From Symbiodinium sp. CCMP2592 (lineage: Eukaryota; Sar; Dinophyceae; Suessiales; Symbiodiniaceae): a DNA stretch of 64,000 bases. Both the position numbers and the translations under genes were made by a program. This document shows positions 1 to 64,000 of this stretch, piece after piece (position 1 is the first letter of the stretch; every line of letters begins with the position of its first letter). Location of the stretch: positions 132,001 through 196,000 of the forward strand of contig CAJNDT010005833.1 in the NCBI GenBank assembly GCA_905221615.1, given 5' to 3'. Under the pieces are notes generated by a model that saw nothing but the letters and a program-made list of their open reading frames with translations, made no database searches and was not told the origin of the DNA.

Positions 1-435
1 CCTGTTGGTGACCCATGTAAATGTATGGAGGCTCGTGATTTTTCTCACGTTTGTGAAATCGGTGTCCACCGTGTTCGGTGTGTCGACGTGATGCTTCCCG
101 ACGAGACTCGGGGTACGAGCTATCCATGTGTGGATGTCGCTCATGGTACGCCTGTACTGCCCTGGGTAGGGCGTGTCCATCACGGCTACGGAAGTTTGAT
201 CGTGTGCTCATTACGGCACGATGACCAAACAGGATCAGGAATGCTTGGTTAGCTCAAAAGGCTGATTGCTGTGAGGCTCGAGGCTGAAAGCGGCTGCGGA
301 TGATACAGAACATATAGTTCTCATGAACATGTCCGATCTTGATGAAAACGCAGCCTGCAGACACAAATTTTCTTTTAGACGGAAAACAGTCTAAATAGAA
401 AATCCAGCACATGGTTGTGCTACCAGCAAACAAGA
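1..435 (-). other. 3' flank of the copia element, LTR not resolved
   Basis: This stretch follows the gag-pol stop codon on the minus strand and should hold the 3' untranslated region, polypurine tract and possibly the start of the 3' LTR. A short purine run (AAAAGAAAA) lies near 381 but I could not match any part of this stretch to the sequence upstream of gag-pol, so no LTR pair is called. The 3' LTR may lie outside the window. Small ORFs here look like chance. Confidence 0.4.
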
Positions 436-3400
436 CTACCACCATGTTCCTTGGCAGTAAAATAATCGGTAAATCTCTGTTGAGACATCAATTCCAAGGA
501 AGGCTACCGCTGTAGCGGCATTCTTAAGGTTGTCTATGATCCACCGAACAGTGAAAGCTTTATGTTGAAGAAGTTCACGGAAGGGTGGATGAATGTCTGT
601 TTCTGGTAAATTTCCTGTTTCCAGAGCCTTGATAAGCTCATCAGGTTGCGCCGAATGCTTTGTTAATGCATCAGCTAGGCAGTACTTCGAGCTTACATGA
701 GCTAGGTCATCTAAAGATCCAGAGTTGGATTCCTTACGAAGCATCTGTATAAGATGGTGAGTTTCCTTCTGCTCTGGAAGGTGTGTCGTGCCTGCTGTTG
801 TCACAAGATTGTTCGCATCTGTTCTGATATGTATAGGTACGGTCTCTGATGAGAGATCTGCCCAAAGTCCCTTGAGGAACAGGCAGGTACCAAAGCAACG
901 CATCAGTGCGTTAAGCTCTGCCACTGTTGTGGACATTGTGGTTGTCGTAATCTTGTGAGACTCATAATCCACCAGGCTACCTCTCGAGGATGTTTCCTTA
1001 ATAGAGGATTCAGAGAAATCGTTCTTCTTGGAAGAAGCAGCTGCTGCTGATTGTTTCATTCCCTTTAGCTTTGGATTTCGATCTTCAGCAAGGAAAATAA
1101 CATGTGCTCTCTGAGATGATTTGTCATCATTGTTCCTGTAGGAAGCATCAGGGTAACCGAGGATTCTGAGATTTCCTTTCAGCGGCCAAAAACGCAATTC
1201 TACTTCGGTAGACTTCAAAATCCTAACAAGCTTGTTCAATTCTCGAATATCACCGATAGTAGGCTTGGCAGCCTTGCTCGCACACCGACTGAAGCGATAA
1301 CAGATGTGAGCTTGAGTCCGGCTTTGTAGCCAGTTGATCTGTCCTAAAACACTTCTATAAGCAGTGTGCTGCTGTGGTGTGCATTGTTGCTCATTGTTGA
1401 GCTTCTTATCAAAAACAATTTCTTCTAGAGCTTCAACAGCTAGGTTCTGATTTACTGAGATATGTGCTGGCACTGATGCTGTAGCATCCTTCCAGACTAA
1501 TCTCTGTCCTACAAACATGATATCATTCGTGTCTTCAGAACCTACTGCAAACTCCTTTTTGATCGATTCAATCACGGCCTTACGAAAGGTGTCATCACCG
1601 GCCATGCACAGGTCATCTACATGCAAACAGACTACTCCATGTACCTGTCTACCCTTGGCATTGTTGCCTGCTATGGGATCTAGGAGATAGTCAATCGCTG
1701 ATTCCATGGTCTTTGGCTGAGACTTCTTGAGCTCAGCATCTGCTGTTGCAGACTTCTTACCATACAGAACATATGTACAGCGATCCGCACGGGTTGGCAC
1801 CAGGCCATAAGACAGGAGTGCCTTATCAACGATGTTCCACCATCTTCGAGGTGCATCGTTAAGTCCATAAGCGGGTTTCTTCATCCTCGCTGCAATGTAG
1901 GGAGGATAACCTGCTTCAGGAGGAATCTGACAGATTATGTCTCTCGACTCATCATAGGCTTCACCCTGCAGGAAAGCAGTCTTTAGGTCGATGTGTGTCA
2001 GATTCCACAGCTTGTTAGCTGCTAGTTGAATCGCTAAGCGGAAACCTGGGCGACTCGCAGCAGGACTATCAGTTTGCTGAATGTCCTTCTGTCGATCCTG
2101 GAAACCTCTCAGGACCCATCGGGCCTTGCACTTAAGGAAGTTTCCGTCCTTGTCTCTTTTTAGAGTCAGGACCCATCGACCAGTGACATAATTTCGGATG
2201 TTTCCGAGTTTCCGTGTATCGACGAGCTCAAAGACATCATTGTCTAGCCAGCTCTGATATTCTGCTGCTTTCGCTTCATCAAACTGTTTCTTCATCTCAC
2301 GCTTTTCCTTGGCAGTTGCCTCCTTCCGTTGTGCCTTCTGGGTCAGATTCGCTGAGTTCCTGGGGGAACTTAGGGATAAGGCCTTGTCCTCTTCCGTGAG
2401 AAGATCGTACTCTTCACGAATGTCAGATCGGAACCTTTTGGTGGGTTTATACCGTGTTCGGTCTGACCTCACTCTTGATGTTACCTCTCTGATGTCTACG
2501 GGTCCGCCATGCATGTACCGAGGCATGGAGAAAGAACCTGTGTTACTGCACAGTTTCTGTTCTTCTGTGAGAAGGACCCAGTCCTTCTCATCTACGACCA
2601 AGTCACCTTCCTCATCAGAGTAATACCTTGTGTTTTCTGACTCGGCATCGCTCTCCGGTTCTGGTGAACCAGAAGTGTGAGGAGGAGCGGACGGTTGTCC
2701 GGGGTCGTCTGGGACCAGTTCTTCTTCAGTGTCTTCTTCATCTTGTTGTAACGGAAGAATGGGTCCCTGTGGATGTGCCTTCGGTTTAGGTTTTGGTGTC
2801 GGCACCTGTGAAGGTGATTTCTGTTTGTGCGGCGAAACTTTCCTTTCCGATGAAGACCTTGGCGACACATCACCCCCCAGACGCCGAGGAGACGGAACAC
2901 GAGGAGGCGGATGCACGCGAGGCTTAGCCCGAGCAGGAGCCACGGGCTCATCGGAGGAAACTGCCGGTAGTCGCGGTGGAGGTATGGGAGGAGGAGGACG
3001 CGACGGCGGTGTGCCGGGAGGCATCGGCTGATCTGGTTCCGGCATAGAGACATCGTCAGATGTGATCCGTGAGCGATTAGTGCTCATTGGTTCTGACGGG
3101 TCTGACGGCGAAACCTCTTCGTCCGACATGATTACATCCGGCGGTGTTCGCACGGACGGTGAAGTCTTGCCGCCTGTCATCTGGAATAGCACCCCCGAGA
3201 AGGTTGATGGGTGTACCTTGTTCCAGGAAACCTGGTGCGGCAAGCAACACGTCATAGTCGAATTGGGCTTCTTCTTGTTCCAAAAGACAAGAACGCCATC
3301 AGTTACACTGGTGAGTGCTTTGACTGTTCCAAATGTACCTCTGTATAGAGTACACTGTTCGAAACCAGACCCTGGTAAGAGTCTTGATCTAAGGCGAGTA

Positions 3401-6400
3401 ATGTCTGACACCAAGGCATCAAGGGACGGTGATGGTTTGGAATGATGCAATGGTAATTCAGTTTTACTCGATAAGGAATTTACTCTAGCAACAAGTGATC
3501 TGATTTTCGGATCTTGCAGGAGTTTTGAATCCTTGAGAGGATTTGTTGTCAAAAGTGAATACTCCTGATCAAGAAGTTCCGAAAGTCCCTGGAGGCATTC
3601 ATCTCCAGAGTATTCTAGTATGTCTGTGACCAAAGACAGATGAGATGCATACGCATCTCGCTTCAGGAATCTTGCCAAACACGAGGCAAAGGTCTCACAG
3701 AATTCATAAGGATACACTTGTGCGAGTTTCGTTTTAAGACCGTAGCCTTGAATACCCTTTTCGTCTCCTGGTGGAGATGTTGGAGATTTCGTTTTGGCAG
3801 AATGCCTCTGGAGAGGAATTAAAACTTGCGGTGGCAAGTTGTGCATAAAAATCGAGGATTTCGATTCATAGTATCCTGTTGGATCTTTCATGCCATAGGC
3901 CTGTAGGTTACAGACCTCATAGCTGATCTTATGATTAGAAAACAGGCGTTTTGCTTCTGGTGAAGACCAGAGCCTGCTGTAGTATGGGTTCTCAAGAACA
4001 AAGTAACGTCCGAGCTTCATTTGGTGGTCTGCGACCGATTCACAGAATTTTAAAACAGAAAGTCTCTTGGCAGAGCCTTTCTTCCACTGTGAGTACCAGC
4101 TAGACCACTGAGAATGGTCCGGTGACATAACAATAATAGTAGGTTCTTGTTCCTTGATGATCCTAAGAAGATTGGAGCGACCTTGCGGTTGCTCAAGATC
4201 TAGACCGCTACGCAAATCGACTGGCTGACCTACTCGCAGACCTGACAGGGCAGCTTTGTGACTCATGCGGGGAGATCCGCCGTAGAGTTCTAGGAAGTCA
4301 ATCTTCCCAGTGCTGGTGACCTGCCAGTGACACTCTTGATGTGGAACCGTTAGGTCTGTCGACTGCAGGGAAGCATCGAAGGTGACCATGCAACTTGCGT
4401 GGTCAGAACCTTCTGACGTCAGAGTTTCCTCATCAGGCGCGAGAGGAATCTCCACATCAGATGTTATGTCATAATTTTTCCTCAGTTTTGAGATATTGAC
4501 GCGGACGATGCGTGTTCCAAGATCCACACCTACCATGGATCCTCCGAGTTCGGAGATCACCTTTCCTTTTAGCCAAGATCCATGTTTGGACCCAGTGGAT
4601 CCAATCTTAGACTTATCTTCTGACCAGTAGAAAACCTTATCTCCCAAAGAGAAAGGTCCTTGGGTCATTGACAGTCTGGCTGCAAGATCTCTACGCAGAT
4701 CATCAGATTGGCGTGCCTCTTGGTAAGCCCTGTTGGCAAGCTCCTTAATGGCTCTCGCAGTGACTTCCGTATCAGTTGGATTACCTGTCAACTGATTGGG
4801 ATCAGCGTTCTCTGGTGTTATAACATCTCGAGGACGCCTTCCAAAGGCCATTTCTAAAGGAGTAACTCCTCCGTAGGTAATCGAAGAGTTTCTTGCCAAA
4901 CATGCTTGGCGAACGAGGTTGCCATACTTCATGGTGATTCCGTTATACTGCGGGTCACCATCCTTCAGGATCTGAAGTATGAGCTTAATCTGATGCTTCA
5001 GCAATCTTACAGCAGCTTCGGCCCTGTTGGGCCATGGTGTTCCAGGTCCTGTTGCCACAGGCTTGATATTCTGCCGATTGTAATAAGCCTCCATTTTTGG
5101 AGTCATGAATGCTTGATCTCCAACTACAACCTTTGGGTTGATCTGAAATTTCTCAAAGTAGTCATTCATAATCGACATTGTAGTATGTTCTTCTTTATCC
5201 TGGACTACTTCGGCAGTCAACAAGTTTGTTGCTCCATCATAGAGAATAAGAAATACTAAGCGACTATCCTTGCCGGGAATTGGAAGCTCACCGTGATCTA
5301 CGAAGGTGAGATCACCGAAAGTCTCTGATCTTAAACCAGAAATCTTCGCTCTTGAAGGAGCTCTCACATGTTCCTGGCAGGCTGAACACTTTTTGACCAG
5401 TTGGTCATATAGCTCGTATATCTCCTTTGGGATCTGTAAGGCTTTTGTGCGTCGCTTGAACTGATCCGTACTCATATGACGGTGCTTAAGGTGAAGCTTA
5501 TAGAGTTCTACAGGGTCCTTAAGCTTCTCATGAATCCTGCGAAGAGCAATGGGAAGAGATGGCGATGGTTCCGCGACAATCTCTTCACCTGTAGGTGAGT
5601 CTGTACCAGGAGCCGGGTATTCTCTTGACTCAAGTGGTCTTACCTCCGTCCCGTCATCAGCTCCTGGGACCTTAGACTTCTCTTCAACAGGAGGTTTAAC
5701 CGCATATTTGCGGGATTTCTTCAGAAGGTTTTTAAGACCCTTTGGAGTCTTTATCTTCGCAGGTGGGACCTCAAGTCTTTCTTCTTCTGGAGGTTCATGT
5801 GGTGCAGAGGATTCTGCAGGTTTGTCCCTAGAGCCTGATGATGGTTCCGATGGTCCGGAAGGCTCAGGAGCATCACCAGATGGTTCTGGTGGATCAAGTT
5901 TCTTGGCAGATGATTCTGCCGGATCAGATGGAAGAGGCTTCTTTTTACCTGAAATCCTCTTCGGTGGTGGATCAGCTGCTCCCTCAGGTGCTTTGTCGCA
6001 ACCCTTGAGGTACGTGTGAGCCCTTTTCTGTCCGGCACAGGCTGGACAGCGACCTTCCGGTATCCTAGTATAAGGCTTCTTGGCTCCTAGAGCAGTCTCC
6101 GTCGCACTGAACGACGTACCTGACTTAGGGAGATACTTCCTGGTGGAAGTGAAGCCTAGAAGGTCCAATACCAAATGGTTATTGGTACTAATCGGAAGAG
6201 GGGTTTTATACAAACCGAAAGCTTCACACGTTGCTAGGTCAGCTGTGGGACTACACTCGAGGGTCATTCTTAAATTCCTCATCTGTTCGATGGAAAACAA
6301 AATGGGGACTCTCCCCTGATCCAAAACTTCTATGGTTGTATCTCTTCTTGGAGTTGTGTTGAACCATAGAGTTACACGCTCCTTGATAAGAGCTGTTTCA

Positions 6401-8304
6401 CTATCTGCGAAAGAGAACTTCGTGTTCGAAGGTGAAAAAGTGAAATCAATCATGCCTGGGGCATGTTGCTTCACGGCCTTGATAAGCCTGTTCACCGCAT
6501 AGCGGGAACCCATAGCCCTAGTACAACCAGAGTCAAGTATGACAAAGGTAGGGCTCTTATCAAGATTGATCCGCTCTGTGAGAGCAGATAGGACGGTGTG
6601 CTGCAACGGAAACACTGCTGTTGCAGTCTCCACACCTTGCCCCTCGGATGGTTCAGAGACCTGGGGCACGTAACTCACTGATGAGTTGAACACGGGTTCT
6701 TGGTGCGCGCTCGGATCTGTGCCTCTACCTGATGATCCTGCTTGATTTCTTCTCTTCTTTCTCCGTGTTTTTCTTCGTGAGGCTTGTGATGCATAGTATG
6801 TATAAGACGTTTGATCGTCATAAGCGGCATAATTCCAACTGGAGTCAGTATAATAACTGTCCTCATACCATGAATCCCAGCTCGGTGCGGTGGAACTTTC
6901 ATAGGCCTGTGGAGATCCAGTTTGGTCTCCTTGTAAGGAGGCAGACTTAGCTGTATCCTTACCTTTGCCTTTTGCTTTTGAGCCCTTGAAGGAGCTTCCT
7001 TTATCTCCTTTGTCCTTTCCTTTTCCTTTGCCTTTTCCACCTTTTCCTTTTTCCTTTCCTTTACCTTTACCGAAATAGCTGGAATCAGTTGGATCATGTT
7101 CTGCCTGGTTGGCTCTCCCTTTTCCGCGGTATGACCTAAAACGGCCACGTCCTTTTCGCTTGCCACCCTTTGCTCTTCCCGGTGATCCGGGACGCATTCT
7201 TGGTCTTCTTCCCTTTTTGAATCTCCTTGCAACGAAGGCTTCATGGTCGTCAACTGTCCAGAAGACAGCTTCTTCATCCTCGGCGGCAAGAAAGCCTTCC
7301 TCAAGGGTGTCTTCGTCTTGGAGCCAGAATCCATCGACTCCGTCGTATTCACCCTGATCGAGGATGAGGAAGTTTCGACCTCCGCGTTTGCGGCGTTGGT
7401 CTCTCCTTCCATGGCGGTCCTTCTTGTGAGAAGAGTGCCGAATGTTGGGATCCTGCAGACCAGTTCTGGTCGTTGAGAACTGATCGAACATGGTCTGCCG
7501 TACCACAGGGTACGTATAGGTCTCAATTCGGTGACCTTGGTTGGTCAATGCTGTTACCAACCTCTCACGTTGCATCTCATTTAGGTCGGACTGCACTAGG
7601 AAGAGAAGAGCTAGGAGATTATCATTCAGAGGAAACGCTCTTCGATGATTGTCAAGGCGTTCCTTGTTCCATGTTTCGAAATAGCGTGCGGCGTATGTGT
7701 CTCTCTCGGCTGCTTCCTGTAGGCCCAGGAAGGTTCGGTCTGCCTGCACAGCTTGCATGAAATCTGGATGGGCATCTTCCAGAGCTATCTCTGGTAAGAG
7801 ATCCATCCATGAGTTTTTCACGCGCTGTAGCACGATCTCAAACTTAGCAATCCAAGTCACAAAGTCTTGGTTGCCCTTCCATGCCTTGAATAGGCCGAGG
7901 AAACGCCACAGGAAAACGTACTGTTCTCCTTTCACGAAAAATGGACGCATCTTCTTCTTGAAGTAATCTACTCCATCTGGGGCTGCAAGCCTTTCTCGGT
8001 TAAGTGATTCTTTTTGTACTGCGGCCAATCCGGAGAGCCTCGTCTTGAGAGACGGACCTCTTTTGGTGTCATCCAGCGTTGTTATGTCGCACCAGTCGTC
8101 AATCAACTGTTCATACTCAAACCACGAAGTGGTGCCATCATAGGCAGGCGCGATCTTGGGCGTTATGCCTAATGATGCAAGCATGCGGTCAGATGTTGCA
8201 TATGACTGTGCGACATAAGTGGCTGGACCTTGGGAGGTCTCTTCGTTCTCATATCCCCCGGAGGATTGGGAACTGCCGTCGGCTTCGCTATGCGAGCTCG
8301 ACAT
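436..8304 (-). CDS. Ty1/copia-type gag-pol polyprotein with embedded DNA-methyltransferase-like domain
   Basis: A single uninterrupted 2,622-codon ORF starts at ATG (8304). Order of domains: Gag-like helical region (about residues 40-330); Lys/Gly-rich basic stretch (about 370-455), probably RNA binding; aspartic protease with LDSGC (D591); Cys/His cluster around CPAC (about 750); acidic, Pro/Ser-rich linker; integrase with an HH-CC zinc site (His about 936-939, CxxC about 972-975) and the D1003, D1063, E1096 triad; a cytosine-5 methyltransferase-like domain (about 1334-1560); a Pro-rich linker; reverse transcriptase with D2106 in DLKTAF and the catalytic HVDD (D2230, D2231); and RNase H with D2386, E2463, D2496 and D2545. 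Integrase before reverse transcriptase is the copia order. The protein copies its RNA to DNA and inserts it in the genome. It is far longer than ordinary copia polyproteins (about 1,300-1,500 aa). The intact frame suggests a young insertion. The D1063-E1096 gap is 32 residues rather than the usual 35. Confidence 0.93.
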   Translation of the reverse strand: MSSSHSEADGSSQSSGGYENEETSQGPATYVAQSYATSDRMLASLGITPKIAPAYDGTTSWFEYEQLIDDWCDITTLDDTKRGPSLKTRLSGLAAVQKESLNRERLAAPDGVDYFKKKMRPFFVKGEQYVFLWRFLGLFKAWKGNQDFVTWIAKFEIVLQRVKNSWMDLLPEIALEDAHPDFMQAVQADRTFLGLQEAAERDTYAARYFETWNKERLDNHRRAFPLNDNLLALLFLVQSDLNEMQRERLVTALTNQGHRIETYTYPVVRQTMFDQFSTTRTGLQDPNIRHSSHKKDRHGRRDQRRKRGGRNFLILDQGEYDGVDGFWLQDEDTLEEGFLAAEDEEAVFWTVDDHEAFVARRFKKGRRPRMRPGSPGRAKGGKRKGRGRFRSYRGKGRANQAEHDPTDSSYFGKGKGKEKGKGGKGKGKGKDKGDKGSSFKGSKAKGKGKDTAKSASLQGDQTGSPQAYESSTAPSWDSWYEDSYYTDSSWNYAAYDDQTSYTYYASQASRRKTRRKKRRNQAGSSGRGTDPSAHQEPVFNSSVSYVPQVSEPSEGQGVETATAVFPLQHTVLSALTERINLDKSPTFVILDSGCTRAMGSRYAVNRLIKAVKQHAPGMIDFTFSPSNTKFSFADSETALIKERVTLWFNTTPRRDTTIEVLDQGRVPILFSIEQMRNLRMTLECSPTADLATCEAFGLYKTPLPISTNNHLVLDLLGFTSTRKYLPKSGTSFSATETALGAKKPYTRIPEGRCPACAGQKRAHTYLKGCDKAPEGAADPPPKRISGKKKPLPSDPAESSAKKLDPPEPSGDAPEPSGPSEPSSGSRDKPAESSAPHEPPEEERLEVPPAKIKTPKGLKNLLKKSRKYAVKPPVEEKSKVPGADDGTEVRPLESREYPAPGTDSPTGEEIVAEPSPSLPIALRRIHEKLKDPVELYKLHLKHRHMSTDQFKRRTKALQIPKEIYELYDQLVKKCSACQEHVRAPSRAKISGLRSETFGDLTFVDHGELPIPGKDSRLVFLILYDGATNLLTAEVVQDKEEHTTMSIMNDYFEKFQINPKVVVGDQAFMTPKMEAYYNRQNIKPVATGPGTPWPNRAEAAVRLLKHQIKLILQILKDGDPQYNGITMKYGNLVRQACLARNSSITYGGVTPLEMAFGRRPRDVITPENADPNQLTGNPTDTEVTARAIKELANRAYQEARQSDDLRRDLAARLSMTQGPFSLGDKVFYWSEDKSKIGSTGSKHGSWLKGKVISELGGSMVGVDLGTRIVRVNISKLRKNYDITSDVEIPLAPDEETLTSEGSDHASCMVTFDASLQSTDLTVPHQECHWQVTSTGKIDFLELYGGSPRMSHKAALSGLRVGQPVDLRSGLDLEQPQGRSNLLRIIKEQEPTIIVMSPDHSQWSSWYSQWKKGSAKRLSVLKFCESVADHQMKLGRYFVLENPYYSRLWSSPEAKRLFSNHKISYEVCNLQAYGMKDPTGYYESKSSIFMHNLPPQVLIPLQRHSAKTKSPTSPPGDEKGIQGYGLKTKLAQVYPYEFCETFASCLARFLKRDAYASHLSLVTDILEYSGDECLQGLSELLDQEYSLLTTNPLKDSKLLQDPKIRSLVARVNSLSSKTELPLHHSKPSPSLDALVSDITRLRSRLLPGSGFEQCTLYRGTFGTVKALTSVTDGVLVFWNKKKPNSTMTCCLPHQVSWNKVHPSTFSGVLFQMTGGKTSPSVRTPPDVIMSDEEVSPSDPSEPMSTNRSRITSDDVSMPEPDQPMPPGTPPSRPPPPIPPPRLPAVSSDEPVAPARAKPRVHPPPRVPSPRRLGGDVSPRSSSERKVSPHKQKSPSQVPTPKPKPKAHPQGPILPLQQDEEDTEEELVPDDPGQPSAPPHTSGSPEPESDAESENTRYYSDEEGDLVVDEKDWVLLTEEQKLCSNTGSFSMPRYMHGGPVDIREVTSRVRSDRTRYKPTKRFRSDIREEYDLLTEEDKALSLSSPRNSANLTQKAQRKEATAKEKREMKKQFDEAKAAEYQSWLDNDVFELVDTRKLGNIRNYVTGRWVLTLKRDKDGNFLKCKARWVLRGFQDRQKDIQQTDSPAASRPGFRLAIQLAANKLWNLTHIDLKTAFLQGEAYDESRDIICQIPPEAGYPPYIAARMKKPAYGLNDAPRRWWNIVDKALLSYGLVPTRADRCTYVLYGKKSATADAELKKSQPKTMESAIDYLLDPIAGNNAKGRQVHGVVCLHVDDLCMAGDDTFRKAVIESIKKEFAVGSEDTNDIMFVGQRLVWKDATASVPAHISVNQNLAVEALEEIVFDKKLNNEQQCTPQQHTAYRSVLGQINWLQSRTQAHICYRFSRCASKAAKPTIGDIRELNKLVRILKSTEVELRFWPLKGNLRILGYPDASYRNNDDKSSQRAHVIFLAEDRNPKLKGMKQSAAAASSKKNDFSESSIKETSSRGSLVDYESHKITTTTMSTTVAELNALMRCFGTCLFLKGLWADLSSETVPIHIRTDANNLVTTAGTTHLPEQKETHHLIQMLRKESNSGSLDDLAHVSSKYCLADALTKHSAQPDELIKALETGNLPETDIHPPFRELLQHKAFTVRWIIDNLKNAATAVAFLGIDVSTEIYRLFYCQGTWW

Positions 8305-8640
8305 TGTGCTGCCTCTTATCCGCTTGGTTAAGCGTTCGGCGAGGCCGACCGCTGTAGCGGACTTTGTGAGGCGGGCGGCCCTTTCCGGGCTCCGCTACCA
8401 GAAAACTGTGCCGATACACCCACAAGGAATACTCCTTGTTAGGAGGTGTATGACCAGTTATTCCCTAAGGATCAAAGGGCAGCGCCCTGCACACGGACAG
8501 TAGTTGTTTTGTCTTGCTACGCAAGGAGAGCTTGTCTTGTCTCAATATGGTAAAACCACTGTGAGCCAATGGGCAGCGGAATGTATATGTATGAGCATGC
8601 AGCCATTGCTGTAGGTACCTGTTAGAGCTACCCCTTTAGA
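8305..8640 (-). other. 5' leader of the copia element
   Basis: This stretch lies upstream of the gag-pol start and is free of the telomere-like heptamers that begin further right, so it probably still belongs to the retrotransposon (leader plus part of a 5' LTR). A candidate LTR end is the CACA near 8406-8410, a few bases from the primer binding site. LTR limits were not established. Confidence 0.45.
8389..8400 (-). promoter_or_regulatory. Candidate primer binding site (tRNA-Met type)
   Basis: On the minus strand the sequence reads TGGTAGCGGAGC, close to the TGGTA(T/G)CAGAGC primer binding site pairing with the 3' end of methionine tRNA in many copia elements. It lies 84 bases before the gag-pol ATG and on the correct strand. 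The match is short, so it is a candidate only. Confidence 0.5.
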
Positions 8641-8654
8641 GGTTTATGGTTTCA

Positions 8655-8935
8655 CCCCCCCCATGGTAATCCCCCTCCCCCCCCCTGTGGTTCCTGTGGT
8701 TCCCCCCCCCCCCTGTGGTTCCTCTTGGTTTTCCCCCTCCCTTTTGTGGTTCTTCTGGTTCCTGTCTCCCCCCTCCCCCCCTGTGGTTCCTGTGGTTCCT
8801 CCGCGTGGTTGCTGCTGCTTTGTTGTTGCTGCTGTTCTTCTTCTTGTTCTTGTTCTTGTTCTTGTTGTGTGGTCGCCCGGGTCGGGGGGGGGGGGATACC
8901 ATTGGGGGGGGGGGGGGGGGGGGTCGAGAACGCGG
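8655..8935. repeat. Low-complexity C/T-rich to G-rich tract
   Basis: Runs of C broken by GTGGTTCCT units, then TTGTTC repeats (about 8835-8868), then long G runs at 8884-8922. The C-run half and G-run half could pair or form quadruplexes. ORFs crossing it encode only Pro/Leu/Gln-rich repeats and are not genes. It marks the border between the retrotransposon and the gene-poor region. Confidence 0.85.
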
Positions 8936-9471
8936 AGCGCGGGCACATATAGACCATGTTCGTACGTTTTCAACACAAGATTTGGGTGTCATCAGAGTCT
9001 CGAAAGATGGATTCCTCAGCCACCCTTAACCCGCAAGGCCCAAAATGCCCACCAAACACACGCATGTATACATACACATACAAAGAACACAAAGAACCGC
9101 GATCTCGCAGGGGCCTTAATCATGGCTTTCTAGGGTTATGTATGAGATGTTTGTACAAGGGCCGCAAGAATTAGAGTGGGGATCTCTGGGTATGGCAGTC
9201 GGGCATGGTGATTAGGCTAACAATCTCTCAGAAGGAAGAGCGACATAAGTCTTAGCCCTGAACCTCAGCTGGGCAGCCCTCTAAAACCGGACAGTATACA
9301 ACCGCTTGGACCCCAACCCAGCTTTTGCAGCCAGTGCAAAACCCGACACAACTCCTGAAGCCAACAAAAACTTGTGCCCTGAACTACAGCCATACAATCC
9401 ACCCTAGGCCCTAGATCCTAAACCCCAAAGCCCGTGAATCCAAAGTCCAAAGCCTTAAGCCATGCGCCCAA

Positions 9472-9912
9472 AAGAACCCTGAACCCCTAGTAACCCTTTA
9501 AAGAGCCCTAAACCCCTACTAACCCTTAAAAGAGCCCTAAACCCCTACTAACCCTAAACCCCTACTAACCCTCAAAAGAGCCCTAATTAAACCCCTAATT
9601 ACCCTTAAAAGAGCTCAAACCCCTGGTAACCCTTAAAAGAACCCTGAACCCCTAGTAACCCTCAAAAGAGCCCGCATTAAACTTACAAGAGCTGTAGTAA
9701 ACCCCTGGTAACCCGTAAAAGAACCCTGAACCCCTAGTAATCCTTAAAAGAGCCCTGAACCCCCAGTAACCCTTAAAAGAGCCCTACACCCCTGGTAAAC
9801 CCTTAAGAGCCCTCAAGGGCCTAGTAGCTTAAAAGAGCCCTCAGGGGCCTCAGCAGGAAACCCCAAAAGAGCCCCTAAATCCCCTAAACTCTAAACCCCT
9901 AGTAAGCCTTAA
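9472..9912. repeat. Tandem array of a roughly 30-bp unit
   Basis: A unit of about 29-32 bp, with core AACCCCTAGTAACCCTTAA followed by AAGAGCCCT, repeats about a dozen times with drift. It looks like an expanded, diverged derivative of the CCCTAAA heptamer that fills the rest of the region. Confidence 0.8.
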
Positions 9913-12030
9913 AAGGGCCTCGGCAGGCAGAAGGACCTCCCAGGGTTCGAGGTCTTCACTTTCAATGCGCGACAAAGCCTCGGAAAAGGGTTTAGGGTTT
10001 TGGGGCTTCTTGGAGACCCCAGATACCCGTAACCCAAGGAATATACCTTGAATTATAAGGGGATTTATCTTATGAAAGTAAGGAACGTACCTTGAATTAA
10101 AAGGGGCTTCGTATGTTGATGTTAAGGAACCCACCTCAAATTACAAGGGGCCTCATGTATGATTTAAGCCGTATTCCTTGATTAAGGAGTATTGGGATAT
10201 CTGGTTTTTGTAGGGGCCTCATGTATGCGACTAGGGTGTCGTTAACCGGATCCTTTACGGTCTTTTTTAAGGGATTGGGATTCAGGGCTTTCGGCTTGAG
10301 GGTTTGGGGTTTTGGGCTGAGGGTCTAGGATTGAAGGGCACTAATTTCAAGGGTCCCTATTATGCAAGGCTCTTATTTTGCCGTTTAGTTGGGTTTAGTG
10401 AGTTTAGTGATTAAGCCTCGGAACGGAGAGTCGAGGAATTTGGGTTCGCGTCATGTGCCTGCCTAGGTTATGCTATCTTAGCGCGGCCGACACACCAAAA
10501 ACCTGTGGCCCACTAAAAGCGCAGCAAGCACTGCGAAATCAACGCCTGGAACACAAACCCTTGCACACATGGATTGTCTATCCATAATTGGAATCGGCAT
10601 AACATCCCACGAAGCCAAAGAATGCTCGTCAAGCCCAAACAAAAGCTCATCCCACCGATCCTAGACCCTGTACAGTCCGCTTTTGAACCCCCCATCAGTA
10701 ACAAAAGCTAGAGACATGTTTATCGAAAATGAGACCTTCATGCTTTTCTAGACCAAATGAATGAAACCCTACATAAACCCCAAGCTTAAGCTAGCAGCTA
10801 GAACGCCTTTAACAAACGCAGCACCACCTTGGGCCCATCTCAGCCAGTCCCACAAGGCCCAGGCCATTCGAATCACCCAAGACGAAGCGATGAGCTGAGA
10901 GAAGCGACGACATAGGCTTTGGGGTAGTTTAGGGTTTAGGGCTCCTTGAAGATGCCAGGCATGCCCTGCAAGGGTTATCACAAGGGATCTGTGAGAGTCC
11001 TAGCAGGATTTTGTAGGTGTTGAGAAAGGCTTGAGAGGGCTTTACGAAATGAAGAGCCGTGGTCAATAACCCCCCTCGCTTTAAAGGCTGTTCATGCCAG
11101 GATTCCTGCTGCGCACGCACACATATATGTATATCCCTATAGCTATAGATTTATACAGAGCTATAGACATAGATTTAGATAGAGTCAGAGATATAGATAA
11201 ATAGACCTAGGTCTAGTGATATAGATACAAACTGTAGCATTCTACGCTCAGGGACATCATGGGTTTCCAGAAGGGTTTCGTTGATGGCTCTTTAGGTTTG
11301 CAGATCTTTGAGTGGGTCGATATTTAAGGATGATTTTTAATGTGCTCTACATTGCTTTATGTCGCTCCGCAGAGTCTTGTTCAGCACTTCGTAAAATGGT
11401 TGCGTGCAGGTTCATGCAGGATTTGTGTGGTCTTCCGAATATATTGAGTGGATGTTCGTGTTATTGACTACCATACAGCGGCCCCAATAGCAGCCTGCAG
11501 TCTACAGTGCATTCGTAGATCAGGGAGCAGAAGCATAGAATCCGGGAAGAGATGTGGAATTCCAACACCCAACAACGCCACTTCCATGTAAATGTAGGCC
11601 GAGAAAAGACAGAGCCTGGTTCCAGTGACACCCCTTTAAGGCCAAGCATAGACTAAAGGACCTGGAGAATTCAGATCCCTGGTCCATATTCCAGCGAGCT
11701 TTCGAGCTTGTTGCAAGCCCCGGCACTATCACCCGCCCTCCCCAACCTTGAACCTTAAACCCCAAACCTCACAGCGCCTTTGCGCAAGGTTCGCGTCCGC
11801 GTCGGTTGGCGTCTTCAAGATGCCTTAGCTTACCCCAAAGTGCCTCAATCTGACAAGATCCCTAAGCCCCCAACCCTCAACTCCAAAAAAGCCTTAAAGC
11901 CCCCAACCTACATCCTAGAGCCCGATTTTCTCTGGTGGGTGGGTTTTCTTGGGGAGTTCGACCTTCAGACTGGTAGCAGGATTCTCGGGCTTAGGGTTCA
12001 CGATGTTTTAGGTATTATAGGGTTTAGGGT
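9913..12030. other. Gene-free stretch with scattered telomere-like heptamers
   Basis: No ORF with protein-like composition is seen. The sequence holds degenerate TTTAGGG/CCCTAAA words, short duplications such as the repeated phrase around GGAACGTACCTTGAATTA (10,020-10,150) and an ATAGAT-rich patch at 11,130-11,230. Confidence 0.6.
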
Positions 12031-12040
12031 TTAAGGGTTT

Positions 12041-12150
12041 GGGTTTACCTTAACCCCACGTAACCTACCTTTTTAAAGACTTATATAAAGAAATCATATT
12101 AGGGAACCCTAAAAAAGGTAGGTTCCTTAGGGTCCAGGTAGGGTTTAGGG
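12041..12150. mobile_element. Short inverted-repeat element, family K
   Basis: The left arm contains TTACCTTAACCCCACGTAAC followed by CTACCTTTTT, and the right arm AAAAAGGTAGGTT. A second copy lies at 52,153-52,260. It has no coding capacity, so it is non-autonomous. Confidence 0.65.
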
Positions 12151-12595
12151 AGGGCTCAGGGCTTGGGGTTTCGGACCTGATGTCTGAGCTAGGAGCTTTG
12201 AGAATCCTAGCAGAGTCTTGAAGGGTCTCATAGTCACCTATGCCTCCAGGGACCTTATTATGGTGTCCTTAAGGGGTCTAGGGCCCTAACTATGAGGTCC
12301 TTGGAGGGATAGGGGTCTTTATGGGGTTGAAGACAGGGGCCTTGGGAATCAGATTAGGGCATGAAGGGCTGCATTATCGTCTGAGTGTACAAGCAGAGTA
12401 AGGAGAAATTGCAGTCTCTCTTCTTTCTAAGGCTTGGGGATGTTCGGAGTCTGCACCGAACTACAAGGGATATTTGAGCCATGTCCGCATTCCGTAGGCT
12501 AGGCACCCTTAGTTGCTGCCTGAACCCTAAACCCTAAGCCCTCAACTCTAACCCCTAGACCGAACCCTTGAACCCCTAAGCCCCAGCTACAATGG

Positions 12596-12711
12596 TACTT
12601 GGAGGATCATGGGACTTAGAAAGTAAGGTCATCAGTACCTTTATAACTAATTATAAGTATAGTTACCCTACTTATAACCCTAGTTACTAAGTCCCATGAT
12701 CCTTTAGGTAG
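12596..12711. mobile_element. Short inverted-repeat element, family A
   Basis: The arms read TACTTGGAGGATCATGGGAC and its complement at 12,691-12,711, enclosing an AT-rich core. This is the same family as the first intron of the NSUN2-like gene (59,491-59,608). Confidence 0.8.
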
Positions 12712-12734
12712 TCTTGGCAGATCAAGGTTGGCGA

Positions 12735-12835
12735 TACCCAGAGGCTCCATAGTAGCTCCTTTTTGGGATTACCTTATGGGAGTCTCTATATGAACCCCAA
12801 AAAGGAACTATCGAGCCTCTGGGTAGTCCCAAAGT
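12735..12835. mobile_element. Short inverted-repeat element, family B
   Basis: The arms TACCCAGAGGCTCCATAGTA and CGAGCCTCTGGGTA face each other, with CTCCTTTTTGGGATT and CCCCAAAAAGGAACT inside. It starts 24 bases after a family A copy and is a diverged member of the family seen at 54,894-54,987. Confidence 0.8.
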
Positions 12836-14112
12836 CTCAAAAGCCTAAGGCAAGCGGGAAACTCCAACCCAAACCCGAAACTGTGAAGATGTGGCCTCGA
12901 GACCCCGAAAGCACCCATAAGATATATCATCGCCACCTGAAAACCCTTGAACTGAACCCACAGGAATCGAAGCCCGCACAACACCTGAAAGCAATACTCA
13001 ACTTCGCTACACGAATCCGCCCGACATCCCTGGGACCCAAACTAGAAGTCCTGAAAGTTCTGAACAAACCCCCGGCCCCTGAGAAATATATCGCACGACA
13101 CGACCCGAAACTCAAAATCCTGCACCCCAAATGCCTAGGCCCAAAACCCCAACCCTAAGCAGAAAACCCCAAGGCCAACTTACTGAACCCGAAATCCTAA
13201 AACCCTGAGACTAGAAAGCAGTCATAGCACCCCTTATAGACACCATCATCGCTACAGTAATTATAGACACCCTTCTCCTCCACAGTAAGCCATGATCCTA
13301 AACGCTATAGATCCCTTATAGAACCCTTATGGGTCCCTTTAAAGGAACCCTAGACCCTAAGGGCCCGGAAAAGCGCTGTTTCTGTCCGAGGAACTCTCCA
13401 ACCGATCCCTCGGACATCTGCGCAAGCAATGCAGGAAGAACGGACCGTCGTTTCGGGTATTTAGGTTTTGGGGCTTCGGGTTTAGGACTTAGGGTTGGGG
13501 GTTTTTCGGAAGTTTGAGACTCTGTGGGGCCGGTTTAGGGGTTTCAGTGTTGGTGTGTTTTGGGGGGCTTAGGGCTGCAGGGTGTAGAGGTTTAGGCTTG
13601 TCTAGACGGTTCAGGGTTTTTGTTTCCGTGTTTGGGGGGTTTAGGCTTCTGGGCTTAGGGGTTTCATGTAGGAGCTTGCGCAGTGAGGTCAGGAGTTTGT
13701 ATTTCAAAGGGCCCAAAAAGGGACACGGTTTCTCTTTTTGTTCAGACCCTAAACGAATGGTTGCACAGCTCCCGGTCCTGGAGTGAAGTTTGTTGGAATC
13801 AAGGGTTTGGTTTCATGCACTACTGTCTGTTGGTTTGGGTCCAGATCTTTAATCCTAGATACCTTTTGCGCGTTTTTTTTAAAGCGTTGCTTTAGAGTTC
13901 TAACCCACGTCCATATTCATAAAACCCGCAGCTGGTTGAACTTTGGCCATAGAACAGAGGCTGCAATCCTATTCTGACAACCGACCCCACACCACTATGT
14001 GCAACCCACTAAACAACTAGAGCAAGAAATTACAGCAGTGTAACTAGACCTTTCCCTAACCCTAGAGTCCCGAATATAGGGGCCTTAATAAACAGAACAG
14101 GGTTTGGGGGTC
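12836..14112. other. Gene-free stretch, telomere-like heptamers on both strands
   Basis: The 131-codon ORF at 12,763-13,158 and the 90-codon ORF at 13,514-13,786 are built from CCCTAAA/TTTAGGG-like words and show no domain. No RNA gene was recognised. Confidence 0.55.
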
Positions 14113-14220
14113 CTAAGGGTCCATGTATATACTCATATAGCATATACACTGGCCTTAATGTAGTCCCTATATAGGTACTTTGGGGCTCAGGTATCTCTAT
14201 ATGGATACATGGACCCTTAC
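14113..14220. mobile_element. Short inverted-repeat element, family H
   Basis: The left arm is CTAAGGGTCCATGTATAT and the right arm ATACATGGACCCTTA. The core contains GGCCTTAATGTAGTCCCTA, shared with the copy at 38,867-38,977. Confidence 0.75.
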
Positions 14221-14925
14221 GGAATAGTATTCGTAATGATTTAGGCCCCTATAGTAGAGCCTACGCCTAGGTCGAAATCTCCTTGTCTCTGGGACTGGCG
14301 ACTGGCCGTCAAGCGCAGTTTGGGGATGAAGGTGCGATATTTATCATAAGGAACCCTAGTCAATAATGTTCCTAATAATTCCCTGACTAGGGTTTAGGGT
14401 AGGGTTGAGTAGAATATGTCCTAGTTCCTCAGATTCAGGCCCCCAAAGTCTGGGGTTTCGGGTAGGGTTTAGTAGACAGAAGACCCTTTCAGGCCAAGAT
14501 CCGAAAAAGACTCCGAGCTCGGGCACCCCTGAATCCTAAACCCCTTAACCGCGCTAATCCCCCAAACCCCTAAACCCCAAACAACTCTAGACTCAAAGTT
14601 GCTAGAAACGGGCGAGCCTCCGAATTTGAGTCAGAATCCATTGGGCTCCGAAGCTTCCAAGGGACCCGTCGGGACTTTCAGAAAACAAGCTTTTCTGAGC
14701 CCACTCTGGCAGGAGCGGATGGCTGTATAGGGGTTCAGGGGCGACATGACAAGCCATGGAAACCCTCCCGTCACACACACCCAACGAGCCCGAGCGCTCT
14801 GATGGGGTGTATATAAGGGTTTAGGGCTTTAATCACCCTGGCAACCCCCTACCTTCAGACCCCAATCCCCCTTATGAGTTTAGAGCTTTGTGATTTGCGG
14901 CTTACAAGTCTACCAGGTCCCCCGA

Positions 14926-15038
14926 CTTAAAAGATCATGGGACTTAGTAACTAGGGTTATAATTAAGGTAGCTGCACTTATAATTACATATAGCCCCAAT
15001 TAAGGTACTTATAACCCTAAGTCCCATGATCCTCCGAG
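14926..15038. mobile_element. Short inverted-repeat element, family A
   Basis: The left arm GATCATGGGACTTAGTAAC faces CTAAGTCCCATGATCC on the right. The core has TTATAATTAAGGTA and AATTAAGGTACTTATAACCC, as in the 44,143 and 59,491 copies. Confidence 0.8.
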
Positions 15039-15424
15039 CAAGAAAGCTTTGTTGGCATTACAGGATCCCAGCAAAAACGGCTGCCCTAAACAAGGTCAGA
15101 CAGTTTCGGATCAGGGCTAATATCGTAACATTGGCCAGTAAGGGGTCCCCGGTATAGGTACAGCGAAGCCAAAATTACATGGATCCAGTAGCCCTTAAAA
15201 TTTACAATAGGGTCTTGGGGTACAGTAAGGAACAGTGTTGGTAACTATCCAGGCTTGTAGGATTCGCCATTATTCTCCCCAGCCTCTGGGGGGGTCGGAG
15301 GGCTTCAGAAGGTTTCCTTGTTTGGAAGTTCGGGGTTCATGAGGCCTGACCTCTCGGGTTTACGTTGGGGTTCAGGATTGAGTGCTCTAGGTGTCCCAGG
15401 TCTACTCCTCAACATTCGTGGTTC

Positions 15425-15511
15425 TACCCAGAGGCCCACAGTAGTTCCTTTTTGGGATTACCTTATGGGATTCTATATATGAACCCCAAAATAAAACTAC
15501 TGGGTTTGGGG
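15425..15511. mobile_element. Degenerate inverted-repeat element, family B
   Basis: The left arm TACCCAGAGGCCCACAGTAG and CCTTTTTGGGATTACC are clear. The right arm (AAAATAAAACTACTGGG) is eroded, so this is an old copy. Confidence 0.6.
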
Positions 15512-15848
15512 GTTTTAGTAAGCCCCCATCTGTCCATGTCGCATCCGCCGACGTGGACTGTCCCGGCAGTAATGCACTGCTCGCCTTAGACGGCGCATGC
15601 AGCGGCAGACGCTTCTACACAATCGGTTCAGCCCCCGCCGGGCGCAGGGCTTAGAGTATGGGGGTACAGGGTGCTAGGGCTACATATGTTGGTTTTTAGA
15701 GTATCGGATAGGGCCGATCGTTTGAGGATGTACCTGCTGTTCAAAACCACCCAAAGATGCGCCATATTGACTACTGTCTTTGGACCAAGGCGACATTAAC
15801 AATACTATGGGTCCTGAGATACTACTAATCCCTAAACCTTAAACCGAA

Positions 15849-16062
15849 TAATGTAGGGGCCTTAATCATTAGACCCGGGTCTTGGGGCCCATTATACCAT
15901 ACTTGTAAATAATAAGGAACCCACCTCCAAAAAACAAAACCAAAATAGTATTGGTAATGTAGGAGCCTAAATAATTACCAATATTATGGTGGGGGTTCCT
16001 TAATATAATTATAGTATAATGGGCCCCAAAACCCTATTCTAATTATTAAGGCCCCTACATTA
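15849..16062. mobile_element. Compound inverted-repeat element, family D
   Basis: The outer arms TAATGTAGGGGCCTTAAT and AAGGCCCCTACATTA enclose GGGCCCATTATAC-type and GTATAATGGGCCCC motifs. The length (about 214 bp) and inner duplicated ends suggest two family D copies joined head to head. Confidence 0.7.
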
Positions 16063-16199
16063 ACCCATTGAAGCCCCTATATTACAAACCCCCAGAGGCT
16101 GGCGACCCGCAACCCTTGAAAAGACCCTGCCCGAGAATCAGAACCCTGAACTAGAACTATAACTTATAAGCTACCAGAAGCTACTTTTTTGTAGGGTCC

Positions 16200-16325
16200 C
16201 CATAAATCCCATTTAGGGTTTATAGTAATAAGAACCTACAAAAGAGGAGGGTTTGGCAGGTCTAGGTAGCATAATATATACCCCCAAACCCTATTCTAAG
16301 CACTAGGGCCCCTATATGGAGTCGT
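16200..16325. mobile_element. Partial family D element
   Basis: The right part (CAAACCCTATTCTAAGCACT then AGGGCCCCTATA) matches the right arm of family D. The left part is rearranged, so this is probably a decayed copy. Confidence 0.4.
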
Positions 16326-16329
16326 CATA

Positions 16330-18007
16330 AAATCATCGCATTACTTGTTTCGACAGCTTCCGCGAAGTCTTCGAATCACCTTTTTTGGGGGGATACTATA
16401 CTCTAATTTTATACTATTATCATCATAAGGAATCCCCGAAACCCTATGCTATGCATCTTTCATGCCGCCGCTTCGGAAAGGCACAGGCTGTGCGGGTTAT
16501 TCCTAATGGGACGGCAGCGTCAACTGGCAATGCCTTCCTGCGGAATCCTGGCTGCAAACTGCGTGTAACTGCAGGCCATCCAATACGTGGAATTACGATC
16601 GTAAATGTAAAACCCAGACCGCAGAACGAACTTCAAACTCGATGCCCCCGAAGCACCTCCGGACCCATCTTACTCCCGCAAAATCATAAGAACGGCCAAA
16701 CTTGCAGGAACTCTGGAGCACGTACACAAAACCTGTAGCTTCCTAGCTATAAGGCTCTGCTTATAAACCCCGTAATAGCTCGCGGAAAGACATCCATCAA
16801 GGCCCCACGTCTAAACACTGCCATAAACTACTTCTCTGTAGGTTCCTATTCTACGCCCTAAACCCTAAACCCTAACCCGAATAGGGCATCTATCCTGGCC
16901 CTAGCAAAAGTAGGATTTGGTAGGTTAAGATACCTATAGTCTCCCTTGGAAATCCTTGTCTGGGGTCACCTTCATTTTGGAAACCGTGAAAGACTATAGG
17001 GTTTAGGTTTAGGGTTGAATGTTTAGTATAATTTAGGGTTAAGGTTCAGGGTTTAGGGATGAAGAAGCTGCAACAGAGACTATAGCTCGGTACACCGCAA
17101 ACGCTACCAAGAGCTCATGTAGCAACCAGGCCCTCCGACCGACGAAGCATTTGATTGCAGACCTGTCAAACGAGTTTGGAGTTTAGGGCCTTATAGGGTC
17201 TGTAGACCTTCATGAACCCTAAACCCTATACCGGGATTTTAAGCGGTCTAAAGACTTCATGCACCCTAATCCCTAAACCGCGTTTAGGGTTTAGGATTGA
17301 GTTTGGGATTTTTTCAGCCAGAACTGCTTCCAACACCCAGGTCCAGGTGTTAACCACGAAGAATCTGAGCTGCAGGAAACGGGATGCAGGCGGCGAGCGC
17401 AAAGATACTCTAGGTTGGTTTAGTTTAGAGTTGAGGGATTCCTTTTAGGTTTTAGGGTTCAGGGTTTGGGGACCCTCCACCCTGAACTCAAACTACTGCT
17501 AAAAGCGAAACTCTGGCTTGGTGAGTTGAGGTATGCAGCTCGCAGCACGCTGCTCGAATACGCAGCCGGTTGCTGAACCACAACCCTGCTTTAAGAAGCA
17601 CTGTCTTAACCTCATAAACCATGAAATCACTCATAAGCCCGCCAATGCCGCACTCTTAAAAGCTTGAGAGCCTTCACCTAGCCCGACAAAGCAGCTGCAG
17701 AAACCTTACCCCATTTCACAGCAGGAAGCATTCCTAAAGAACATAAACATACAGACGTCACAGACCTTCACCCTACTCAGATCTTAAATCCCTAAGACTG
17801 CAACGATATCAACAGAAAGACTTCAAACAGAAACCGCGCGAAACTATGGTATATAGGCTCTTGAAAATTACTCTTGTATAATAAAAGGCTTTATCTTTCT
17901 AGACCTCACTGCACATTTACACATAACCTTTATACATACATACATACATACATACGTACATCCCTGCATCCCTCCATCCTTCATTGTATGTTATACTCAA
18001 CCCTGAA

Positions 18008-18045
<38 letters not shown>

Positions 18046-19500
18046 TATTACTTTCGATATAGAAGAACCTTCCGAGAAACAACTGGATAATTTTTGAGTC
18101 TGAGCTCAGCACGTTTTCCCGGCGCCGTTGTGACCCAAAAGGCCGAACACCTCTCTGTTAGTGGCGTAGAATCTTGCGGTTTTATCACTTTTTATAGGGT
18201 TGTATATGGTCGTATAGGGTTTTAAAGAGTCTAAGGGTCTCTGATGTGTGTTTATGACATGTTGTAAGGGTTTCGGTCTGACCCTTGGGCTTGGGTTGTT
18301 ATTGCCAGGGTTCAGGAAGTTATTTGAGACAGGTCTGGCTCAGTACTCTAAGGGAGCCGGATGTAGCATTTACTTACATAGCGGAATCAACACGCTTGAA
18401 GACTAGTCCTCCAAACTCGCCCCCACAGCACAGGCCTCTTGAGCACAGGCCTCTTGGGTTTTGCTTTTGCATATCAGGGTTTAGGTAGTAGGTCCCCAAG
18501 ACTGGTACAGCAGCCCTTACATCCCTAAACCCACCAACACCCTAAAAGGGGCTCCCAACACAGAAAGTGACCCAACGACCTCACAGCGATCAGCTTCAAG
18601 GCCTCACCGCTGTGGATGGCGAAGGAAAGGCCTGTCCAGCAGGCAATAGCTTAGGGTTTAGGGGGTTCAAGGGTTTAGTTTAGCGCTCAGGGTTTAGGTT
18701 AGGGATTGAGGATGTTTCAGATTATCAAAACACGTATATAGGGTGAATGTAGGGTGTCTAAGGGTTGTGTAGAATATAGAACAAGGTCGATAGTGCCACG
18801 GTGTAGGAGTTTGGGGTTTGGGGTTCTGGGTTTGGGGGTCGAGAAGGAAAAGTTGTGGGTTTGCTATGTGGGGTGGAGTGTTTTGAGCTCGGGGTTCAGG
18901 GCACATGGGAACGAACACACTAAGTATTGAAGCGACTAACGAGCCAAGCAAGCCTAAACCAGGAAATCGAACATGGACACGCCAGTACACCATCTACGGC
19001 TTCCACAGCACTGAAAATCCTTCATCCTACACCCTAAACCCCTCAAGCCCCAAACCTGAAACCAACATGAGATGGGTCCTTTTCGACATTCACAACGGAT
19101 GCCATTGGCAGTCGGTCATTGGCAACAGCACGGGATGAGCTCAGCTTGCACGGTCGATGCTGAACCCCACAGTCCACCAAATACTTCGAGGATCACGGGA
19201 TTTGGCAAATGAGACAAAAATGAGATAGCTACAGCCAAGAAGCAGATCACACAACTTTGGCCGTAACAAAGTCAGGTGCTTGTAACCCAAGTTGGCAGCT
19301 TGCTGAGCCCACGGATCCTCCATGAGCCCCCAGTTTTTCGTCTGTGAGTTTTCGACGGTCTTGAGCGTGGCGCGAGCCTCGCTTGAAGACTTCGTTTTCC
19401 TTGACATGGACTTCGGACCTAGGGCTGGAGACTGAACTGAGCGCCTGACCTCTTTGAGATCCGAGATCTTAATCCCATTCCGTCTACGGTCAGACGGTAT
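16330..19500. other. Gene-free stretch with microsatellites
   Basis: It contains a CATA run at about 17,934-17,955, a TA run at 18,008-18,039 and many degenerate TTTAGGG/CCCTAAA words. A minus-strand ORF at 19,141-19,407 (88 codons) has ordinary-looking composition but no recognisable motif and no supporting context; it is not called as a gene. Confidence 0.5.
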
Positions 19501-19502
19501 AC

Positions 19503-19603
19503 TGTAGGGGCCATTATTATTGCCTATACTATTTTGGTGGTTCCTTATTATAATTGTAGTATAATGGGCCCCAAAATCCGATTCTAACTACTCAGGCCCC
19601 TAT
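19503..19603. mobile_element. Short inverted-repeat element, family D
   Basis: TGTAGGGGCCATTATTATTG on the left and CTCAGGCCCCTA on the right, with TTTTGGTGGTTCCTTATTA and GTATAATGGGCCCCAAAAT in the core. This is inverted relative to the 39,572 copy. Confidence 0.7.
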
Positions 19604-20073
19604 TTCCCATCTCAGCAGTCGTGCAAGCTGGGCGGCCTGCCAAGGGCATTTCCTTGTTGGCAGCGTCGAGCCATTTGAGCCGCTTTTCCCGGAGGAGTCC
19701 GACGATTGAAAGCTGAAAAACCCTAGACCCTCTCAGATGCCTTATAACTTATAGCTTGTATTCTAACGCTTGTAGAGTTGTAGATCCTTGAAATCAACCC
19801 TAAACCCTAAACCCAAACCAAACCAGAGTCCTTCAACGCTGCGCTGCCTGGAGACTCGTGTCTTCTCGCTTGAAGTTTGATCTCATTGGGCGTTCCAGTA
19901 ACCAGCGAGACGATGTGAGCTGTTATTGCATAATGGCTCCTTTAAGTAGCATGTACCCCGGAAAAGTGTCAAGGTATGCCACTCCAGGACTCTTCGGTTC
20001 GCAGGGCCGATAAAACCTGCCTTCTCTGTACTCCCTATTCTGATTTCTTTGTAATAACCTCAGAAAGTTAAAC

Positions 20074-20186
20074 TAGAAGCCAGAAAGTTGGAACATCATT
20101 CATTATCCCTATGCCCTTAAGGTACAGAATAAGGAATCTCAGCACTAATCACTAATCATCCTGAATCCATGTTCCAACTGTTCTCT
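20074..20186. mobile_element. Short inverted-repeat element, family F
   Basis: The left arm CTAGAAGCCAGAAAGTTGGA and the right arm CCATGTTCCAACTGTTCTCT face each other. The right end is eroded. Family copies lie at 44,460 and 53,601. Confidence 0.65.
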
Positions 20187-20372
20187 CAAAGTTATTTGGT
20201 GTTAAGCCCCTAAACCCTAAGCCCTAAACCCAGTGTGAAGGTATGGTTTAGATTCAACGAACCACCCCGGAGAGAGACTCCTGGTTCGCTGTATGGCACT
20301 TGTGTCCACCTACGCAGCAGTCATGTGCACGGGGTCGTCATCATGTAGAATTCCATGTACAGATGCATATAC

Positions 20373-20373
<1 letters not shown>

Positions 20374-20418
<45 letters not shown>
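20374..20418. repeat. CT dinucleotide microsatellite
   Basis: An uninterrupted CT run of about 22 units. ORFs through it encode Leu-Ser or Arg-Glu dipeptides and are artefacts. Confidence 0.95.
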
Positions 20419-20421
<3 letters not shown>

Positions 20422-20567
20422 CATGCATATATGTATATACCTATCTGTGTATCTGTATACATATATACACACGTAACTATATGTATGTTCCAAAGCCACA
20501 TGGATTTGTGACGTCGGTTGAGGCTGCTTGGTGAGGAGCCGGTGCCAGCATGGTATGCAAACAGCGT

Positions 20568-20593
20568 ATATATATATATATATATATATATAT
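20568..20593. repeat. TA dinucleotide microsatellite
   Basis: About 13 TA units followed by related ATATAC words. Confidence 0.9.
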
Positions 20594-21087
20594 CTATACA
20601 TATATGTATATGCCAGAAGGCAAACACAAGAAGCACCATCGACCCCTCAAGCGCACATTGAATTGAGAGATGCACAGATCTGCGAGCATGCAAAGGCCTT
20701 GCAGGTGAAGCTGTGGTGCAGCATTGCTGCCAGAGTGGCTTGCAGCCATCCGAAGTCGGAGTTGTGACAGCCATTTCTATGAGGAACACCACCTTGGGAT
20801 ATTCTAAACCGATGACTTGAACGACAACCTAGATCTTAAGATCGGGAAACCTAAACCATGAAACCGCAACCCTCTAAAACAGATCGACCCTACAATTTTC
20901 GGACCATAGTGTCAACAAAAACGAAGACAAACATAACCAACAGGGTAACCGCAAACATTATCGGAGAGTGTCAGGCACACGCTGTCTAACGGTCAAAACA
21001 GAAACCCACCGCGAAAAAAACTTTACGCAACCCTTGTAAACCCCATAAGTCCCGGAATGGTTCCTTCACCCAGTCACTGTAGGAGAT

Positions 21088-21191
21088 ACTGTTGATGAGA
21101 TAAATCCTGCATTACTTTAAGGACCCTAAACTATGGGAATAATGGTATATTCCTTCTTATGGGCAATGCAGGATTTATGTCATCAACAGTA
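21088..21191. mobile_element. Short inverted-repeat element, family E
   Basis: The left arm TACTGTTGATGAGATAAATC continues CTGCATT; the right arm reads AATGCAGGATTTATGTCATC then AACAGTA. The arms are nearly perfect over about 30 bp. Copies at 56,979 and 62,457. Confidence 0.85.
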
Positions 21192-21268
21192 TGGCAGGCG
21201 GTGGATTCAAGATTTTCTGCTCCGAGCAGTAGTTGCCCTCACGGCGTGGTGGCTGCTGGGATGCCTGT

Positions 21269-21566
21269 CAGGTGAGGGCTCTTCTTGCTTAGGGTTTTAG
21301 GGGTTTAGGATTATAGGGTTTAGGGTTTGGGGCTCTTCTTGCTTAGGGTCTTTGTTAAGACACACTGTTGTGTTTAGGGGTTTAGGATAGGGTTTAGGGT
21401 TTGGGGCTCTTCTTGCTTAGGGTTTTGTTTCACACTGTTGTTTTCAGGGTTTTAGGATTATAGGGTTTAGGGTTTGGGGCTCTTTTTGCTTAGGGTTTTG
21501 TTTAAAGACACACTGCTGTTTTAAGGGCTTTAGGATTATAGGGTTTAGGGTTTGGGGCTCCTCTTG
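21269..21566. repeat. Tandem repeat of a roughly 70-90-bp unit
   Basis: Four copies of a unit beginning GGGCTCTTCTTGCTTAGGGT and ending in ATAGGGTTTAGGGTTTGG. Copies differ by short indels around an ACACACTGTTGTTT segment. It is a higher-order expansion containing telomere-like heptamers. Confidence 0.8.
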
Positions 21567-21777
21567 CTTGCTCTGGATCTTGGGATGATGTAGGGCTTGA
21601 AACGAAATCCTGTAAATAACTGAACTTGAAACCTGAATGTATTTTGACCCTAAGCCGTCCACCTTAAACTTTAATTCAGTCCTAGAATTTTGGAACTGCC
21701 AGGGTTTCGGGTCTGCTGCGGTGCTGGGGCTGTGAGAACTCAGGGCGGCCCTTGGACCCAATAGACCCCCATGATAG

Positions 21778-21890
21778 AACCCTAATATAGGGCCCTTAAT
21801 ATTAAGACTTGGGGTTTTCGGGCCCAGTATACAATATTTATAATGAGGAACCAACAAAATGGTATAGGTAACTATTTAAGTCCCCTCTAG
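21778..21890. mobile_element. Short inverted-repeat element, family D
   Basis: TAATATAGGGCCCTTAATAT, GGGCCCAGTATAC and the right arm TTAAGTCCCCTCTAGTA give the family D layout with moderate decay. Confidence 0.6.
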
Positions 21891-22177
21891 TAGATCATGA
21901 AGCCAGCCCTGAATACGAAACTCCCCAGATGCGCTGAGCTACGGATCTTTTGCCAGTCACTGGGCAAGTGTTTCTTTTCAACTAGGTTGGGTCACACCCA
22001 ACAGACCAAACAAACGGACCATCACAATCTCCGCTGCCATGCTGACCCTTTCACCCTAAACCCCGTAATTTGGGGATTTAGGGCAGCTGGCTGCTAGGAG
22101 CGACCTCTTCAAGCCAAAAATGCAATATGTGCCCAGTTGAATCGTGAAACCCGAGCCCGGAAGTCGAAACTCGAACT

Positions 22178-22298
22178 ATGCCAAGGGGCCTAAATGATTA
22201 CGAATACGATTTTTTTGGGGGTGGGATTCCTCACGATCGTTACATTATACTAGACTCCCAAACCCTAACTATTCTAATTATCTTGCGCCTATATTATG
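22178..22298. mobile_element. Degenerate family D element
   Basis: GGGGCCTAAATGATTACGA on the left, TTACATTATACTAGACTCCC inside and CTATTCTAATTATCTTGCGC on the right resemble an inverted, decayed family D copy. Confidence 0.45.
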
Positions 22299-23213
22299 CC
22301 AAGGGGCGTGTACTCTTCTGTCGTCCGAAGCAGTTGAGCGAACCAAAGGCCTTTCTTTCGTGTTGTTCATATGAAAAATCGTCACTGTTGTTTGACTACC
22401 CCTGTATAGTCTTCTTGCGGAGCTCTATCCGAGAACAAGCTTTCGGCCATAACATGACAAGGTGTTCGAAGCACCGCATACTGCTCGCGATGACTTTGAG
22501 ACTGCTTCGATAGCTGTGTAACGTCAGGGAAACCGAAGAGGAATGGTAATGCCTCCTCCTGCTAACCATAAGGCTGTGCAGGGTCAATTTGAAGAGAACC
22601 ATTAAAGGCAACCCTTCTTCTAGGTTCCTTTATGGCAGATCAAATGGAAGGTGGAGGACCAGTATACCAGAGTAATAACTCAACTCGACCAAGCTGTCAG
22701 GAACGTTCTACCTACAGGTTCAGGGTTTAGGGCCGCGCAATCACAGTAGCTTGACGCACCGTCACTCTATATATGATATATATCTGCTATATGCTTACAT
22801 GGGTTGTTAGGCAAGTATACCGACTACGATAGCCTGGCCGTAAGACATGTCCACGTACTGGAGGGCGAATGTCATCTATCTGAGGAGGGGGAGAGCGACA
22901 AAAAACAAAAAATTGGCTGATAAACAACCTATTAACTAACATGCGACGAATAGCAAAACATGACAAGCCTTCTGACTTGCGGCTTCGGGACTATTTATGG
23001 TTGAAGCTTTCGCAGTTGAGGGGACTAGGCGTTTGAAGCGATGTAGCTTACTGCGATCTAGCACGATCGCCGTATGGCGGAGTTAAGCTAAGGAATGTTT
23101 ACCGAAGGGCGTGTCGGAGGCTGGCATGACAATCAAAAGAGGTTATACCTGACTGGGGCACCGACCAAACTGAACCTGAGACCGAATAATTCTGGAGCCC
23201 TGCTACTGTCACT

Positions 23214-23606
<393 letters not shown>

Positions 23607-24038
23607 CGTCGTTCGCGACTGAGGCATCCACGGCATAGGCCGCCGCCACGATCTCGTTGACCCTCTCTTGGAAGAAGCTCCCTTGTTCCCTTGGAGTGAA
23701 GTTCGTACAGGGGTCTGAATCTTGTCAACAAGGTGCCCTGTAAAGGGCAAAGTGAAGGGTTTAGTAAGGGTTACTAGCTTCTATAGGCGTTCTAGGATAT
23801 GACACAACCTTTGAAACATGAGTCGCCTGGCTAGTTCGAATAGGGTCCAGCGATATATGCGGTTCTAACTATATGGGGGATATCATGTTGTAGGCCTAGG
23901 ATTCTTGGTTTTGGGCTTCGGGCTTGGGCTTGCGGATTATGGGTTTAGGCTGGTTTGTTCCGGGTTTCGTCTTTTGGTTTGAGGTTGCTTATTTGAGCCC
24001 AAAAAGGCTAAAGGTTACCGACTCAGCTACTAAGAGGA

Positions 24039-24152
24039 GGAAACCCTAAAACCTAAAACCCGAAAACCCTAAAGCCCTAAAACCCTATAGCCCTAAAGCC
24101 CTAGAACCCTAAACTCTAAAACCCTAAACCCTGAAAACCCTACAACCCTTTA
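24039..24152. repeat. Degenerate CCCTAAA-type array
   Basis: About 14 imperfect units of the form AACCCTAAA/AGCCCTAAA with one- or two-base drift. Confidence 0.8.
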
Positions 24153-24254
24153 AGAGGAGTCCGGAGGAACTGAGCCACCGACTCTGATGGGTGCTCCTCG
24201 GCAATCTCAGAGCCCTGGTCCGTTGGAGCAGCCGTGGCCGCTAAGCCTCGTGTG

Positions 24255-24395
24255 TTATTTTCGGGTGCCTTAATGATTAGAATAGGGTTCTTTTTAAAAG
24301 GGGTCGATAAGGACTATTAAAAGGGCTATTATGTGGATTTAATTTCGGCGCCTTTAATAATTAATTGGAATAGGGTTTTGGGGCCCATTATACGG
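24255..24395. mobile_element. Family D fragments
   Basis: Two left-arm-like pieces, ATGATTAGAATAGGGTTCTT (near 24,272) and TAATTGGAATAGGGTTTTGG followed by GGCCCATTATAC (near 24,360). No complete right arm was found. Confidence 0.45.
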
Positions 24396-24699
24396 GGTTC
24401 CTTCAAGGGTTCCTCCACGTTGTCAAAAGGATTGGGTTTGGGGCTTTGGGGTGTAGGTTCCGGGGTTTGTGGCCAAACCGTCAAGCCTGTTGGGATGTCG
24501 CTTTCAACAGAAGTGCGGCCAGGCTTCGGATTCAGGGCTTCGGCATTTAGGCCGCATGGGTATAACGTCTTAGCTTTTCGGGTGTCGGGACACGGGGGAG
24601 CTCAAAATGAAGGTCGGCTCAATTCGCGGCCATCTCTCAACATGAATCCCGACACCACCAACCTTAGTCTTTGCAGGAATCCTTCAAGAAGGAACCTGC

Positions 24700-24935
24700 C
24701 CTAAACCCCAGTAACCCTAAAGGGAATCCTTACCCGACGCCTTAAAGCAACCCTCAAACAACTGATAGGAACCCACCCTAAACCCCATAAAACCTAAAGG
24801 GAACCCTTACTCGACGCCTTAAAGCAACCACTAAACCCCATAAGCCCTAAAAGGAACCCTTACTCGACGCCTTAAAGCAACCACTAAACCCCATAAACCC
24901 TAAAAGGAACCCTTACCCGACGCCTTAAAGCAACC
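24700..24935. repeat. 53-bp tandem repeat, about four units
   Basis: The unit carries GGAACCCTTACTCGACGCCT then TAAAGCAACC and ends in CCATAAACCCTAAAA. Units 2-4 are nearly identical. The unit includes a telomere-like heptamer. Confidence 0.85.
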
Positions 24936-24944
24936 CCCAACCCC

Positions 24945-25069
24945 CAAACCCTAAACCCTAAACCCTAAACCCCAAACCCTAAACCCTAAACCCTAAACCC
25001 TAAACCCCAAACCCTAAACCCTAAACCCTAAACCCCAAACCCTAAACCCTAAACCCTAAACCCTAAACC
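24945..25069 (-). repeat. Interstitial telomere-type array (CCCTAAA)n
   Basis: About 17 units of CCCTAAA with occasional CCCCAAA, the most regular heptamer block in the window. TTTAGGG is the telomere repeat of plants and dinoflagellates. The G-rich strand is the minus strand, so it is oriented like a left chromosome end. Confidence 0.9.
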
Positions 25070-25163
25070 GTCCCTCCGAGCTTTTTCGCCTTGGCTCTCA
25101 CGAGGAGCATCCGGTCGTCGCTGTTGGTCCTCGTCAACAGAAACTGGATTGCTTCGAGGCGTA

Positions 25164-25232
25164 GAGTTTAAGGGTTTAGGGATTCGGGGTTTAGGGTTTA
25201 GGGTTTAGGGGTTTAAGCGTTTAAGGGTTTAA
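25164..25232 (+). repeat. TTTAGGG-type array in opposite orientation
   Basis: Degenerate TTTAGGG units about 95 bp to the right of the CCCTAAA array and in the opposite orientation, so the two blocks point outward from a short unique spacer. Confidence 0.75.
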
Positions 25233-25239
25233 GTTTTAG

Positions 25240-28200
25240 GCCTTAGCCGGGTCTTTAGGGAACCGAGGACCCAATAATTGGGTAATGGTTTGGGAAATCC
25301 TAGATCTAGGCTCGTCGCTGGTATCCTGGTATTCCTTGATCGCTGAAGCTGTGCTAGTAGTTGGATGATCAAGGGGACTGAGCCGCTAAGCAAGCTTCCG
25401 TGCACCAGTTTCCTAATCAAGGCTAGTCGCATGCTGCCTCGGTTGCAGAAACTCTTGAAAAAGTTTAGGGGGTTCCATGTTCAGATATGCGGTTTATGGG
25501 AGGATGGCCTATGTGACTGTCAGCTTGAGCTGATGTTCGGGTGTGTGGGTGTATGGACTGAGCTTTAGGCTTTGAAGTCAAGAGTCTTGGGCTGCACACC
25601 CGACACCCTCAACCCTTTAAGCATTGGGGGCTTTAGGTTTGAGGGTTGAGGGGTGAGAGGAATCGAAGTGGTACTTCCCAACTTCCCAGCCCTCGATAGG
25701 CTGTAAGGCTTAAGGATCTGACAAGGGTCCTAAGAAGTTTCTGTCAGGGTCAAGGGGCCTATAAGGTTCCCATGCAGGTCTTGTAATGCTTATTCAACGC
25801 CTCTACAAGGGTTCTACAGTTCTACGTGGGCTCGTTAGGGGTTCCATAGATGTACCGGGTTCTTTGAAGGATCAGGAACATTGAAGAGGACGGCTGTTCG
25901 CGCTCGAATCGAGCTATCACTTCAAACGACATACAGGTACTTGGGAATCTATAGCCAAGTCCCACAATTGAGTACTGGCTTCAGGTCTGAAGAGGGTCTC
26001 GCAGTGCACAGCGAATGGTCGTGCCAAGCCGGCTGCATGTCGACCCTAAACCCGAAGCCCAAACTCCTGTAACCCTAAAGTACTGAACCCCTATATCCGA
26101 AAATGTCTGGCAGAATATGCGTTTCGGGTTGAGGATTTGAGGTCTTTAGGAATTTAGGGTTCAGTTGTTCCGGGTTTAGGGCTTCGGGTTTCATTACTAT
26201 ATGGTTTTACATGTATGTGGAACTTCTGCGGAAACACACTGAAATGATGAAGCCGCCACTCAATGCCGGAGCTACTCTGTAACGCGACATTCTAGATCTC
26301 TCTCTTCCTTGAGGTTCCTTATTAACCTTAATTCGTACTGTGGAAGACTCCCCCTGAACCCTGTTCGAGCTGTAAACGCCCCAATAATACTCTCGGACTT
26401 GGACGGTGAGTTGAAGCTGACTTGGAGTATTTGGCTTTGCCACGCTCAAACATTAGTAATACGACGGGTGAATGCACCTGCTACAAACAAGTTGTAAAAA
26501 ACACTTTGACCTGGCATACCTGGCATACCTAAATAGTAAGCCCTTTAAGGCCAAAGCGTATCCTACACAGGTACATGGGCCCTTGAACAGCAAACCCTCT
26601 TTTACCGAAAGGAACATATGGGTAGTTGTCAAAATTAGGGACCCAAAAAGGGTCCATAATTTGACAACCACCCTGTTGGCCACATGGATCCTCAGGGAGT
26701 GGGACTCCCCCAAACCCTAAGAAATTCTGCAGCCTCCTCGTGGATGGAACCGTGGACGTGGTGCACCGCCACGATCAGGCTCCTTGGGTAATCTAAAACG
26801 GTTTCGGGCTTAGGGGGTTAGGGTTTAGGGTTTAGGGTTTAGGGTTTGTAAGGGTGTTGAGTCGTAGCCCTTGCGGCAAGTGCTTTTGGGGCTCACGGCT
26901 TTAGAGTTCAAGAGTCTTGACACTCCTCGAGTTGGTGAAACTGCGTAAAAGTATACATAGACTTACATTTGCTTGGAGACAGGTCCGGCTGGGACTGGTG
27001 GCAAGTACTGAACAGTTACACAAGGGTATACACTACTACAGAAGCCTGTACTGTTACTTGTACTATTTCTGAGGATTCATGATTCTGGTCATACTACAGT
27101 AAATAAGCTGCCCAAAACCCTATGCCGACTATATACTATGCACTATGTACTACATACTATTCAATGTGAAATATGTCATACACAATATATAATATACAGT
27201 TTTGTGTATGATTAAGGCACATATACCTACCATGACTGGGGAGTTCATGCACTAGAAGCTCTCTATGGAGCCTCGAGCCTCCAACCCCAGGGTACAGTGT
27301 TTGCTTAGGCCTTCAAGTGCCTGTACAGATGTCCTCAGGCCACAGTCCATCCGATGTGTTGTACATGTGCCGCATAACCTAGGAACAGCGCACCCTTCTC
27401 TGGTATTGTAGAGCTTTGCACGGAAGCTAGGGCCACAAAAAAGGAACACATGCCAGCTGGAGGCTTAGTATCTATAAAGGTTCCGGTCGTTTTTGAAGCT
27501 CAACACCCTGCAAATCCTCTGCTAAAAGTTTAGGGTTCAGGGAGCCCCATGCAAAACAAGTAAAACCATATGAACCGCACAGAGATCTGCCTGGAAATGC
27601 TGCCATCAAAAACACCTGTGTATCTTGCAGTAAAAGATGGGACACTGGAGTGGAGCTGAGAGCAATGCTGTCTGTGACGACGCTTGGCTCGGTCGAGGGC
27701 CTGCCGTTGGAGGTATAGGGTTGAGGGTTTAGGGTCGGGAAAGGGCGCCATTCTGAACATCGTACAAACATCGAGCGGTTCCAACATGCCCATGAGCCCT
27801 GAACCGAAAATCTCGCAGATGTGAACATGCAAGCCCTTGGAGCACTGAATCCAAAATCCTGAACCCGATTTGTGCCCTAAACCTAAGAACCCTTCACGAG
27901 TATGCCGCCACCCCGATAAAGACCAAGAACATGAAACGTTGCGGCGCACCCTGCGAACAGCCTCGAGCTGCTCCGCAACCTTGCACGGGTCGGGATCACG
28001 ACAGGTTTCACACAGGCCTTATGAGGATTTAAAGCCCCTTAAATCCTAAACCCCAAACCGCCTAAACCCGCAAGAAAGTGCTTCTTGACGTGCCTTCAGC
28101 GTTGATTTCTGGAGGCTTAGGGCCTGAAAGAATTACCGGATTCGGGGTTAAGTTAGGGTGCTGAGCACTCCAAGGCTACGGATGTAGGGCTCTCAGAAGG

Positions 28201-28550
28201 CATAAGAGAGTTATTTACCCCTAAGCCCCAAAGACCTGAGACTGAAATCTGTTAGTTCCAAGGTTTATATAGAGTTTCGGGCCCGGGATGCGGATTAAGA
28301 TTCGGTTTCTTGGGATCTTGGGGATGAAGCCATAGCCGCAGGCAAGCACTTCTGGAAATCAATGCCAAGAAGCCAAAACACGTAGGTCTTGAGGCCTACA
28401 AGTGACACGTGCAGTGAACGCAGTTAACACGAAATCGCTCCGAACAAAAGTCAGGATCAGGCCAGAACCGGACGCAACATTTCTAAGCCTCCGTTCTCCG
28501 CCAGCCCTCCAGTTAAACCCTCAGGAGCAGCAGAGTACTCGGAAGGCAAT
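25240..28550. other. Gene-free stretch
   Basis: Scattered heptamers (including four perfect TTTAGGG units near 26,820-26,848) and one family L element. Small ORFs, for example 27,472-27,949 on the minus strand, show no domain and overlap each other in two frames. Confidence 0.5.
26608..26673. mobile_element. Internally deleted inverted-repeat element, family L
   Basis: GGGTAGTTGTCAAAATTAGG faces TAATTTGACAACCACCCT with almost no core left. It is a short form of the element at 54,710-54,806. Confidence 0.75.
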
Positions 28551-28906
28551 CCTGAACCCTAAACCCCCAAGCACAAACCCCTAAACCCCCTAAACCCCCT
28601 GAGCCCTAAACCCAGAACCCTAAACCCTGAACCCCTAAACCCCCTAAGAGGGAGGGCAGAGGGCCGGAGGGCTGGAAGCATCGGAGCGAAGGGGAGGTCG
28701 GGACCATATTTTGGAAATTTACTCAGACCCTGAGCCAATCTCAAACTTCCTATAATAGAAATGCCCGAAATAGAAATATTTGTAGAGTCTAATCCGACCC
28801 ATGCCGTTTCTTATCGAAAGCATCCGCCGTGGCTTCATGGACCCCAACCCAGGTTTCAGCCATTGATAAAGCCCAGGGCCTCAAGACCCTGCATGTCGGG
28901 TGCAGG

Positions 28907-29014
28907 TATGGGAGTTTCCGATAACAAGGGGTTCCTTCTTTTGGGGCTCCTAACAAAAAGCATCCTACTATGTAGGGTAATACATTAGGGTCCCCTATTT
29001 CGGAAACTCTCATA
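28907..29014. mobile_element. Short inverted-repeat element, family M
   Basis: The arms TATGGGAGTTTCCGATAAC and CTATTTCGGAAACTCTCATA enclose CATCCTACTATGTAGGGTAA, matching the 57,184 copy. Confidence 0.8.
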
Positions 29015-29370
29015 TTATGTTATGATGTTGAGGTAATCAGAAACCACATCGAAGCCCAGAAATTGTAGCGCTGTTCGAGAAAGAGTGAAAAAGCAGAAAT
29101 CCCAGTCACTGAAAACCCTAAACGCTGAAAGCTTGAAGGTGTTCGGGCAGCAAACGACACGGGGTTTAGGGTTTATCAATCAGCCCAACAAAAACGAACC
29201 GAAACAAGAGCCACAACCCTAAACCCTAAACCCTAAACCGCCACTAGAGCCTTGGAGCCCTCGAAACCCATCAAACTCACATCCCCAAGGATTTGGACAG
29301 CAAAGCATCAACCCTGAAACCCTGTAGAGCCAAACTCCTTGCAAAACCGTTGGACACCACTTCTGCCTAC

Positions 29371-29531
29371 CTCCTCCTAAACCCTAAACCCTAAACTCTC
29401 AACCCTAAACCCTAAACTCTAAACCCTCAACCCTAAACCCTAAACTCTCAACCCTAAACCCCAAACTCTCAGCCCTAAGCCCTAAATCCCAAACTCTCAA
29501 CCCTAAACCCCAAACTCTCAACCCTAAGCCC
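29371..29531 (-). repeat. CCCTAAA-derived array with CTCTCAACC variants
   Basis: A higher-order repeat of about 21 bp (AACCCTAAACCCTAAACTCTC) in several copies with drift. It is followed about 110 bp later by TTTAGGG units in the opposite orientation (29,650-29,700). Confidence 0.8.
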
Positions 29532-29649
29532 TGTACCCTTCCTTTCCCGCCCCTGCCCCCCAAAAGCCCCTGCATGAGCCTTCTCCGATGAGGCAGAGCC
29601 ACTGACCCCGACCCCGGCCGCCTTTGCGACAAGCGGCATCTGGAGCTAG

Positions 29650-29735
29650 TATAGGGTTTAGGGTATATGGTTTAGGGTTTAGGATTTAGGGTTTAGGGTA
29701 TCGGATTTAAGGTATAGGGTTTCGGATTTACGGTT
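29650..29735 (+). repeat. TTTAGGG-type degenerate array
   Basis: Units such as GTTTAGGG, GATTTAGGG and GGTTTAGGGTAT, opposite in orientation to the array at 29,371-29,531. Confidence 0.7.
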
Positions 29736-29816
29736 TAGGCCTTAATTGTCAGGAAAGCAGGGTCCCTTTAAAGGGGTCTATAAGGGTTACTATAAGGGGT
29801 CTATAATGGGGGTCTC

Positions 29817-29924
29817 TAATATAGAGGCCTTAATTTTCAGAATAGGGTTTTGGGGCCCACTATACTATAATCATAATAAGGAACCCCCAACATACTATAG
29901 GTAATCATGAAGGCCCCTGTATTA
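29817..29924. mobile_element. Short inverted-repeat element, family D
   Basis: TAATATAGAGGCCTTAATTT, AATAGGGTTTTGGGGCCCAC, AAGGAACCCCCAACATACTA and AGGCCCCTGTATTA: a full family D copy. Confidence 0.8.
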
Positions 29925-30285
29925 GGGTTTAGGGTGAAACTGTCGAGATTGGATGCCTAGGGTTTGGCTGTTGTGTTGAGGGTCTGTCGTGCTTAGGGTT
30001 TGAATGTTAATCTTGTTAACGATATTAATCTTGTCGCGGTCTGTGTATTTCTGTTTAAGAAGGCCCTTGCTATATAGGAAGGGATTTAATGGTTTAGGGA
30101 CTTGCGGCTTTGGCGGACAAATGCTGAAACAAGCAGGATAAGCTAAACCGTATGAGTGAAACTGAAAAGCAGCAAAGCGGAAACATCGCAAAGACCCGCC
30201 ACCTCTCTGCTCTCCCCCAAGCCCTAAACGCAATATCGAGCATTTATCAACCCTTTTCCCATCCATACCAAAACTTCTTACTATA

Positions 30286-30400
30286 GGCTATAGGGGCCAT
30301 AATAAATAGAACAAGGTTCTGGGGCCCATTATCCTATAATTACAAAAATTATAACACGGAAGCCCAAAATAGTGTAAGACAATTCTTATAAAGCCCCTCA
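30286..30400. mobile_element. Short inverted-repeat element, family D
   Basis: ATAGGGGCCATAATAAATAG, GGGCCCATTATCCTATAATT and the right arm AAAGCCCCTCAAGTA. A moderately decayed copy. Confidence 0.65.
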
Positions 30401-30522
30401 AGTACAACCCTCAAGACACCTTTGCACAAGAACGAAACAACCGCTTGGGGGAGACCTCCAGGACCTCCGCAGCGTGGATTAGGCCACTGCGATGCTGCCT
30501 GGAAAGCTGTGGTGTCCTAGGG

Positions 30523-30690
30523 CTCCAGCTACCTAAACTCCGAAACCCTAAACCCTGGGGTACATGATGTATGGTTATAGTATGTTATAGTAGCCTACTA
30601 TTCGGGCAACTAATCCTAAACCCTGAGGTACATATCATAATGTATGGTTATCGTAACCTACCATTTAGGTAACTGGAGTCAAAAGGGGTG
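30523..30690. mobile_element. Inverted-repeat element, family P
   Basis: GGGCTCCAGCTACCTAAAC, TAGTAGCCTACTATTCGGGC and AACCTACCATTTAGGTAACT resemble the arms of the element at 34,780-34,935. Two halves each contain a GGTACAT...TGTATGGTTAT phrase, suggesting two joined copies. Confidence 0.5.
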
Positions 30691-30763
30691 TGGTCTTTGG
30701 ACCCAGGATCCTCGAGGCCTTAACATAGGCAAACACCATACATCAGGACCAAGTGGACTACCC

Positions 30764-30871
30764 TACCCATTGGCCCCAAAGTAGTTCCTTTGTGGGGTTG
30801 ATATATATATATATATATATAGAATCCTATAAGGTAGTCCCAAAAAGAAACTACTTTGGGGCCTATGGGTA
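30764..30871. mobile_element. Short inverted-repeat element, family B
   Basis: TACCCATTGGCCCCAAAGTA faces TACTTTGGGGCCTATGGGTA. The core carries a TA microsatellite of about 10 units not present in other copies. Confidence 0.85.
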
Positions 30872-30899
30872 AGGCTCAAAAACAGCCCAAAAGCCCGCA

Positions 30900-33080
30900 A
30901 CAGTGTGGTCTTCGAGCGCCAAAAAAGCCTTAAAGTATGAGGTCTTAGAGCATTATAGGGTGAGGTTTGAAGACAGAAGAAACCCTAAACCCTAATCTAA
31001 AACTTGCTGCGCGCACGTTCGACGACCAATGCTTTACAGGTCCCTACAAGGCGTCGTAAGAGCTTCATAAGGGTGTTGAGAGGGTTTCGAAAGGGCCTTA
31101 CAGGGTGTAATAGGGTTTTCTTCAGAATTTTGTAATGGGTTGGGGTTATATAGCATATGCGTTGACCCAAAGTCTTTGCAGGTAGCATGTCCCTTCCAGA
31201 TCCGTGGGGGAGGGGTTTTACGACATCTGAAGTACTGACGAGACTACAGGTTCACGTCGCGACAGAAGCGGGCCTGCGTCGACTCTCATACCCTTAACAA
31301 ACTTAAAAAACTGTTAGCCGGAGCACCCTGCACTTGCATTCCTCGCAAAAAGACTCCATCAATGAGGGGGAATACTAAAACAGCCGACCGTCTTCACAAG
31401 CGTCGCACTTTAGTGGGGGATTAGGTTTTGCGGTATGGGATGTGGATCAAGTCCATATGACCCTCCGAAGAGCTGTTCGATTTACTCGGACATGCCACTC
31501 GGACCAGCTTCGTGCTACTTAAGAGAGCACCGGACATAGCAAGTAGGGCTATCAAAAACAAGCTAACCACGGCTATATACACATCAGGGCGTTTATACGC
31601 TTACTTGCCGGGTCTAAGCGTCAAGCCCTGTAGAAGTCTTATAGACCTTTCATGGGAACTCCAGATGAAAACAAAAAACAGGACGCGTCTAAGGCAACGA
31701 TGAAAAGCCTTACTTACTCAGCCTTGTAACCCTCCAAGTTACCAGACGTGAAGGACGTGTTGGAACTCATTGAAAGCAAATGTACACGCCAGTGCTTGGT
31801 AGTCCTCACCCCTCCAACACGCTAGCCTTGGTCCAAGCCATGGCAAATTCAACTCAATAATGGCGTGAAGTGAGTAGTGACATGTAGTAATGCATTTTCA
31901 TCCTGCAACCCCGAACCTCAACACGTAGCTTAGCAGCCCCGACCACTAAGCATGAACGCGGAGCTAGTTTGCACAGGCCTCTGCCTGCTTGCCACAGACC
32001 GTCGAACCTGTGCAAGCTTTCTGCTCCCGGCATAGCATGGCCATACCATGAGAAACAACGGTTTTCAATCGCTACATCGCAATCAAGGTACCCCAGCAGC
32101 CGAGCCCCTTGACCTCAAAGGCACATGCCTACAACGCCAAACTCGATTGCAGCAAGTTTGGGGTTCGCAAGCCCAGCTCCGCTTTGTTTGGAACATGTAC
32201 GAGCAGCAAACCTGACTCTTTCGTTTTTCTCCTCTCGGCTCGAGGGGCTGGCCAAAGCACCCCTACAAGCAGATTGCCGTGGTAGGTCAAGTCCTTTATA
32301 ATATTGTTCCCTCCTCGTCTTCTTGAAGGTGTGATCTTTAGCCTAGGGCCCAAACTTCAAAACAGTCATCGTAAGTCTGAATTTCTTTCGGAAGCCTCAA
32401 AGACAATCAAACCACCTTAAATTTTGAGAATTGGTCCCTCACTGCCTCAAGGCCGTATGCCGGTAGGCCCCCCGACTTCCAGAGATCCTAACTGCCAAAC
32501 CGACCCGGCCTCTTACAGAGCCGCGACCTTAGCCCGCAAAATTTAGGCCCAAAATACCATCATCTTTACGACGCCGCCTTCGCGAAGGAGCGTGGCGGTG
32601 CATCCTCCGAGAATCTTCGTTTCCCACAGTCTGATTGTCAATTCTGCTCTTGACCGACATGAAACGAGCGGATGTCAGTGCTGCAAACCTGCAACCCCAA
32701 ACTCTGAACTTAGGGGTTCCATGATGCTTGAGCTTTTGCACCCTAAAGCCACGATAATTGGCCTGGAAAATAGACGCAACATCTCTCAAGCAAGCTTGTC
32801 ACTCTTGAAGCTTGCCCTGGAAACAAGTGCGAATTTTGCAAGCTCATGTTACCCTCAAGACAACCCATCAGCCCTGCACAACACCACAAGCAAACAAACC
32901 CAAACCCTCAACCCTGAACCTAACAACGCACAATCACTGAACCCAAGTACAGACTTTGCAGTCCTGCTTGCGAATTTCTGCGGCCACGATCTGCAGGCTT
33001 TGCTGCATTTGTTGATGGGAGAGTTGTCCGGGGTCTTCTTTTTAAGCCTTTCTGAGCGTTGTGGGCTGGAATGCTGTTGT
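30900..33080. other. Gene-free stretch
   Basis: Fewer telomere-like words than neighbouring regions and several small ORFs. The plus-strand ORF at 32,592-33,116 (174 codons) has no recognisable domain and runs into the inverted-repeat element starting at 33,088, so it is not called. Confidence 0.45.
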
Positions 33081-33087
33081 GTGCATG

Positions 33088-33170
33088 TGGGAGTTTCCGA
33101 AAATAGGGGACCCTAATATGGTACCCTAAATAGTAGGATCCTGATTATAACCCATGTGGGTGTACGAAAG
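33088..33170. mobile_element. Degenerate family M element
   Basis: The left arm GTGGGAGTTTCCGAAAATAG and the core CCCTAAATAGTAGGATCCTG are clear. The right arm is reduced to CCCATGTG. Confidence 0.6.
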
Positions 33171-33250
33171 ACAGAAGGGTCGGGGCTGTGGCAACAAGTG
33201 GCAAGAGCTCGAGGCCCTGAACCGCATAATATAATAAAGAAAACCACCCT

Positions 33251-33384
33251 CATGTAGGGGCCTTAGTAATTAGAATAGGGTTTTGGGGGATAATAAATAT
33301 ATATATATATATATATATACTATAACTAACTAAAATAAGGAACCCCCGAAACGGTATGGGTAATTATTTAGGCTCCTACATTAC
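33251..33384. mobile_element. Family D element with a TA microsatellite in the core
   Basis: CATGTAGGGGCCTTAGTAAT, AATAGGGTTTTGGGG, AAGGAACCCCCGAAAC and TTAGGCTCCTACATTA mark the ends. A TA run of about 13 units occupies the middle. Confidence 0.75.
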
Positions 33385-33507
33385 CGAAGCCTCCCAAAGA
33401 AAACTCTGGCCTGTACGATGAACAATTGGGGTCCCCGAGTCAGGGGTCCTTATGATGAGGGTCCTACTATCCAAGGTCTATCTTTTCACGATCGTTATAC
33501 TTAGGAT

Positions 33508-33620
33508 CCTGCCCTAAGGGTCCAAGAACCTAATTATCATATACTCTCCCAAACGGTAACTTACACATCTACTATCCTAAACCTATGTACCTAATTATTG
33601 GGTCCTTTGGACACTTAGGA
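33508..33620. mobile_element. Short inverted-repeat element, family N
   Basis: TTAGGATCCTGCCCTAAGGG lies left and ATTGGGTCCTTTGGACACTT right; TAATTATCATATACTCTCCC and ACTATCCTAAACCTATGTAC fill the core. Other copies at 51,441 and 57,309. Confidence 0.7.
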
Positions 33621-33874
33621 TCCGGGCATTTAGGGTCTGCAGGACTCTTCGGGTCCCTTGCTGTCCGATCCTATCGAGAATCTGAAACACCAGCAAGTTG
33701 CATATGCAACTTATGCTTGGGCACTATAAAGCCTTCCTTTTTAGGGTTCCCTATGATGATTTCCTTGTATACGTCCTTGCATAAAGAGGTCGGTTATTTG
33801 GGGTCCAGGCGCTGTCTCGATTCGGAGCCTTTCACTCCAATAATGTAGGAGGAAGGCCCGATCACACTGGGGTC

Positions 33875-34000
33875 TTACTTGGAAGGGCAGGGGACTTAGT
33901 AAGTAGGTTATAAGTAGGGTTGTAATTGGGGTAGCTCCATTTAGGGTAGTTATAACTCTACTTATAACCTACTTACTAAGTCCCCTGCCCTTCCAAGTAG
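33875..34000. mobile_element. Inverted-repeat element, family A, with perfect 42-bp arms
   Basis: The left arm (33,875-33,916) begins TACTTGGAAGGGCAGGGGAC and is exactly complementary to the right arm (33,958-33,999) over 42 bases, with a 41-base core. Identical arms suggest recent insertion or arm conversion. Confidence 0.9.
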
Positions 34001-34001
34001 T

Positions 34002-34103
34002 GATTGGAATAGGGTTTTGGGTGATCTTTCCCATCATCTAAGTGCCATTAAAATAACAAGGAGCCCCTAAAACACTATTCTAAGTAGTCGGCCCCTACAT
34101 TAT
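34002..34103. mobile_element. Family D element, partial
   Basis: GATTGGAATAGGGTTTTGGG starts directly after the family A element, and CACTATTCTAAGTAGTCGGC then CCCTACATTA ends it. The family A element seems to have inserted at or near its left end. Confidence 0.6.
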
Positions 34104-34173
34104 GGCAGTATAGCATAGGCCGTAGATAACCAGACCCGGGACCGCCCCTAAGCCCTCAAACCATAGATATCAT

Positions 34174-34287
34174 CCTACTTGCCGGGTATCATGGGGAACT
34201 AAAGGTTCACCTTTACGGTTATGTAGGGGATATATAGGGACTATACTACCCAAAACAATTTAAAGGTGACTTACTCTACTGCTAGGT
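34174..34287. mobile_element. Short inverted-repeat element, family I
   Basis: CCTACTTGCCGGGTATCATG, AAAGGTTCACCTTT, TATATAGGGACTATACTACC and AAAGGTGACTTACTCTACTG mark the element. A second copy lies at 49,226-49,349. Confidence 0.7.
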
Positions 34288-34496
34288 CATTCCCTGAAGG
34301 CCTCGCTCATCATAAACTCCAAGCCTTACTTCAACTCTTCTAAGCCTCCTTTTTCGTTTCCGGGTCCCTAGCCTAATTCCTAAACCAGAAACGCCCCCAA
34401 CCTAAACGCTAGGGCTATAAGCCCAAAGAACCCACCCTTTTTAGGGCCTTGTATAAGAATGGTTTCATAGGGTCCCAGGTAGGCCTATAAGCCCAT

Positions 34497-34602
34497 ACTT
34501 ACAGGATCAATTATAACTAAGGTAACCGTACTTATAATTACTTATAACCCCAATTCAGGTACTTATAACCCTACTTACTAAGTCCCATGATCCTCCAAGT
34601 AG
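34497..34602. mobile_element. Family A element, left end damaged
   Basis: The right half (TATAACCCTACTTACTAAGT then CCCATGATCCTCCAAGTAG) is intact. The left arm has lost the GGGACTTAGTAA core. Confidence 0.75.
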
Positions 34603-34697
34603 ACCCTAAACCCTAAACCCTTATAGTACCCCTATAGATCCCTTAAAGGGACCCCTATAACCCTACTTTCTAAGTCCCATGATCCTCCAAGTAAGCC
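34603..34697. repeat. Composite tail with second family A right arm
   Basis: CCCTAAA units, then TTATAGTACCCCTATAGATC and a second CTAAGTCCCATGATCC arm. The block is nearly identical to 44,268-44,360, so the composite was duplicated as a unit. Confidence 0.75.
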
Positions 34698-34779
34698 AGT
34701 TGGAGGACCCTGACCTGCGCAAGGCTCCGCCGGTGGCGCTTGGCGATCTGTCCGACGGCCTGGTGTCAAGCTTTTCCCC

Positions 34780-34935
34780 CAGGGCTCCAGTTACCTAAAT
34801 AGTAGGTTACGGGGGTATATAGATAAATACAATATATATATATATATATGGATATATGGTTACCCATAGGCCCCAAAAGTAGTTCGAACTACTCTGGGGC
34901 CTATGGTTAGCAACCTACTGTTAAGGTAACAAAAG
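34780..34935. mobile_element. Inverted-repeat element, family P, with a nested family B element
   Basis: The outer arms TTACCTAAATAGTAGGTTAC and CAACCTACTGTTAAGGTAAC are complementary. Inside sit a TA run and, at 34,861-34,910, a minimal family B hairpin, showing one element inserted in another. Confidence 0.7.
34861..34910. mobile_element. Minimal family B hairpin
   Basis: ACCCATAGGCCCCAAAAGTA and AGTAGTTCGAACTACTCTGG leave only the two arms of a family B element with no core. An internal deletion derivative. Confidence 0.75.
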
Positions 34936-35319
34936 AGCCATAGGGCTTGACAGGTCGAAAGTTGACAAGACTGTGGATTCTGCAGGGGAGCTTTGGCAAT
35001 TTATAGGAGTTTTCAGAGGGTGTAGGGGTTTGTGGCTTAGGGTGCGGAGCTGGGAATTCCGTTGTTTGGGCATTTTATGGGGTTGTATCGGGATTGATGG
35101 TGGCAGCGCTTTGGGTCTGTCGCAGGGTCAAGGGCCTAGGACTTAGGAATAGCAAGCTGGGTTCAGGGTGCAGTAATGTAGAGACTACCCCTAACTCTCC
35201 TGAAACACTAGCCGTACATCCCCCGAGTATACCTTACACCTGTCTCGGGTACTACCCACCACACGAAGAGTCGTGTATGTTGATGCTAACAAAGTTGCAG
35301 AAGCTACCCTAATAATCCC

Positions 35320-35413
35320 TAATATAGGGTTAGGGTTTGGGGCCCCTTTATGGTGCGGTTATAAAAGGAATCCTAAGGAATAATATTGGTAATCATTTAG
35401 GCTTCTATATTAA
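35320..35413. mobile_element. Degenerate family D element
   Basis: TAATATAGGGTTAGGGTTTG, GGGGCCCCTTTATGGTGC, TAATATTGGTAATCATTTAG and GCTTCTATATTA follow the family D order. Confidence 0.55.
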
Positions 35414-35726
35414 CCTTCATCACGAAGGACCGGCATCCTAACGGCTGCCTGCAATAGCTGAGGATGATCGGCAATGCTGGATCGCCTCCTGGACGGGTGG
35501 GGTTGGAGAGTTACAGAACCTACAGACAATGCAGGCCTAAATTCAAGACTATAGGGTGTTGGGAAGTGTGGTGTCTATTGCTGTAGCTATGATAAGGAAC
35601 CCCAAGGCACAGTGCTACCAGGTATTCACGCACGTATGTGATGTGATTCTATGCGCTGACTGTCCTAATTTACAGATCAAGCATGCGGTGAGCTTGCTCA
35701 GCTCTAAACCCGCTCATGGGGAAACA

Positions 35727-35727
<1 letters not shown>

Positions 35728-35757
<30 letters not shown>

Positions 35758-35785
35758 ATATATATATATATATATCTATATATAG
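35728..35785. repeat. TG to TATG to TA microsatellite
   Basis: A TG run grades into TATG units and then TA units just upstream of the ankyrin gene's 3' side. ORFs through it are artefacts. Confidence 0.9.
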
Positions 35786-36004
35786 GTAGGCCGCAAAGAT
35801 TCGGGGTAAGCACGTTCAATGTCGGGCACTTGCCTGCAGCCATGCATACAAATCACACTTCCCACGAGCTTTTGGTGGCTTCTCGCTTGTGCAGAGTTCA
35901 AAGGGGCAGAGCTTAAGCCAAAGGTAACGGCTCCCGTGCTCTCTGTGCAGGCGCAAGTTCACTACGGTGTGCCTTGTGTGATGCCTGGCGGCGCAGAACC
36001 CATC

Positions 36005-37244
36005 TCAATAAGTTCCATCCAGCAGGCGGGCCGTCTCAAGGTGCCCCTCCGCGCTTGCGATGGCAACAGTATGGGTTGCTCTCTGCTTGTCTGCACCCTT
36101 CTCGATCAGCAACCGCACCACATCAATGTGGCCATTGTGAGCTGCGATGAACACACATGTCGCACCAGTGTCGTCATCAACATGGTCCTTGTCGGCTCCA
36201 TTCTCAATCAGCAGGCGCACCACATCAAGGTGACCATTCTGACATGCCATATAGAGAGGTGTTGTACCATCACTTCTTGCGTTTTCCATGTCAGCACCCA
36301 CCTCAATCAGCAAGCGCAGCACATCAAGGCGACCTTCCTGGCTTGCGACCCAGACAGGTGTCATACCATGGCTTTCTGGCTTTTCCATGTCGGCACCATG
36401 TTCAATGAGGAGGCGCACCACATCAAGGTGACCCTTCAGGCAAGCGATGCACAAAGGTGTGCAACCGTCATCCCGCGCCTGTTCGATGTTCGCACCCTCT
36501 TCAACCAGCACCCACGCCACATCCAGGTGACCTTGGAAACTGGCAGCGAAGACAGGTGTCGCAAAACCAATCCCCTCTGCTTTGTCCATGTCGGCACCCT
36601 CGTCGATCAGCAGGCACACCACATCAAAGTGACCCTCCTTACATGCCAGCCAGACAGGTGTTCTACCAGAGTTTGTTGGCTTGTCAATGTCGGCGCCCGC
36701 CTCAATAAGCAAGCGCGCCACATCAAGGTAACCCTTCTGGCTAGCGATGCACAAAGGTGTCCAATCATTGCCCGCTGTGACGCTGAACTCCTCGCAGGGC
36801 TTGTTGAGATCCGCGCTCGCGGATATGAGTAGCTTCAGGCTCTGCAGCGCACCACTGGCGGCGGCCGCTGTCACCGCTGTGTGCCCATAGGAATCTAGTC
36901 AAATTTGGGTCCTGAGGACGCCACAGCAAGGTCTCAAGCTCAGCTGTGGCAGCTGTGTGGTGGCATCCACTGAAGAAGGAAAGATTGTCGACATCAGACA
37001 CATCAACTGGAACATAGTTACAAACTGTGACTTGCAAGTCGAGTGGGAGCTTCAAGGGGCTGTCTCGGTCCAGCACAGTGTCTCCGCAAACTAACTTCAG
37101 TCGACAGCATGGCTGGCCAAGAAGAGGGGACAAGAGCTGCTCAAGACCCCTGACGACGCTGCCATGTGCATCGGCAAAGGCAGCAACATCCTCTTCGGAA
37201 GCTCTGACGAGCTCTTGGCCCGCCAGGTTTCGAACGCAAAGCAT
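36005..37244 (-). pseudogene. Ubiquitin-like plus ankyrin-repeat protein gene, one-base frameshift
   Basis: ATG at 37244 opens a frame encoding a ubiquitin-like fold (about residues 1-80, starting MLCVRNLAGQELV), a linker, and DPNLT. The frame then runs off, while the next frame from 36,895 down to the stop at 36,005 encodes about nine ankyrin repeats (TPLCIAS...GHLDVVRLLIE pattern). Dropping one base, the A complementary to 36,896, joins DPNLT to DSYGHTAV and gives 412 codons without a stop, so the gene carries a single extra base or an assembly error. UBL plus ankyrin proteins are a large dinoflagellate family thought to mediate protein binding; the substrate is unknown. No intron is seen, unlike the NSUN2-like gene, so it may be a retrocopy. 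The last repeat is short (ends ARLLDGTY). Confidence 0.8.
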
Positions 37245-37249
37245 GGCAG

Positions 37250-38866
37250 CTAACAGCTACCAGCTAACATCCAAAAAAGACACCTGCGCGGGCACTGCTT
37301 CAAAGAAATCCCCGGCATTCGACACTCTGGCACAGCAGAGACGTACCTGACCCGAACGGTCCATCTACACAACTAGTACACACTTTGGCCCTGAAGTACC
37401 TATATTATATTTGGCTGCATCGACCCATAGGGTTAGGCAAGTCCAGCATTCTCAACTCTTCCCCTGGGAGTGCAAGTCCTCGACCGCGGCTGACCTCGAG
37501 TGCGATGCGGCAATCAGGCCCTTATAAGAACATACAGCAAAGGACGTTCTGGCAGTTGAAGCTTCATGTCTGTCCAATGCAGCTGACCTGCGAACTCAAC
37601 GCTTTGAACAAAGCAGTAGCAAAACAACACCAGTCCTGAACCCATGATACCCTGAACCCCAAAATCATCAAATCGTACACCCTTACCCCAGAGCCCTAGA
37701 GCCCCCAACAGTGCCGAGCTCAGCACGTTGACTTTCCAAGCGGCGAGTGAGATCTGCTGCAGAGACGCCACCTGGGGCTTTTAGGGGCTTAACCCACCAT
37801 TAACCCTAAAGGGTTTAGGGTTTAGGGCGCCTAAAGGCAAACCCCCGACAACCCTAAAACACCCAAAGGATTGAGGTGTGCAAGGGTTGATTGAGACTTC
37901 GGGGCTCATGTGGCGTTAGACCGCAGGCCATAAACGCTAAATTCTGAACCCGCAACGCTACAGTCTCGACAGGGTTTAGGGGGCTTCGTTCAGGATAGCT
38001 TATGTTGAATGCCACCTGCCATCCCTGTCCTCTTTAAGCTGCATGTATCCGTTAGGACGTTAAGTTCTAGGCTTTGGGTTTAAGTCTAAGTGTCATGTTT
38101 GAAGGCTCCAGCTAAACTCAAGAAGCCCCTCAAACTCTTCTAGCACAACAAGCACGATGCAACCGAGGGGTGCACCAGATGGGCACCCAATGCCCGGCGA
38201 TACCCGGCCTGGAGCAATAGAAAGGCCAGAGCCGCGCAGCTTAACCTTTTGTCATTGGAAAACCGCCTGTCTTGCTTAAGTTTCTTGAATACATAACCTT
38301 AAACTCTAATCCCGTGGAAAATCGCCTAAGTTTCTTGCGAGCTTTCTTCGCTTCATGTCTCGCTTTTGGGTCTTCAAGGTATCAGTGCTTCAGGCCCGAA
38401 GTGGCTGAAGATCTTCCGGCCGGGGTGCGATACTTTCACTCTCCTTAGCACACGTTTACACAGTTAGTGAGATCGTGTGTGTTGAGGATGCTCGGGGTTG
38501 CAGGTCTAAGCTCTGAGGCTTAGGCTTTGGGGTTTAGGGTTTAGGGTGCTGGGTAGGGCCGAATTGTTGCCAGCAGGCAATACACCCACAGCCCAAAACC
38601 TGGAATCCTAAATGCCAAAGCCAAGACCCAAACCCTGAAAGTTCGAAGTACGCAATGATTAGATCCTGGCTTCAAGCTAATCCCTAAACCCTAAACCCCC
38701 AGACCCCTAAACCTTAGAAACCCTAGTCCCAGCATGCAGGTGATTTGTGTAGGCACCATAAGGTTGCTACAGTAGGCACTTGAACCCTTTGTGTAGTTGC
38801 AATGTCCCTGTTCCAAAAAGCTCGAAATGGAAGCCCTAAACCCCGTACAAACCCTGCAGAACCTCT
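37250..38866. other. Gene-free stretch
   Basis: No domain-bearing ORF is seen. Degenerate heptamers return at 37,800. The right side of the ankyrin gene (37,245-37,700) is free of them and may hold its promoter and 5' leader; I found no clear spliced-leader relic there. Confidence 0.45.
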
Positions 38867-38977
38867 TACCCTAAGGGTCCATGTGCCTAGACAGCAGAGA
38901 CATTGGCCTTAAAGTAGTCCCTACATGAATATTTTGAGCCCAAATTACACACTACTTGGGTACATGGACCCTTCTAC
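38867..38977. mobile_element. Short inverted-repeat element, family H
   Basis: TACCCTAAGGGTCCATGTGC and GGGTACATGGACCCTTCTA form the arms. The core has GGCCTTAAAGTAGTCCCTAC. Another partial arm (GAATGGACCCTTAGGG) lies near 39,040. Confidence 0.8.
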
Positions 38978-39571
38978 CCTCAGCCTTGTAGAGCCCTTAT
39001 TACCTTATGGATCCATTACAAAGAGCCCTATTTGGGCGAATGGACCCTTAGGGTTTCAGAATCCCGAAAACCTTCGGTGCGCCTTCCGCAGGCGGAGGTG
39101 TGCGCAAACCTTTCAGGTTTGGGGTTTTGGCTTCAGAGTTCATATATATATATATATGTTTGTTTTTTTTTTGGGGGGGGGTTACGGTCTATATGGGGTC
39201 TAGGGTTTAGCGTTCAAGGTCAGGTTTAAGGGTACTCGCTTCACCTGACGAGTGTTTGTCGATGGCGCCAGCGGTTTGGGTTTTAGCGTTGACGGCTTTG
39301 TTGCTGGTAGCTAGGGGCATTGGATTGTTGGGTTTAGCTGCTTAGGATGTTAGCGGTTTTGGGATTTTCAACTGTTCGCGGGGTTGAAATGTCAGGGCTC
39401 TGTGATGCAGGGGATTTGGGTTTTGAGGACTTGGGCTTTGGGGTTTGGGGTTAAGGGTTGTCGGAATGATGGCATGACTCTGTAGCCCTCCAAGCATGGA
39501 ACCCGTAAGCCGAAACATACGAGAAAGGCTTATAAGTCCCCACAGCCTGGGAAATTGAAGCCTTATAAACC

Positions 39572-39676
39572 CTTAATATAGGGGCCTTAATGATTTGAAT
39601 AGGGTTTGGGGGGCCCATTATACTATAGTTGTAATAAGGAACGCCCAAAATAGTATAGGTAATCTACAGTAAATTA
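39572..39676. mobile_element. Short inverted-repeat element, family D
   Basis: TTAATATAGGGGCCTTAATG, GGGCCCATTATACTATAGTT, AAGGAACGCCCAAAATAGTA and TAGGTAATC. The terminal right arm is altered (AGTAAATTA). Confidence 0.75.
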
Positions 39677-39757
39677 TTCTCCGAAAGAAAACATCCCAGC
39701 CCCGAAGTCCTCCATCCCTGAACTTTAAAAGCTCAAGTCTTGAATCCAAGGGGAAAA

Positions 39758-39872
39758 CGAGGGACCCTTAATAAGGACCCCTAGGTATATGCCCTTAATA
39801 TAGCTATTTAATACTCATTATATAGCCCATTATAGGGTAGGGGTCCCCATTAAGGGTCCCTCCTTGTCTCCT
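39758..39872. mobile_element. Short inverted-repeat element, family Q
   Basis: AACGAGGGACCCTTAATAAG faces CCATTAAGGGTCCCTCCTTG. Only this copy was found in the window. Confidence 0.65.
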
Positions 39873-39879
39873 TTGATTG

Positions 39880-42000
39880 AAGCCCCGAACCCACCAATCC
39901 CAAACCTAAAACCCTAAATTCTAAAGACTGTCCCAAAGCTCTGCAAAAACCCTCCCTGGAACCCACTTCGTGAACGTTAAGCCTAAAAAACGGCCAGCGC
40001 CAAGCCTTACGCCCTTGCGGCTACACCCCGAGCTTCCCAATTCCAGAAATCCCAATAGCAGGTTCAAACAACTAATCCCTAGCCTTGACCCTAAACCCAA
40101 ACTCTAAACTCTAAACCCTATGTTCTAATTAAGCCCGAAGCTCTATAAACCGTAAACACTACCCCGTAGTCTTGTGGTGCTCGAATCCCTAATCAGCGCT
40201 CCCGGGCGGTATGCAGTCGGGCCAAGATGTTGGATTCAATCGTCTTCGCGTTATCTTGGGACCAGCAATGACCATCCCTAAGCCCTTTTTGCAGTGACTT
40301 TCAAACCTGGAAACACCAGTCTGTAAGATATTGCACGCATGTCTGTAAAGAACGAGCCTTCGAGATCTGTACTACGCAGGCTCGGTGGGGTCATGAGACC
40401 GGAGATGTCACCTTGGGTAGAAATAGAGGGCTTGGGGGGTTTGAAGAAGTGTTTTTTTTGCTTAGGAGTGCGCAAAACAATCTGCGATTTTATGGTTCAG
40501 GTAAGGGTTAGGACGGTTAGGATTTAGGTAATAGTCGTTGAGGGGCTCGGAGCGTGTTCGTTGACAACATCTGACAACAGCCGCAGAGAAAAGAGATCCG
40601 GTCTTGACGAAAACAAGGAGCCAAGAAACTTCCAAGAGGTCACATGGTCAACTTCTTTGCGACAAGGCTTACAGGCAAAAACGGTCGGGGGGGGTACTGT
40701 TGTATGTAGTTCTCTAGAGACTGAAGGATTCGGGTCCTGCTGTAAGTCTTGCTCAGGTGATCGGAGAGTTGCACATGTCGGGATCTCGTTTAAGCTACCT
40801 TTAAGTCTTTTCTCGGAGGTTTCGGGGCTCTTTTGCTCCAACATGAGCCTGCAAAACCTTGAGAAGACCCTTAGAAGGCAAGCACAACAATCGTATGGTA
40901 TAGAGATCAAAAAAACGAAGACAGACAACACAGAAGAAAGGCACCCAAGAGCCTTCCAGTAGCTAGGGGACCCCAAAGCAGGCCGCGAGAGTATGATCCC
41001 TGCATTGACCTTTATGCGAACCGTTTCTCACTTTTGCAGACTAGAGCTCAGGTAAACCAGGAGCGGTCTTATTGGTGAGAATAGGGTCTTACGGAATCTT
41101 GCAAGTTGTCCATATATGGGTTTTATGAAGGGATACTATTCCAGATTCCGACTGCTAGAGTAATGCAAAGGTTTTCCTTTAGGGCTTCTTTAAAGTCGTC
41201 TTCCTTTAAGGATTCCTCTAAGGATTCATGGCTTGTTTAAGGCTTTGAGGCCGTTAAGGGATCCCTGCTTGTAAGTAAGACTCCAAGGTTTTGAGGGTTT
41301 GGACTTTTGGTATTTAGGCTTGGAGGCATAGAGTTTTTAAAGCACCGAGACCCTACATCAAGCAAACCCTTGCAACCCTCACAAAAGCCCTAAGCCTGAT
41401 CCGCTGAGCATGCAGCCCGTGCGAGGCGTAGCCGTAGAGCAAGCTGACATGGGCGCACCCTGCGGAACTACTGGAGACCCACCTATCTTGACCCTCGTAG
41501 AACATGCCGACGGGTCTGAAACCCCTAAAGCGCGAGACAAACAAAATTTAATGCCCCGTAAGACTGCTCCTTAAAGTCGAGATCGTTGTCGTTCAGCTTG
41601 CCAGCGCCCAAGTACCCTTTAATAGAGCCCTGATGGTCCTGAATAGTCTAAAGTTTAGCACTTATGGTCCTTCATAGTGTGTAATCAGGGTATATAACAG
41701 AGGGTAATTGTAGCGCTCAGGATAAAACCCCAAGCGTCGCGAAACCTAAGCTAGCTTAAGCCCAAGGCATAAACCCCAAAACCCCAACTATAGGGGCCAT
41801 ATTCCGTAAACCCTAACCCCAGCCCAAAGCCCTAATTTACCAACTATGCAGGGGTCCATATTCTGTTTTTTCAGGCCCCTACAATGGCGCCGAAATCTTC
41901 CCGGCACCTCCTTGGCGGCTGCTAATCGCTCCGGCAGCTCGCTGACCAGCGCCTGACACAAAACTTGACCGTTGGGTGCTGACTACATTGCAGTTTAGGT
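39880..42000. other. Gene-free stretch
   Basis: Both strands are open across 40,524-40,976 (150 and 133 codons), but neither translation shows a domain and only one could be real. A possible decayed element with AGGGGCCATATTC and TTTTTTCAGGCCCCTACA ends lies at about 41,790-41,886. Confidence 0.45.
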
Positions 42001-42001
42001 T

Positions 42002-42102
42002 AGAAGGGGCCCCCACCCTGTAATAGTGGAATAATAGGAATATAATAGGGCCCTAATAAATAAAATCCTTATAGTAACTATTACAGGGTGGGGGCAGCTT
42101 CT
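42002..42102. mobile_element. Short inverted-repeat element, family G
   Basis: AGAAGGGGCCCCCACCCTGT continuing AATAGTG faces ACTATTACAGGGTGGGGGCA then GCTTCT. GGGCCCTAATA lies at the centre. A second copy is at 51,124. Confidence 0.85.
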
Positions 42103-42568
42103 ATGTTTACATAGGTTTACTCTAAGGGTTCAAGTAATCCTCATTAATTTTTTTGGTACCTGCAAGGACCCAAAAGTCCTATAATATATTGAGTACTAGG
42201 ACCCTAAGGTTTAGGTTTAGGCACTAGGACTTACAGCGAACCCCACAGCTCCTCAACCCGAAACCCCTCACCTTGGATTATCCAAAGTCTTTGAAACTCA
42301 CAAAACCAAAACTTGCAGCACTCTAAATCCTAAACCGCCTGACTAAAACCTAAACTCCGAAACCTCACCCTGAGCCCTCAACCATAGACCCGAATGCCTC
42401 AGTCTAAAAGCATGCGGAAACGGGGCGGCAGCTTCTAGTCGGTATTCTAAGGGGTAGCTTGGGGGTGGTCTAGGGTAGCCTAAGATATAGCTTAGGCTTG
42501 TCAGGCTGCGTGCGGCAGTTTAGGGCTTTTTCGTCGGTACTGTAGCAGACAGTTCACATCCCCAATGC

Positions 42569-42774
42569 CCTAAGGGTTCATGTACCCATACAGCCATATG
42601 ATAGATACTTCGGCCCTATAGAATCCTTATATAGGAGCCACGTTAAGACCAAAATGCCGATTTAACTATCAACCGTCCCCCAAACATATTTGTAATTAGG
42701 GCTCCATATTAAGCAACAAGGGAACTCAAAAACTATGCCAAATCGATACCTAGTGTAGGGGTACATGGACCTTG
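42569..42774. mobile_element. Family H element enlarged to about 200 bp
   Basis: CCCTAAGGGTTCATGTACCC left, GGGGTACATGGACCTTGTGG right. The core is twice the usual length, with extra sequence around AACCGTCCCCCAAACATATT, so something was probably inserted within it. Confidence 0.6.
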
Positions 42775-42779
42775 TGGGA

Positions 42780-44140
42780 TCCTTCACCCAAAGTTCGAAT
42801 CAGGGAGGCCAGCCGCGTCAGATGGAAACAAACCGGTGCCAAGAGTGGAAACATGCCGGCCTCTTCAATGACAGAGGTTAGCTCATGCCTTGGCAGAGAT
42901 CCAATATTAGGAGGATCCGGGGATTTAACAGCATTATAAATACGATCAGTGGGGTTATGAGAGAATATAAGAGATAGTTGCCTTCTTCGTACCTACGTCC
43001 AACGATCCTTTTTTCGAGCCTGGGCTTAGAGTCCTGCAAAGTTTTGTGTTTACATTCCGCTTGAGGCCCCTAGCAGTGAGATGAGACAGGTTCCTTCCTG
43101 TGTAGGTGTGGTGGATCCCTCTTTTGAAGGGCGTCCGGTCTCGATGGTCGTGTGTTACTGCAAACTTTCGGTGGGCTCGACGTTGTAAGATCCAGGTTCT
43201 GTGGTAAGGTCTGCAGGGTCCTGTTTTGCGGCAAGCAGAGTCACATAGGATCTTCCCATGGGCCGTACACCGTAAACCGAAGAAGCCCAGAATATGAAAC
43301 ACTTTAACCACTGTAATGTCAAAACTGTGTAAGCCTGAAACCCTCAACCCATATGAATATCAAAGCCGCACCTGCTGAAACTAAGAATCCCTAAGGCGGC
43401 TACTTCCCTAATCCGCTTTTTGGTGGTCTATGATTCAAACTCTGCGTATCCCTGTAACCTCTAACTGTAAGCCCCGTAGCAACTTGCCGTCTCCAAAAAA
43501 AAAATGCTTGGTCCTGCTCAAATCTGGACTGCAACGTAGGAGTTTCAGAAAATTAGGGGCACCCTGACCCCGTATAAAGGCTGCTCACTGCGACCCCTAC
43601 AAAACAGCAAAATATAGGGACCGAACTAACCAGAATACGCAATGTGGTATGCGGACCCCCATTTTAGACGAGGCTCCTCAATGAACGAAGTGATCCGTAT
43701 CGAACGGAAGCTTTAGTGAAGCACGCAGATTTTCAGAATCAAGGGCGGTCTTTGCTGTAGAGCTCTGCTAACATGACGTACAGTTGATGGACCAGGGGGA
43801 CCCTCTCACCTGCCAACTTCGGAAACGAAGGCGACCCTTCTCATATGGACTGTTACAGTCCCTGGTTCCCAACTCTCAGGGGTACAAGGACAATGGACCC
43901 TGAGAGTAAATACACGCCCCGAATACCAAACAACCAGGACCCTCCTTGTACCCTCAAATAGGGGTATATGGTCCCAGATAAGGGGCATTTAGGGTCTAAT
44001 AGAGAGTAGATGGAGGGTCTAGGAACACTTCACCAAGTTCTGCACTCGCTGGCACCCCTTCGAAGGGCCTTCGGCTCGCCGGCTTGGAGGCTTGCGGGTT
44101 TAGGACAGGGGAGAGCTTTTGAGTACTGCTTCGAGCATTG
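42780..44140. other. Gene-free stretch
   Basis: Contains a lone family M left arm (GGAGTTTCAGAAAATTAGGG, near 43,541) and a possible decayed inverted repeat around GGTACAAGGACAATGGACCC/CCTCCTTGTACCC (43,875-43,962). The 130-codon minus ORF at 42,955-43,347 has no recognisable motif. Confidence 0.45.
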
Positions 44141-44142
44141 GT

Positions 44143-44267
44143 TACTTAAAGGATCATGGGACTTAGTAACTAGGGTTATACTTAGTGTAACTGTCCTTAT
44201 AATTACTTATAACCCCAATTAAGGTTCTTATAACCCTACTTACTAAGTCCCATGATCCTTCAAGTAG
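44143..44267. mobile_element. Inverted-repeat element, family A
   Basis: TACTTAAAGGATCATGGGAC and its complement at 44,246-44,267 (CCATGATCCTTCAAGTA). The core matches the copies at 14,926 and 34,497. Confidence 0.85.
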
Positions 44268-44360
44268 ACCCTAAACCCTAAACCCTTATAGTACCCCTAT
44301 AGATCCCTTAAAGGGACCCCTATAACCCTACTTTCTAAGTCCCATGATCCTCCAAGTAGG
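44268..44360. repeat. Composite tail, duplicate of 34,603-34,697
   Basis: The same CCCTAAA units, TTATAGTACCCCTATAGATC, and second family A right arm as at 34,603-34,697, almost base for base. Confidence 0.8.
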
Positions 44361-44459
44361 TTCAGGGCCAACCCTCAATTCTGGGATCCTTCGAGTCCTT
44401 CTTTCAGGGAGATGAGGACATTTGGTAAGGTAAAAATCTCGGCACCAAGTTGGGGACTC

Positions 44460-44566
44460 TACAGGGAACTCCAGAAAGTTGGAACATGGTTTCAGGGTAG
44501 GATACCCTATAATTTACCTTCAAGGGGTTACGATAATGATATTCCAACTTTCTGGCTTCTACTGTA
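44460..44566. mobile_element. Short inverted-repeat element, family F
   Basis: TACAGGGAACTCCAGAAAGT then TGGAACAT faces ATATTCCAACTTTCTGGCTT then CTACTGTA. Same layout as 53,601-53,716. Confidence 0.8.
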
Positions 44567-44569
44567 CGT

Positions 44570-47550
44570 CAACCCGAGACTCTGGACCCTATGCCCAAGA
44601 GCTCTATGTATTTTGTTTAATGCCCGGGTGGCTTAGGCCCCTTGCTCCCCTCCTAAAGCCCTAAACCCTTGAAGCCTAAAGCCCAAAAGCTAAGTCGAAT
44701 ACCCTAAGCGGCCCTACATCCCATGCAAACCCTAACCCCCCTAACGCCCTCAACCCTAACCCACAAAACCATGAACCCATAACCATACACTTCATATAGA
44801 AACCCTTAAAAGAGCCCTGAAACAAGCCTTGAAGAACGCCCTTTGTGTTTGTAACTCCTACCCCGGCCTCTGCCACCTTTGCCAAGTCGAAACTGAAGAT
44901 CTCTTCAAGCCCATCTGCGCAGCCGTCCTGGGTTTCTGGGGTTTACCATGGTTTACCTGACAACCTCTAAATGCCGCCTTTTTCAGCGGCTAGACAATGA
45001 AACCTGGAGATCCTAAGGTAATTGAGGAAGCCTAAAGAAGCAGGGTGCAAAGGGTTCACTTCAAGTGAGGCCCTATCCCCAACCAATAAGCCTCAACTTG
45101 ACAGGTCCCATCGCTATAAGCCCTTCTTCTGAAACCCTAAACCGTCAACCTCTAACCCATACCCATTTAGAACCCTTATAGATCCCGTCAGGGAGCCCTT
45201 CAAGGAAATTTAGGCTCTATGGCTCCTCACTAATGCCTTTGGGTTGGAGTTGGGGATGGTTAGGCTTACACCCACACAAGCTTACGCCAACAGCTGTGCA
45301 CCCCAGGTTTGGAAGGTTCTACACCCTGAGCCCTGACACTCTAAACCCTAAACCGAAAGGCGAAACTGTAATTCATGGGTGATGCAGCTCATGGGGAACA
45401 CACTTCTTGCCATGTTTGCAGGGGGACCCTATCTTCTCACCGGGTAAGGCAGTGGACTGAATATCAGGAGGCTAGCAACAATCAGATCAGCAATATACAC
45501 ATAATAGCCTCCAAAATCATCATGATAACGAGCAAACTTACAACTGCTCCCAAGTACGAAACAGTGGCCGTGTCCCACAGTCCCTCTTAGCTGGCATAGT
45601 TGTCGTATATTTTCGTGCAAGAACTAGCGTTCTTTCTTGGAGGCCCCTGTTCATGAAAGCTCTCACTGCTTTTGGGCCAGGCTTGAGGGTTGTGGGATGT
45701 TATGGGATTATAGGGTTTAGGCTTACAGGTCTGGTGTTCTAGAGTCTAGAGTTGGGAGTTATAGGGTTCTGGAGTTAGTGTTTGGGGATTTGTAGGCGCG
45801 AAAATAGGGACATCCCGAAACCTAGAGAACCCAAAGCCAACATCGATGATCGATTGCGTGAAGCAGATGGCGTGCCTGCATCCGCTGATTACAAACTTAT
45901 GCGAGTAGACGGTGATAACAGAGACCTCTCAATGGTTCCATCTGGTGAGGAAAGCCCAACTCAACACTTGAATGCTCGGGTCCTCTTCATCATCGTCGTC
46001 ATCATCCATGAAGACGAAGTTCAAGGCCTTGCTATTGCCTGGAACAACTTTGAGTTCACTAAACCCCAAAAGCCTAAGGCCCTATAAGCCCCTATCTAAA
46101 ACCGCTGACTCGCAACCCAAATGCTGAACCAACACGACCCCTGAACTCGAAGCCAGTAAGATAGAAATCCCATACCTAAACTAATTAGCTGCTACACAGT
46201 AAACAGCAAGCCCTCAACCCTGCACTTTGTGTTGCACGTGAACTATACAAATCTGGCAAGCCTAAAGCCCTAGAGTTCGCAACCGTGAATTTCGAAACTA
46301 TAAACCAATCACATCCTAAAAGCCTGGCAACCCGCAGCCCCGAAACTTTACACTCTGGAATCCCGAAGCAGCATGGCACCCTTAAAGTTATATAGGGACT
46401 TGAATAAGTTTTTGTGGTATGTGATACTACAAATGTGACAACGAGCCCCGACAAAAAGTAGCATTGGTAACCATTTAGGACCCTTAACTCCTAAACCCTG
46501 AAAAAACCAAGATTCTGAACCCTTGAGAAACCCTGGAAAAAACCTCGATTCTGAACCGTTTAGAAACCCTGAAAAAAAAAACCTCGATTCTGAACCCTTG
46601 AGGTAGCCGCGCCTCGGGCCAGTCGGGCCAAAGTGGCGGCCTCGAAGCCAAAGACCGTCTCGAGGCTGGCACCTCACAAGGCTTCCTTGAAGGGGTTCTA
46701 CCTTGAAGGAACCCTTTTGGATCCCTTAAAGGCAGCCAATTATAGATCCCTTGAGGGGGCCCAAGTTTTGAACCCCATCATAGTACCGTTTCAGATGACC
46801 TTATGGTGAAACCCTACAGTGCCTCACAAGGCTTCCTTTGAGGGCTACGAGGGTTGAGGGTTTGTAGGGTTTACACATTGTTGGGGATTTAGGGTTCCTT
46901 TGGCGCTTCCTTTGAGGTGAGGGTACTGTGATGTGCTATAAGGATTCTTGAGGGTTTGGTAGGGTTAGGGTCCGTTTACTACCGGTTCTTAAGAATAACC
47001 ATGTCTATCTATATTTTCTCTCCTACAGCTTATGAGGCTTAGGGCTGTGGGACAGGACTTGGCGATCGATCACAATGGAACAGAGCATCAGAAGGACACA
47101 ACACAGAAGTATCCAACAAGTCCCATCCAAGGGACATCACCGTTGCGGATTTCAGCTTGCACTCATTGCCTTGGCTTTCCGCCTGAGCCTTCTGATGACC
47201 CAAATACAACTAAATCAACACCAACTATGTGCCCCAAGCCCCCGGACTCAACATTGAAACTTAAACCCTCAAGCCGGGAATCCCGGACACTTGAAAAATT
47301 ATGCACTTGTATAACAAGATTTCTTCCAGCAAAGAAAACCCCTCGCCTCCTTCATCACTCGCATCGCTTTGAGCCCTTTCCTTCGCAACACGTCAAGCGT
47401 GGGGCTTCAAACATGGGGTTTAGCTTTAGGGTATAGGGTGAGGTTTAGAGTTTTTGTTTTTTTCTAATTTAAACGCCCTTTCCACTCGCAGAAGGAGGAA
47501 TCCCGTCGGGAAAGCGAGAAAAAAAGAACGAGAGCCACCCTCATAGACCT
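44570..47550. other. Gene-free stretch
   Basis: Heptamer words continue to about 46,100, with a 44-bp repeat at 46,494. A plus-strand ORF at 45,782-46,087 (101 codons) looks protein-like in places but has no recognised domain. No RNA gene was seen. Confidence 0.45.
46494..46602. repeat. Roughly 40-bp tandem repeat, three units
   Basis: Units of the form AACCCTGAAAAAAACC then TCGATTCTGAACCCTTGAG, differing in the length of the A run. Confidence 0.75.
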
Positions 47551-47599
47551 CAAGGAAGATGCCCCCACTTTGCAGCCAGCTTGTTTATCCCGCGCACCG

Positions 47600-48740
47600 T
47601 CTCCTTTGTCGCTGTCACCGTAGTCTCAGCCCTGACCCTTCACCCACTGTAAGTGTTCGCAGCGCCGTCGCCATTGCGGTTGTGGTCATACTCGTCGTGG
47701 TATCACCCTCATCCAGATCGGCCCACGTCCCCGTCACCGAAGTCGTAGTCGTGCTCGTACTTGTAGGACCCACGAGGAAGTCGTCAATGTACAAAGCCGA
47801 AACATACTCAGCGCTTTCCACCGTAGTCGTCAAGCCTGAAGGTACCATCGCTGGCACAATGCTCAAGCATATTGATCGGATGATTTGCTTCATCCGACAT
47901 CATGGCCCCATACAGTGTCGTCGCCACTGCCGGCCATCCACAGATACCTCCATGGAAACCCCAGATGGTGAGGGCTGCTGCCAGCCAATTGCCTGGTGTC
48001 ACCAGTTGTGTCACCTGGTCATAAGCCGATTAGCTTCCACGTGACATTCCCTGGGATCTTATGGCCTCAAGGCCAGCATAATATGTCTCAGGAAAATCAC
48101 GGGCGGCTGCGCCCCCAATGTGGTTGAGCCACAGTATCATCCCAGGTCGCATTGGCAGCGTAAAGTCCAAGAACGATACAAGTATAGGCGTGCGCCGACA
48201 CGAGCTGGTGCGATGCGAGGCAAAATGCTGTGCCTCGTCACCATCCTGCAGTCATCTGCCTCCATACTACCAGGAAACTGTGCAAGCATTGCTCCAATGT
48301 TGGTGATGTAAGCATTTTGCAAGACACGCTGAACCGCTGTGAGAGCAGTTTCTGAGATCGCACCGTCGGGCATGTTGACCTGGTAAGTGATAATGTTGTT
48401 GTTGGCCAGATAGCAACTGCCGATGACATTGAGGGCCGAGATGTCATTCAAAACCAACAACAGGATGTTCGCTGGAACAAGCTCTGCTCTCGGCCTGTCA
48501 AAGATGACAGCTCGAAAGCAGCGAGATGCAGAAGCCGTTCGAACCCAACAGCAGTCGATGTCCAACATCAAACGACATCGTAAGCAACAGATCCTGCTCT
48601 GCCTTCGATGTAACATTCAACGTGTTGATACGCCGCTGCTTATCCTGCTTCAGATCTCTGACATTCTTGGACATTCCTTTGCCTCTCATGTTCTTTTGCT
48701 GGTGCTTCCTCGCTGCGTGAAGCAGCACTAAACGCACTAG
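47600..48740 (-). pseudogene. Degenerate protein-coding remnant with Thr-rich segment
   Basis: Heptamers are absent and four partial minus-strand frames follow one another: a basic segment with MSKNVRDLKQDKQ (48,498-48,737), a hydrophobic segment with YLANNNIITYQVNMPDG (48,137-48,616), a segment with HGGICGWPAVAT...DGTFRLDDYGG (47,808-48,122, broken by one TAA at about 48,030), and one with ALYIDDFLVGP followed by a Thr/Ser run (47,615-47,893). Composition resembles secreted, Thr-rich dinoflagellate proteins, but I cannot name a family. The frames either belong to exons of a spliced gene or mark a decayed one; no clear TIR element separates them. Confidence 0.4.
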
Positions 48741-49137
48741 CCTCGCTCTTCTGTGAACGGCGGACTTTGGTCACGAACTTTCACGGGTTGTGACCGCATT
48801 GCGATCATAGCTGCTGGGATCACTACCCCTTTGACCGCCGTACCCCATCTTGAGCAAGAAATTGCTGATATGTATTAGATGACACACATATCAACAATAT
48901 TGACGGGTTCAAGAGAGAGGCTTAAGGGGCTTAGAGTTTCGTTTAGGGTGTAGGGTTTAGGTATGCTTATTAGGTTCAGCGTTTACGTTCGACGTTGGGG
49001 TTTCAAGGTGTTGGGCATTAAGGTGTGGCTAAACCCTAAAAACCAGAAGCTTCGGTGTGTGAGGCTGATAGCTTGACCCTCCAAGGTACCCTGAAGGTAC
49101 CTTCAGTTGAGGCCGTAGACCCATTAGCGCATTTTTC

Positions 49138-49368
49138 CCCAATGGCCCATGTACTCATAAAGTCACAAAGCATATACTTGGGCTCCAAAGTGACTAGATT
49201 TAGGCCAATGTATTTACATGCCATACCTACTTGTCGGGTATCATGGGGAACCAAAGGTTAACCTTTTTGGTCATATAGCGTTTATATAGGGACTATATAT
49301 CCTACCCAAAAAAGGTGAAAGGTTGCCTGCTCTACTTCTGGGTATATGAGAACATGGACCCTTCGGGG
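49138..49368. mobile_element. Family H element split by a family I element
   Basis: The left part AATGGCCCATGTACTCATAA and the right part TATGAGAACATGGACCCTTC are family H arms. Between them, 49,226-49,349 is a complete family I element, so I inserted into H. Confidence 0.65.
49226..49349. mobile_element. Short inverted-repeat element, family I (nested)
   Basis: ACTTGTCGGGTATCATGGGG, AAAGGTTAACCTTTTTGG, TATATAGGGACTATATATCC and AAAGGTGAAAGGTTGCCTGC match 34,174-34,287 in order. Confidence 0.7.
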
Positions 49369-49373
49369 TTGCA

Positions 49374-49446
49374 ACCCTAAATAGTCGGATCCTTATTATA
49401 CAGATCCCAACTAATGTACCCCCCATTTTTCGGAAACTCCCATATG
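49374..49446. mobile_element. Family M element, right part
   Basis: ACCCTAAATAGTCGGATCCT and CCATTTTTCGGAAACTCCCA are the core and right arm of family M. The left arm is missing. Confidence 0.65.
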
Positions 49447-49449
49447 AGT

Positions 49450-51080
49450 ATACGGGGCCTTAGGGATTGAGACTCGAACAAAAGGAAGCTGGTCTGGGTA
49501 AGGCTTAAGCTTGGACGGAATCTTACAGGGCTTGGCCTTGGGGGGCATTTTAGAGTTGGGGCTGTCGAGGTCCTGGGCGCAGGACCGACTTATTCTACCA
49601 CTGCTGTTTCTATAATTACTGCTGCTCTGCTATGGTTACTGTTATCGTATATGGCTCATGCTGCACCGGATGAGTGAAATCTAGGGTTTGGGGTGGACAC
49701 CTCAGCCGTCCTCGTCGTCAGAGTCGCCGCGGCTCATCAAAATGCGAATCCTGCAGCAGCTGCAATGATATAGAGTTAAGTTAAGGACTGAGATTTGGAG
49801 CTTTGGGATTTGGGTTCAGGCTTGGAGCTTGGGTGTTGTCGTTATCCAAGAACCCAACAAACTCGCTTGGTCTTGCAAGGAGGTCCTGTAGAACCCTTCC
49901 TGAAACTTCTCCAGGGCTACAAAGCCAGCAAACCCAAGCTGACTATGGTCTGTTTTCCTGTTTCAGAAATATGGCGATAAAACGATCAGTGTGGAGATCG
50001 GCAAACCGAGGCAACTCCTTGATAGGCCAACAATCGATCTTAGTATACCCGGAATAGCGGTTGAGATGTGCTAGACTGGACATTTGCTGGGACTGCAGAG
50101 TATTTGTGAGTTTTGGAATCTCATGCTTAGGGCTTAGGTGGTCTCTGGCGGGCTTAGGCCATAGGGCTGTTTTTAGGCTTGGTGTCTGAGGTTGAATTAT
50201 TGTTGTGAGTTTAGGGCTATAGGTGCCTAACGCAGGTACGAATCAACCACACGTTGTTACCGCAGAAAAATGCCAAGCTCATGAACGAGATAAGCCTTTC
50301 CTGTCGAGCTTGAGTTGCCTGTTTCTGTATCATAGCCAGCACATCGACTTCTGCCAGAGACTTAACCCCAAAGATCTCATCCACCGATATAGTATGTATC
50401 TTAGATACATATGTATGTATGTACGTATGTATGTGTGCATGTATGTACATGTATATAGATACTTATATGTACGATCCTGTCATCCGTTTAATAAATCTCC
50501 CCTAAATATGAAAGACCGGCCGGAAAATTTCCAGTGTCGAGCAGAAAGAACAACGGACAATAAGAATCATCTTTAAACTATGTTGAAGTAGGGGTCAGGT
50601 AGGATGGCCATCACGCCTTTGGAACTACCAGGCTAGGGTCGCACAAAGAATTTGGACGGCCGGCATGGAGACTTGGAGCGCGGCGTCAGAGGTAGTCCGG
50701 ATGTGGGAATTTCAAGGTTTAGCCATCTAGGACATGGAACTCCCAGGCTAGGGTCGCATAGAGAATTGGAACGGCCGGCATGGAGAATTGGAACGCGGTG
50801 CTCTATTCGCAGGCTGAGGCCAGTGAACGCACGCATCGGGCTGCATGCGCAGGCTGAGAAGAGTACATTGCTGTCTCGAATCCAGAACTCCCAGGCTAGC
50901 AGAGTTGTGCGAATGACCGCTGAATACGCACCCCGCGACTGGGAGTTCCCCTCAACCCTAAACCCCAAACCCGATTCGAGACAACAATTACCGCCCTAGC
51001 CTGGGAGTTCCTCGAATTCCGGATCCCGTGCTTTTCGCGGAAACCAGCCCTAGCTTGGGGATTCAAAATTCCAGACTAAA
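49450..51080. other. Gene-free stretch with local duplications
   Basis: ATGTATGT-type simple repeats at 50,400-50,460 and a local duplication at 50,621-50,810. ORFs here are short and without domains. Confidence 0.45.
50621..50810. repeat. Local direct duplication of about 75 bp
   Basis: Two copies of ACTACCAGGCTAGGGTCGCA/ACTCCCAGGCTAGGGTCGCA, each followed by AGAATTTGGACGGCCGGCAT or AGAATTGGAACGGCCGGCAT, start about 114 bp apart. More ACTCCCAGGCTAG words follow at 50,885 and, inverted, near 50,995. Confidence 0.75.
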
Positions 51081-51123
51081 GGGATTCCTATGTTTTCTTT
51101 ACTGGTCTCAAAAAGACATGCAT

Positions 51124-51225
51124 TAGAAGCTGCCCCCACCCTGTAATAGTGACTAATTATAAGGATTATATTAGGGCCCTAGTATATTCCAATTATACCA
51201 CTATTACAGGATGGGGGTCCCTTCT
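51124..51225. mobile_element. Short inverted-repeat element, family G
   Basis: AGAAGCTGCCCCCACCCTGT and ATTACAGGATGGGGGTCCCT then TCT form the arms, with TTAGGGCCCTAGTA at the centre. Confidence 0.85.
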
Positions 51226-51250
51226 AAGGGGATTCCTATGTGACATGGAA

Positions 51251-51317
51251 CCTTAATAGGATCGTTAATATGAAATTGGTTAAACCAAAAAAGGAACTAC
51301 AGTGGAGACTATAGGTT
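51251..51317. mobile_element. Family C element, right half
   Basis: AATAGGATCGTTAATATGAA and AAAAAAGGAACTACAGTGGA then GACTATAGGT match the core and right arm of 53,297-53,402. The left arm is absent. Confidence 0.6.
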
Positions 51318-51440
51318 GGTCTCAAAAAGACATGGAACCTTAGAGTATATTCTGAATATTCTCCAACTGCTACTGAGTGGGGGCCGTACCCAAGGGATTC
51401 CTATGTTTTCTTTATTGGTCTCAAAAAGACATGGAACCTT

Positions 51441-51552
51441 ACCCCAAGGGTCCAAGTACCCAATAATCATATACTCTCCAAAATCCTAACCTACATAACT
51501 ACTATCCTAAAACCGAGTATGTAATTATTGGGTCCTTTGGACCCTTGGGGTT
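51441..51552. mobile_element. Short inverted-repeat element, family N
   Basis: CCCCAAGGGTCCAAGTACCC faces GGGTCCTTTGGACCCTTGGG; TAATCATATACTCTCCAAAA lies in the core. Confidence 0.8.
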
Positions 51553-51639
51553 ATAGAGTTCGTGAATCTCTGGCCTCTTCTGCCAATCATTCTCGGAGCT
51601 CTGGAGCTCTGACGGGCTTCCTCCGCGACTATGGAGCTC

Positions 51640-51757
51640 ATGATGATTATTATTGTAATTATTATTATTATTATTGCTATTATTGTTGTTATTACTGCTA
51701 TTCTTATTGTGATTCTAATAATGTTGATTCTTATTGCTACTATTATTTTTATTACCG
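51640..51757. repeat. ATT-type trinucleotide microsatellite
   Basis: Degenerate ATT/GTT/CTA units with a 37-bp segment at 51,721-51,757 that recurs at 51,861-51,897 on the other side of a family B element. Confidence 0.8.
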
Positions 51758-51766
51758 ACTCATTAT

Positions 51767-51850
51767 TACCCATAGGCCCCCAAAGTAGTTCCTTTTTGGG
51801 GTTCATATATGGACTCCTATAAGGTAGTCCCAAAAAGGAACTAATTTTGG
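51767..51850. mobile_element. Short inverted-repeat element, family B
   Basis: TACCCATAGGCCCCCAAAGT left; CCCAAAAAGGAACTAATTTT right, eroded at its tip. It is bracketed by 37-bp direct repeats (51,721-51,757 and 51,861-51,897). Confidence 0.75.
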
Positions 51851-52152
51851 ACTCATTTTTATGTTGATTCTTATTGCTACTATTATTTTTATTACCGCTA
51901 TTGATACACAATTTCAATTTCTGCTACTATGGTTATCATTATTGCTCCCGCTTTTTCCTTTCACGAGGTCGTTCGGCCGGATTGCGGCGGCATTAGACCC
52001 TAAAACCCAAACTCCGAAACCCCAAAACCCCTGTAAACCCCAAGAGTTTCCCCTGCTTTGGGGTCACCAAGATGATGCGATGTACGGGCTTTGAGCCAGT
52101 CTGCTCTTCGGAGCAGGGAGATGGGGACAGGAGCCAAGACGTGCTGCAGCTC

Positions 52153-52260
52153 GGGTTTACCTTAACCCCGAACAGCCTACTTTTTTCTAGGACTTATTTA
52201 CGGAAACCATAATAAGGAACCCTGAAAAGGTAGGTTACACAGGGTGAAGTTAAGGTTTAG
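52153..52260. mobile_element. Short inverted-repeat element, family K
   Basis: CTCGGGTTTACCTTAACCCC on the left; CTGAAAAGGTAGGTTACAC and AAGTTAAGGTTTA on the right. Matches 12,041-12,150. Confidence 0.65.
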
Positions 52261-52410
52261 CTAGATCTTTGTGAAATGAGACGAACAGCTGTCAGATTTG
52301 TTTACAACCATAAACCCTAAAATCAAGCTGTGAGCCGCCCTTGTCGACCGACAGCGGATCCATGCCCATGCGCTCATGCGCTTGCGAAGTGCAATGCAGC
52401 AGAAGGCACC

Positions 52411-52442
52411 GGGCCCTGGCGATGATTTCATCGCCAGGGCCC
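52411..52442. repeat. Perfect 15-bp stem, 2-base loop hairpin
   Basis: GGGCCCTGGCGATGA is followed after TT by its exact complement TCATCGCCAGGGCCC. It lies at the end of the minus-strand reading frame of the neighbouring gene fragment, whose TGA stop (52,428-52,430) falls in the stem. Confidence 0.85.
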
Positions 52443-53050
52443 CGGTAAAGGCTCGTGACCGGTGCTGCCTCCAGTGCTGGCTCCACTTTTGGCGCTGAGG
52501 CGATAGACCTCTTCCACGAGGGCGGGAAGGACTTCGCCTAACGTGTGTTCGCGGTTAGCCAGCAGCTGATAGGATCGCTTTCCGTTCTCCTTACGGCCTC
52601 CAGACCTGCAACTCATCGCTGCCGCTGGCGCCCATTGGGTCTTGCACGGCTCACGGACCAACTCGGCCAAGTTCGTCGATGCAGGACTAACGGTGGCCCA
52701 CGGGCTGGAAGCTGCGCCCGGCCTTGGCCAGTTTTTTTGATCGACTTGTGCATCGACTCTTGCTTCGTCTCAACAGAATTCCGAACCATGGCTTCGGAGA
52801 GAAAGCCTTCGGAAATCCTTGCTCGCTCCAGCACTGCTCCCATCGGCTGCTCTAGCTTCTGAGCGCCTCCTCGGGACTGTCGTCTCCCAGAGGGTCCATA
52901 CACACTACTATTCTGGAATTAGGTCCCCAAAACCATAATGGGCATGGTCTTTTAGGGCCTAATTCCATAATAGTAGTGTATATGGACCCTCTGTCTTTTT
53001 CTTGGTGGCTGCCAGGTTCTGCAAGTCAGGCACAGGTAGAACTTCGAAAA
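52428..53050 (-). pseudogene. Unrecognised gene fragment split by an intron-like element
   Basis: Upstream exon (about 53,050-52,996) encodes VLPVPDLQNLAATKKK. A family J element follows. The downstream exon (from 52,883) encodes RQSRGGAQKLEQPMGAVLER and continues without stop to SMHKSIKK. With GA...AG boundaries (intron 52,995-52,884, 112 bp) the two parts join in frame. At a run of seven T at 52,732-52,738 (A on the coding strand) the protein-like frame shifts by one base and continues as NWPRPGAASS...VEEVYRLSAKSG to a TGA at 52,428. The reading may continue in another frame to about 52,300. No domain is recognised. The frameshift means a decayed gene or a sequencing error in the homopolymer; the 3' splice site upstream (AAG before 53,050) suggests more exons to the right. 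Confidence 0.5.
52889..52992. mobile_element. Inverted-repeat element, family J, lying as an intron
   Basis: AGAGGGTCCATACACACTAC and the complement TAGTGTATATGGACCCTCT, with a second inner pair TGGAATTAGG/CCTAATTCCA. It separates two in-frame coding pieces on the minus strand. Only this copy was seen. Confidence 0.8.
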
Positions 53051-53123
53051 CTTAGAACGCTCAGAGGCCTGGACCAAGACTCAAACCCTAAGCCATGGTC
53101 TGAAGACAGAACTTAGTCATGAG

Positions 53124-53206
53124 GCCCCAAAGTAGTTCCTTTTTGGGATACCCTTATAGGATTCTATATATGAACCCCAAAAAGGGACTACTTTGGGGCC
53201 TTAGGG
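53124..53206. mobile_element. Family B element with 10-bp target-site duplication
   Basis: GCCCCAAAGTAGTTCCTTTT faces AAAAAGGGACTACTTTGGGG. The flanks are identical: TAGTCATGAG at 53,114-53,123 and at 53,207-53,216. Confidence 0.85.
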
Positions 53207-53296
53207 TAGTCATGAGCTGCTCCTGCAGAACACGCTACTCTCGCGTGGACTTGCAACCTTTCCTCTGAGCTTTGCACACCCAACCATTGCCAAGCC

Positions 53297-53402
53297 TACC
53301 TATAGTCTCCATTGTAGTTCCTTTTTGGGGTTACCTTTTAGGATCGTTAATATAAAATTTTTGTATAAACCAAAAAAGGAACTACAATGGAGACTATAGG
53401 TA
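53297..53402. mobile_element. Short inverted-repeat element, family C
   Basis: TACCTATAGTCTCCATTGTA then GTTCCTTTTT faces AAAAAGGAACTACAATGGAG then ACTATAGGTA; the arms are nearly perfect over about 30 bp. Its inner part (GTTCCTTTTTGG) resembles family B. Confidence 0.85.
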
Positions 53403-53427
53403 AGGGTGCACTCAAGGACCCAGTACC

Positions 53428-53542
53428 TAGATACTTCTGTTTAGGATCCCTAGATACTTCTGCTTAGGATCCCCAAATACTTCTGTTTAGGATCCCTAGA
53501 TACTTCTGTTTAGGATCCCTAGATACTTCTGTTTAGGATCCC
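53428..53542. repeat. 23-bp tandem repeat, five units
   Basis: The unit TAGATACTTCTGTTTAGGAT plus CCC repeats five times with only three or four differences, so it expanded recently. Confidence 0.9.
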
Positions 53543-53600
53543 CGAGTCACGTAGGGTAATGTTTGGGAGCTTCTTAGGAGAGGATCTGGCTCAGGGGTTT

Positions 53601-53716
53601 ATAGAAGAAGCCAGAAAGTTGGAACATGGATTTAGGAGGATTCGTGCTAGGATCCCTTATACTTTACCTTAAGGCCATGGGCATAATGATGTTCCAACTT
53701 TCTGACTTCCACTGTA
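53601..53716. mobile_element. Short inverted-repeat element, family F
   Basis: ATAGAAGAAGCCAGAAAGTT then GGAACAT faces ATGTTCCAACTTTCTGACTT then CCACTGTA. Confidence 0.8.
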
Positions 53717-53719
53717 GGG

Positions 53720-54700
53720 TTTAGGGGTTTTGAATTTAGGGTTCAAGGGGGCTCCTAAGCACTTGGGCCTGCCCTGAGACCCAAGATCAGGGCCTCGACC
53801 TCCCAACTCGAAACCTCGAAATCTTAAGCCCTCAGACCGTCGCCATTTATACAAATAGCTATCAAAAAATGAAAAATTGTATGTAATGTATATGCTGTAT
53901 ATGTATGTGTTACATATATGTATATATGCATATTCTATTAGAGGTACATAGTACATTATTGCAATACCTTAGATACTAATCATACGTTTGACTGATTGCA
54001 AACACGACTGCAATCGTCAGGCATGGAACAAGGAAAGTCTAGTTGATCCGGTGTGCAAGCACTCTCTCAACCCGAGGACGTCAAGCCATCTACACACCTT
54101 CAAAGAAAAACACGGGAGTCCCACGTAAACCACTTAACACTAACATGGAATCCTCTTTCGGGCTTAGGGTTTAGGGTTTAGGGTCAGATCTCGACTCTTC
54201 AAAGATCAGCAGATGTTCGTTGGTCCCTCTTTTCCTCTTTGCAGATTCCAACAAACCCTACCCTGCAAACCCAAAGCCCCGAAACCGCATTAAACTCTGA
54301 ACCTCAAAGATAGCCTCGCCTACGGCAGTCTCAAAGGAGTCCTCGGCACGGAGATGAACTCACGAGACTTTCAAGATTGGGTTTGCTAGCCTGGAGTCCA
54401 CACCAAACTCTGCAGTTTGCAATATCCCGCCAGCCAACCCTCATGGAATCTGGACTCGCCGTCTACTTGGCCAATGTTGTGTGTGGGCTAAGCTACTAAG
54501 CTGTTTGAACTCACGGCTCAGCATGAAAATAGCCGCAGTAGATGTCTTTCTCGGGTACAACTTCGAATGCTGTGGCGTTCATAAAAACCTAAACCTTGCA
54601 GATGCTAAGCTGCTCAAACCCAAGCCCAACACGTTAAGCTATAAACCTCATAATTCCACACAGCAAGCCCTGCACTGTACGTACCAACCCTACAGAAACA
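53720..54700. other. Gene-free stretch
   Basis: ATGTAT-rich simple sequence at 53,880-53,940; perfect TTTAGGG units near 54,165-54,185. No domain-bearing ORF. Confidence 0.45.
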
Positions 54701-54709
54701 AAACAAGAT

Positions 54710-54806
54710 ATGGGTGGCTGTCAAAATTATGGGTCCCTATTATGATACGGCACCTATTATTTAGGGTACCCCAAAAAGAGACCCATATTTTTGACAACCA
54801 CCCATG
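54710..54806. mobile_element. Short inverted-repeat element, family L
   Basis: ATGGGTGGCTGTCAAAATTA then TGGGTCCC faces GAGACCCATATTTTTGACAA then CCACCCAT. The complete form of 26,608-26,673. Confidence 0.85.
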
Positions 54807-54893
54807 TGAACCCCTAAATGCCGGGCGACGCCCTTGAAACTCAACTCTCCACCCCTACACTCTTCCTGCACATGTCAACTCCGTTCTCAGGCT

Positions 54894-54987
54894 TACCCGG
54901 AGGCCCCAAAGTAGTTCTTTTTTGGGGTTCATATATAGAATCCTATAAGGGAGTACCAAAAAGGAACTGCTTTGGGGCCTATGGGTA
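54894..54987. mobile_element. Short inverted-repeat element, family B
   Basis: TACCCGGAGGCCCCAAAGTA then GTTCTTTTTT faces CCAAAAAGGAACTGCTTTGG then GGCCTATGGGTA. A full-length copy. Confidence 0.85.
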
Positions 54988-54999
54988 GTTAGTTCTTTT

Positions 55000-56790
55000 G
55001 AGTGGCTTCTCCCTGTCGGGTTTGCGGGCTTTTAGTTTGGTGCTCAGGTTGGCTTACAGGGCCCGGGTTGCTAAACACACTGGTGTAGGTCAAGCTGTGC
55101 ATCGGATTTGTCACGGGTGAACTATGTGATATGAGGCACTTTCTGAAAAAAAGGTTTGGGTATATGCAAAAGTAATGTGACGCAGGAATAACATCATTGA
55201 TATTCAGGCGTCCCCCCCCCCCCACATTAAAGGGCGCGGGTTTTCGGTGTAGGAGCTAGGGGAAAGTTCAGGGGGTGGTCCATGTGTTGGGTTCAACATG
55301 GCCTGCGAATGTCGGCGCTCCCTGACGTGAAACGCAGCCAAGCAAAACACTTCGTCGCGAACCCACAAGCCGGCAGCTGCTTCTTATCCTCCAAGATCTT
55401 ACGCCAGGACTACAATAAGCACGGTGGCTATGCGACCAAAGGTCAGAACAGCAGTGCCGACGTGAACAACATCATCACTTTCGACCCACAAAAGCGTCGG
55501 CCTCAACCCAAAGCCTTACCCATCTTCCCCCACCCCTTCTAAACCACGGACGTCTGGAGATCAACAGCCACTCCCAGCTCAGGAGCCCCTCCGGGCACCT
55601 GGCATCGCTTTCGCCCTCCTCCGATTGCTCCGGACCGATGCAGTGCTGGAGGAACTGCCTGCGCTTTCGGTGTGCGCGCTTACAGCTTCGGATCTTTGAA
55701 GGTTCTACAAGGGTTCGACAAGGGTGACAGGAGGAGTCCTGGAACGATGGTACATCAGGGTTTAAGTTTAGGGTTTAGGGTTTAGGATTGGAGGATCAGC
55801 GGGCTTAGTAGGTAAAGTCTACCTGAGTTGGGGGCCAGCGCACTTCTAACGATACTTGCCTTGATTTATGACACTGTGCAGTTGAATGTAGGCTTTGGAG
55901 AACGGGGCTTAGGATGTTGTGTTTACTTATCATTGTGTCTATCTGGAGGCCTTTTACATCCAAGATGGCCTGGGCAAACCCTACCAAGGACCCCAGACCA
56001 GAGCCAACCTAAGCAACAAAAACGGAACCCATAATCCCACAAACACCTCAAGCATCCTCGAGCTATAAACCCATCAACCATAAACCCTAAACCCTAAACC
56101 CTAAACCCTAAACCCTAAACCCTAAACCTAGGCGACGATTTCAGGCGCTGCTTTGGATCCGAAACCCCCAAGTCTGTGCGCCTTCCTTCTTCGTTGAGCT
56201 CGGAGAGCCTTCGGTTCGGCAGTGGAGGTCGAAAGTTCGAGGCTTAATTGGGGCTGAAGAATCGGGGCTCAAAGGTTTGAGGGGTTTTGGGGATTGATCA
56301 GTTTTGGGTTTCGGGGTTTAGAGATTCAGGGATTTTGGGGCTTGAGGGTGGCTAGCACAGGTGTTCAGGGAAGAAGTCAAAACGCATGATCGGGTTCTGG
56401 GCATTCGGGACTGGGATTTAAAGTTTTGGACTTCGAGGCTTAGGGTTTCAGGACCCGGGGTGGAGGGAACCCATCTTCACGAGAAGCTGCAAGATTTGCT
56501 TGTGACTTTGGATGACTTCCCGTTGGGTTTAGGGTTTACCCTAAATACCCACTATGAAGGACCATAAGGGCTTTATTAAAGGGTACTTGGGGGGTCCTGG
56601 TAGGTGCAGGCTTTGTTTTTCACTTTGGATGATTTCGGCTTGGAATCTGCCAGCTGCGTGACCCTGGGTCCGTCGCTGCAAAGTTTGGAGGTGGCCACAC
56701 GGATAGGGGGTGGACTACATGGGTCTTAAGAATTACAATAGGGTTCCTTTTAAAGGGGTCTATAAGGAGTAATTACTATAAGGGCAATTT
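55000..56790. other. Gene-free stretch
   Basis: Contains a C run at 55,212-55,222 and the heptamer array at 56,080. The 86-codon plus-strand ORF at 55,282-55,542 is not recognised and has no supporting context. Confidence 0.45.
56080..56129 (-). repeat. Interstitial telomere-type array (CCCTAAA)7
   Basis: Seven perfect CCCTAAA units, the longest perfect run outside 24,945-25,069. Confidence 0.9.
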
Positions 56791-56797
56791 TTCGATT

Positions 56798-56902
56798 TAA
56801 TATAGGGTCCTTGATAGTTAGACTAGGGTTTTGGGGCCTATACTTCAAAGACAACAAGGAACCCCCAAAATAGTCTTGGTAATTATTTAGGCCCCTATAT
56901 TA
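56798..56902. mobile_element. Short inverted-repeat element, family D
   Basis: TTAATATAGGGTCCTTGATA, TAGACTAGGGTTTTGGGGCC, AAGGAACCCCCAAAATAGTC and TTAGGCCCCTATATTA. A further family-like left piece (AATTACAATAGGGTTCC) lies near 56,740. Confidence 0.75.
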
Positions 56903-56978
56903 TGAGGAATTGTGGTAACTAACCCAATTCAGAGGCCTCGCGTTGTGCCTACAAATCTTCTCCGAGACCTAGCAATTG

Positions 56979-57084
56979 TACTGTTGATGATATAAATCCT
57001 GCATTCCCTTAAGGACTCTATAACTGTGGGAATAATTGTATATTCCTTATTATGGGTAATGCAGGAGTGAAATCATCAACCGTA
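56979..57084. mobile_element. Short inverted-repeat element, family E
   Basis: TACTGTTGATGATATAAATC then CTGCATTCC faces AATGCAGGAGTGAAATCATC then AACCGTA. Confidence 0.85.
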
Positions 57085-57183
57085 TCACTTGAATCGAAAC
57101 AACCGTTGAACTATTCAAAGCTAGAGCTCCAAAAGACGAGTGCTCCTTGGTGCTCCTTGCCGCGATCCAAGGGTGCAATCCCG

Positions 57184-57298
57184 ACATGGGAGTTTCCGAA
57201 CATTAGGGGTACCTTATTTTGGGGTCCTTATTATAACAAGGATCCTACTATTTAGGATACTATATTAGGGTCCCCTATATTCGGAAAACTCCCACATT
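57184..57298. mobile_element. Short inverted-repeat element, family M
   Basis: ACATGGGAGTTTCCGAACAT faces TATTCGGAAAACTCCCACAT with CCTACTATTTAGGATAC in the core. Confidence 0.85.
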
Positions 57299-57308
57299 AA
57301 TGTTAGGT

Positions 57309-57420
57309 TGCCCCAAGGGTCCAAGTACCCAATAATCATATACTCTCCAGAATCCTAACCTACATAACTACTATCCTAAACCCGAGTACCTGATTATTGG
57401 GTCCTTTGGAACCTTGGGGC
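57309..57420. mobile_element. Short inverted-repeat element, family N
   Basis: GCCCCAAGGGTCCAAGTACC faces GGGTCCTTTGGAACCTTGGG. It abuts a half family M element on its right. Confidence 0.8.
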
Positions 57421-57503
57421 CCTAATATAGCACCCTAAATAGTAGGATTCTTATTATAAGGACCCAAACTATGGTACCCCTATTTTCGGAAACTCCCATG
57501 TTA
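57421..57503. mobile_element. Family M element, right part, at the NSUN2-like stop codon
   Basis: CCTAATATAGCACCCTAAAT and CCCTATTTTCGGAAACTCCC form core and right arm. Its tip (AACATGGG on the minus strand) overlaps the TAA stop of the NSUN2-like frame, so the stop codon may lie in inserted DNA and the true 3' end of the gene may have been different. Confidence 0.7.
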
Positions 57504-59842
57504 GGTTTTTGCAGGCCCAGCTGGCGCAGCTGCTGCATCCTCGAGCCTCGCAATGCAATTCTGCAGCATGTCCCCGGTTGCCAACAGCTTGATCAGCCCA
57601 GTCTCCACGACTGCAGCGAGAGCGACTCTTCCGTCTTCAGATGCGACGATGGCACCACCCTCCTCCTCATCGCTGGGCGCAGTCCGATTTGCCAGTAAGG
57701 TGGAAGTGCAGGGGAAGACACGTCGAGTGGCGAGTCGCGCGAGGAGCGGGGCCTCCTCATGGCATGGTCGCCAGGCGGAGAGCCTTCGTGGCCACCAAGA
57801 CTCCTTGGGCATGCATGTGGCCACTGGCGAGCCGCCATCCAACACGTTCGCCTGCCTATGTCGCTGAATGTCTCCGAGGCGGCGAGCTACAGAAAGAAGC
57901 ATCCTGCGATCCCTGCGGAAACCCGGAATGCAGAGCTGGTCAGCAACGCCATGCTGCAGCAGATCTACGGCTGAGATGCCGAACAATTTGCACACACCCT
58001 CTGTCATGTCGGAGGGAGCTACGGGAAACATCGGCTTAAAGATTTTCCTGGGCTTTTTGTCGCCGAACCATGCCAACCGAGCTGCATCCTCTTTCTCCTC
58101 GTCGGCACTGTCCTCCTCTCCCTCCTCTCCTGCTCCGCCCACTCCCACTCCATGCTTGTGCATGGGCCGCATGGGTTTCTGCCGGCGCTCGATGACACAA
58201 AGAAAGAAGCCAGATCCACCTTCGTATGTTGGCAAAGCACGGCGACAATGCTTCAACTGCTTGGACACAGGCGAGCTAGCAGGTGGCGGCCGCATGGTAG
58301 GCACCTCAACTCCAGCATGCCCGGCATACCCTTCTGCTTGGGGTGTGGGCGATCCAGGTACCTTCCAGAATGAAATGCCCGGGTGCAATCCAACATCCTC
58401 CTCAAGGAGTCGCGCTGGTAGTGGCATAATCTCGCAGTCTGCGGCTTCGACCAAGGCTGCAGCCACAACAGCTTCGTCTTCGATTGGATTCAGCGAGCAG
58501 GTGCTGTAAACAAGCTGACCTCCTGGCGCCAGGAGCTGCAGGCCACGCCGGAGGATCCGAAGCTGCAGTGGGTGTAGAGCCGAGCCCCGACTCACTTCGA
58601 AGCTATCCTGTGTCTTTCGCAGCTGGCCATCGCCAGAGCAAGGCACATCGCAGATCACACGGTCATACCGCAGCTTGGGGAAGGCACCCCGCGGTCCTGC
58701 AATGCGCAAGGCAGGGAAATTCGCTGCATCTGTGCAACAGACGAGGATTCCACGTGCCAATGCGGGGGACCAGCGCGCTCGCGACAGCAATCTCCGTGCA
58801 CGTTTCTCGCCTCGCTCATTTGCGACTAGAAATCCACCTCGGTCCGGGTCCCTTCCCGGAGTTGAAGGAGCCGAAGTAAGGGCATCAAGCAACTGCATGG
58901 CCTTCGAGCCAGGCGCAGCACACATATCCAAGCAGGCCATATCTGGTGCAAGAGGCTTCATCGCGAGGACTGGCAACATACTACTGACATCCTGTAGGCA
59001 AAGGTCGCCCTCTTTCCTGGTCCATGGTTGGGATTCCGGGAAAGCATAGAAAAAATGAGAACTTCTATTCCTTCCATCCTGGGCTTAAGTACGCATAAAC
59101 CTGTAAACTGTTACGGAACCATGACAAAGTTTCATCAGCCTGAGCACGCAAAGGCCGATTTCCTTGCACGAGGCCTTCGAAAGGCAAGGGCCGGGCTGGC
59201 CAGGCACCACCCGGAAAGCGTTCGGCGCCCAGGGCACTGGTGCCAAATTCGGTAGTACAGCTTTCAACCGCGCCAGAGATGCTGCTGCTGTCCTAGTTCA
59301 TGGTTGGGATAGGAATAAAAATTTACATGTTTATTCCTTATTGGGTTCAAGCATCCATAAGAATGTAAAATGTTACCTTACTATGACGAAGTGTCGGAGA
59401 CTCTGCGAATCTGCATTGAAACGGCGCTCCTGGACGCGCCATTGCAGCGAGAGCGGCCTCCAATGCAGCTGGGTTTGCAATCCCCTGCTCCTCATAGTAC
59501 TTGAAGGCTCATGGGACTTAGTAACTAGGGCCACAAGTCAGGTAACTATATACTCACTTATAGCCCCAATTAAGGTGCTTATAACCCTACTTACTAAGTC
59601 CCCTGCTCCTGATAGTAGGCTGCGAAGGCTGGCCACCGGCGACGGCCTTCGGCAGCAGCGGTGGCGAGGCTGTTCGGCTGCTCCTCCGTGAGATCATAGA
59701 GCATGTGTGGGACCTTTTCATCCTCATGATTCTCCTCATCCTCGCTACCTTCACCTTCTTCAGCACCAGTGGCCAAATCGGCAAAAGGGGCAGACACAGC
59801 GGCATCCTCGCTAGCATCCACGTTCTCAGGTGACGCTGGCAT
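57501..59842 (-). CDS. NSUN2-like: NSUN2-like tRNA (cytosine-5) methyltransferase, four exons
   Basis: Exons on the minus strand: 59,842-59,609, 59,490-59,396, 59,292-59,134 and 59,016-57,501. Joined, they give 667 codons and a TAA stop, with matching phases (0, 2, 2). It would use S-adenosylmethionine to methylate cytosine in tRNA. Seen: an acidic N-terminus; PAFAAYYQEQG (compare FEKYYKEL in NSUN2); PVPWAPNAF, the place of PLSWYPEELAW; CLQDVSSMLP; the SAM site LDMCAAPGSKAMQLLD (about residue 192); DVPCSGDG with C289; and YSTCSLNPIEDEAVV with the likely nucleophile C336. The C-terminal third keeps KIFKPMFPVAPSDMTEG and is otherwise diverged. Human NSUN2 is 767 aa. The ATG at 59842 is the first in this frame after an upstream stop. 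All three introns use GA...AG and carry direct repeats at both splice sites. DNA across the gene lacks the telomere-like words of its surroundings. The exon 4 frame alone (57,501-58,979) is certain; the splice sites are inferred. Confidence 0.85.
59017..59133 (-). mobile_element. Intron 3 of the NSUN2-like gene, introner-like family R
   Basis: 117 bp. Inverted ends GTCATGGTT and AACCATGGAC; it shares GTAACA-TTTACA, TTATGCG-ACTTAAGCCCA and ATCCCAACCATG with intron 2. Boundaries on the coding strand: ...CTGAT|GAAAC and ACCAG|GAAAG, so GAAA is repeated at both splice sites. Removal joins ATG codon halves in phase 2 and links VLRLM to KEGDLCLQDVSSM. Confidence 0.8.
59293..59395 (-). mobile_element. 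Intron 2 of the NSUN2-like gene, introner-like family R
   Basis: 103 bp, same family as intron 3 (GTCATAGTAAGGTAACA at one end, ATCCCAACCATGAAC at the other). Boundaries on the coding strand: TCTCC|GACAC and CTAG|GACAG, with GACA repeated. Removal joins ...FAESP to TAAASLARL in phase 2. Confidence 0.8.
59491..59608 (-). mobile_element. Intron 1 of the NSUN2-like gene, introner-like family A
   Basis: 118 bp containing GGGACTTAGTAAGTAGGGTT and its opposite arm CCTAGTTACTAAGTCCCATG, the same family as intergenic copies at 12,596, 14,926, 33,875, 34,497 and 44,143. Boundaries: TATCAG|GAGCAGGGGA and TATGAG|GAGCAGGGGA. The duplicated stretch extends over 19 bases (TACTAT[C/G]AGGAGCAGGGGA). Removal joins AFAAYYQ to EQGIANPA in phase 0. 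Confidence 0.88.
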
Positions 59843-59903
59843 GGCAAAGGCAAGTGGCGCTTCCTTGTTTCGAAGCCAAGGCTGAACTGGCACAAGCAGC
59901 TTA

Positions 59904-59925
59904 CTGAGCCACAGTGGCTGTGGCT
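59904..59925 (-). promoter_or_regulatory. Possible spliced-leader relic upstream of the NSUN2-like gene
   Basis: On the minus strand CCACAGCCACTGTGGCTCAG matches the 3' part of the dinoflagellate spliced leader (CCGTAGCCATTTTGGCTCAAG) at 16 of 20 aligned bases. It lies 62 bases before the ATG at 59842. Such relics mark genes copied back from trans-spliced mRNA. The site is also a near-palindrome (AGCCACTGTGGCT), so chance is not excluded. Confidence 0.3.
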
Positions 59926-59929
59926 TGTT

Positions 59930-61749
59930 TCAATGTGCTTCGTTCGAATGTATCTCGGTGCAATCCCAGTTAGAGCTTGCAATGAGCTCGAATTACCTAC
60001 AGCCCGATGTACCATTCTGATGCCATCCGCAGATCAGAAATCAATCCTGCAACTCCTTTTGAGTCCATCAAACGAGCAGCCCGAGCCTGAAACAAGACCT
60101 TATGCAAACAGGTCTGAGCCCGTCGCCCCGCTATGCTCGCACAGCTTAGATGCGGGTTGGTGCAGGAGTCTGCATGTTCCGGGCTTTAAGTTGAACCTAC
60201 CTACATACCTGCCTAGCTACCTGGAACTTTGCTTCACCAGCCCACCCCTCGTTGCCGCCCAGAGCACGTATGGCGCTTCGACTTGCGGCGAACAGCGCGA
60301 CCTGTGTCGCTTGCATTCGTTTGGAAGCTTACAGAGACCCCACCCTGCTGAGCCACTTACACACAACAAGCCCTCTTGTAGTAGTACATTATGCAACTGT
60401 GTTGCATTTGTTAAGCCCTGATTATGTAATATTACAATACAGGTTCTTAGCATTGTTTGGGCACCTGTCATGAACAACAATGCAGCAACGACATGAGGCC
60501 TCAACTCTAAATACCGGAAACTCGAAACCCTCGACTCTACGTCCTTTCAAAGCCCTCAACTCTCAAACCCGATGAGCACGCAAGTCTGAAGAACCCCGAA
60601 AACGCGAAAGCCCACGCTCTTGACAGAGAAGGCCTTGGGGTCCGTGTGCCTACATAGCTTGTGCTTCCGTACTGCTGAATCTACTACATAGGTACATCAA
60701 CCCATCGTGGCCGGGGCGGAGTTTAGGGTTGAAGGTTTCGGGTTTTGGTGCGGGACTTAGGGTCTAAAGTCTATCTTCACTAAACCTATATGTTAGGTTT
60801 AGTCTTTAAGATCGGGGCCGTAATGATTCGAATCAGGTGCCTTGGGGCCGAGCGAGGTTCTCAGTTGAAATAGTTCGCCTTTCAAAGGTTTGCTGTTTAG
60901 ATTTTGGCTTTCAGTGCTGAGACGAAAGACCCTTGATCCGTTAGCTTTGCTTCCTAGACCCAAAGATGTAAGACTCCCGTAAAAGCATGGGTGTTTAGAA
61001 AGTCTACTTTGCAAGGATTTCTTGGTATGACTTCCGTAACCTAACCCTAAACCCTCATATCCAGACCTTCAGCCCTCTCCCTTTACAAAAGCCGTGGAAA
61101 CCCGAACCGGGTTCCTGGCTTTGGCACTTTGTGATGTTCTCCGAAGTCGAGCTCGAGGGCGCCGACATGGAAATGCGAGGCACTAGAGCGGAAGTGAACA
61201 AAACGAAGGCATGTCCCTCTAACTCTTTTGCCAGGTACCCCCTAATGAAACCCAAACCCGCATCCCTAACCCCCAAAGCACTGAACACTCTCCTCAACTG
61301 TGAGAGTCTGAGCCTCAGCGAGAACAACGACGCCTACATCATGTATACGATCCTACTTTAACTGGTTCTATAAAGACTCCTCATGGTCTGTATGTATACA
61401 TATGTATATATGTAGAAAAAAGACATACATGCATATCTATATACGATACATGTTCATAAGAGTCCCAATGCCTGCATAGTATAAGTATAGACGTCGCCCC
61501 GAACGAAGCGGCGTAGGAACCCCGAAACAGCCAAAGTATATGCTATAAGGTACGAGGCCCTTTAAGGTTCGTGCTTAAGGGGTTTTACAGGGTCTTACCG
61601 GGTCCGGAAGATCAATGAGACCTTTATATATGGGCAATCGGACTCGCTAGATGCCTCTCTGTTAGGGTTTAGGGTTTACGTAGGGTTCAAATAGTGTTTA
61701 AGGACCCTAAACCCTAAACCCCTTTTATCTTTCGCCAGGGCTGGGGACT

Positions 61750-61798
<49 letters not shown>

Positions 61799-61995
61799 GT
61801 CTCTCTCAATCGTGGGCTTGCGACGTGTGCGGGCTCAGGAGCAGTAACTCTTACTTTCTGTCCATCTCTTTATCTATTTCTCTACCTCTAGCTCTGCCTC
61901 CACCTCCGCCTGTACCTTTACCACGTCTACATCTATATCTATCTCTGTGTCTATCTCTCTGTCTCTCTTTCTCTCGCTCGCTCGCTCGCTCTCTC

Positions 61996-62050
<55 letters not shown>

Positions 62051-62450
62051 TTCTGTCTCTTCATCTCTATCTCTTTCTCTATCTACTGCCTATCTCTGCC
62101 TCTATCTCCATCTGAGTGTCCATCTCTCTATCGCTCTCTATCTCCCTGAAAAATCTCTTCCTCACCCTCTTTGCATGTATCGGCGCACGCCGGCGTGCAA
62201 ATGTATGTGCACCGAGTATACACATATACATATGGATGGAGAGTATGCCTACTGTGAGCATTTAACCCACTATAGAACCCTCGAGAGCCTTATTTAACCT
62301 GTAATTGTCGCTGTGAAACCCTCCATAACCCTGAACCCCTGAAGCCCGAAACCCTCCAAAACATCCCCAAAGGGTCCTAGGTAGTCTTATGGGGGATACT
62401 TTCCCAAATCATGATGGTAATCCCTACTATACAAACCCTGCATTCTACTA
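59930..62450. other. Region upstream of the NSUN2-like gene, then gene-free
   Basis: 59,930-60,480 is free of heptamers and open in several frames (up to 162 codons) without a recognised domain; it may hold the gene's 5' region or an older remnant. From 60,500 heptamers return, with a microsatellite from 61,751. Confidence 0.45.
61751..62060. repeat. CT-rich microsatellite
   Basis: CT runs at 61,751-61,806 and 61,960-62,050 separated by CTCTATCTCC-type sequence. ORFs through it encode Leu/Ser repeats only. Confidence 0.95.
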
Positions 62451-62456
62451 GATAGG

Positions 62457-62565
62457 TACTTCGGCTGATGATATAAATCCTGCATGACCCATAATAAGGA
62501 CTATACCATAATTCCCGTAGTTTAGGGTCTTTAAGGTAATGCAGGATTTATATCATCAACCGTTA
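62457..62565. mobile_element. Short inverted-repeat element, family E
   Basis: TACTTCGGCTGATGATATAA then ATCCTGCAT faces GTAATGCAGGATTTATATCA then TCAACCGTTA. Its core is inverted relative to 21,088 and 56,979. Confidence 0.85.
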
Positions 62566-62646
62566 GGACCCTTTGGGCTTTACAAGGAGACCCCACCGCC
62601 TCGGACGGCACGCTTCGGGGCCTGGCGTGTGCATAGCCAGCGGCGG

Positions 62647-62815
62647 TAAACCTTCGGGCGGTCGGGCGGTTTAGGCTTCAGGGTTTATAGGGATAAATAA
62701 GGGTTTATAGGGTTTAGGGCTAGGTAAACCTTCGGGCGGTTTAGGCTTCGGGCTTAATAGGGTTTGGGGTTTAAGGTTTAGAGTTGGCTAAACCTTCGGG
62801 CGGTTTAGGGTTTAG
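62647..62815. repeat. Tandem repeat with TAAACCTTCGGGCGG units
   Basis: Three copies of TAAACCTTCGGGCGGTTTAG, separated by 50-70 bp of TTTAGGG-like sequence. Confidence 0.7.
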
Positions 62816-63278
62816 GCTTTAGGTTTATGGGGGTGTTGAAAGATGGTGAAAGGGATTTATAAGAGTTGTTGCTAAACAGATGTTGAGGCGCTTAGGCCTT
62901 CGATGACGCCGGGCTTTCAGGGAAAGCATGGTCCATAGAATTGTCGTTGAGGATTTGTTTTCAAGGGGTCTAGGTTTTGTGCCTGGGCAACCCGAAAAGC
63001 CAAAATCTGCAACTGGACCCGACGAATCTCAAGTTCGGCGATTATTCAAGGGTTCCTTTACGGGTTACAGGGTATGGGGGTTTAGGGATCAGGCCCTCAA
63101 CCCTGAAGCCTTAAACCCTTGCAAGCCTTACACAACCTAATACAGGGGTCGTCACAATTAGATTGACATTTTGGAGGCTATGCTATCGTGTGATTAGATG
63201 AAGAAACCCGAAGAGTACTCCTGTATTATGCTCAGTTGGGGTATTGTATCGCATAGATGCGTATAGTCCTCTTAAAGT

Positions 63279-63351
63279 AATAACGGGGCCTTAACAATTA
63301 GAATATTGCTGTGGGGCCCATTGCCAGGTAATTATTCAGGCCCTTGTAGTA
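63279..63351. mobile_element. Internally deleted family D element
   Basis: TAATAACGGGGCCTTAACAA, GTGGGGCCCATTGC and TAATTATTCAGGCCCTTGTA remain; the AAGGAACCCCC core is lost. Confidence 0.6.
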
Positions 63352-64000
63352 CTTCTGTATAATGTTCCGTCAGCTTCCCTGTGAGCCTTCTCCAAGCCCC
63401 AAACGTGCAGCGCAAGGTCCTGTCAGAGCTGTGGCTCTCACAGGGGTTCCTCGAAGGCGTCTATAGGAATTCTTTACGGATCCTTTTGTATGAGAGCTCT
63501 ATTAAGGCTTCTTTCAAGTCAGAAATCTATTCAGTTCCCATAGATAAGAGTTCTGTAAGAGTCCGACAGGGTTCTTTGAGGAATGCTCATTGCCGTTTCG
63601 TGAGGATCGCAAACAAAACTATGCTTGGCATGGGTCTATGCAAATGCCCACACGTTTATGCATAGGTGTATATATATATATACATAAATCCATAAACACC
63701 GGACAGATACACACATACACATGTTCCAAGCGAGCCACGAAAACACAGTCATGTAGATGTATGATGCATATATGTATGTGTGTATATATATATATATGTA
63801 CACATAGCTATTATATATATAAATATACTGTGCATAACCATACTCAGTGGTACACAGAATATTACATGCATACATGTAGACGCACATACACGCACATACC
63901 TACAACCATGAACTGTGCCGAGGATAATGTCTGATGCAGTTCTTCTGCTTGGCGATGTGACCATGGTGATCACGACGAAAGATAAAATGCCAACAAGACA
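63352..64000. other. Gene-free stretch with TA-rich simple sequence
   Basis: ATAC/TATA/ATGTAT words dominate 63,660-63,850; several short ORFs here are products of these repeats. Confidence 0.5.

Follow-up and report, generated by a model that had tools for sequence, protein, structure and literature searches.

Three small non-autonomous DNA transposons very probably inserted, independently of one another, into the coding sequence of an NSUN2-like gene of Symbiodinium sp. CCMP2592 and became spliceosomal introns. Symbiodinium is an alga living as a symbiont of corals. The gene is situated on the minus strand of the window, by which the whole analysed stretch of 64,000 nucleotides is meant; the strain is called S. 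tridacnidorum CCMP2592 in passages of PMC11453091 and PMC11114475. The splicing of the three segments from RNA, as well as the order and age of their gains, we infer from the DNA and protein sequences.

Exons 1 to 4, located at 59842-59609, 59490-59396, 59292-59134 and 57501-59016 of the minus strand, were joined into an uninterrupted frame of 668 codons, the last of which is the stop. An earlier sequence-only reading had claimed that excision of the three segments restores 667 codons in frame, and this was confirmed by translation: the protein obtained after the removal of intron 1 (118 nt, 59608-59491), intron 2 (103 nt, 59395-59293) and intron 3 (117 nt, 59133-59017) has 667 amino acids. 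All three introns have the form GA...AG|G. If kept, they would introduce 8, 4 and 1 in-frame stops, respectively. Exon 1, running from ATG to ...TACTATCAG, was delimited by translation, by the deposited protein P0001 and by its register against 27 copies of the intron-1 element, and exons 2 and 3 by translation and the alignment of relatives. Exon 4 contains the methyltransferase domain and the stop codon. PF01189 was matched above the Pfam cut-off at residues 188-364 of the 667 (E 7.8e-23), and solved NSUN2 structures were the best of the 23 structures matched (E 1.9e-44, residues 163-462). The gene product is accordingly predicted to be an NSUN2-like RNA m5C methyltransferase.

The deposited Nsun2 of Symbiodinium sp. 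CCMP2592 (P0001) was identical to the 667-residue frame through all three junctions, until the last four residues, which, together with the frame lacking internal stops, bore out the intron coordinates and junctions proposed earlier. The frames of all four relatives compared (P0002-P0005, 88-91% identity) also ran through the three junctions. At the intron-1 junction the relatives read AAYYEEQGIASP, with AAYFEEQGIASP in P0004; at the intron-2 junction they have TA preceded by ESP or QSP, and at the intron-3 junction LMKEGDL. For introns 1-3 respectively, 36, 29 and 43 in-frame, stop-free GT/GC/GA...AG pairs no more than 45 nt from the intron ends were scored by protein alignment with relative P0002, and the GA...AG|G pair of the earlier reading was the top-scoring one of these pairs at all three introns. 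GT-AG splicing was rejected, the best such pairs reaching 1067, 1091 and 1092 compared with 1101 for the GA pairs; for GTAAGT within the intron-1 element, no in-frame, stop-free pair was present among those listed. Within the 19-bp direct repeat of intron 1, three or more placements that use different end motifs scored 3 points above the GA pair. These placements give E instead of the Q of the deposited protein. GA-AG|G is known as a normal splice class in Symbiodinium and the Symbiodiniaceae: the donors of S. natans are GT 23.6, GC 58 and GA 18.4%, with the acceptor AGG in 97.1% (Table 2 of PMC10666404), and a mutant of S. minutum SSB01 lends support to splicing at GA-AG(G) (PMC5818653).

The deposited Nsun2 has 1089 amino acids and departs from the 667-residue frame just before the stop at 57501. 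The rest of it was located in many small exons over ~33 kb, at about 22306-55657 of the minus strand (15 tblastn pieces), and P0002-P0004 end at the same point as the 667-residue frame; the deposited model may be a fusion of two genes. Nested inverted repeats with 23-nt arms (87% complementary) and 15-nt arms (93%) lie 3' of the stop codon at 57310-57420 and are possibly another MITE.

Introns 2 and 3 were aligned with a score of 86, whereas the shuffle maximum was 45 and none of 1000 shuffles reached 86, in agreement with the relatedness asserted in the sequence-only reading. Inverted ends had been claimed there for each segment. The claim holds for intron 1, which has strong 40-nt arms of 75% complementarity (fold z -4.4; reached by 20/5000 shuffles), but the arms of introns 2 and 3 are imperfect: the inverted ends were reached by 728/5000 shuffles for intron 2, 88/5000 for intron 3 and 33/5000 for the consensus of their family, referred to as family 2. 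Introns 2 and 3 are identified by family membership and not by inverted ends.

The genome searched comprised 1.098 Gb in 5,383 contigs. With intron 3 as a query, 40 of 109 first-look places were scored, intron 3 itself among them; with intron 2, 40 of 1,783 candidates. The 28-base left end of family 2 was found at 1,947 places in the genome with at most 2 mismatches, and its backward control at 0. Among the other 39 matches listed for intron 2 (from the 40 scored of 1,783), 38 stopped at its last base, 103, and the match started at base 5 in 20 and at base 4 in 12, which puts the first four bases of the intron outside the element. Exact 4-bp target-site duplications were determined for both introns: GACA at 59392-59395 with the second copy at 59289-59292 for intron 2, and GAAA at 59130-59133 with the second copy at 59013-59016 for intron 3. 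Therefore, each of these introns is a duplication plus an element, bases 1-4 and 5-103 in the case of intron 2 (99-bp element, 59293-59391), and GAAA with a 113-bp element (59017-59129) in the case of intron 3. The splice sites coincide with the edges of element and duplication, and nothing else is recognisable within either intron. In the proposed mechanism, a family-2 element would have duplicated 4 bp of coding sequence starting with GA; the 5' GA would then come from the duplication, the 3' AG from the element end and the following G from the second duplication.

The duplication was also evident in the family as a whole. The four duplicated positions agreed at 0.70-0.76 each in 67 copies, compared with 0.16-0.37 at the four preceding positions, and a perfect 4/4 duplication was present in only 29 of 66 non-duplicate copies, a count omitting the duplicate locus L044, matches short of either element end (intron 3 included) and flanks below 200 bases. 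When the flanks were joined with one 4-bp copy, 11 of the 66 matched another fetched locus; the other joins gave 7 (3 bp), 4 (5 bp), 3 (two copies) and 2 (none). Family-2 left ends were also observed head to tail with a period of 117 bp in a tandem array of three (L047:1266-1599), and copies of both element families occur within (TTTAGGG)-like runs at L015, L027, L052, L086, L097 and L105.

Family 2 appears to form introns in different genes, as judged by frame and protein match at NSUN2 introns 2 and 3 and at the locus L083. With the L083 copy (duplication GAGA) excised, a VWA domain (PF13519, E 4.9e-8) is restored over the junction, and P0121, a protein from another source, has the same residues through the junction, SMAGRR|EAIAKAAV, which fits an intron of a VWA-domain gene. 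The copies in L102 and L048 are likely introns, judged from their frames only: in L102 (GACA) a leucine-rich-repeat-like frame is kept, all of its Pfam LRR matches preceding the junction, and L048 (GAAA) has a frame of 437 codons. The Pfam match of L048 was under the cut-off and was discounted; L074 and L040 had no Pfam match.

Splice-competent ends were detected in 10 of 16 family-2 copies in long sense frames (100 codons or more after excision, with no fewer than 15 on either side) and in 7 of 49 others (Fisher p 4e-4), with the exclusions of the duplication count and the NSUN2 copy also omitted. The antisense control followed the same trend (5/8 compared with 12/57), so the strand test is not a clean control for family-2 introns, and the enrichment of splice ends therefore supports genic context rather than strand. 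In the long-open-frame copies L070, L074, L087, L045 and L038 the flanks agreed at just 0-2 of 4 bases; in L103, 3 of 4 duplication bases agreed, but the first base is A. L074 and L087 are similar loci with a family-2 copy amid long open stretches and with unequal flanks, GAAG/GCCT and GAAT/GCCT.

Intron 1 belongs to a different family. Its alignment scores with introns 2 and 3 were reached by 100 and 153 of 1000 shuffles, so no relationship was detected, and the earlier view of two unrelated families was upheld. The intron-1 element is a family-1 MITE of 120 bp including both TA copies (59498..59617, minus strand), 87% identical to the family consensus, with the first TA at 59617-59616, the second at 59499-59498 and terminal repeats at both ends. 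The ends of the 27 aligned genome copies are TACTTGGAGGATC.../...GATCCTTCAAGTA, also given as TACTTGGAGGATCATGGGACTTAG... and ...CTAAGTCCCATGATCCTTCAAGTA. Of 53 family-1 copies, 6 had flanks that matched other loci when joined with one TA, compared with 1 for none and 3 for TATA. An empty site was found for L003, whose flanks with one TA matched L058 at 74 of 80 ungapped positions; the gapped scores were 124 for one TA, 113 for none and 116 for TATA. Family 1 is thus a TA-inserting MITE. MITEs of the Tc1/mariner type are short, have many copies and terminal repeats, and use a TA target, all of which family 1 shares; its placement in that superfamily is a guess, because TA alone supports it.

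As the sequence-only reading had stated, family 1 is scattered between genes, and several further copies lie in the window: at 44143..44266 (minus, outside the gene, 92.7% to consensus), 12596..12710 (plus, 85.5%) and 14925..15038 (minus, 88.4%), with a diverged family-1-like copy with matching ends at 33876..33999 (72.3%) and a partial copy at 34511..34601 (minus, 94.5% over 91 nt). Near larger copies, 38-bp fragments of the family-1 end with identical scores were seen at 34656-34693 and 44321-44358. Loci fetched for other reasons held 17 copies in 137 kb, which, being near other repeats, only suggests an order of magnitude of about 100,000 copies genome-wide. Among 56 copies examined, a clear coding frame was present solely at the NSUN2 copy, where the longest spanning frame has 180 sense and 196 antisense codons, the next copy having 140; this survey, omitting incomplete matches, repeated flanks and flanks below 100 bases, is small enough to miss rare genic copies. 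On the evidence of these 56, family 1 resembles a general MITE rather than an introner family.

A 19-bp direct repeat (D4) with one mismatch lies on both sides of intron 1. Its left copy keeps exact register with the family-1 terminal repeat and shows no indels against the 27 aligned copies. A 19-bp target-site duplication was rejected as the simplest reading on this basis, as the other copies show that the element covers the left copy. The deposited protein fits a 5' junction at AG|GA, nine bases in from the end of the element, where GGAG|GATC is already present in the family consensus. The 3' site is at TACTATGAG|GAG in the old exon, nine bases on from where the second TA begins. The start of exon 2 agrees with the consensus terminal repeat at 16 of 21 bases, where the median over the 80 rows scored, several being views of the NSUN2 site itself, was 6 of 21; the repeat end at NSUN2 agrees with exon 2 at 19 of 21. 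Exon 1 ends in the codons TAC TAT CAG, for which the consensus repeat has TAC TTG GAG. Since the 5' junction is nine bases inside the element, the last 9 nt of exon 1 (59609-59617) would by position be transposon terminal repeat. The four relatives carry E at the position of Q in CCMP2592, as expected if the intron now holds the displaced host TAC TAT GAG. The nine bases could have originated from a mutated terminal repeat with selection for Tyr-Tyr, from conversion by exon 2 or from a local duplication.

Intron 1 on balance probably shows how a TA-MITE that is ordinary and abundant can turn into an intron, with an exchange of exon for transposon DNA. The MITE would have inserted at the TA of GCC-TA-CTATGAGGAG. 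Its terminal repeat holds a ready GA 5' site nine bases in, the AG|GA of the consensus repeat end TACTTGGAG|GATC; the 3' site would be the host's own, available only through a chance likeness of the target to the terminal repeat. Transposon TAC TAT CAG would have taken the place of the original TAC TAT GAG, now at the intron end. The length of exon 1 would thereby be kept, with three transposon-derived codons at its end and the Tyr-Tyr pair again matching the protein.

The repeat around intron 1 might instead have arisen when some 19 bp of exon (TACTATSAGGAGCAGGGGA) were duplicated in tandem, the MITE being trapped between the two copies or taking the place of part of them. The direct repeat itself and the closer likeness of its left copy to exon 2 (19/21, against 16/21 for the consensus repeat) agree with such an origin; however, the exact register of that copy with the MITE repeat would require the end of the duplication to coincide by chance with exactly the terminal-repeat length, and we consider this course improbable. 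The exon may have converted part of the terminal repeat. The exact register of the intron-1 element also speaks against old introns at all three positions, most of whose sequence was later replaced by invading transposons. Genes of the Symbiodiniaceae are indeed intron-rich, with 14.7 introns per gene in S. natans (PMC10666404), and the elements do occur in non-coding stretches, as in L068, where a family-2 copy lies between exon-like matches. However, introns 2 and 3 contain nothing recognisable beyond duplication and element, with splice sites on their edges, and a paralogue is open at all three positions, which makes this history very unlikely. The reading of the gene as a disrupted pseudogene carrying MITEs, with no introns at all, is less probable still. 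The in-frame stops of all three segments would suit it; against it, exon 4 is intact over about 505 codons, exact excision restores the full frame, the deposited model has the same junctions and GA-AG|G is normal in the genus.

Gain by insertion, as proposed in the sequence-only reading, is supported by the exact 4-bp duplications of introns 2 and 3, the TA target and empty site of family 1, the genome copies, the deposited protein, the four relatives and the paralogue. Target-site duplications demonstrate insertion into continuous sequence, and the predicted pre-insertion sites of the NSUN2 introns are GCCTACTATGAGGAG, TCTCCGACAGCA and GCTGATGAAAGAG. The paralogue (L060:1105-2619, C300) has an uninterrupted frame of 504 amino acids with 43% identity, aligned across all three intron positions; it may itself be an intron-free copy, and it is therefore supportive of gain rather than proof. 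A third NSUN2-like locus, L068:491-2009, has its exon matches broken up, and its family-2 copy (924-1028) has TTTA on both sides.

Similar introns have been described in other dinoflagellates. Introners of family 1 in S. microadriaticum (LSRX01000224.1:86725-86839) have 4-bp target-site duplications and terminal inverted repeats (Gozashti et al. 2022; PMC9860276, legend of Fig. 2B), and they take the 3' site from the element and the 5' site from the duplication, with an example of 115 nt. NSUN2 introns 2 and 3 have the same anatomy, with imperfect inverted ends; the likeness is one of described architecture and not of sequence, and it makes them further cases of a mechanism already known. Intron 1 is built differently from those introners; no description of its anatomy was found in the literature searched, which was available largely as passages. 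Mixed recruitment of splice sites is reported in other lineages in the same paper, and intron 1 is a modest variant close to these mixed cases. The introner elements of Amoebophrya are short inverted-repeat introns with direct repeats at their boundaries and a spread like that of non-autonomous transposons (Farhat et al. 2021, PMC7789003); most of them are described as having no fixed boundary motif, whereas the NSUN2 introns are all GA...AG|G, the normal splicing of the Symbiodiniaceae. Recent introner-made introns of many families are reported in Polarella glacialis and other dinoflagellates (Roy et al. 2023, according to the review PMC11453091), their likeness to the NSUN2 introns being one of description and not of family comparison. 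PMC10522408 gives 3.2-6.3% as the share of introner-containing genes in Symbiodiniaceae. The introner origin suggested in the sequence-only reading stands for introns 2 and 3, which match introner anatomy; for intron 1 it is limited, family 1 looking like a general MITE in the 56 copies.

The general phenomenon has already been published for Symbiodinium, and what is new here is a well-resolved instance of a known process. In the NSUN2 gene, intron gain can be followed down to the single base, and two mechanisms can be compared: in introns 2 and 3 the target would supply the 5' site and the element the 3' site, and in intron 1 the element the 5' site and the target the 3' site. If the route proposed for intron 1 is true, a MITE need not be an introner to become an intron: any with AG|G in its terminal repeat could do so at the rare targets that match it beforehand. 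The findings fit the idea that GA-donor splicing in Symbiodiniaceae enlarges the set of target sites where a transposon becomes a harmless intron.
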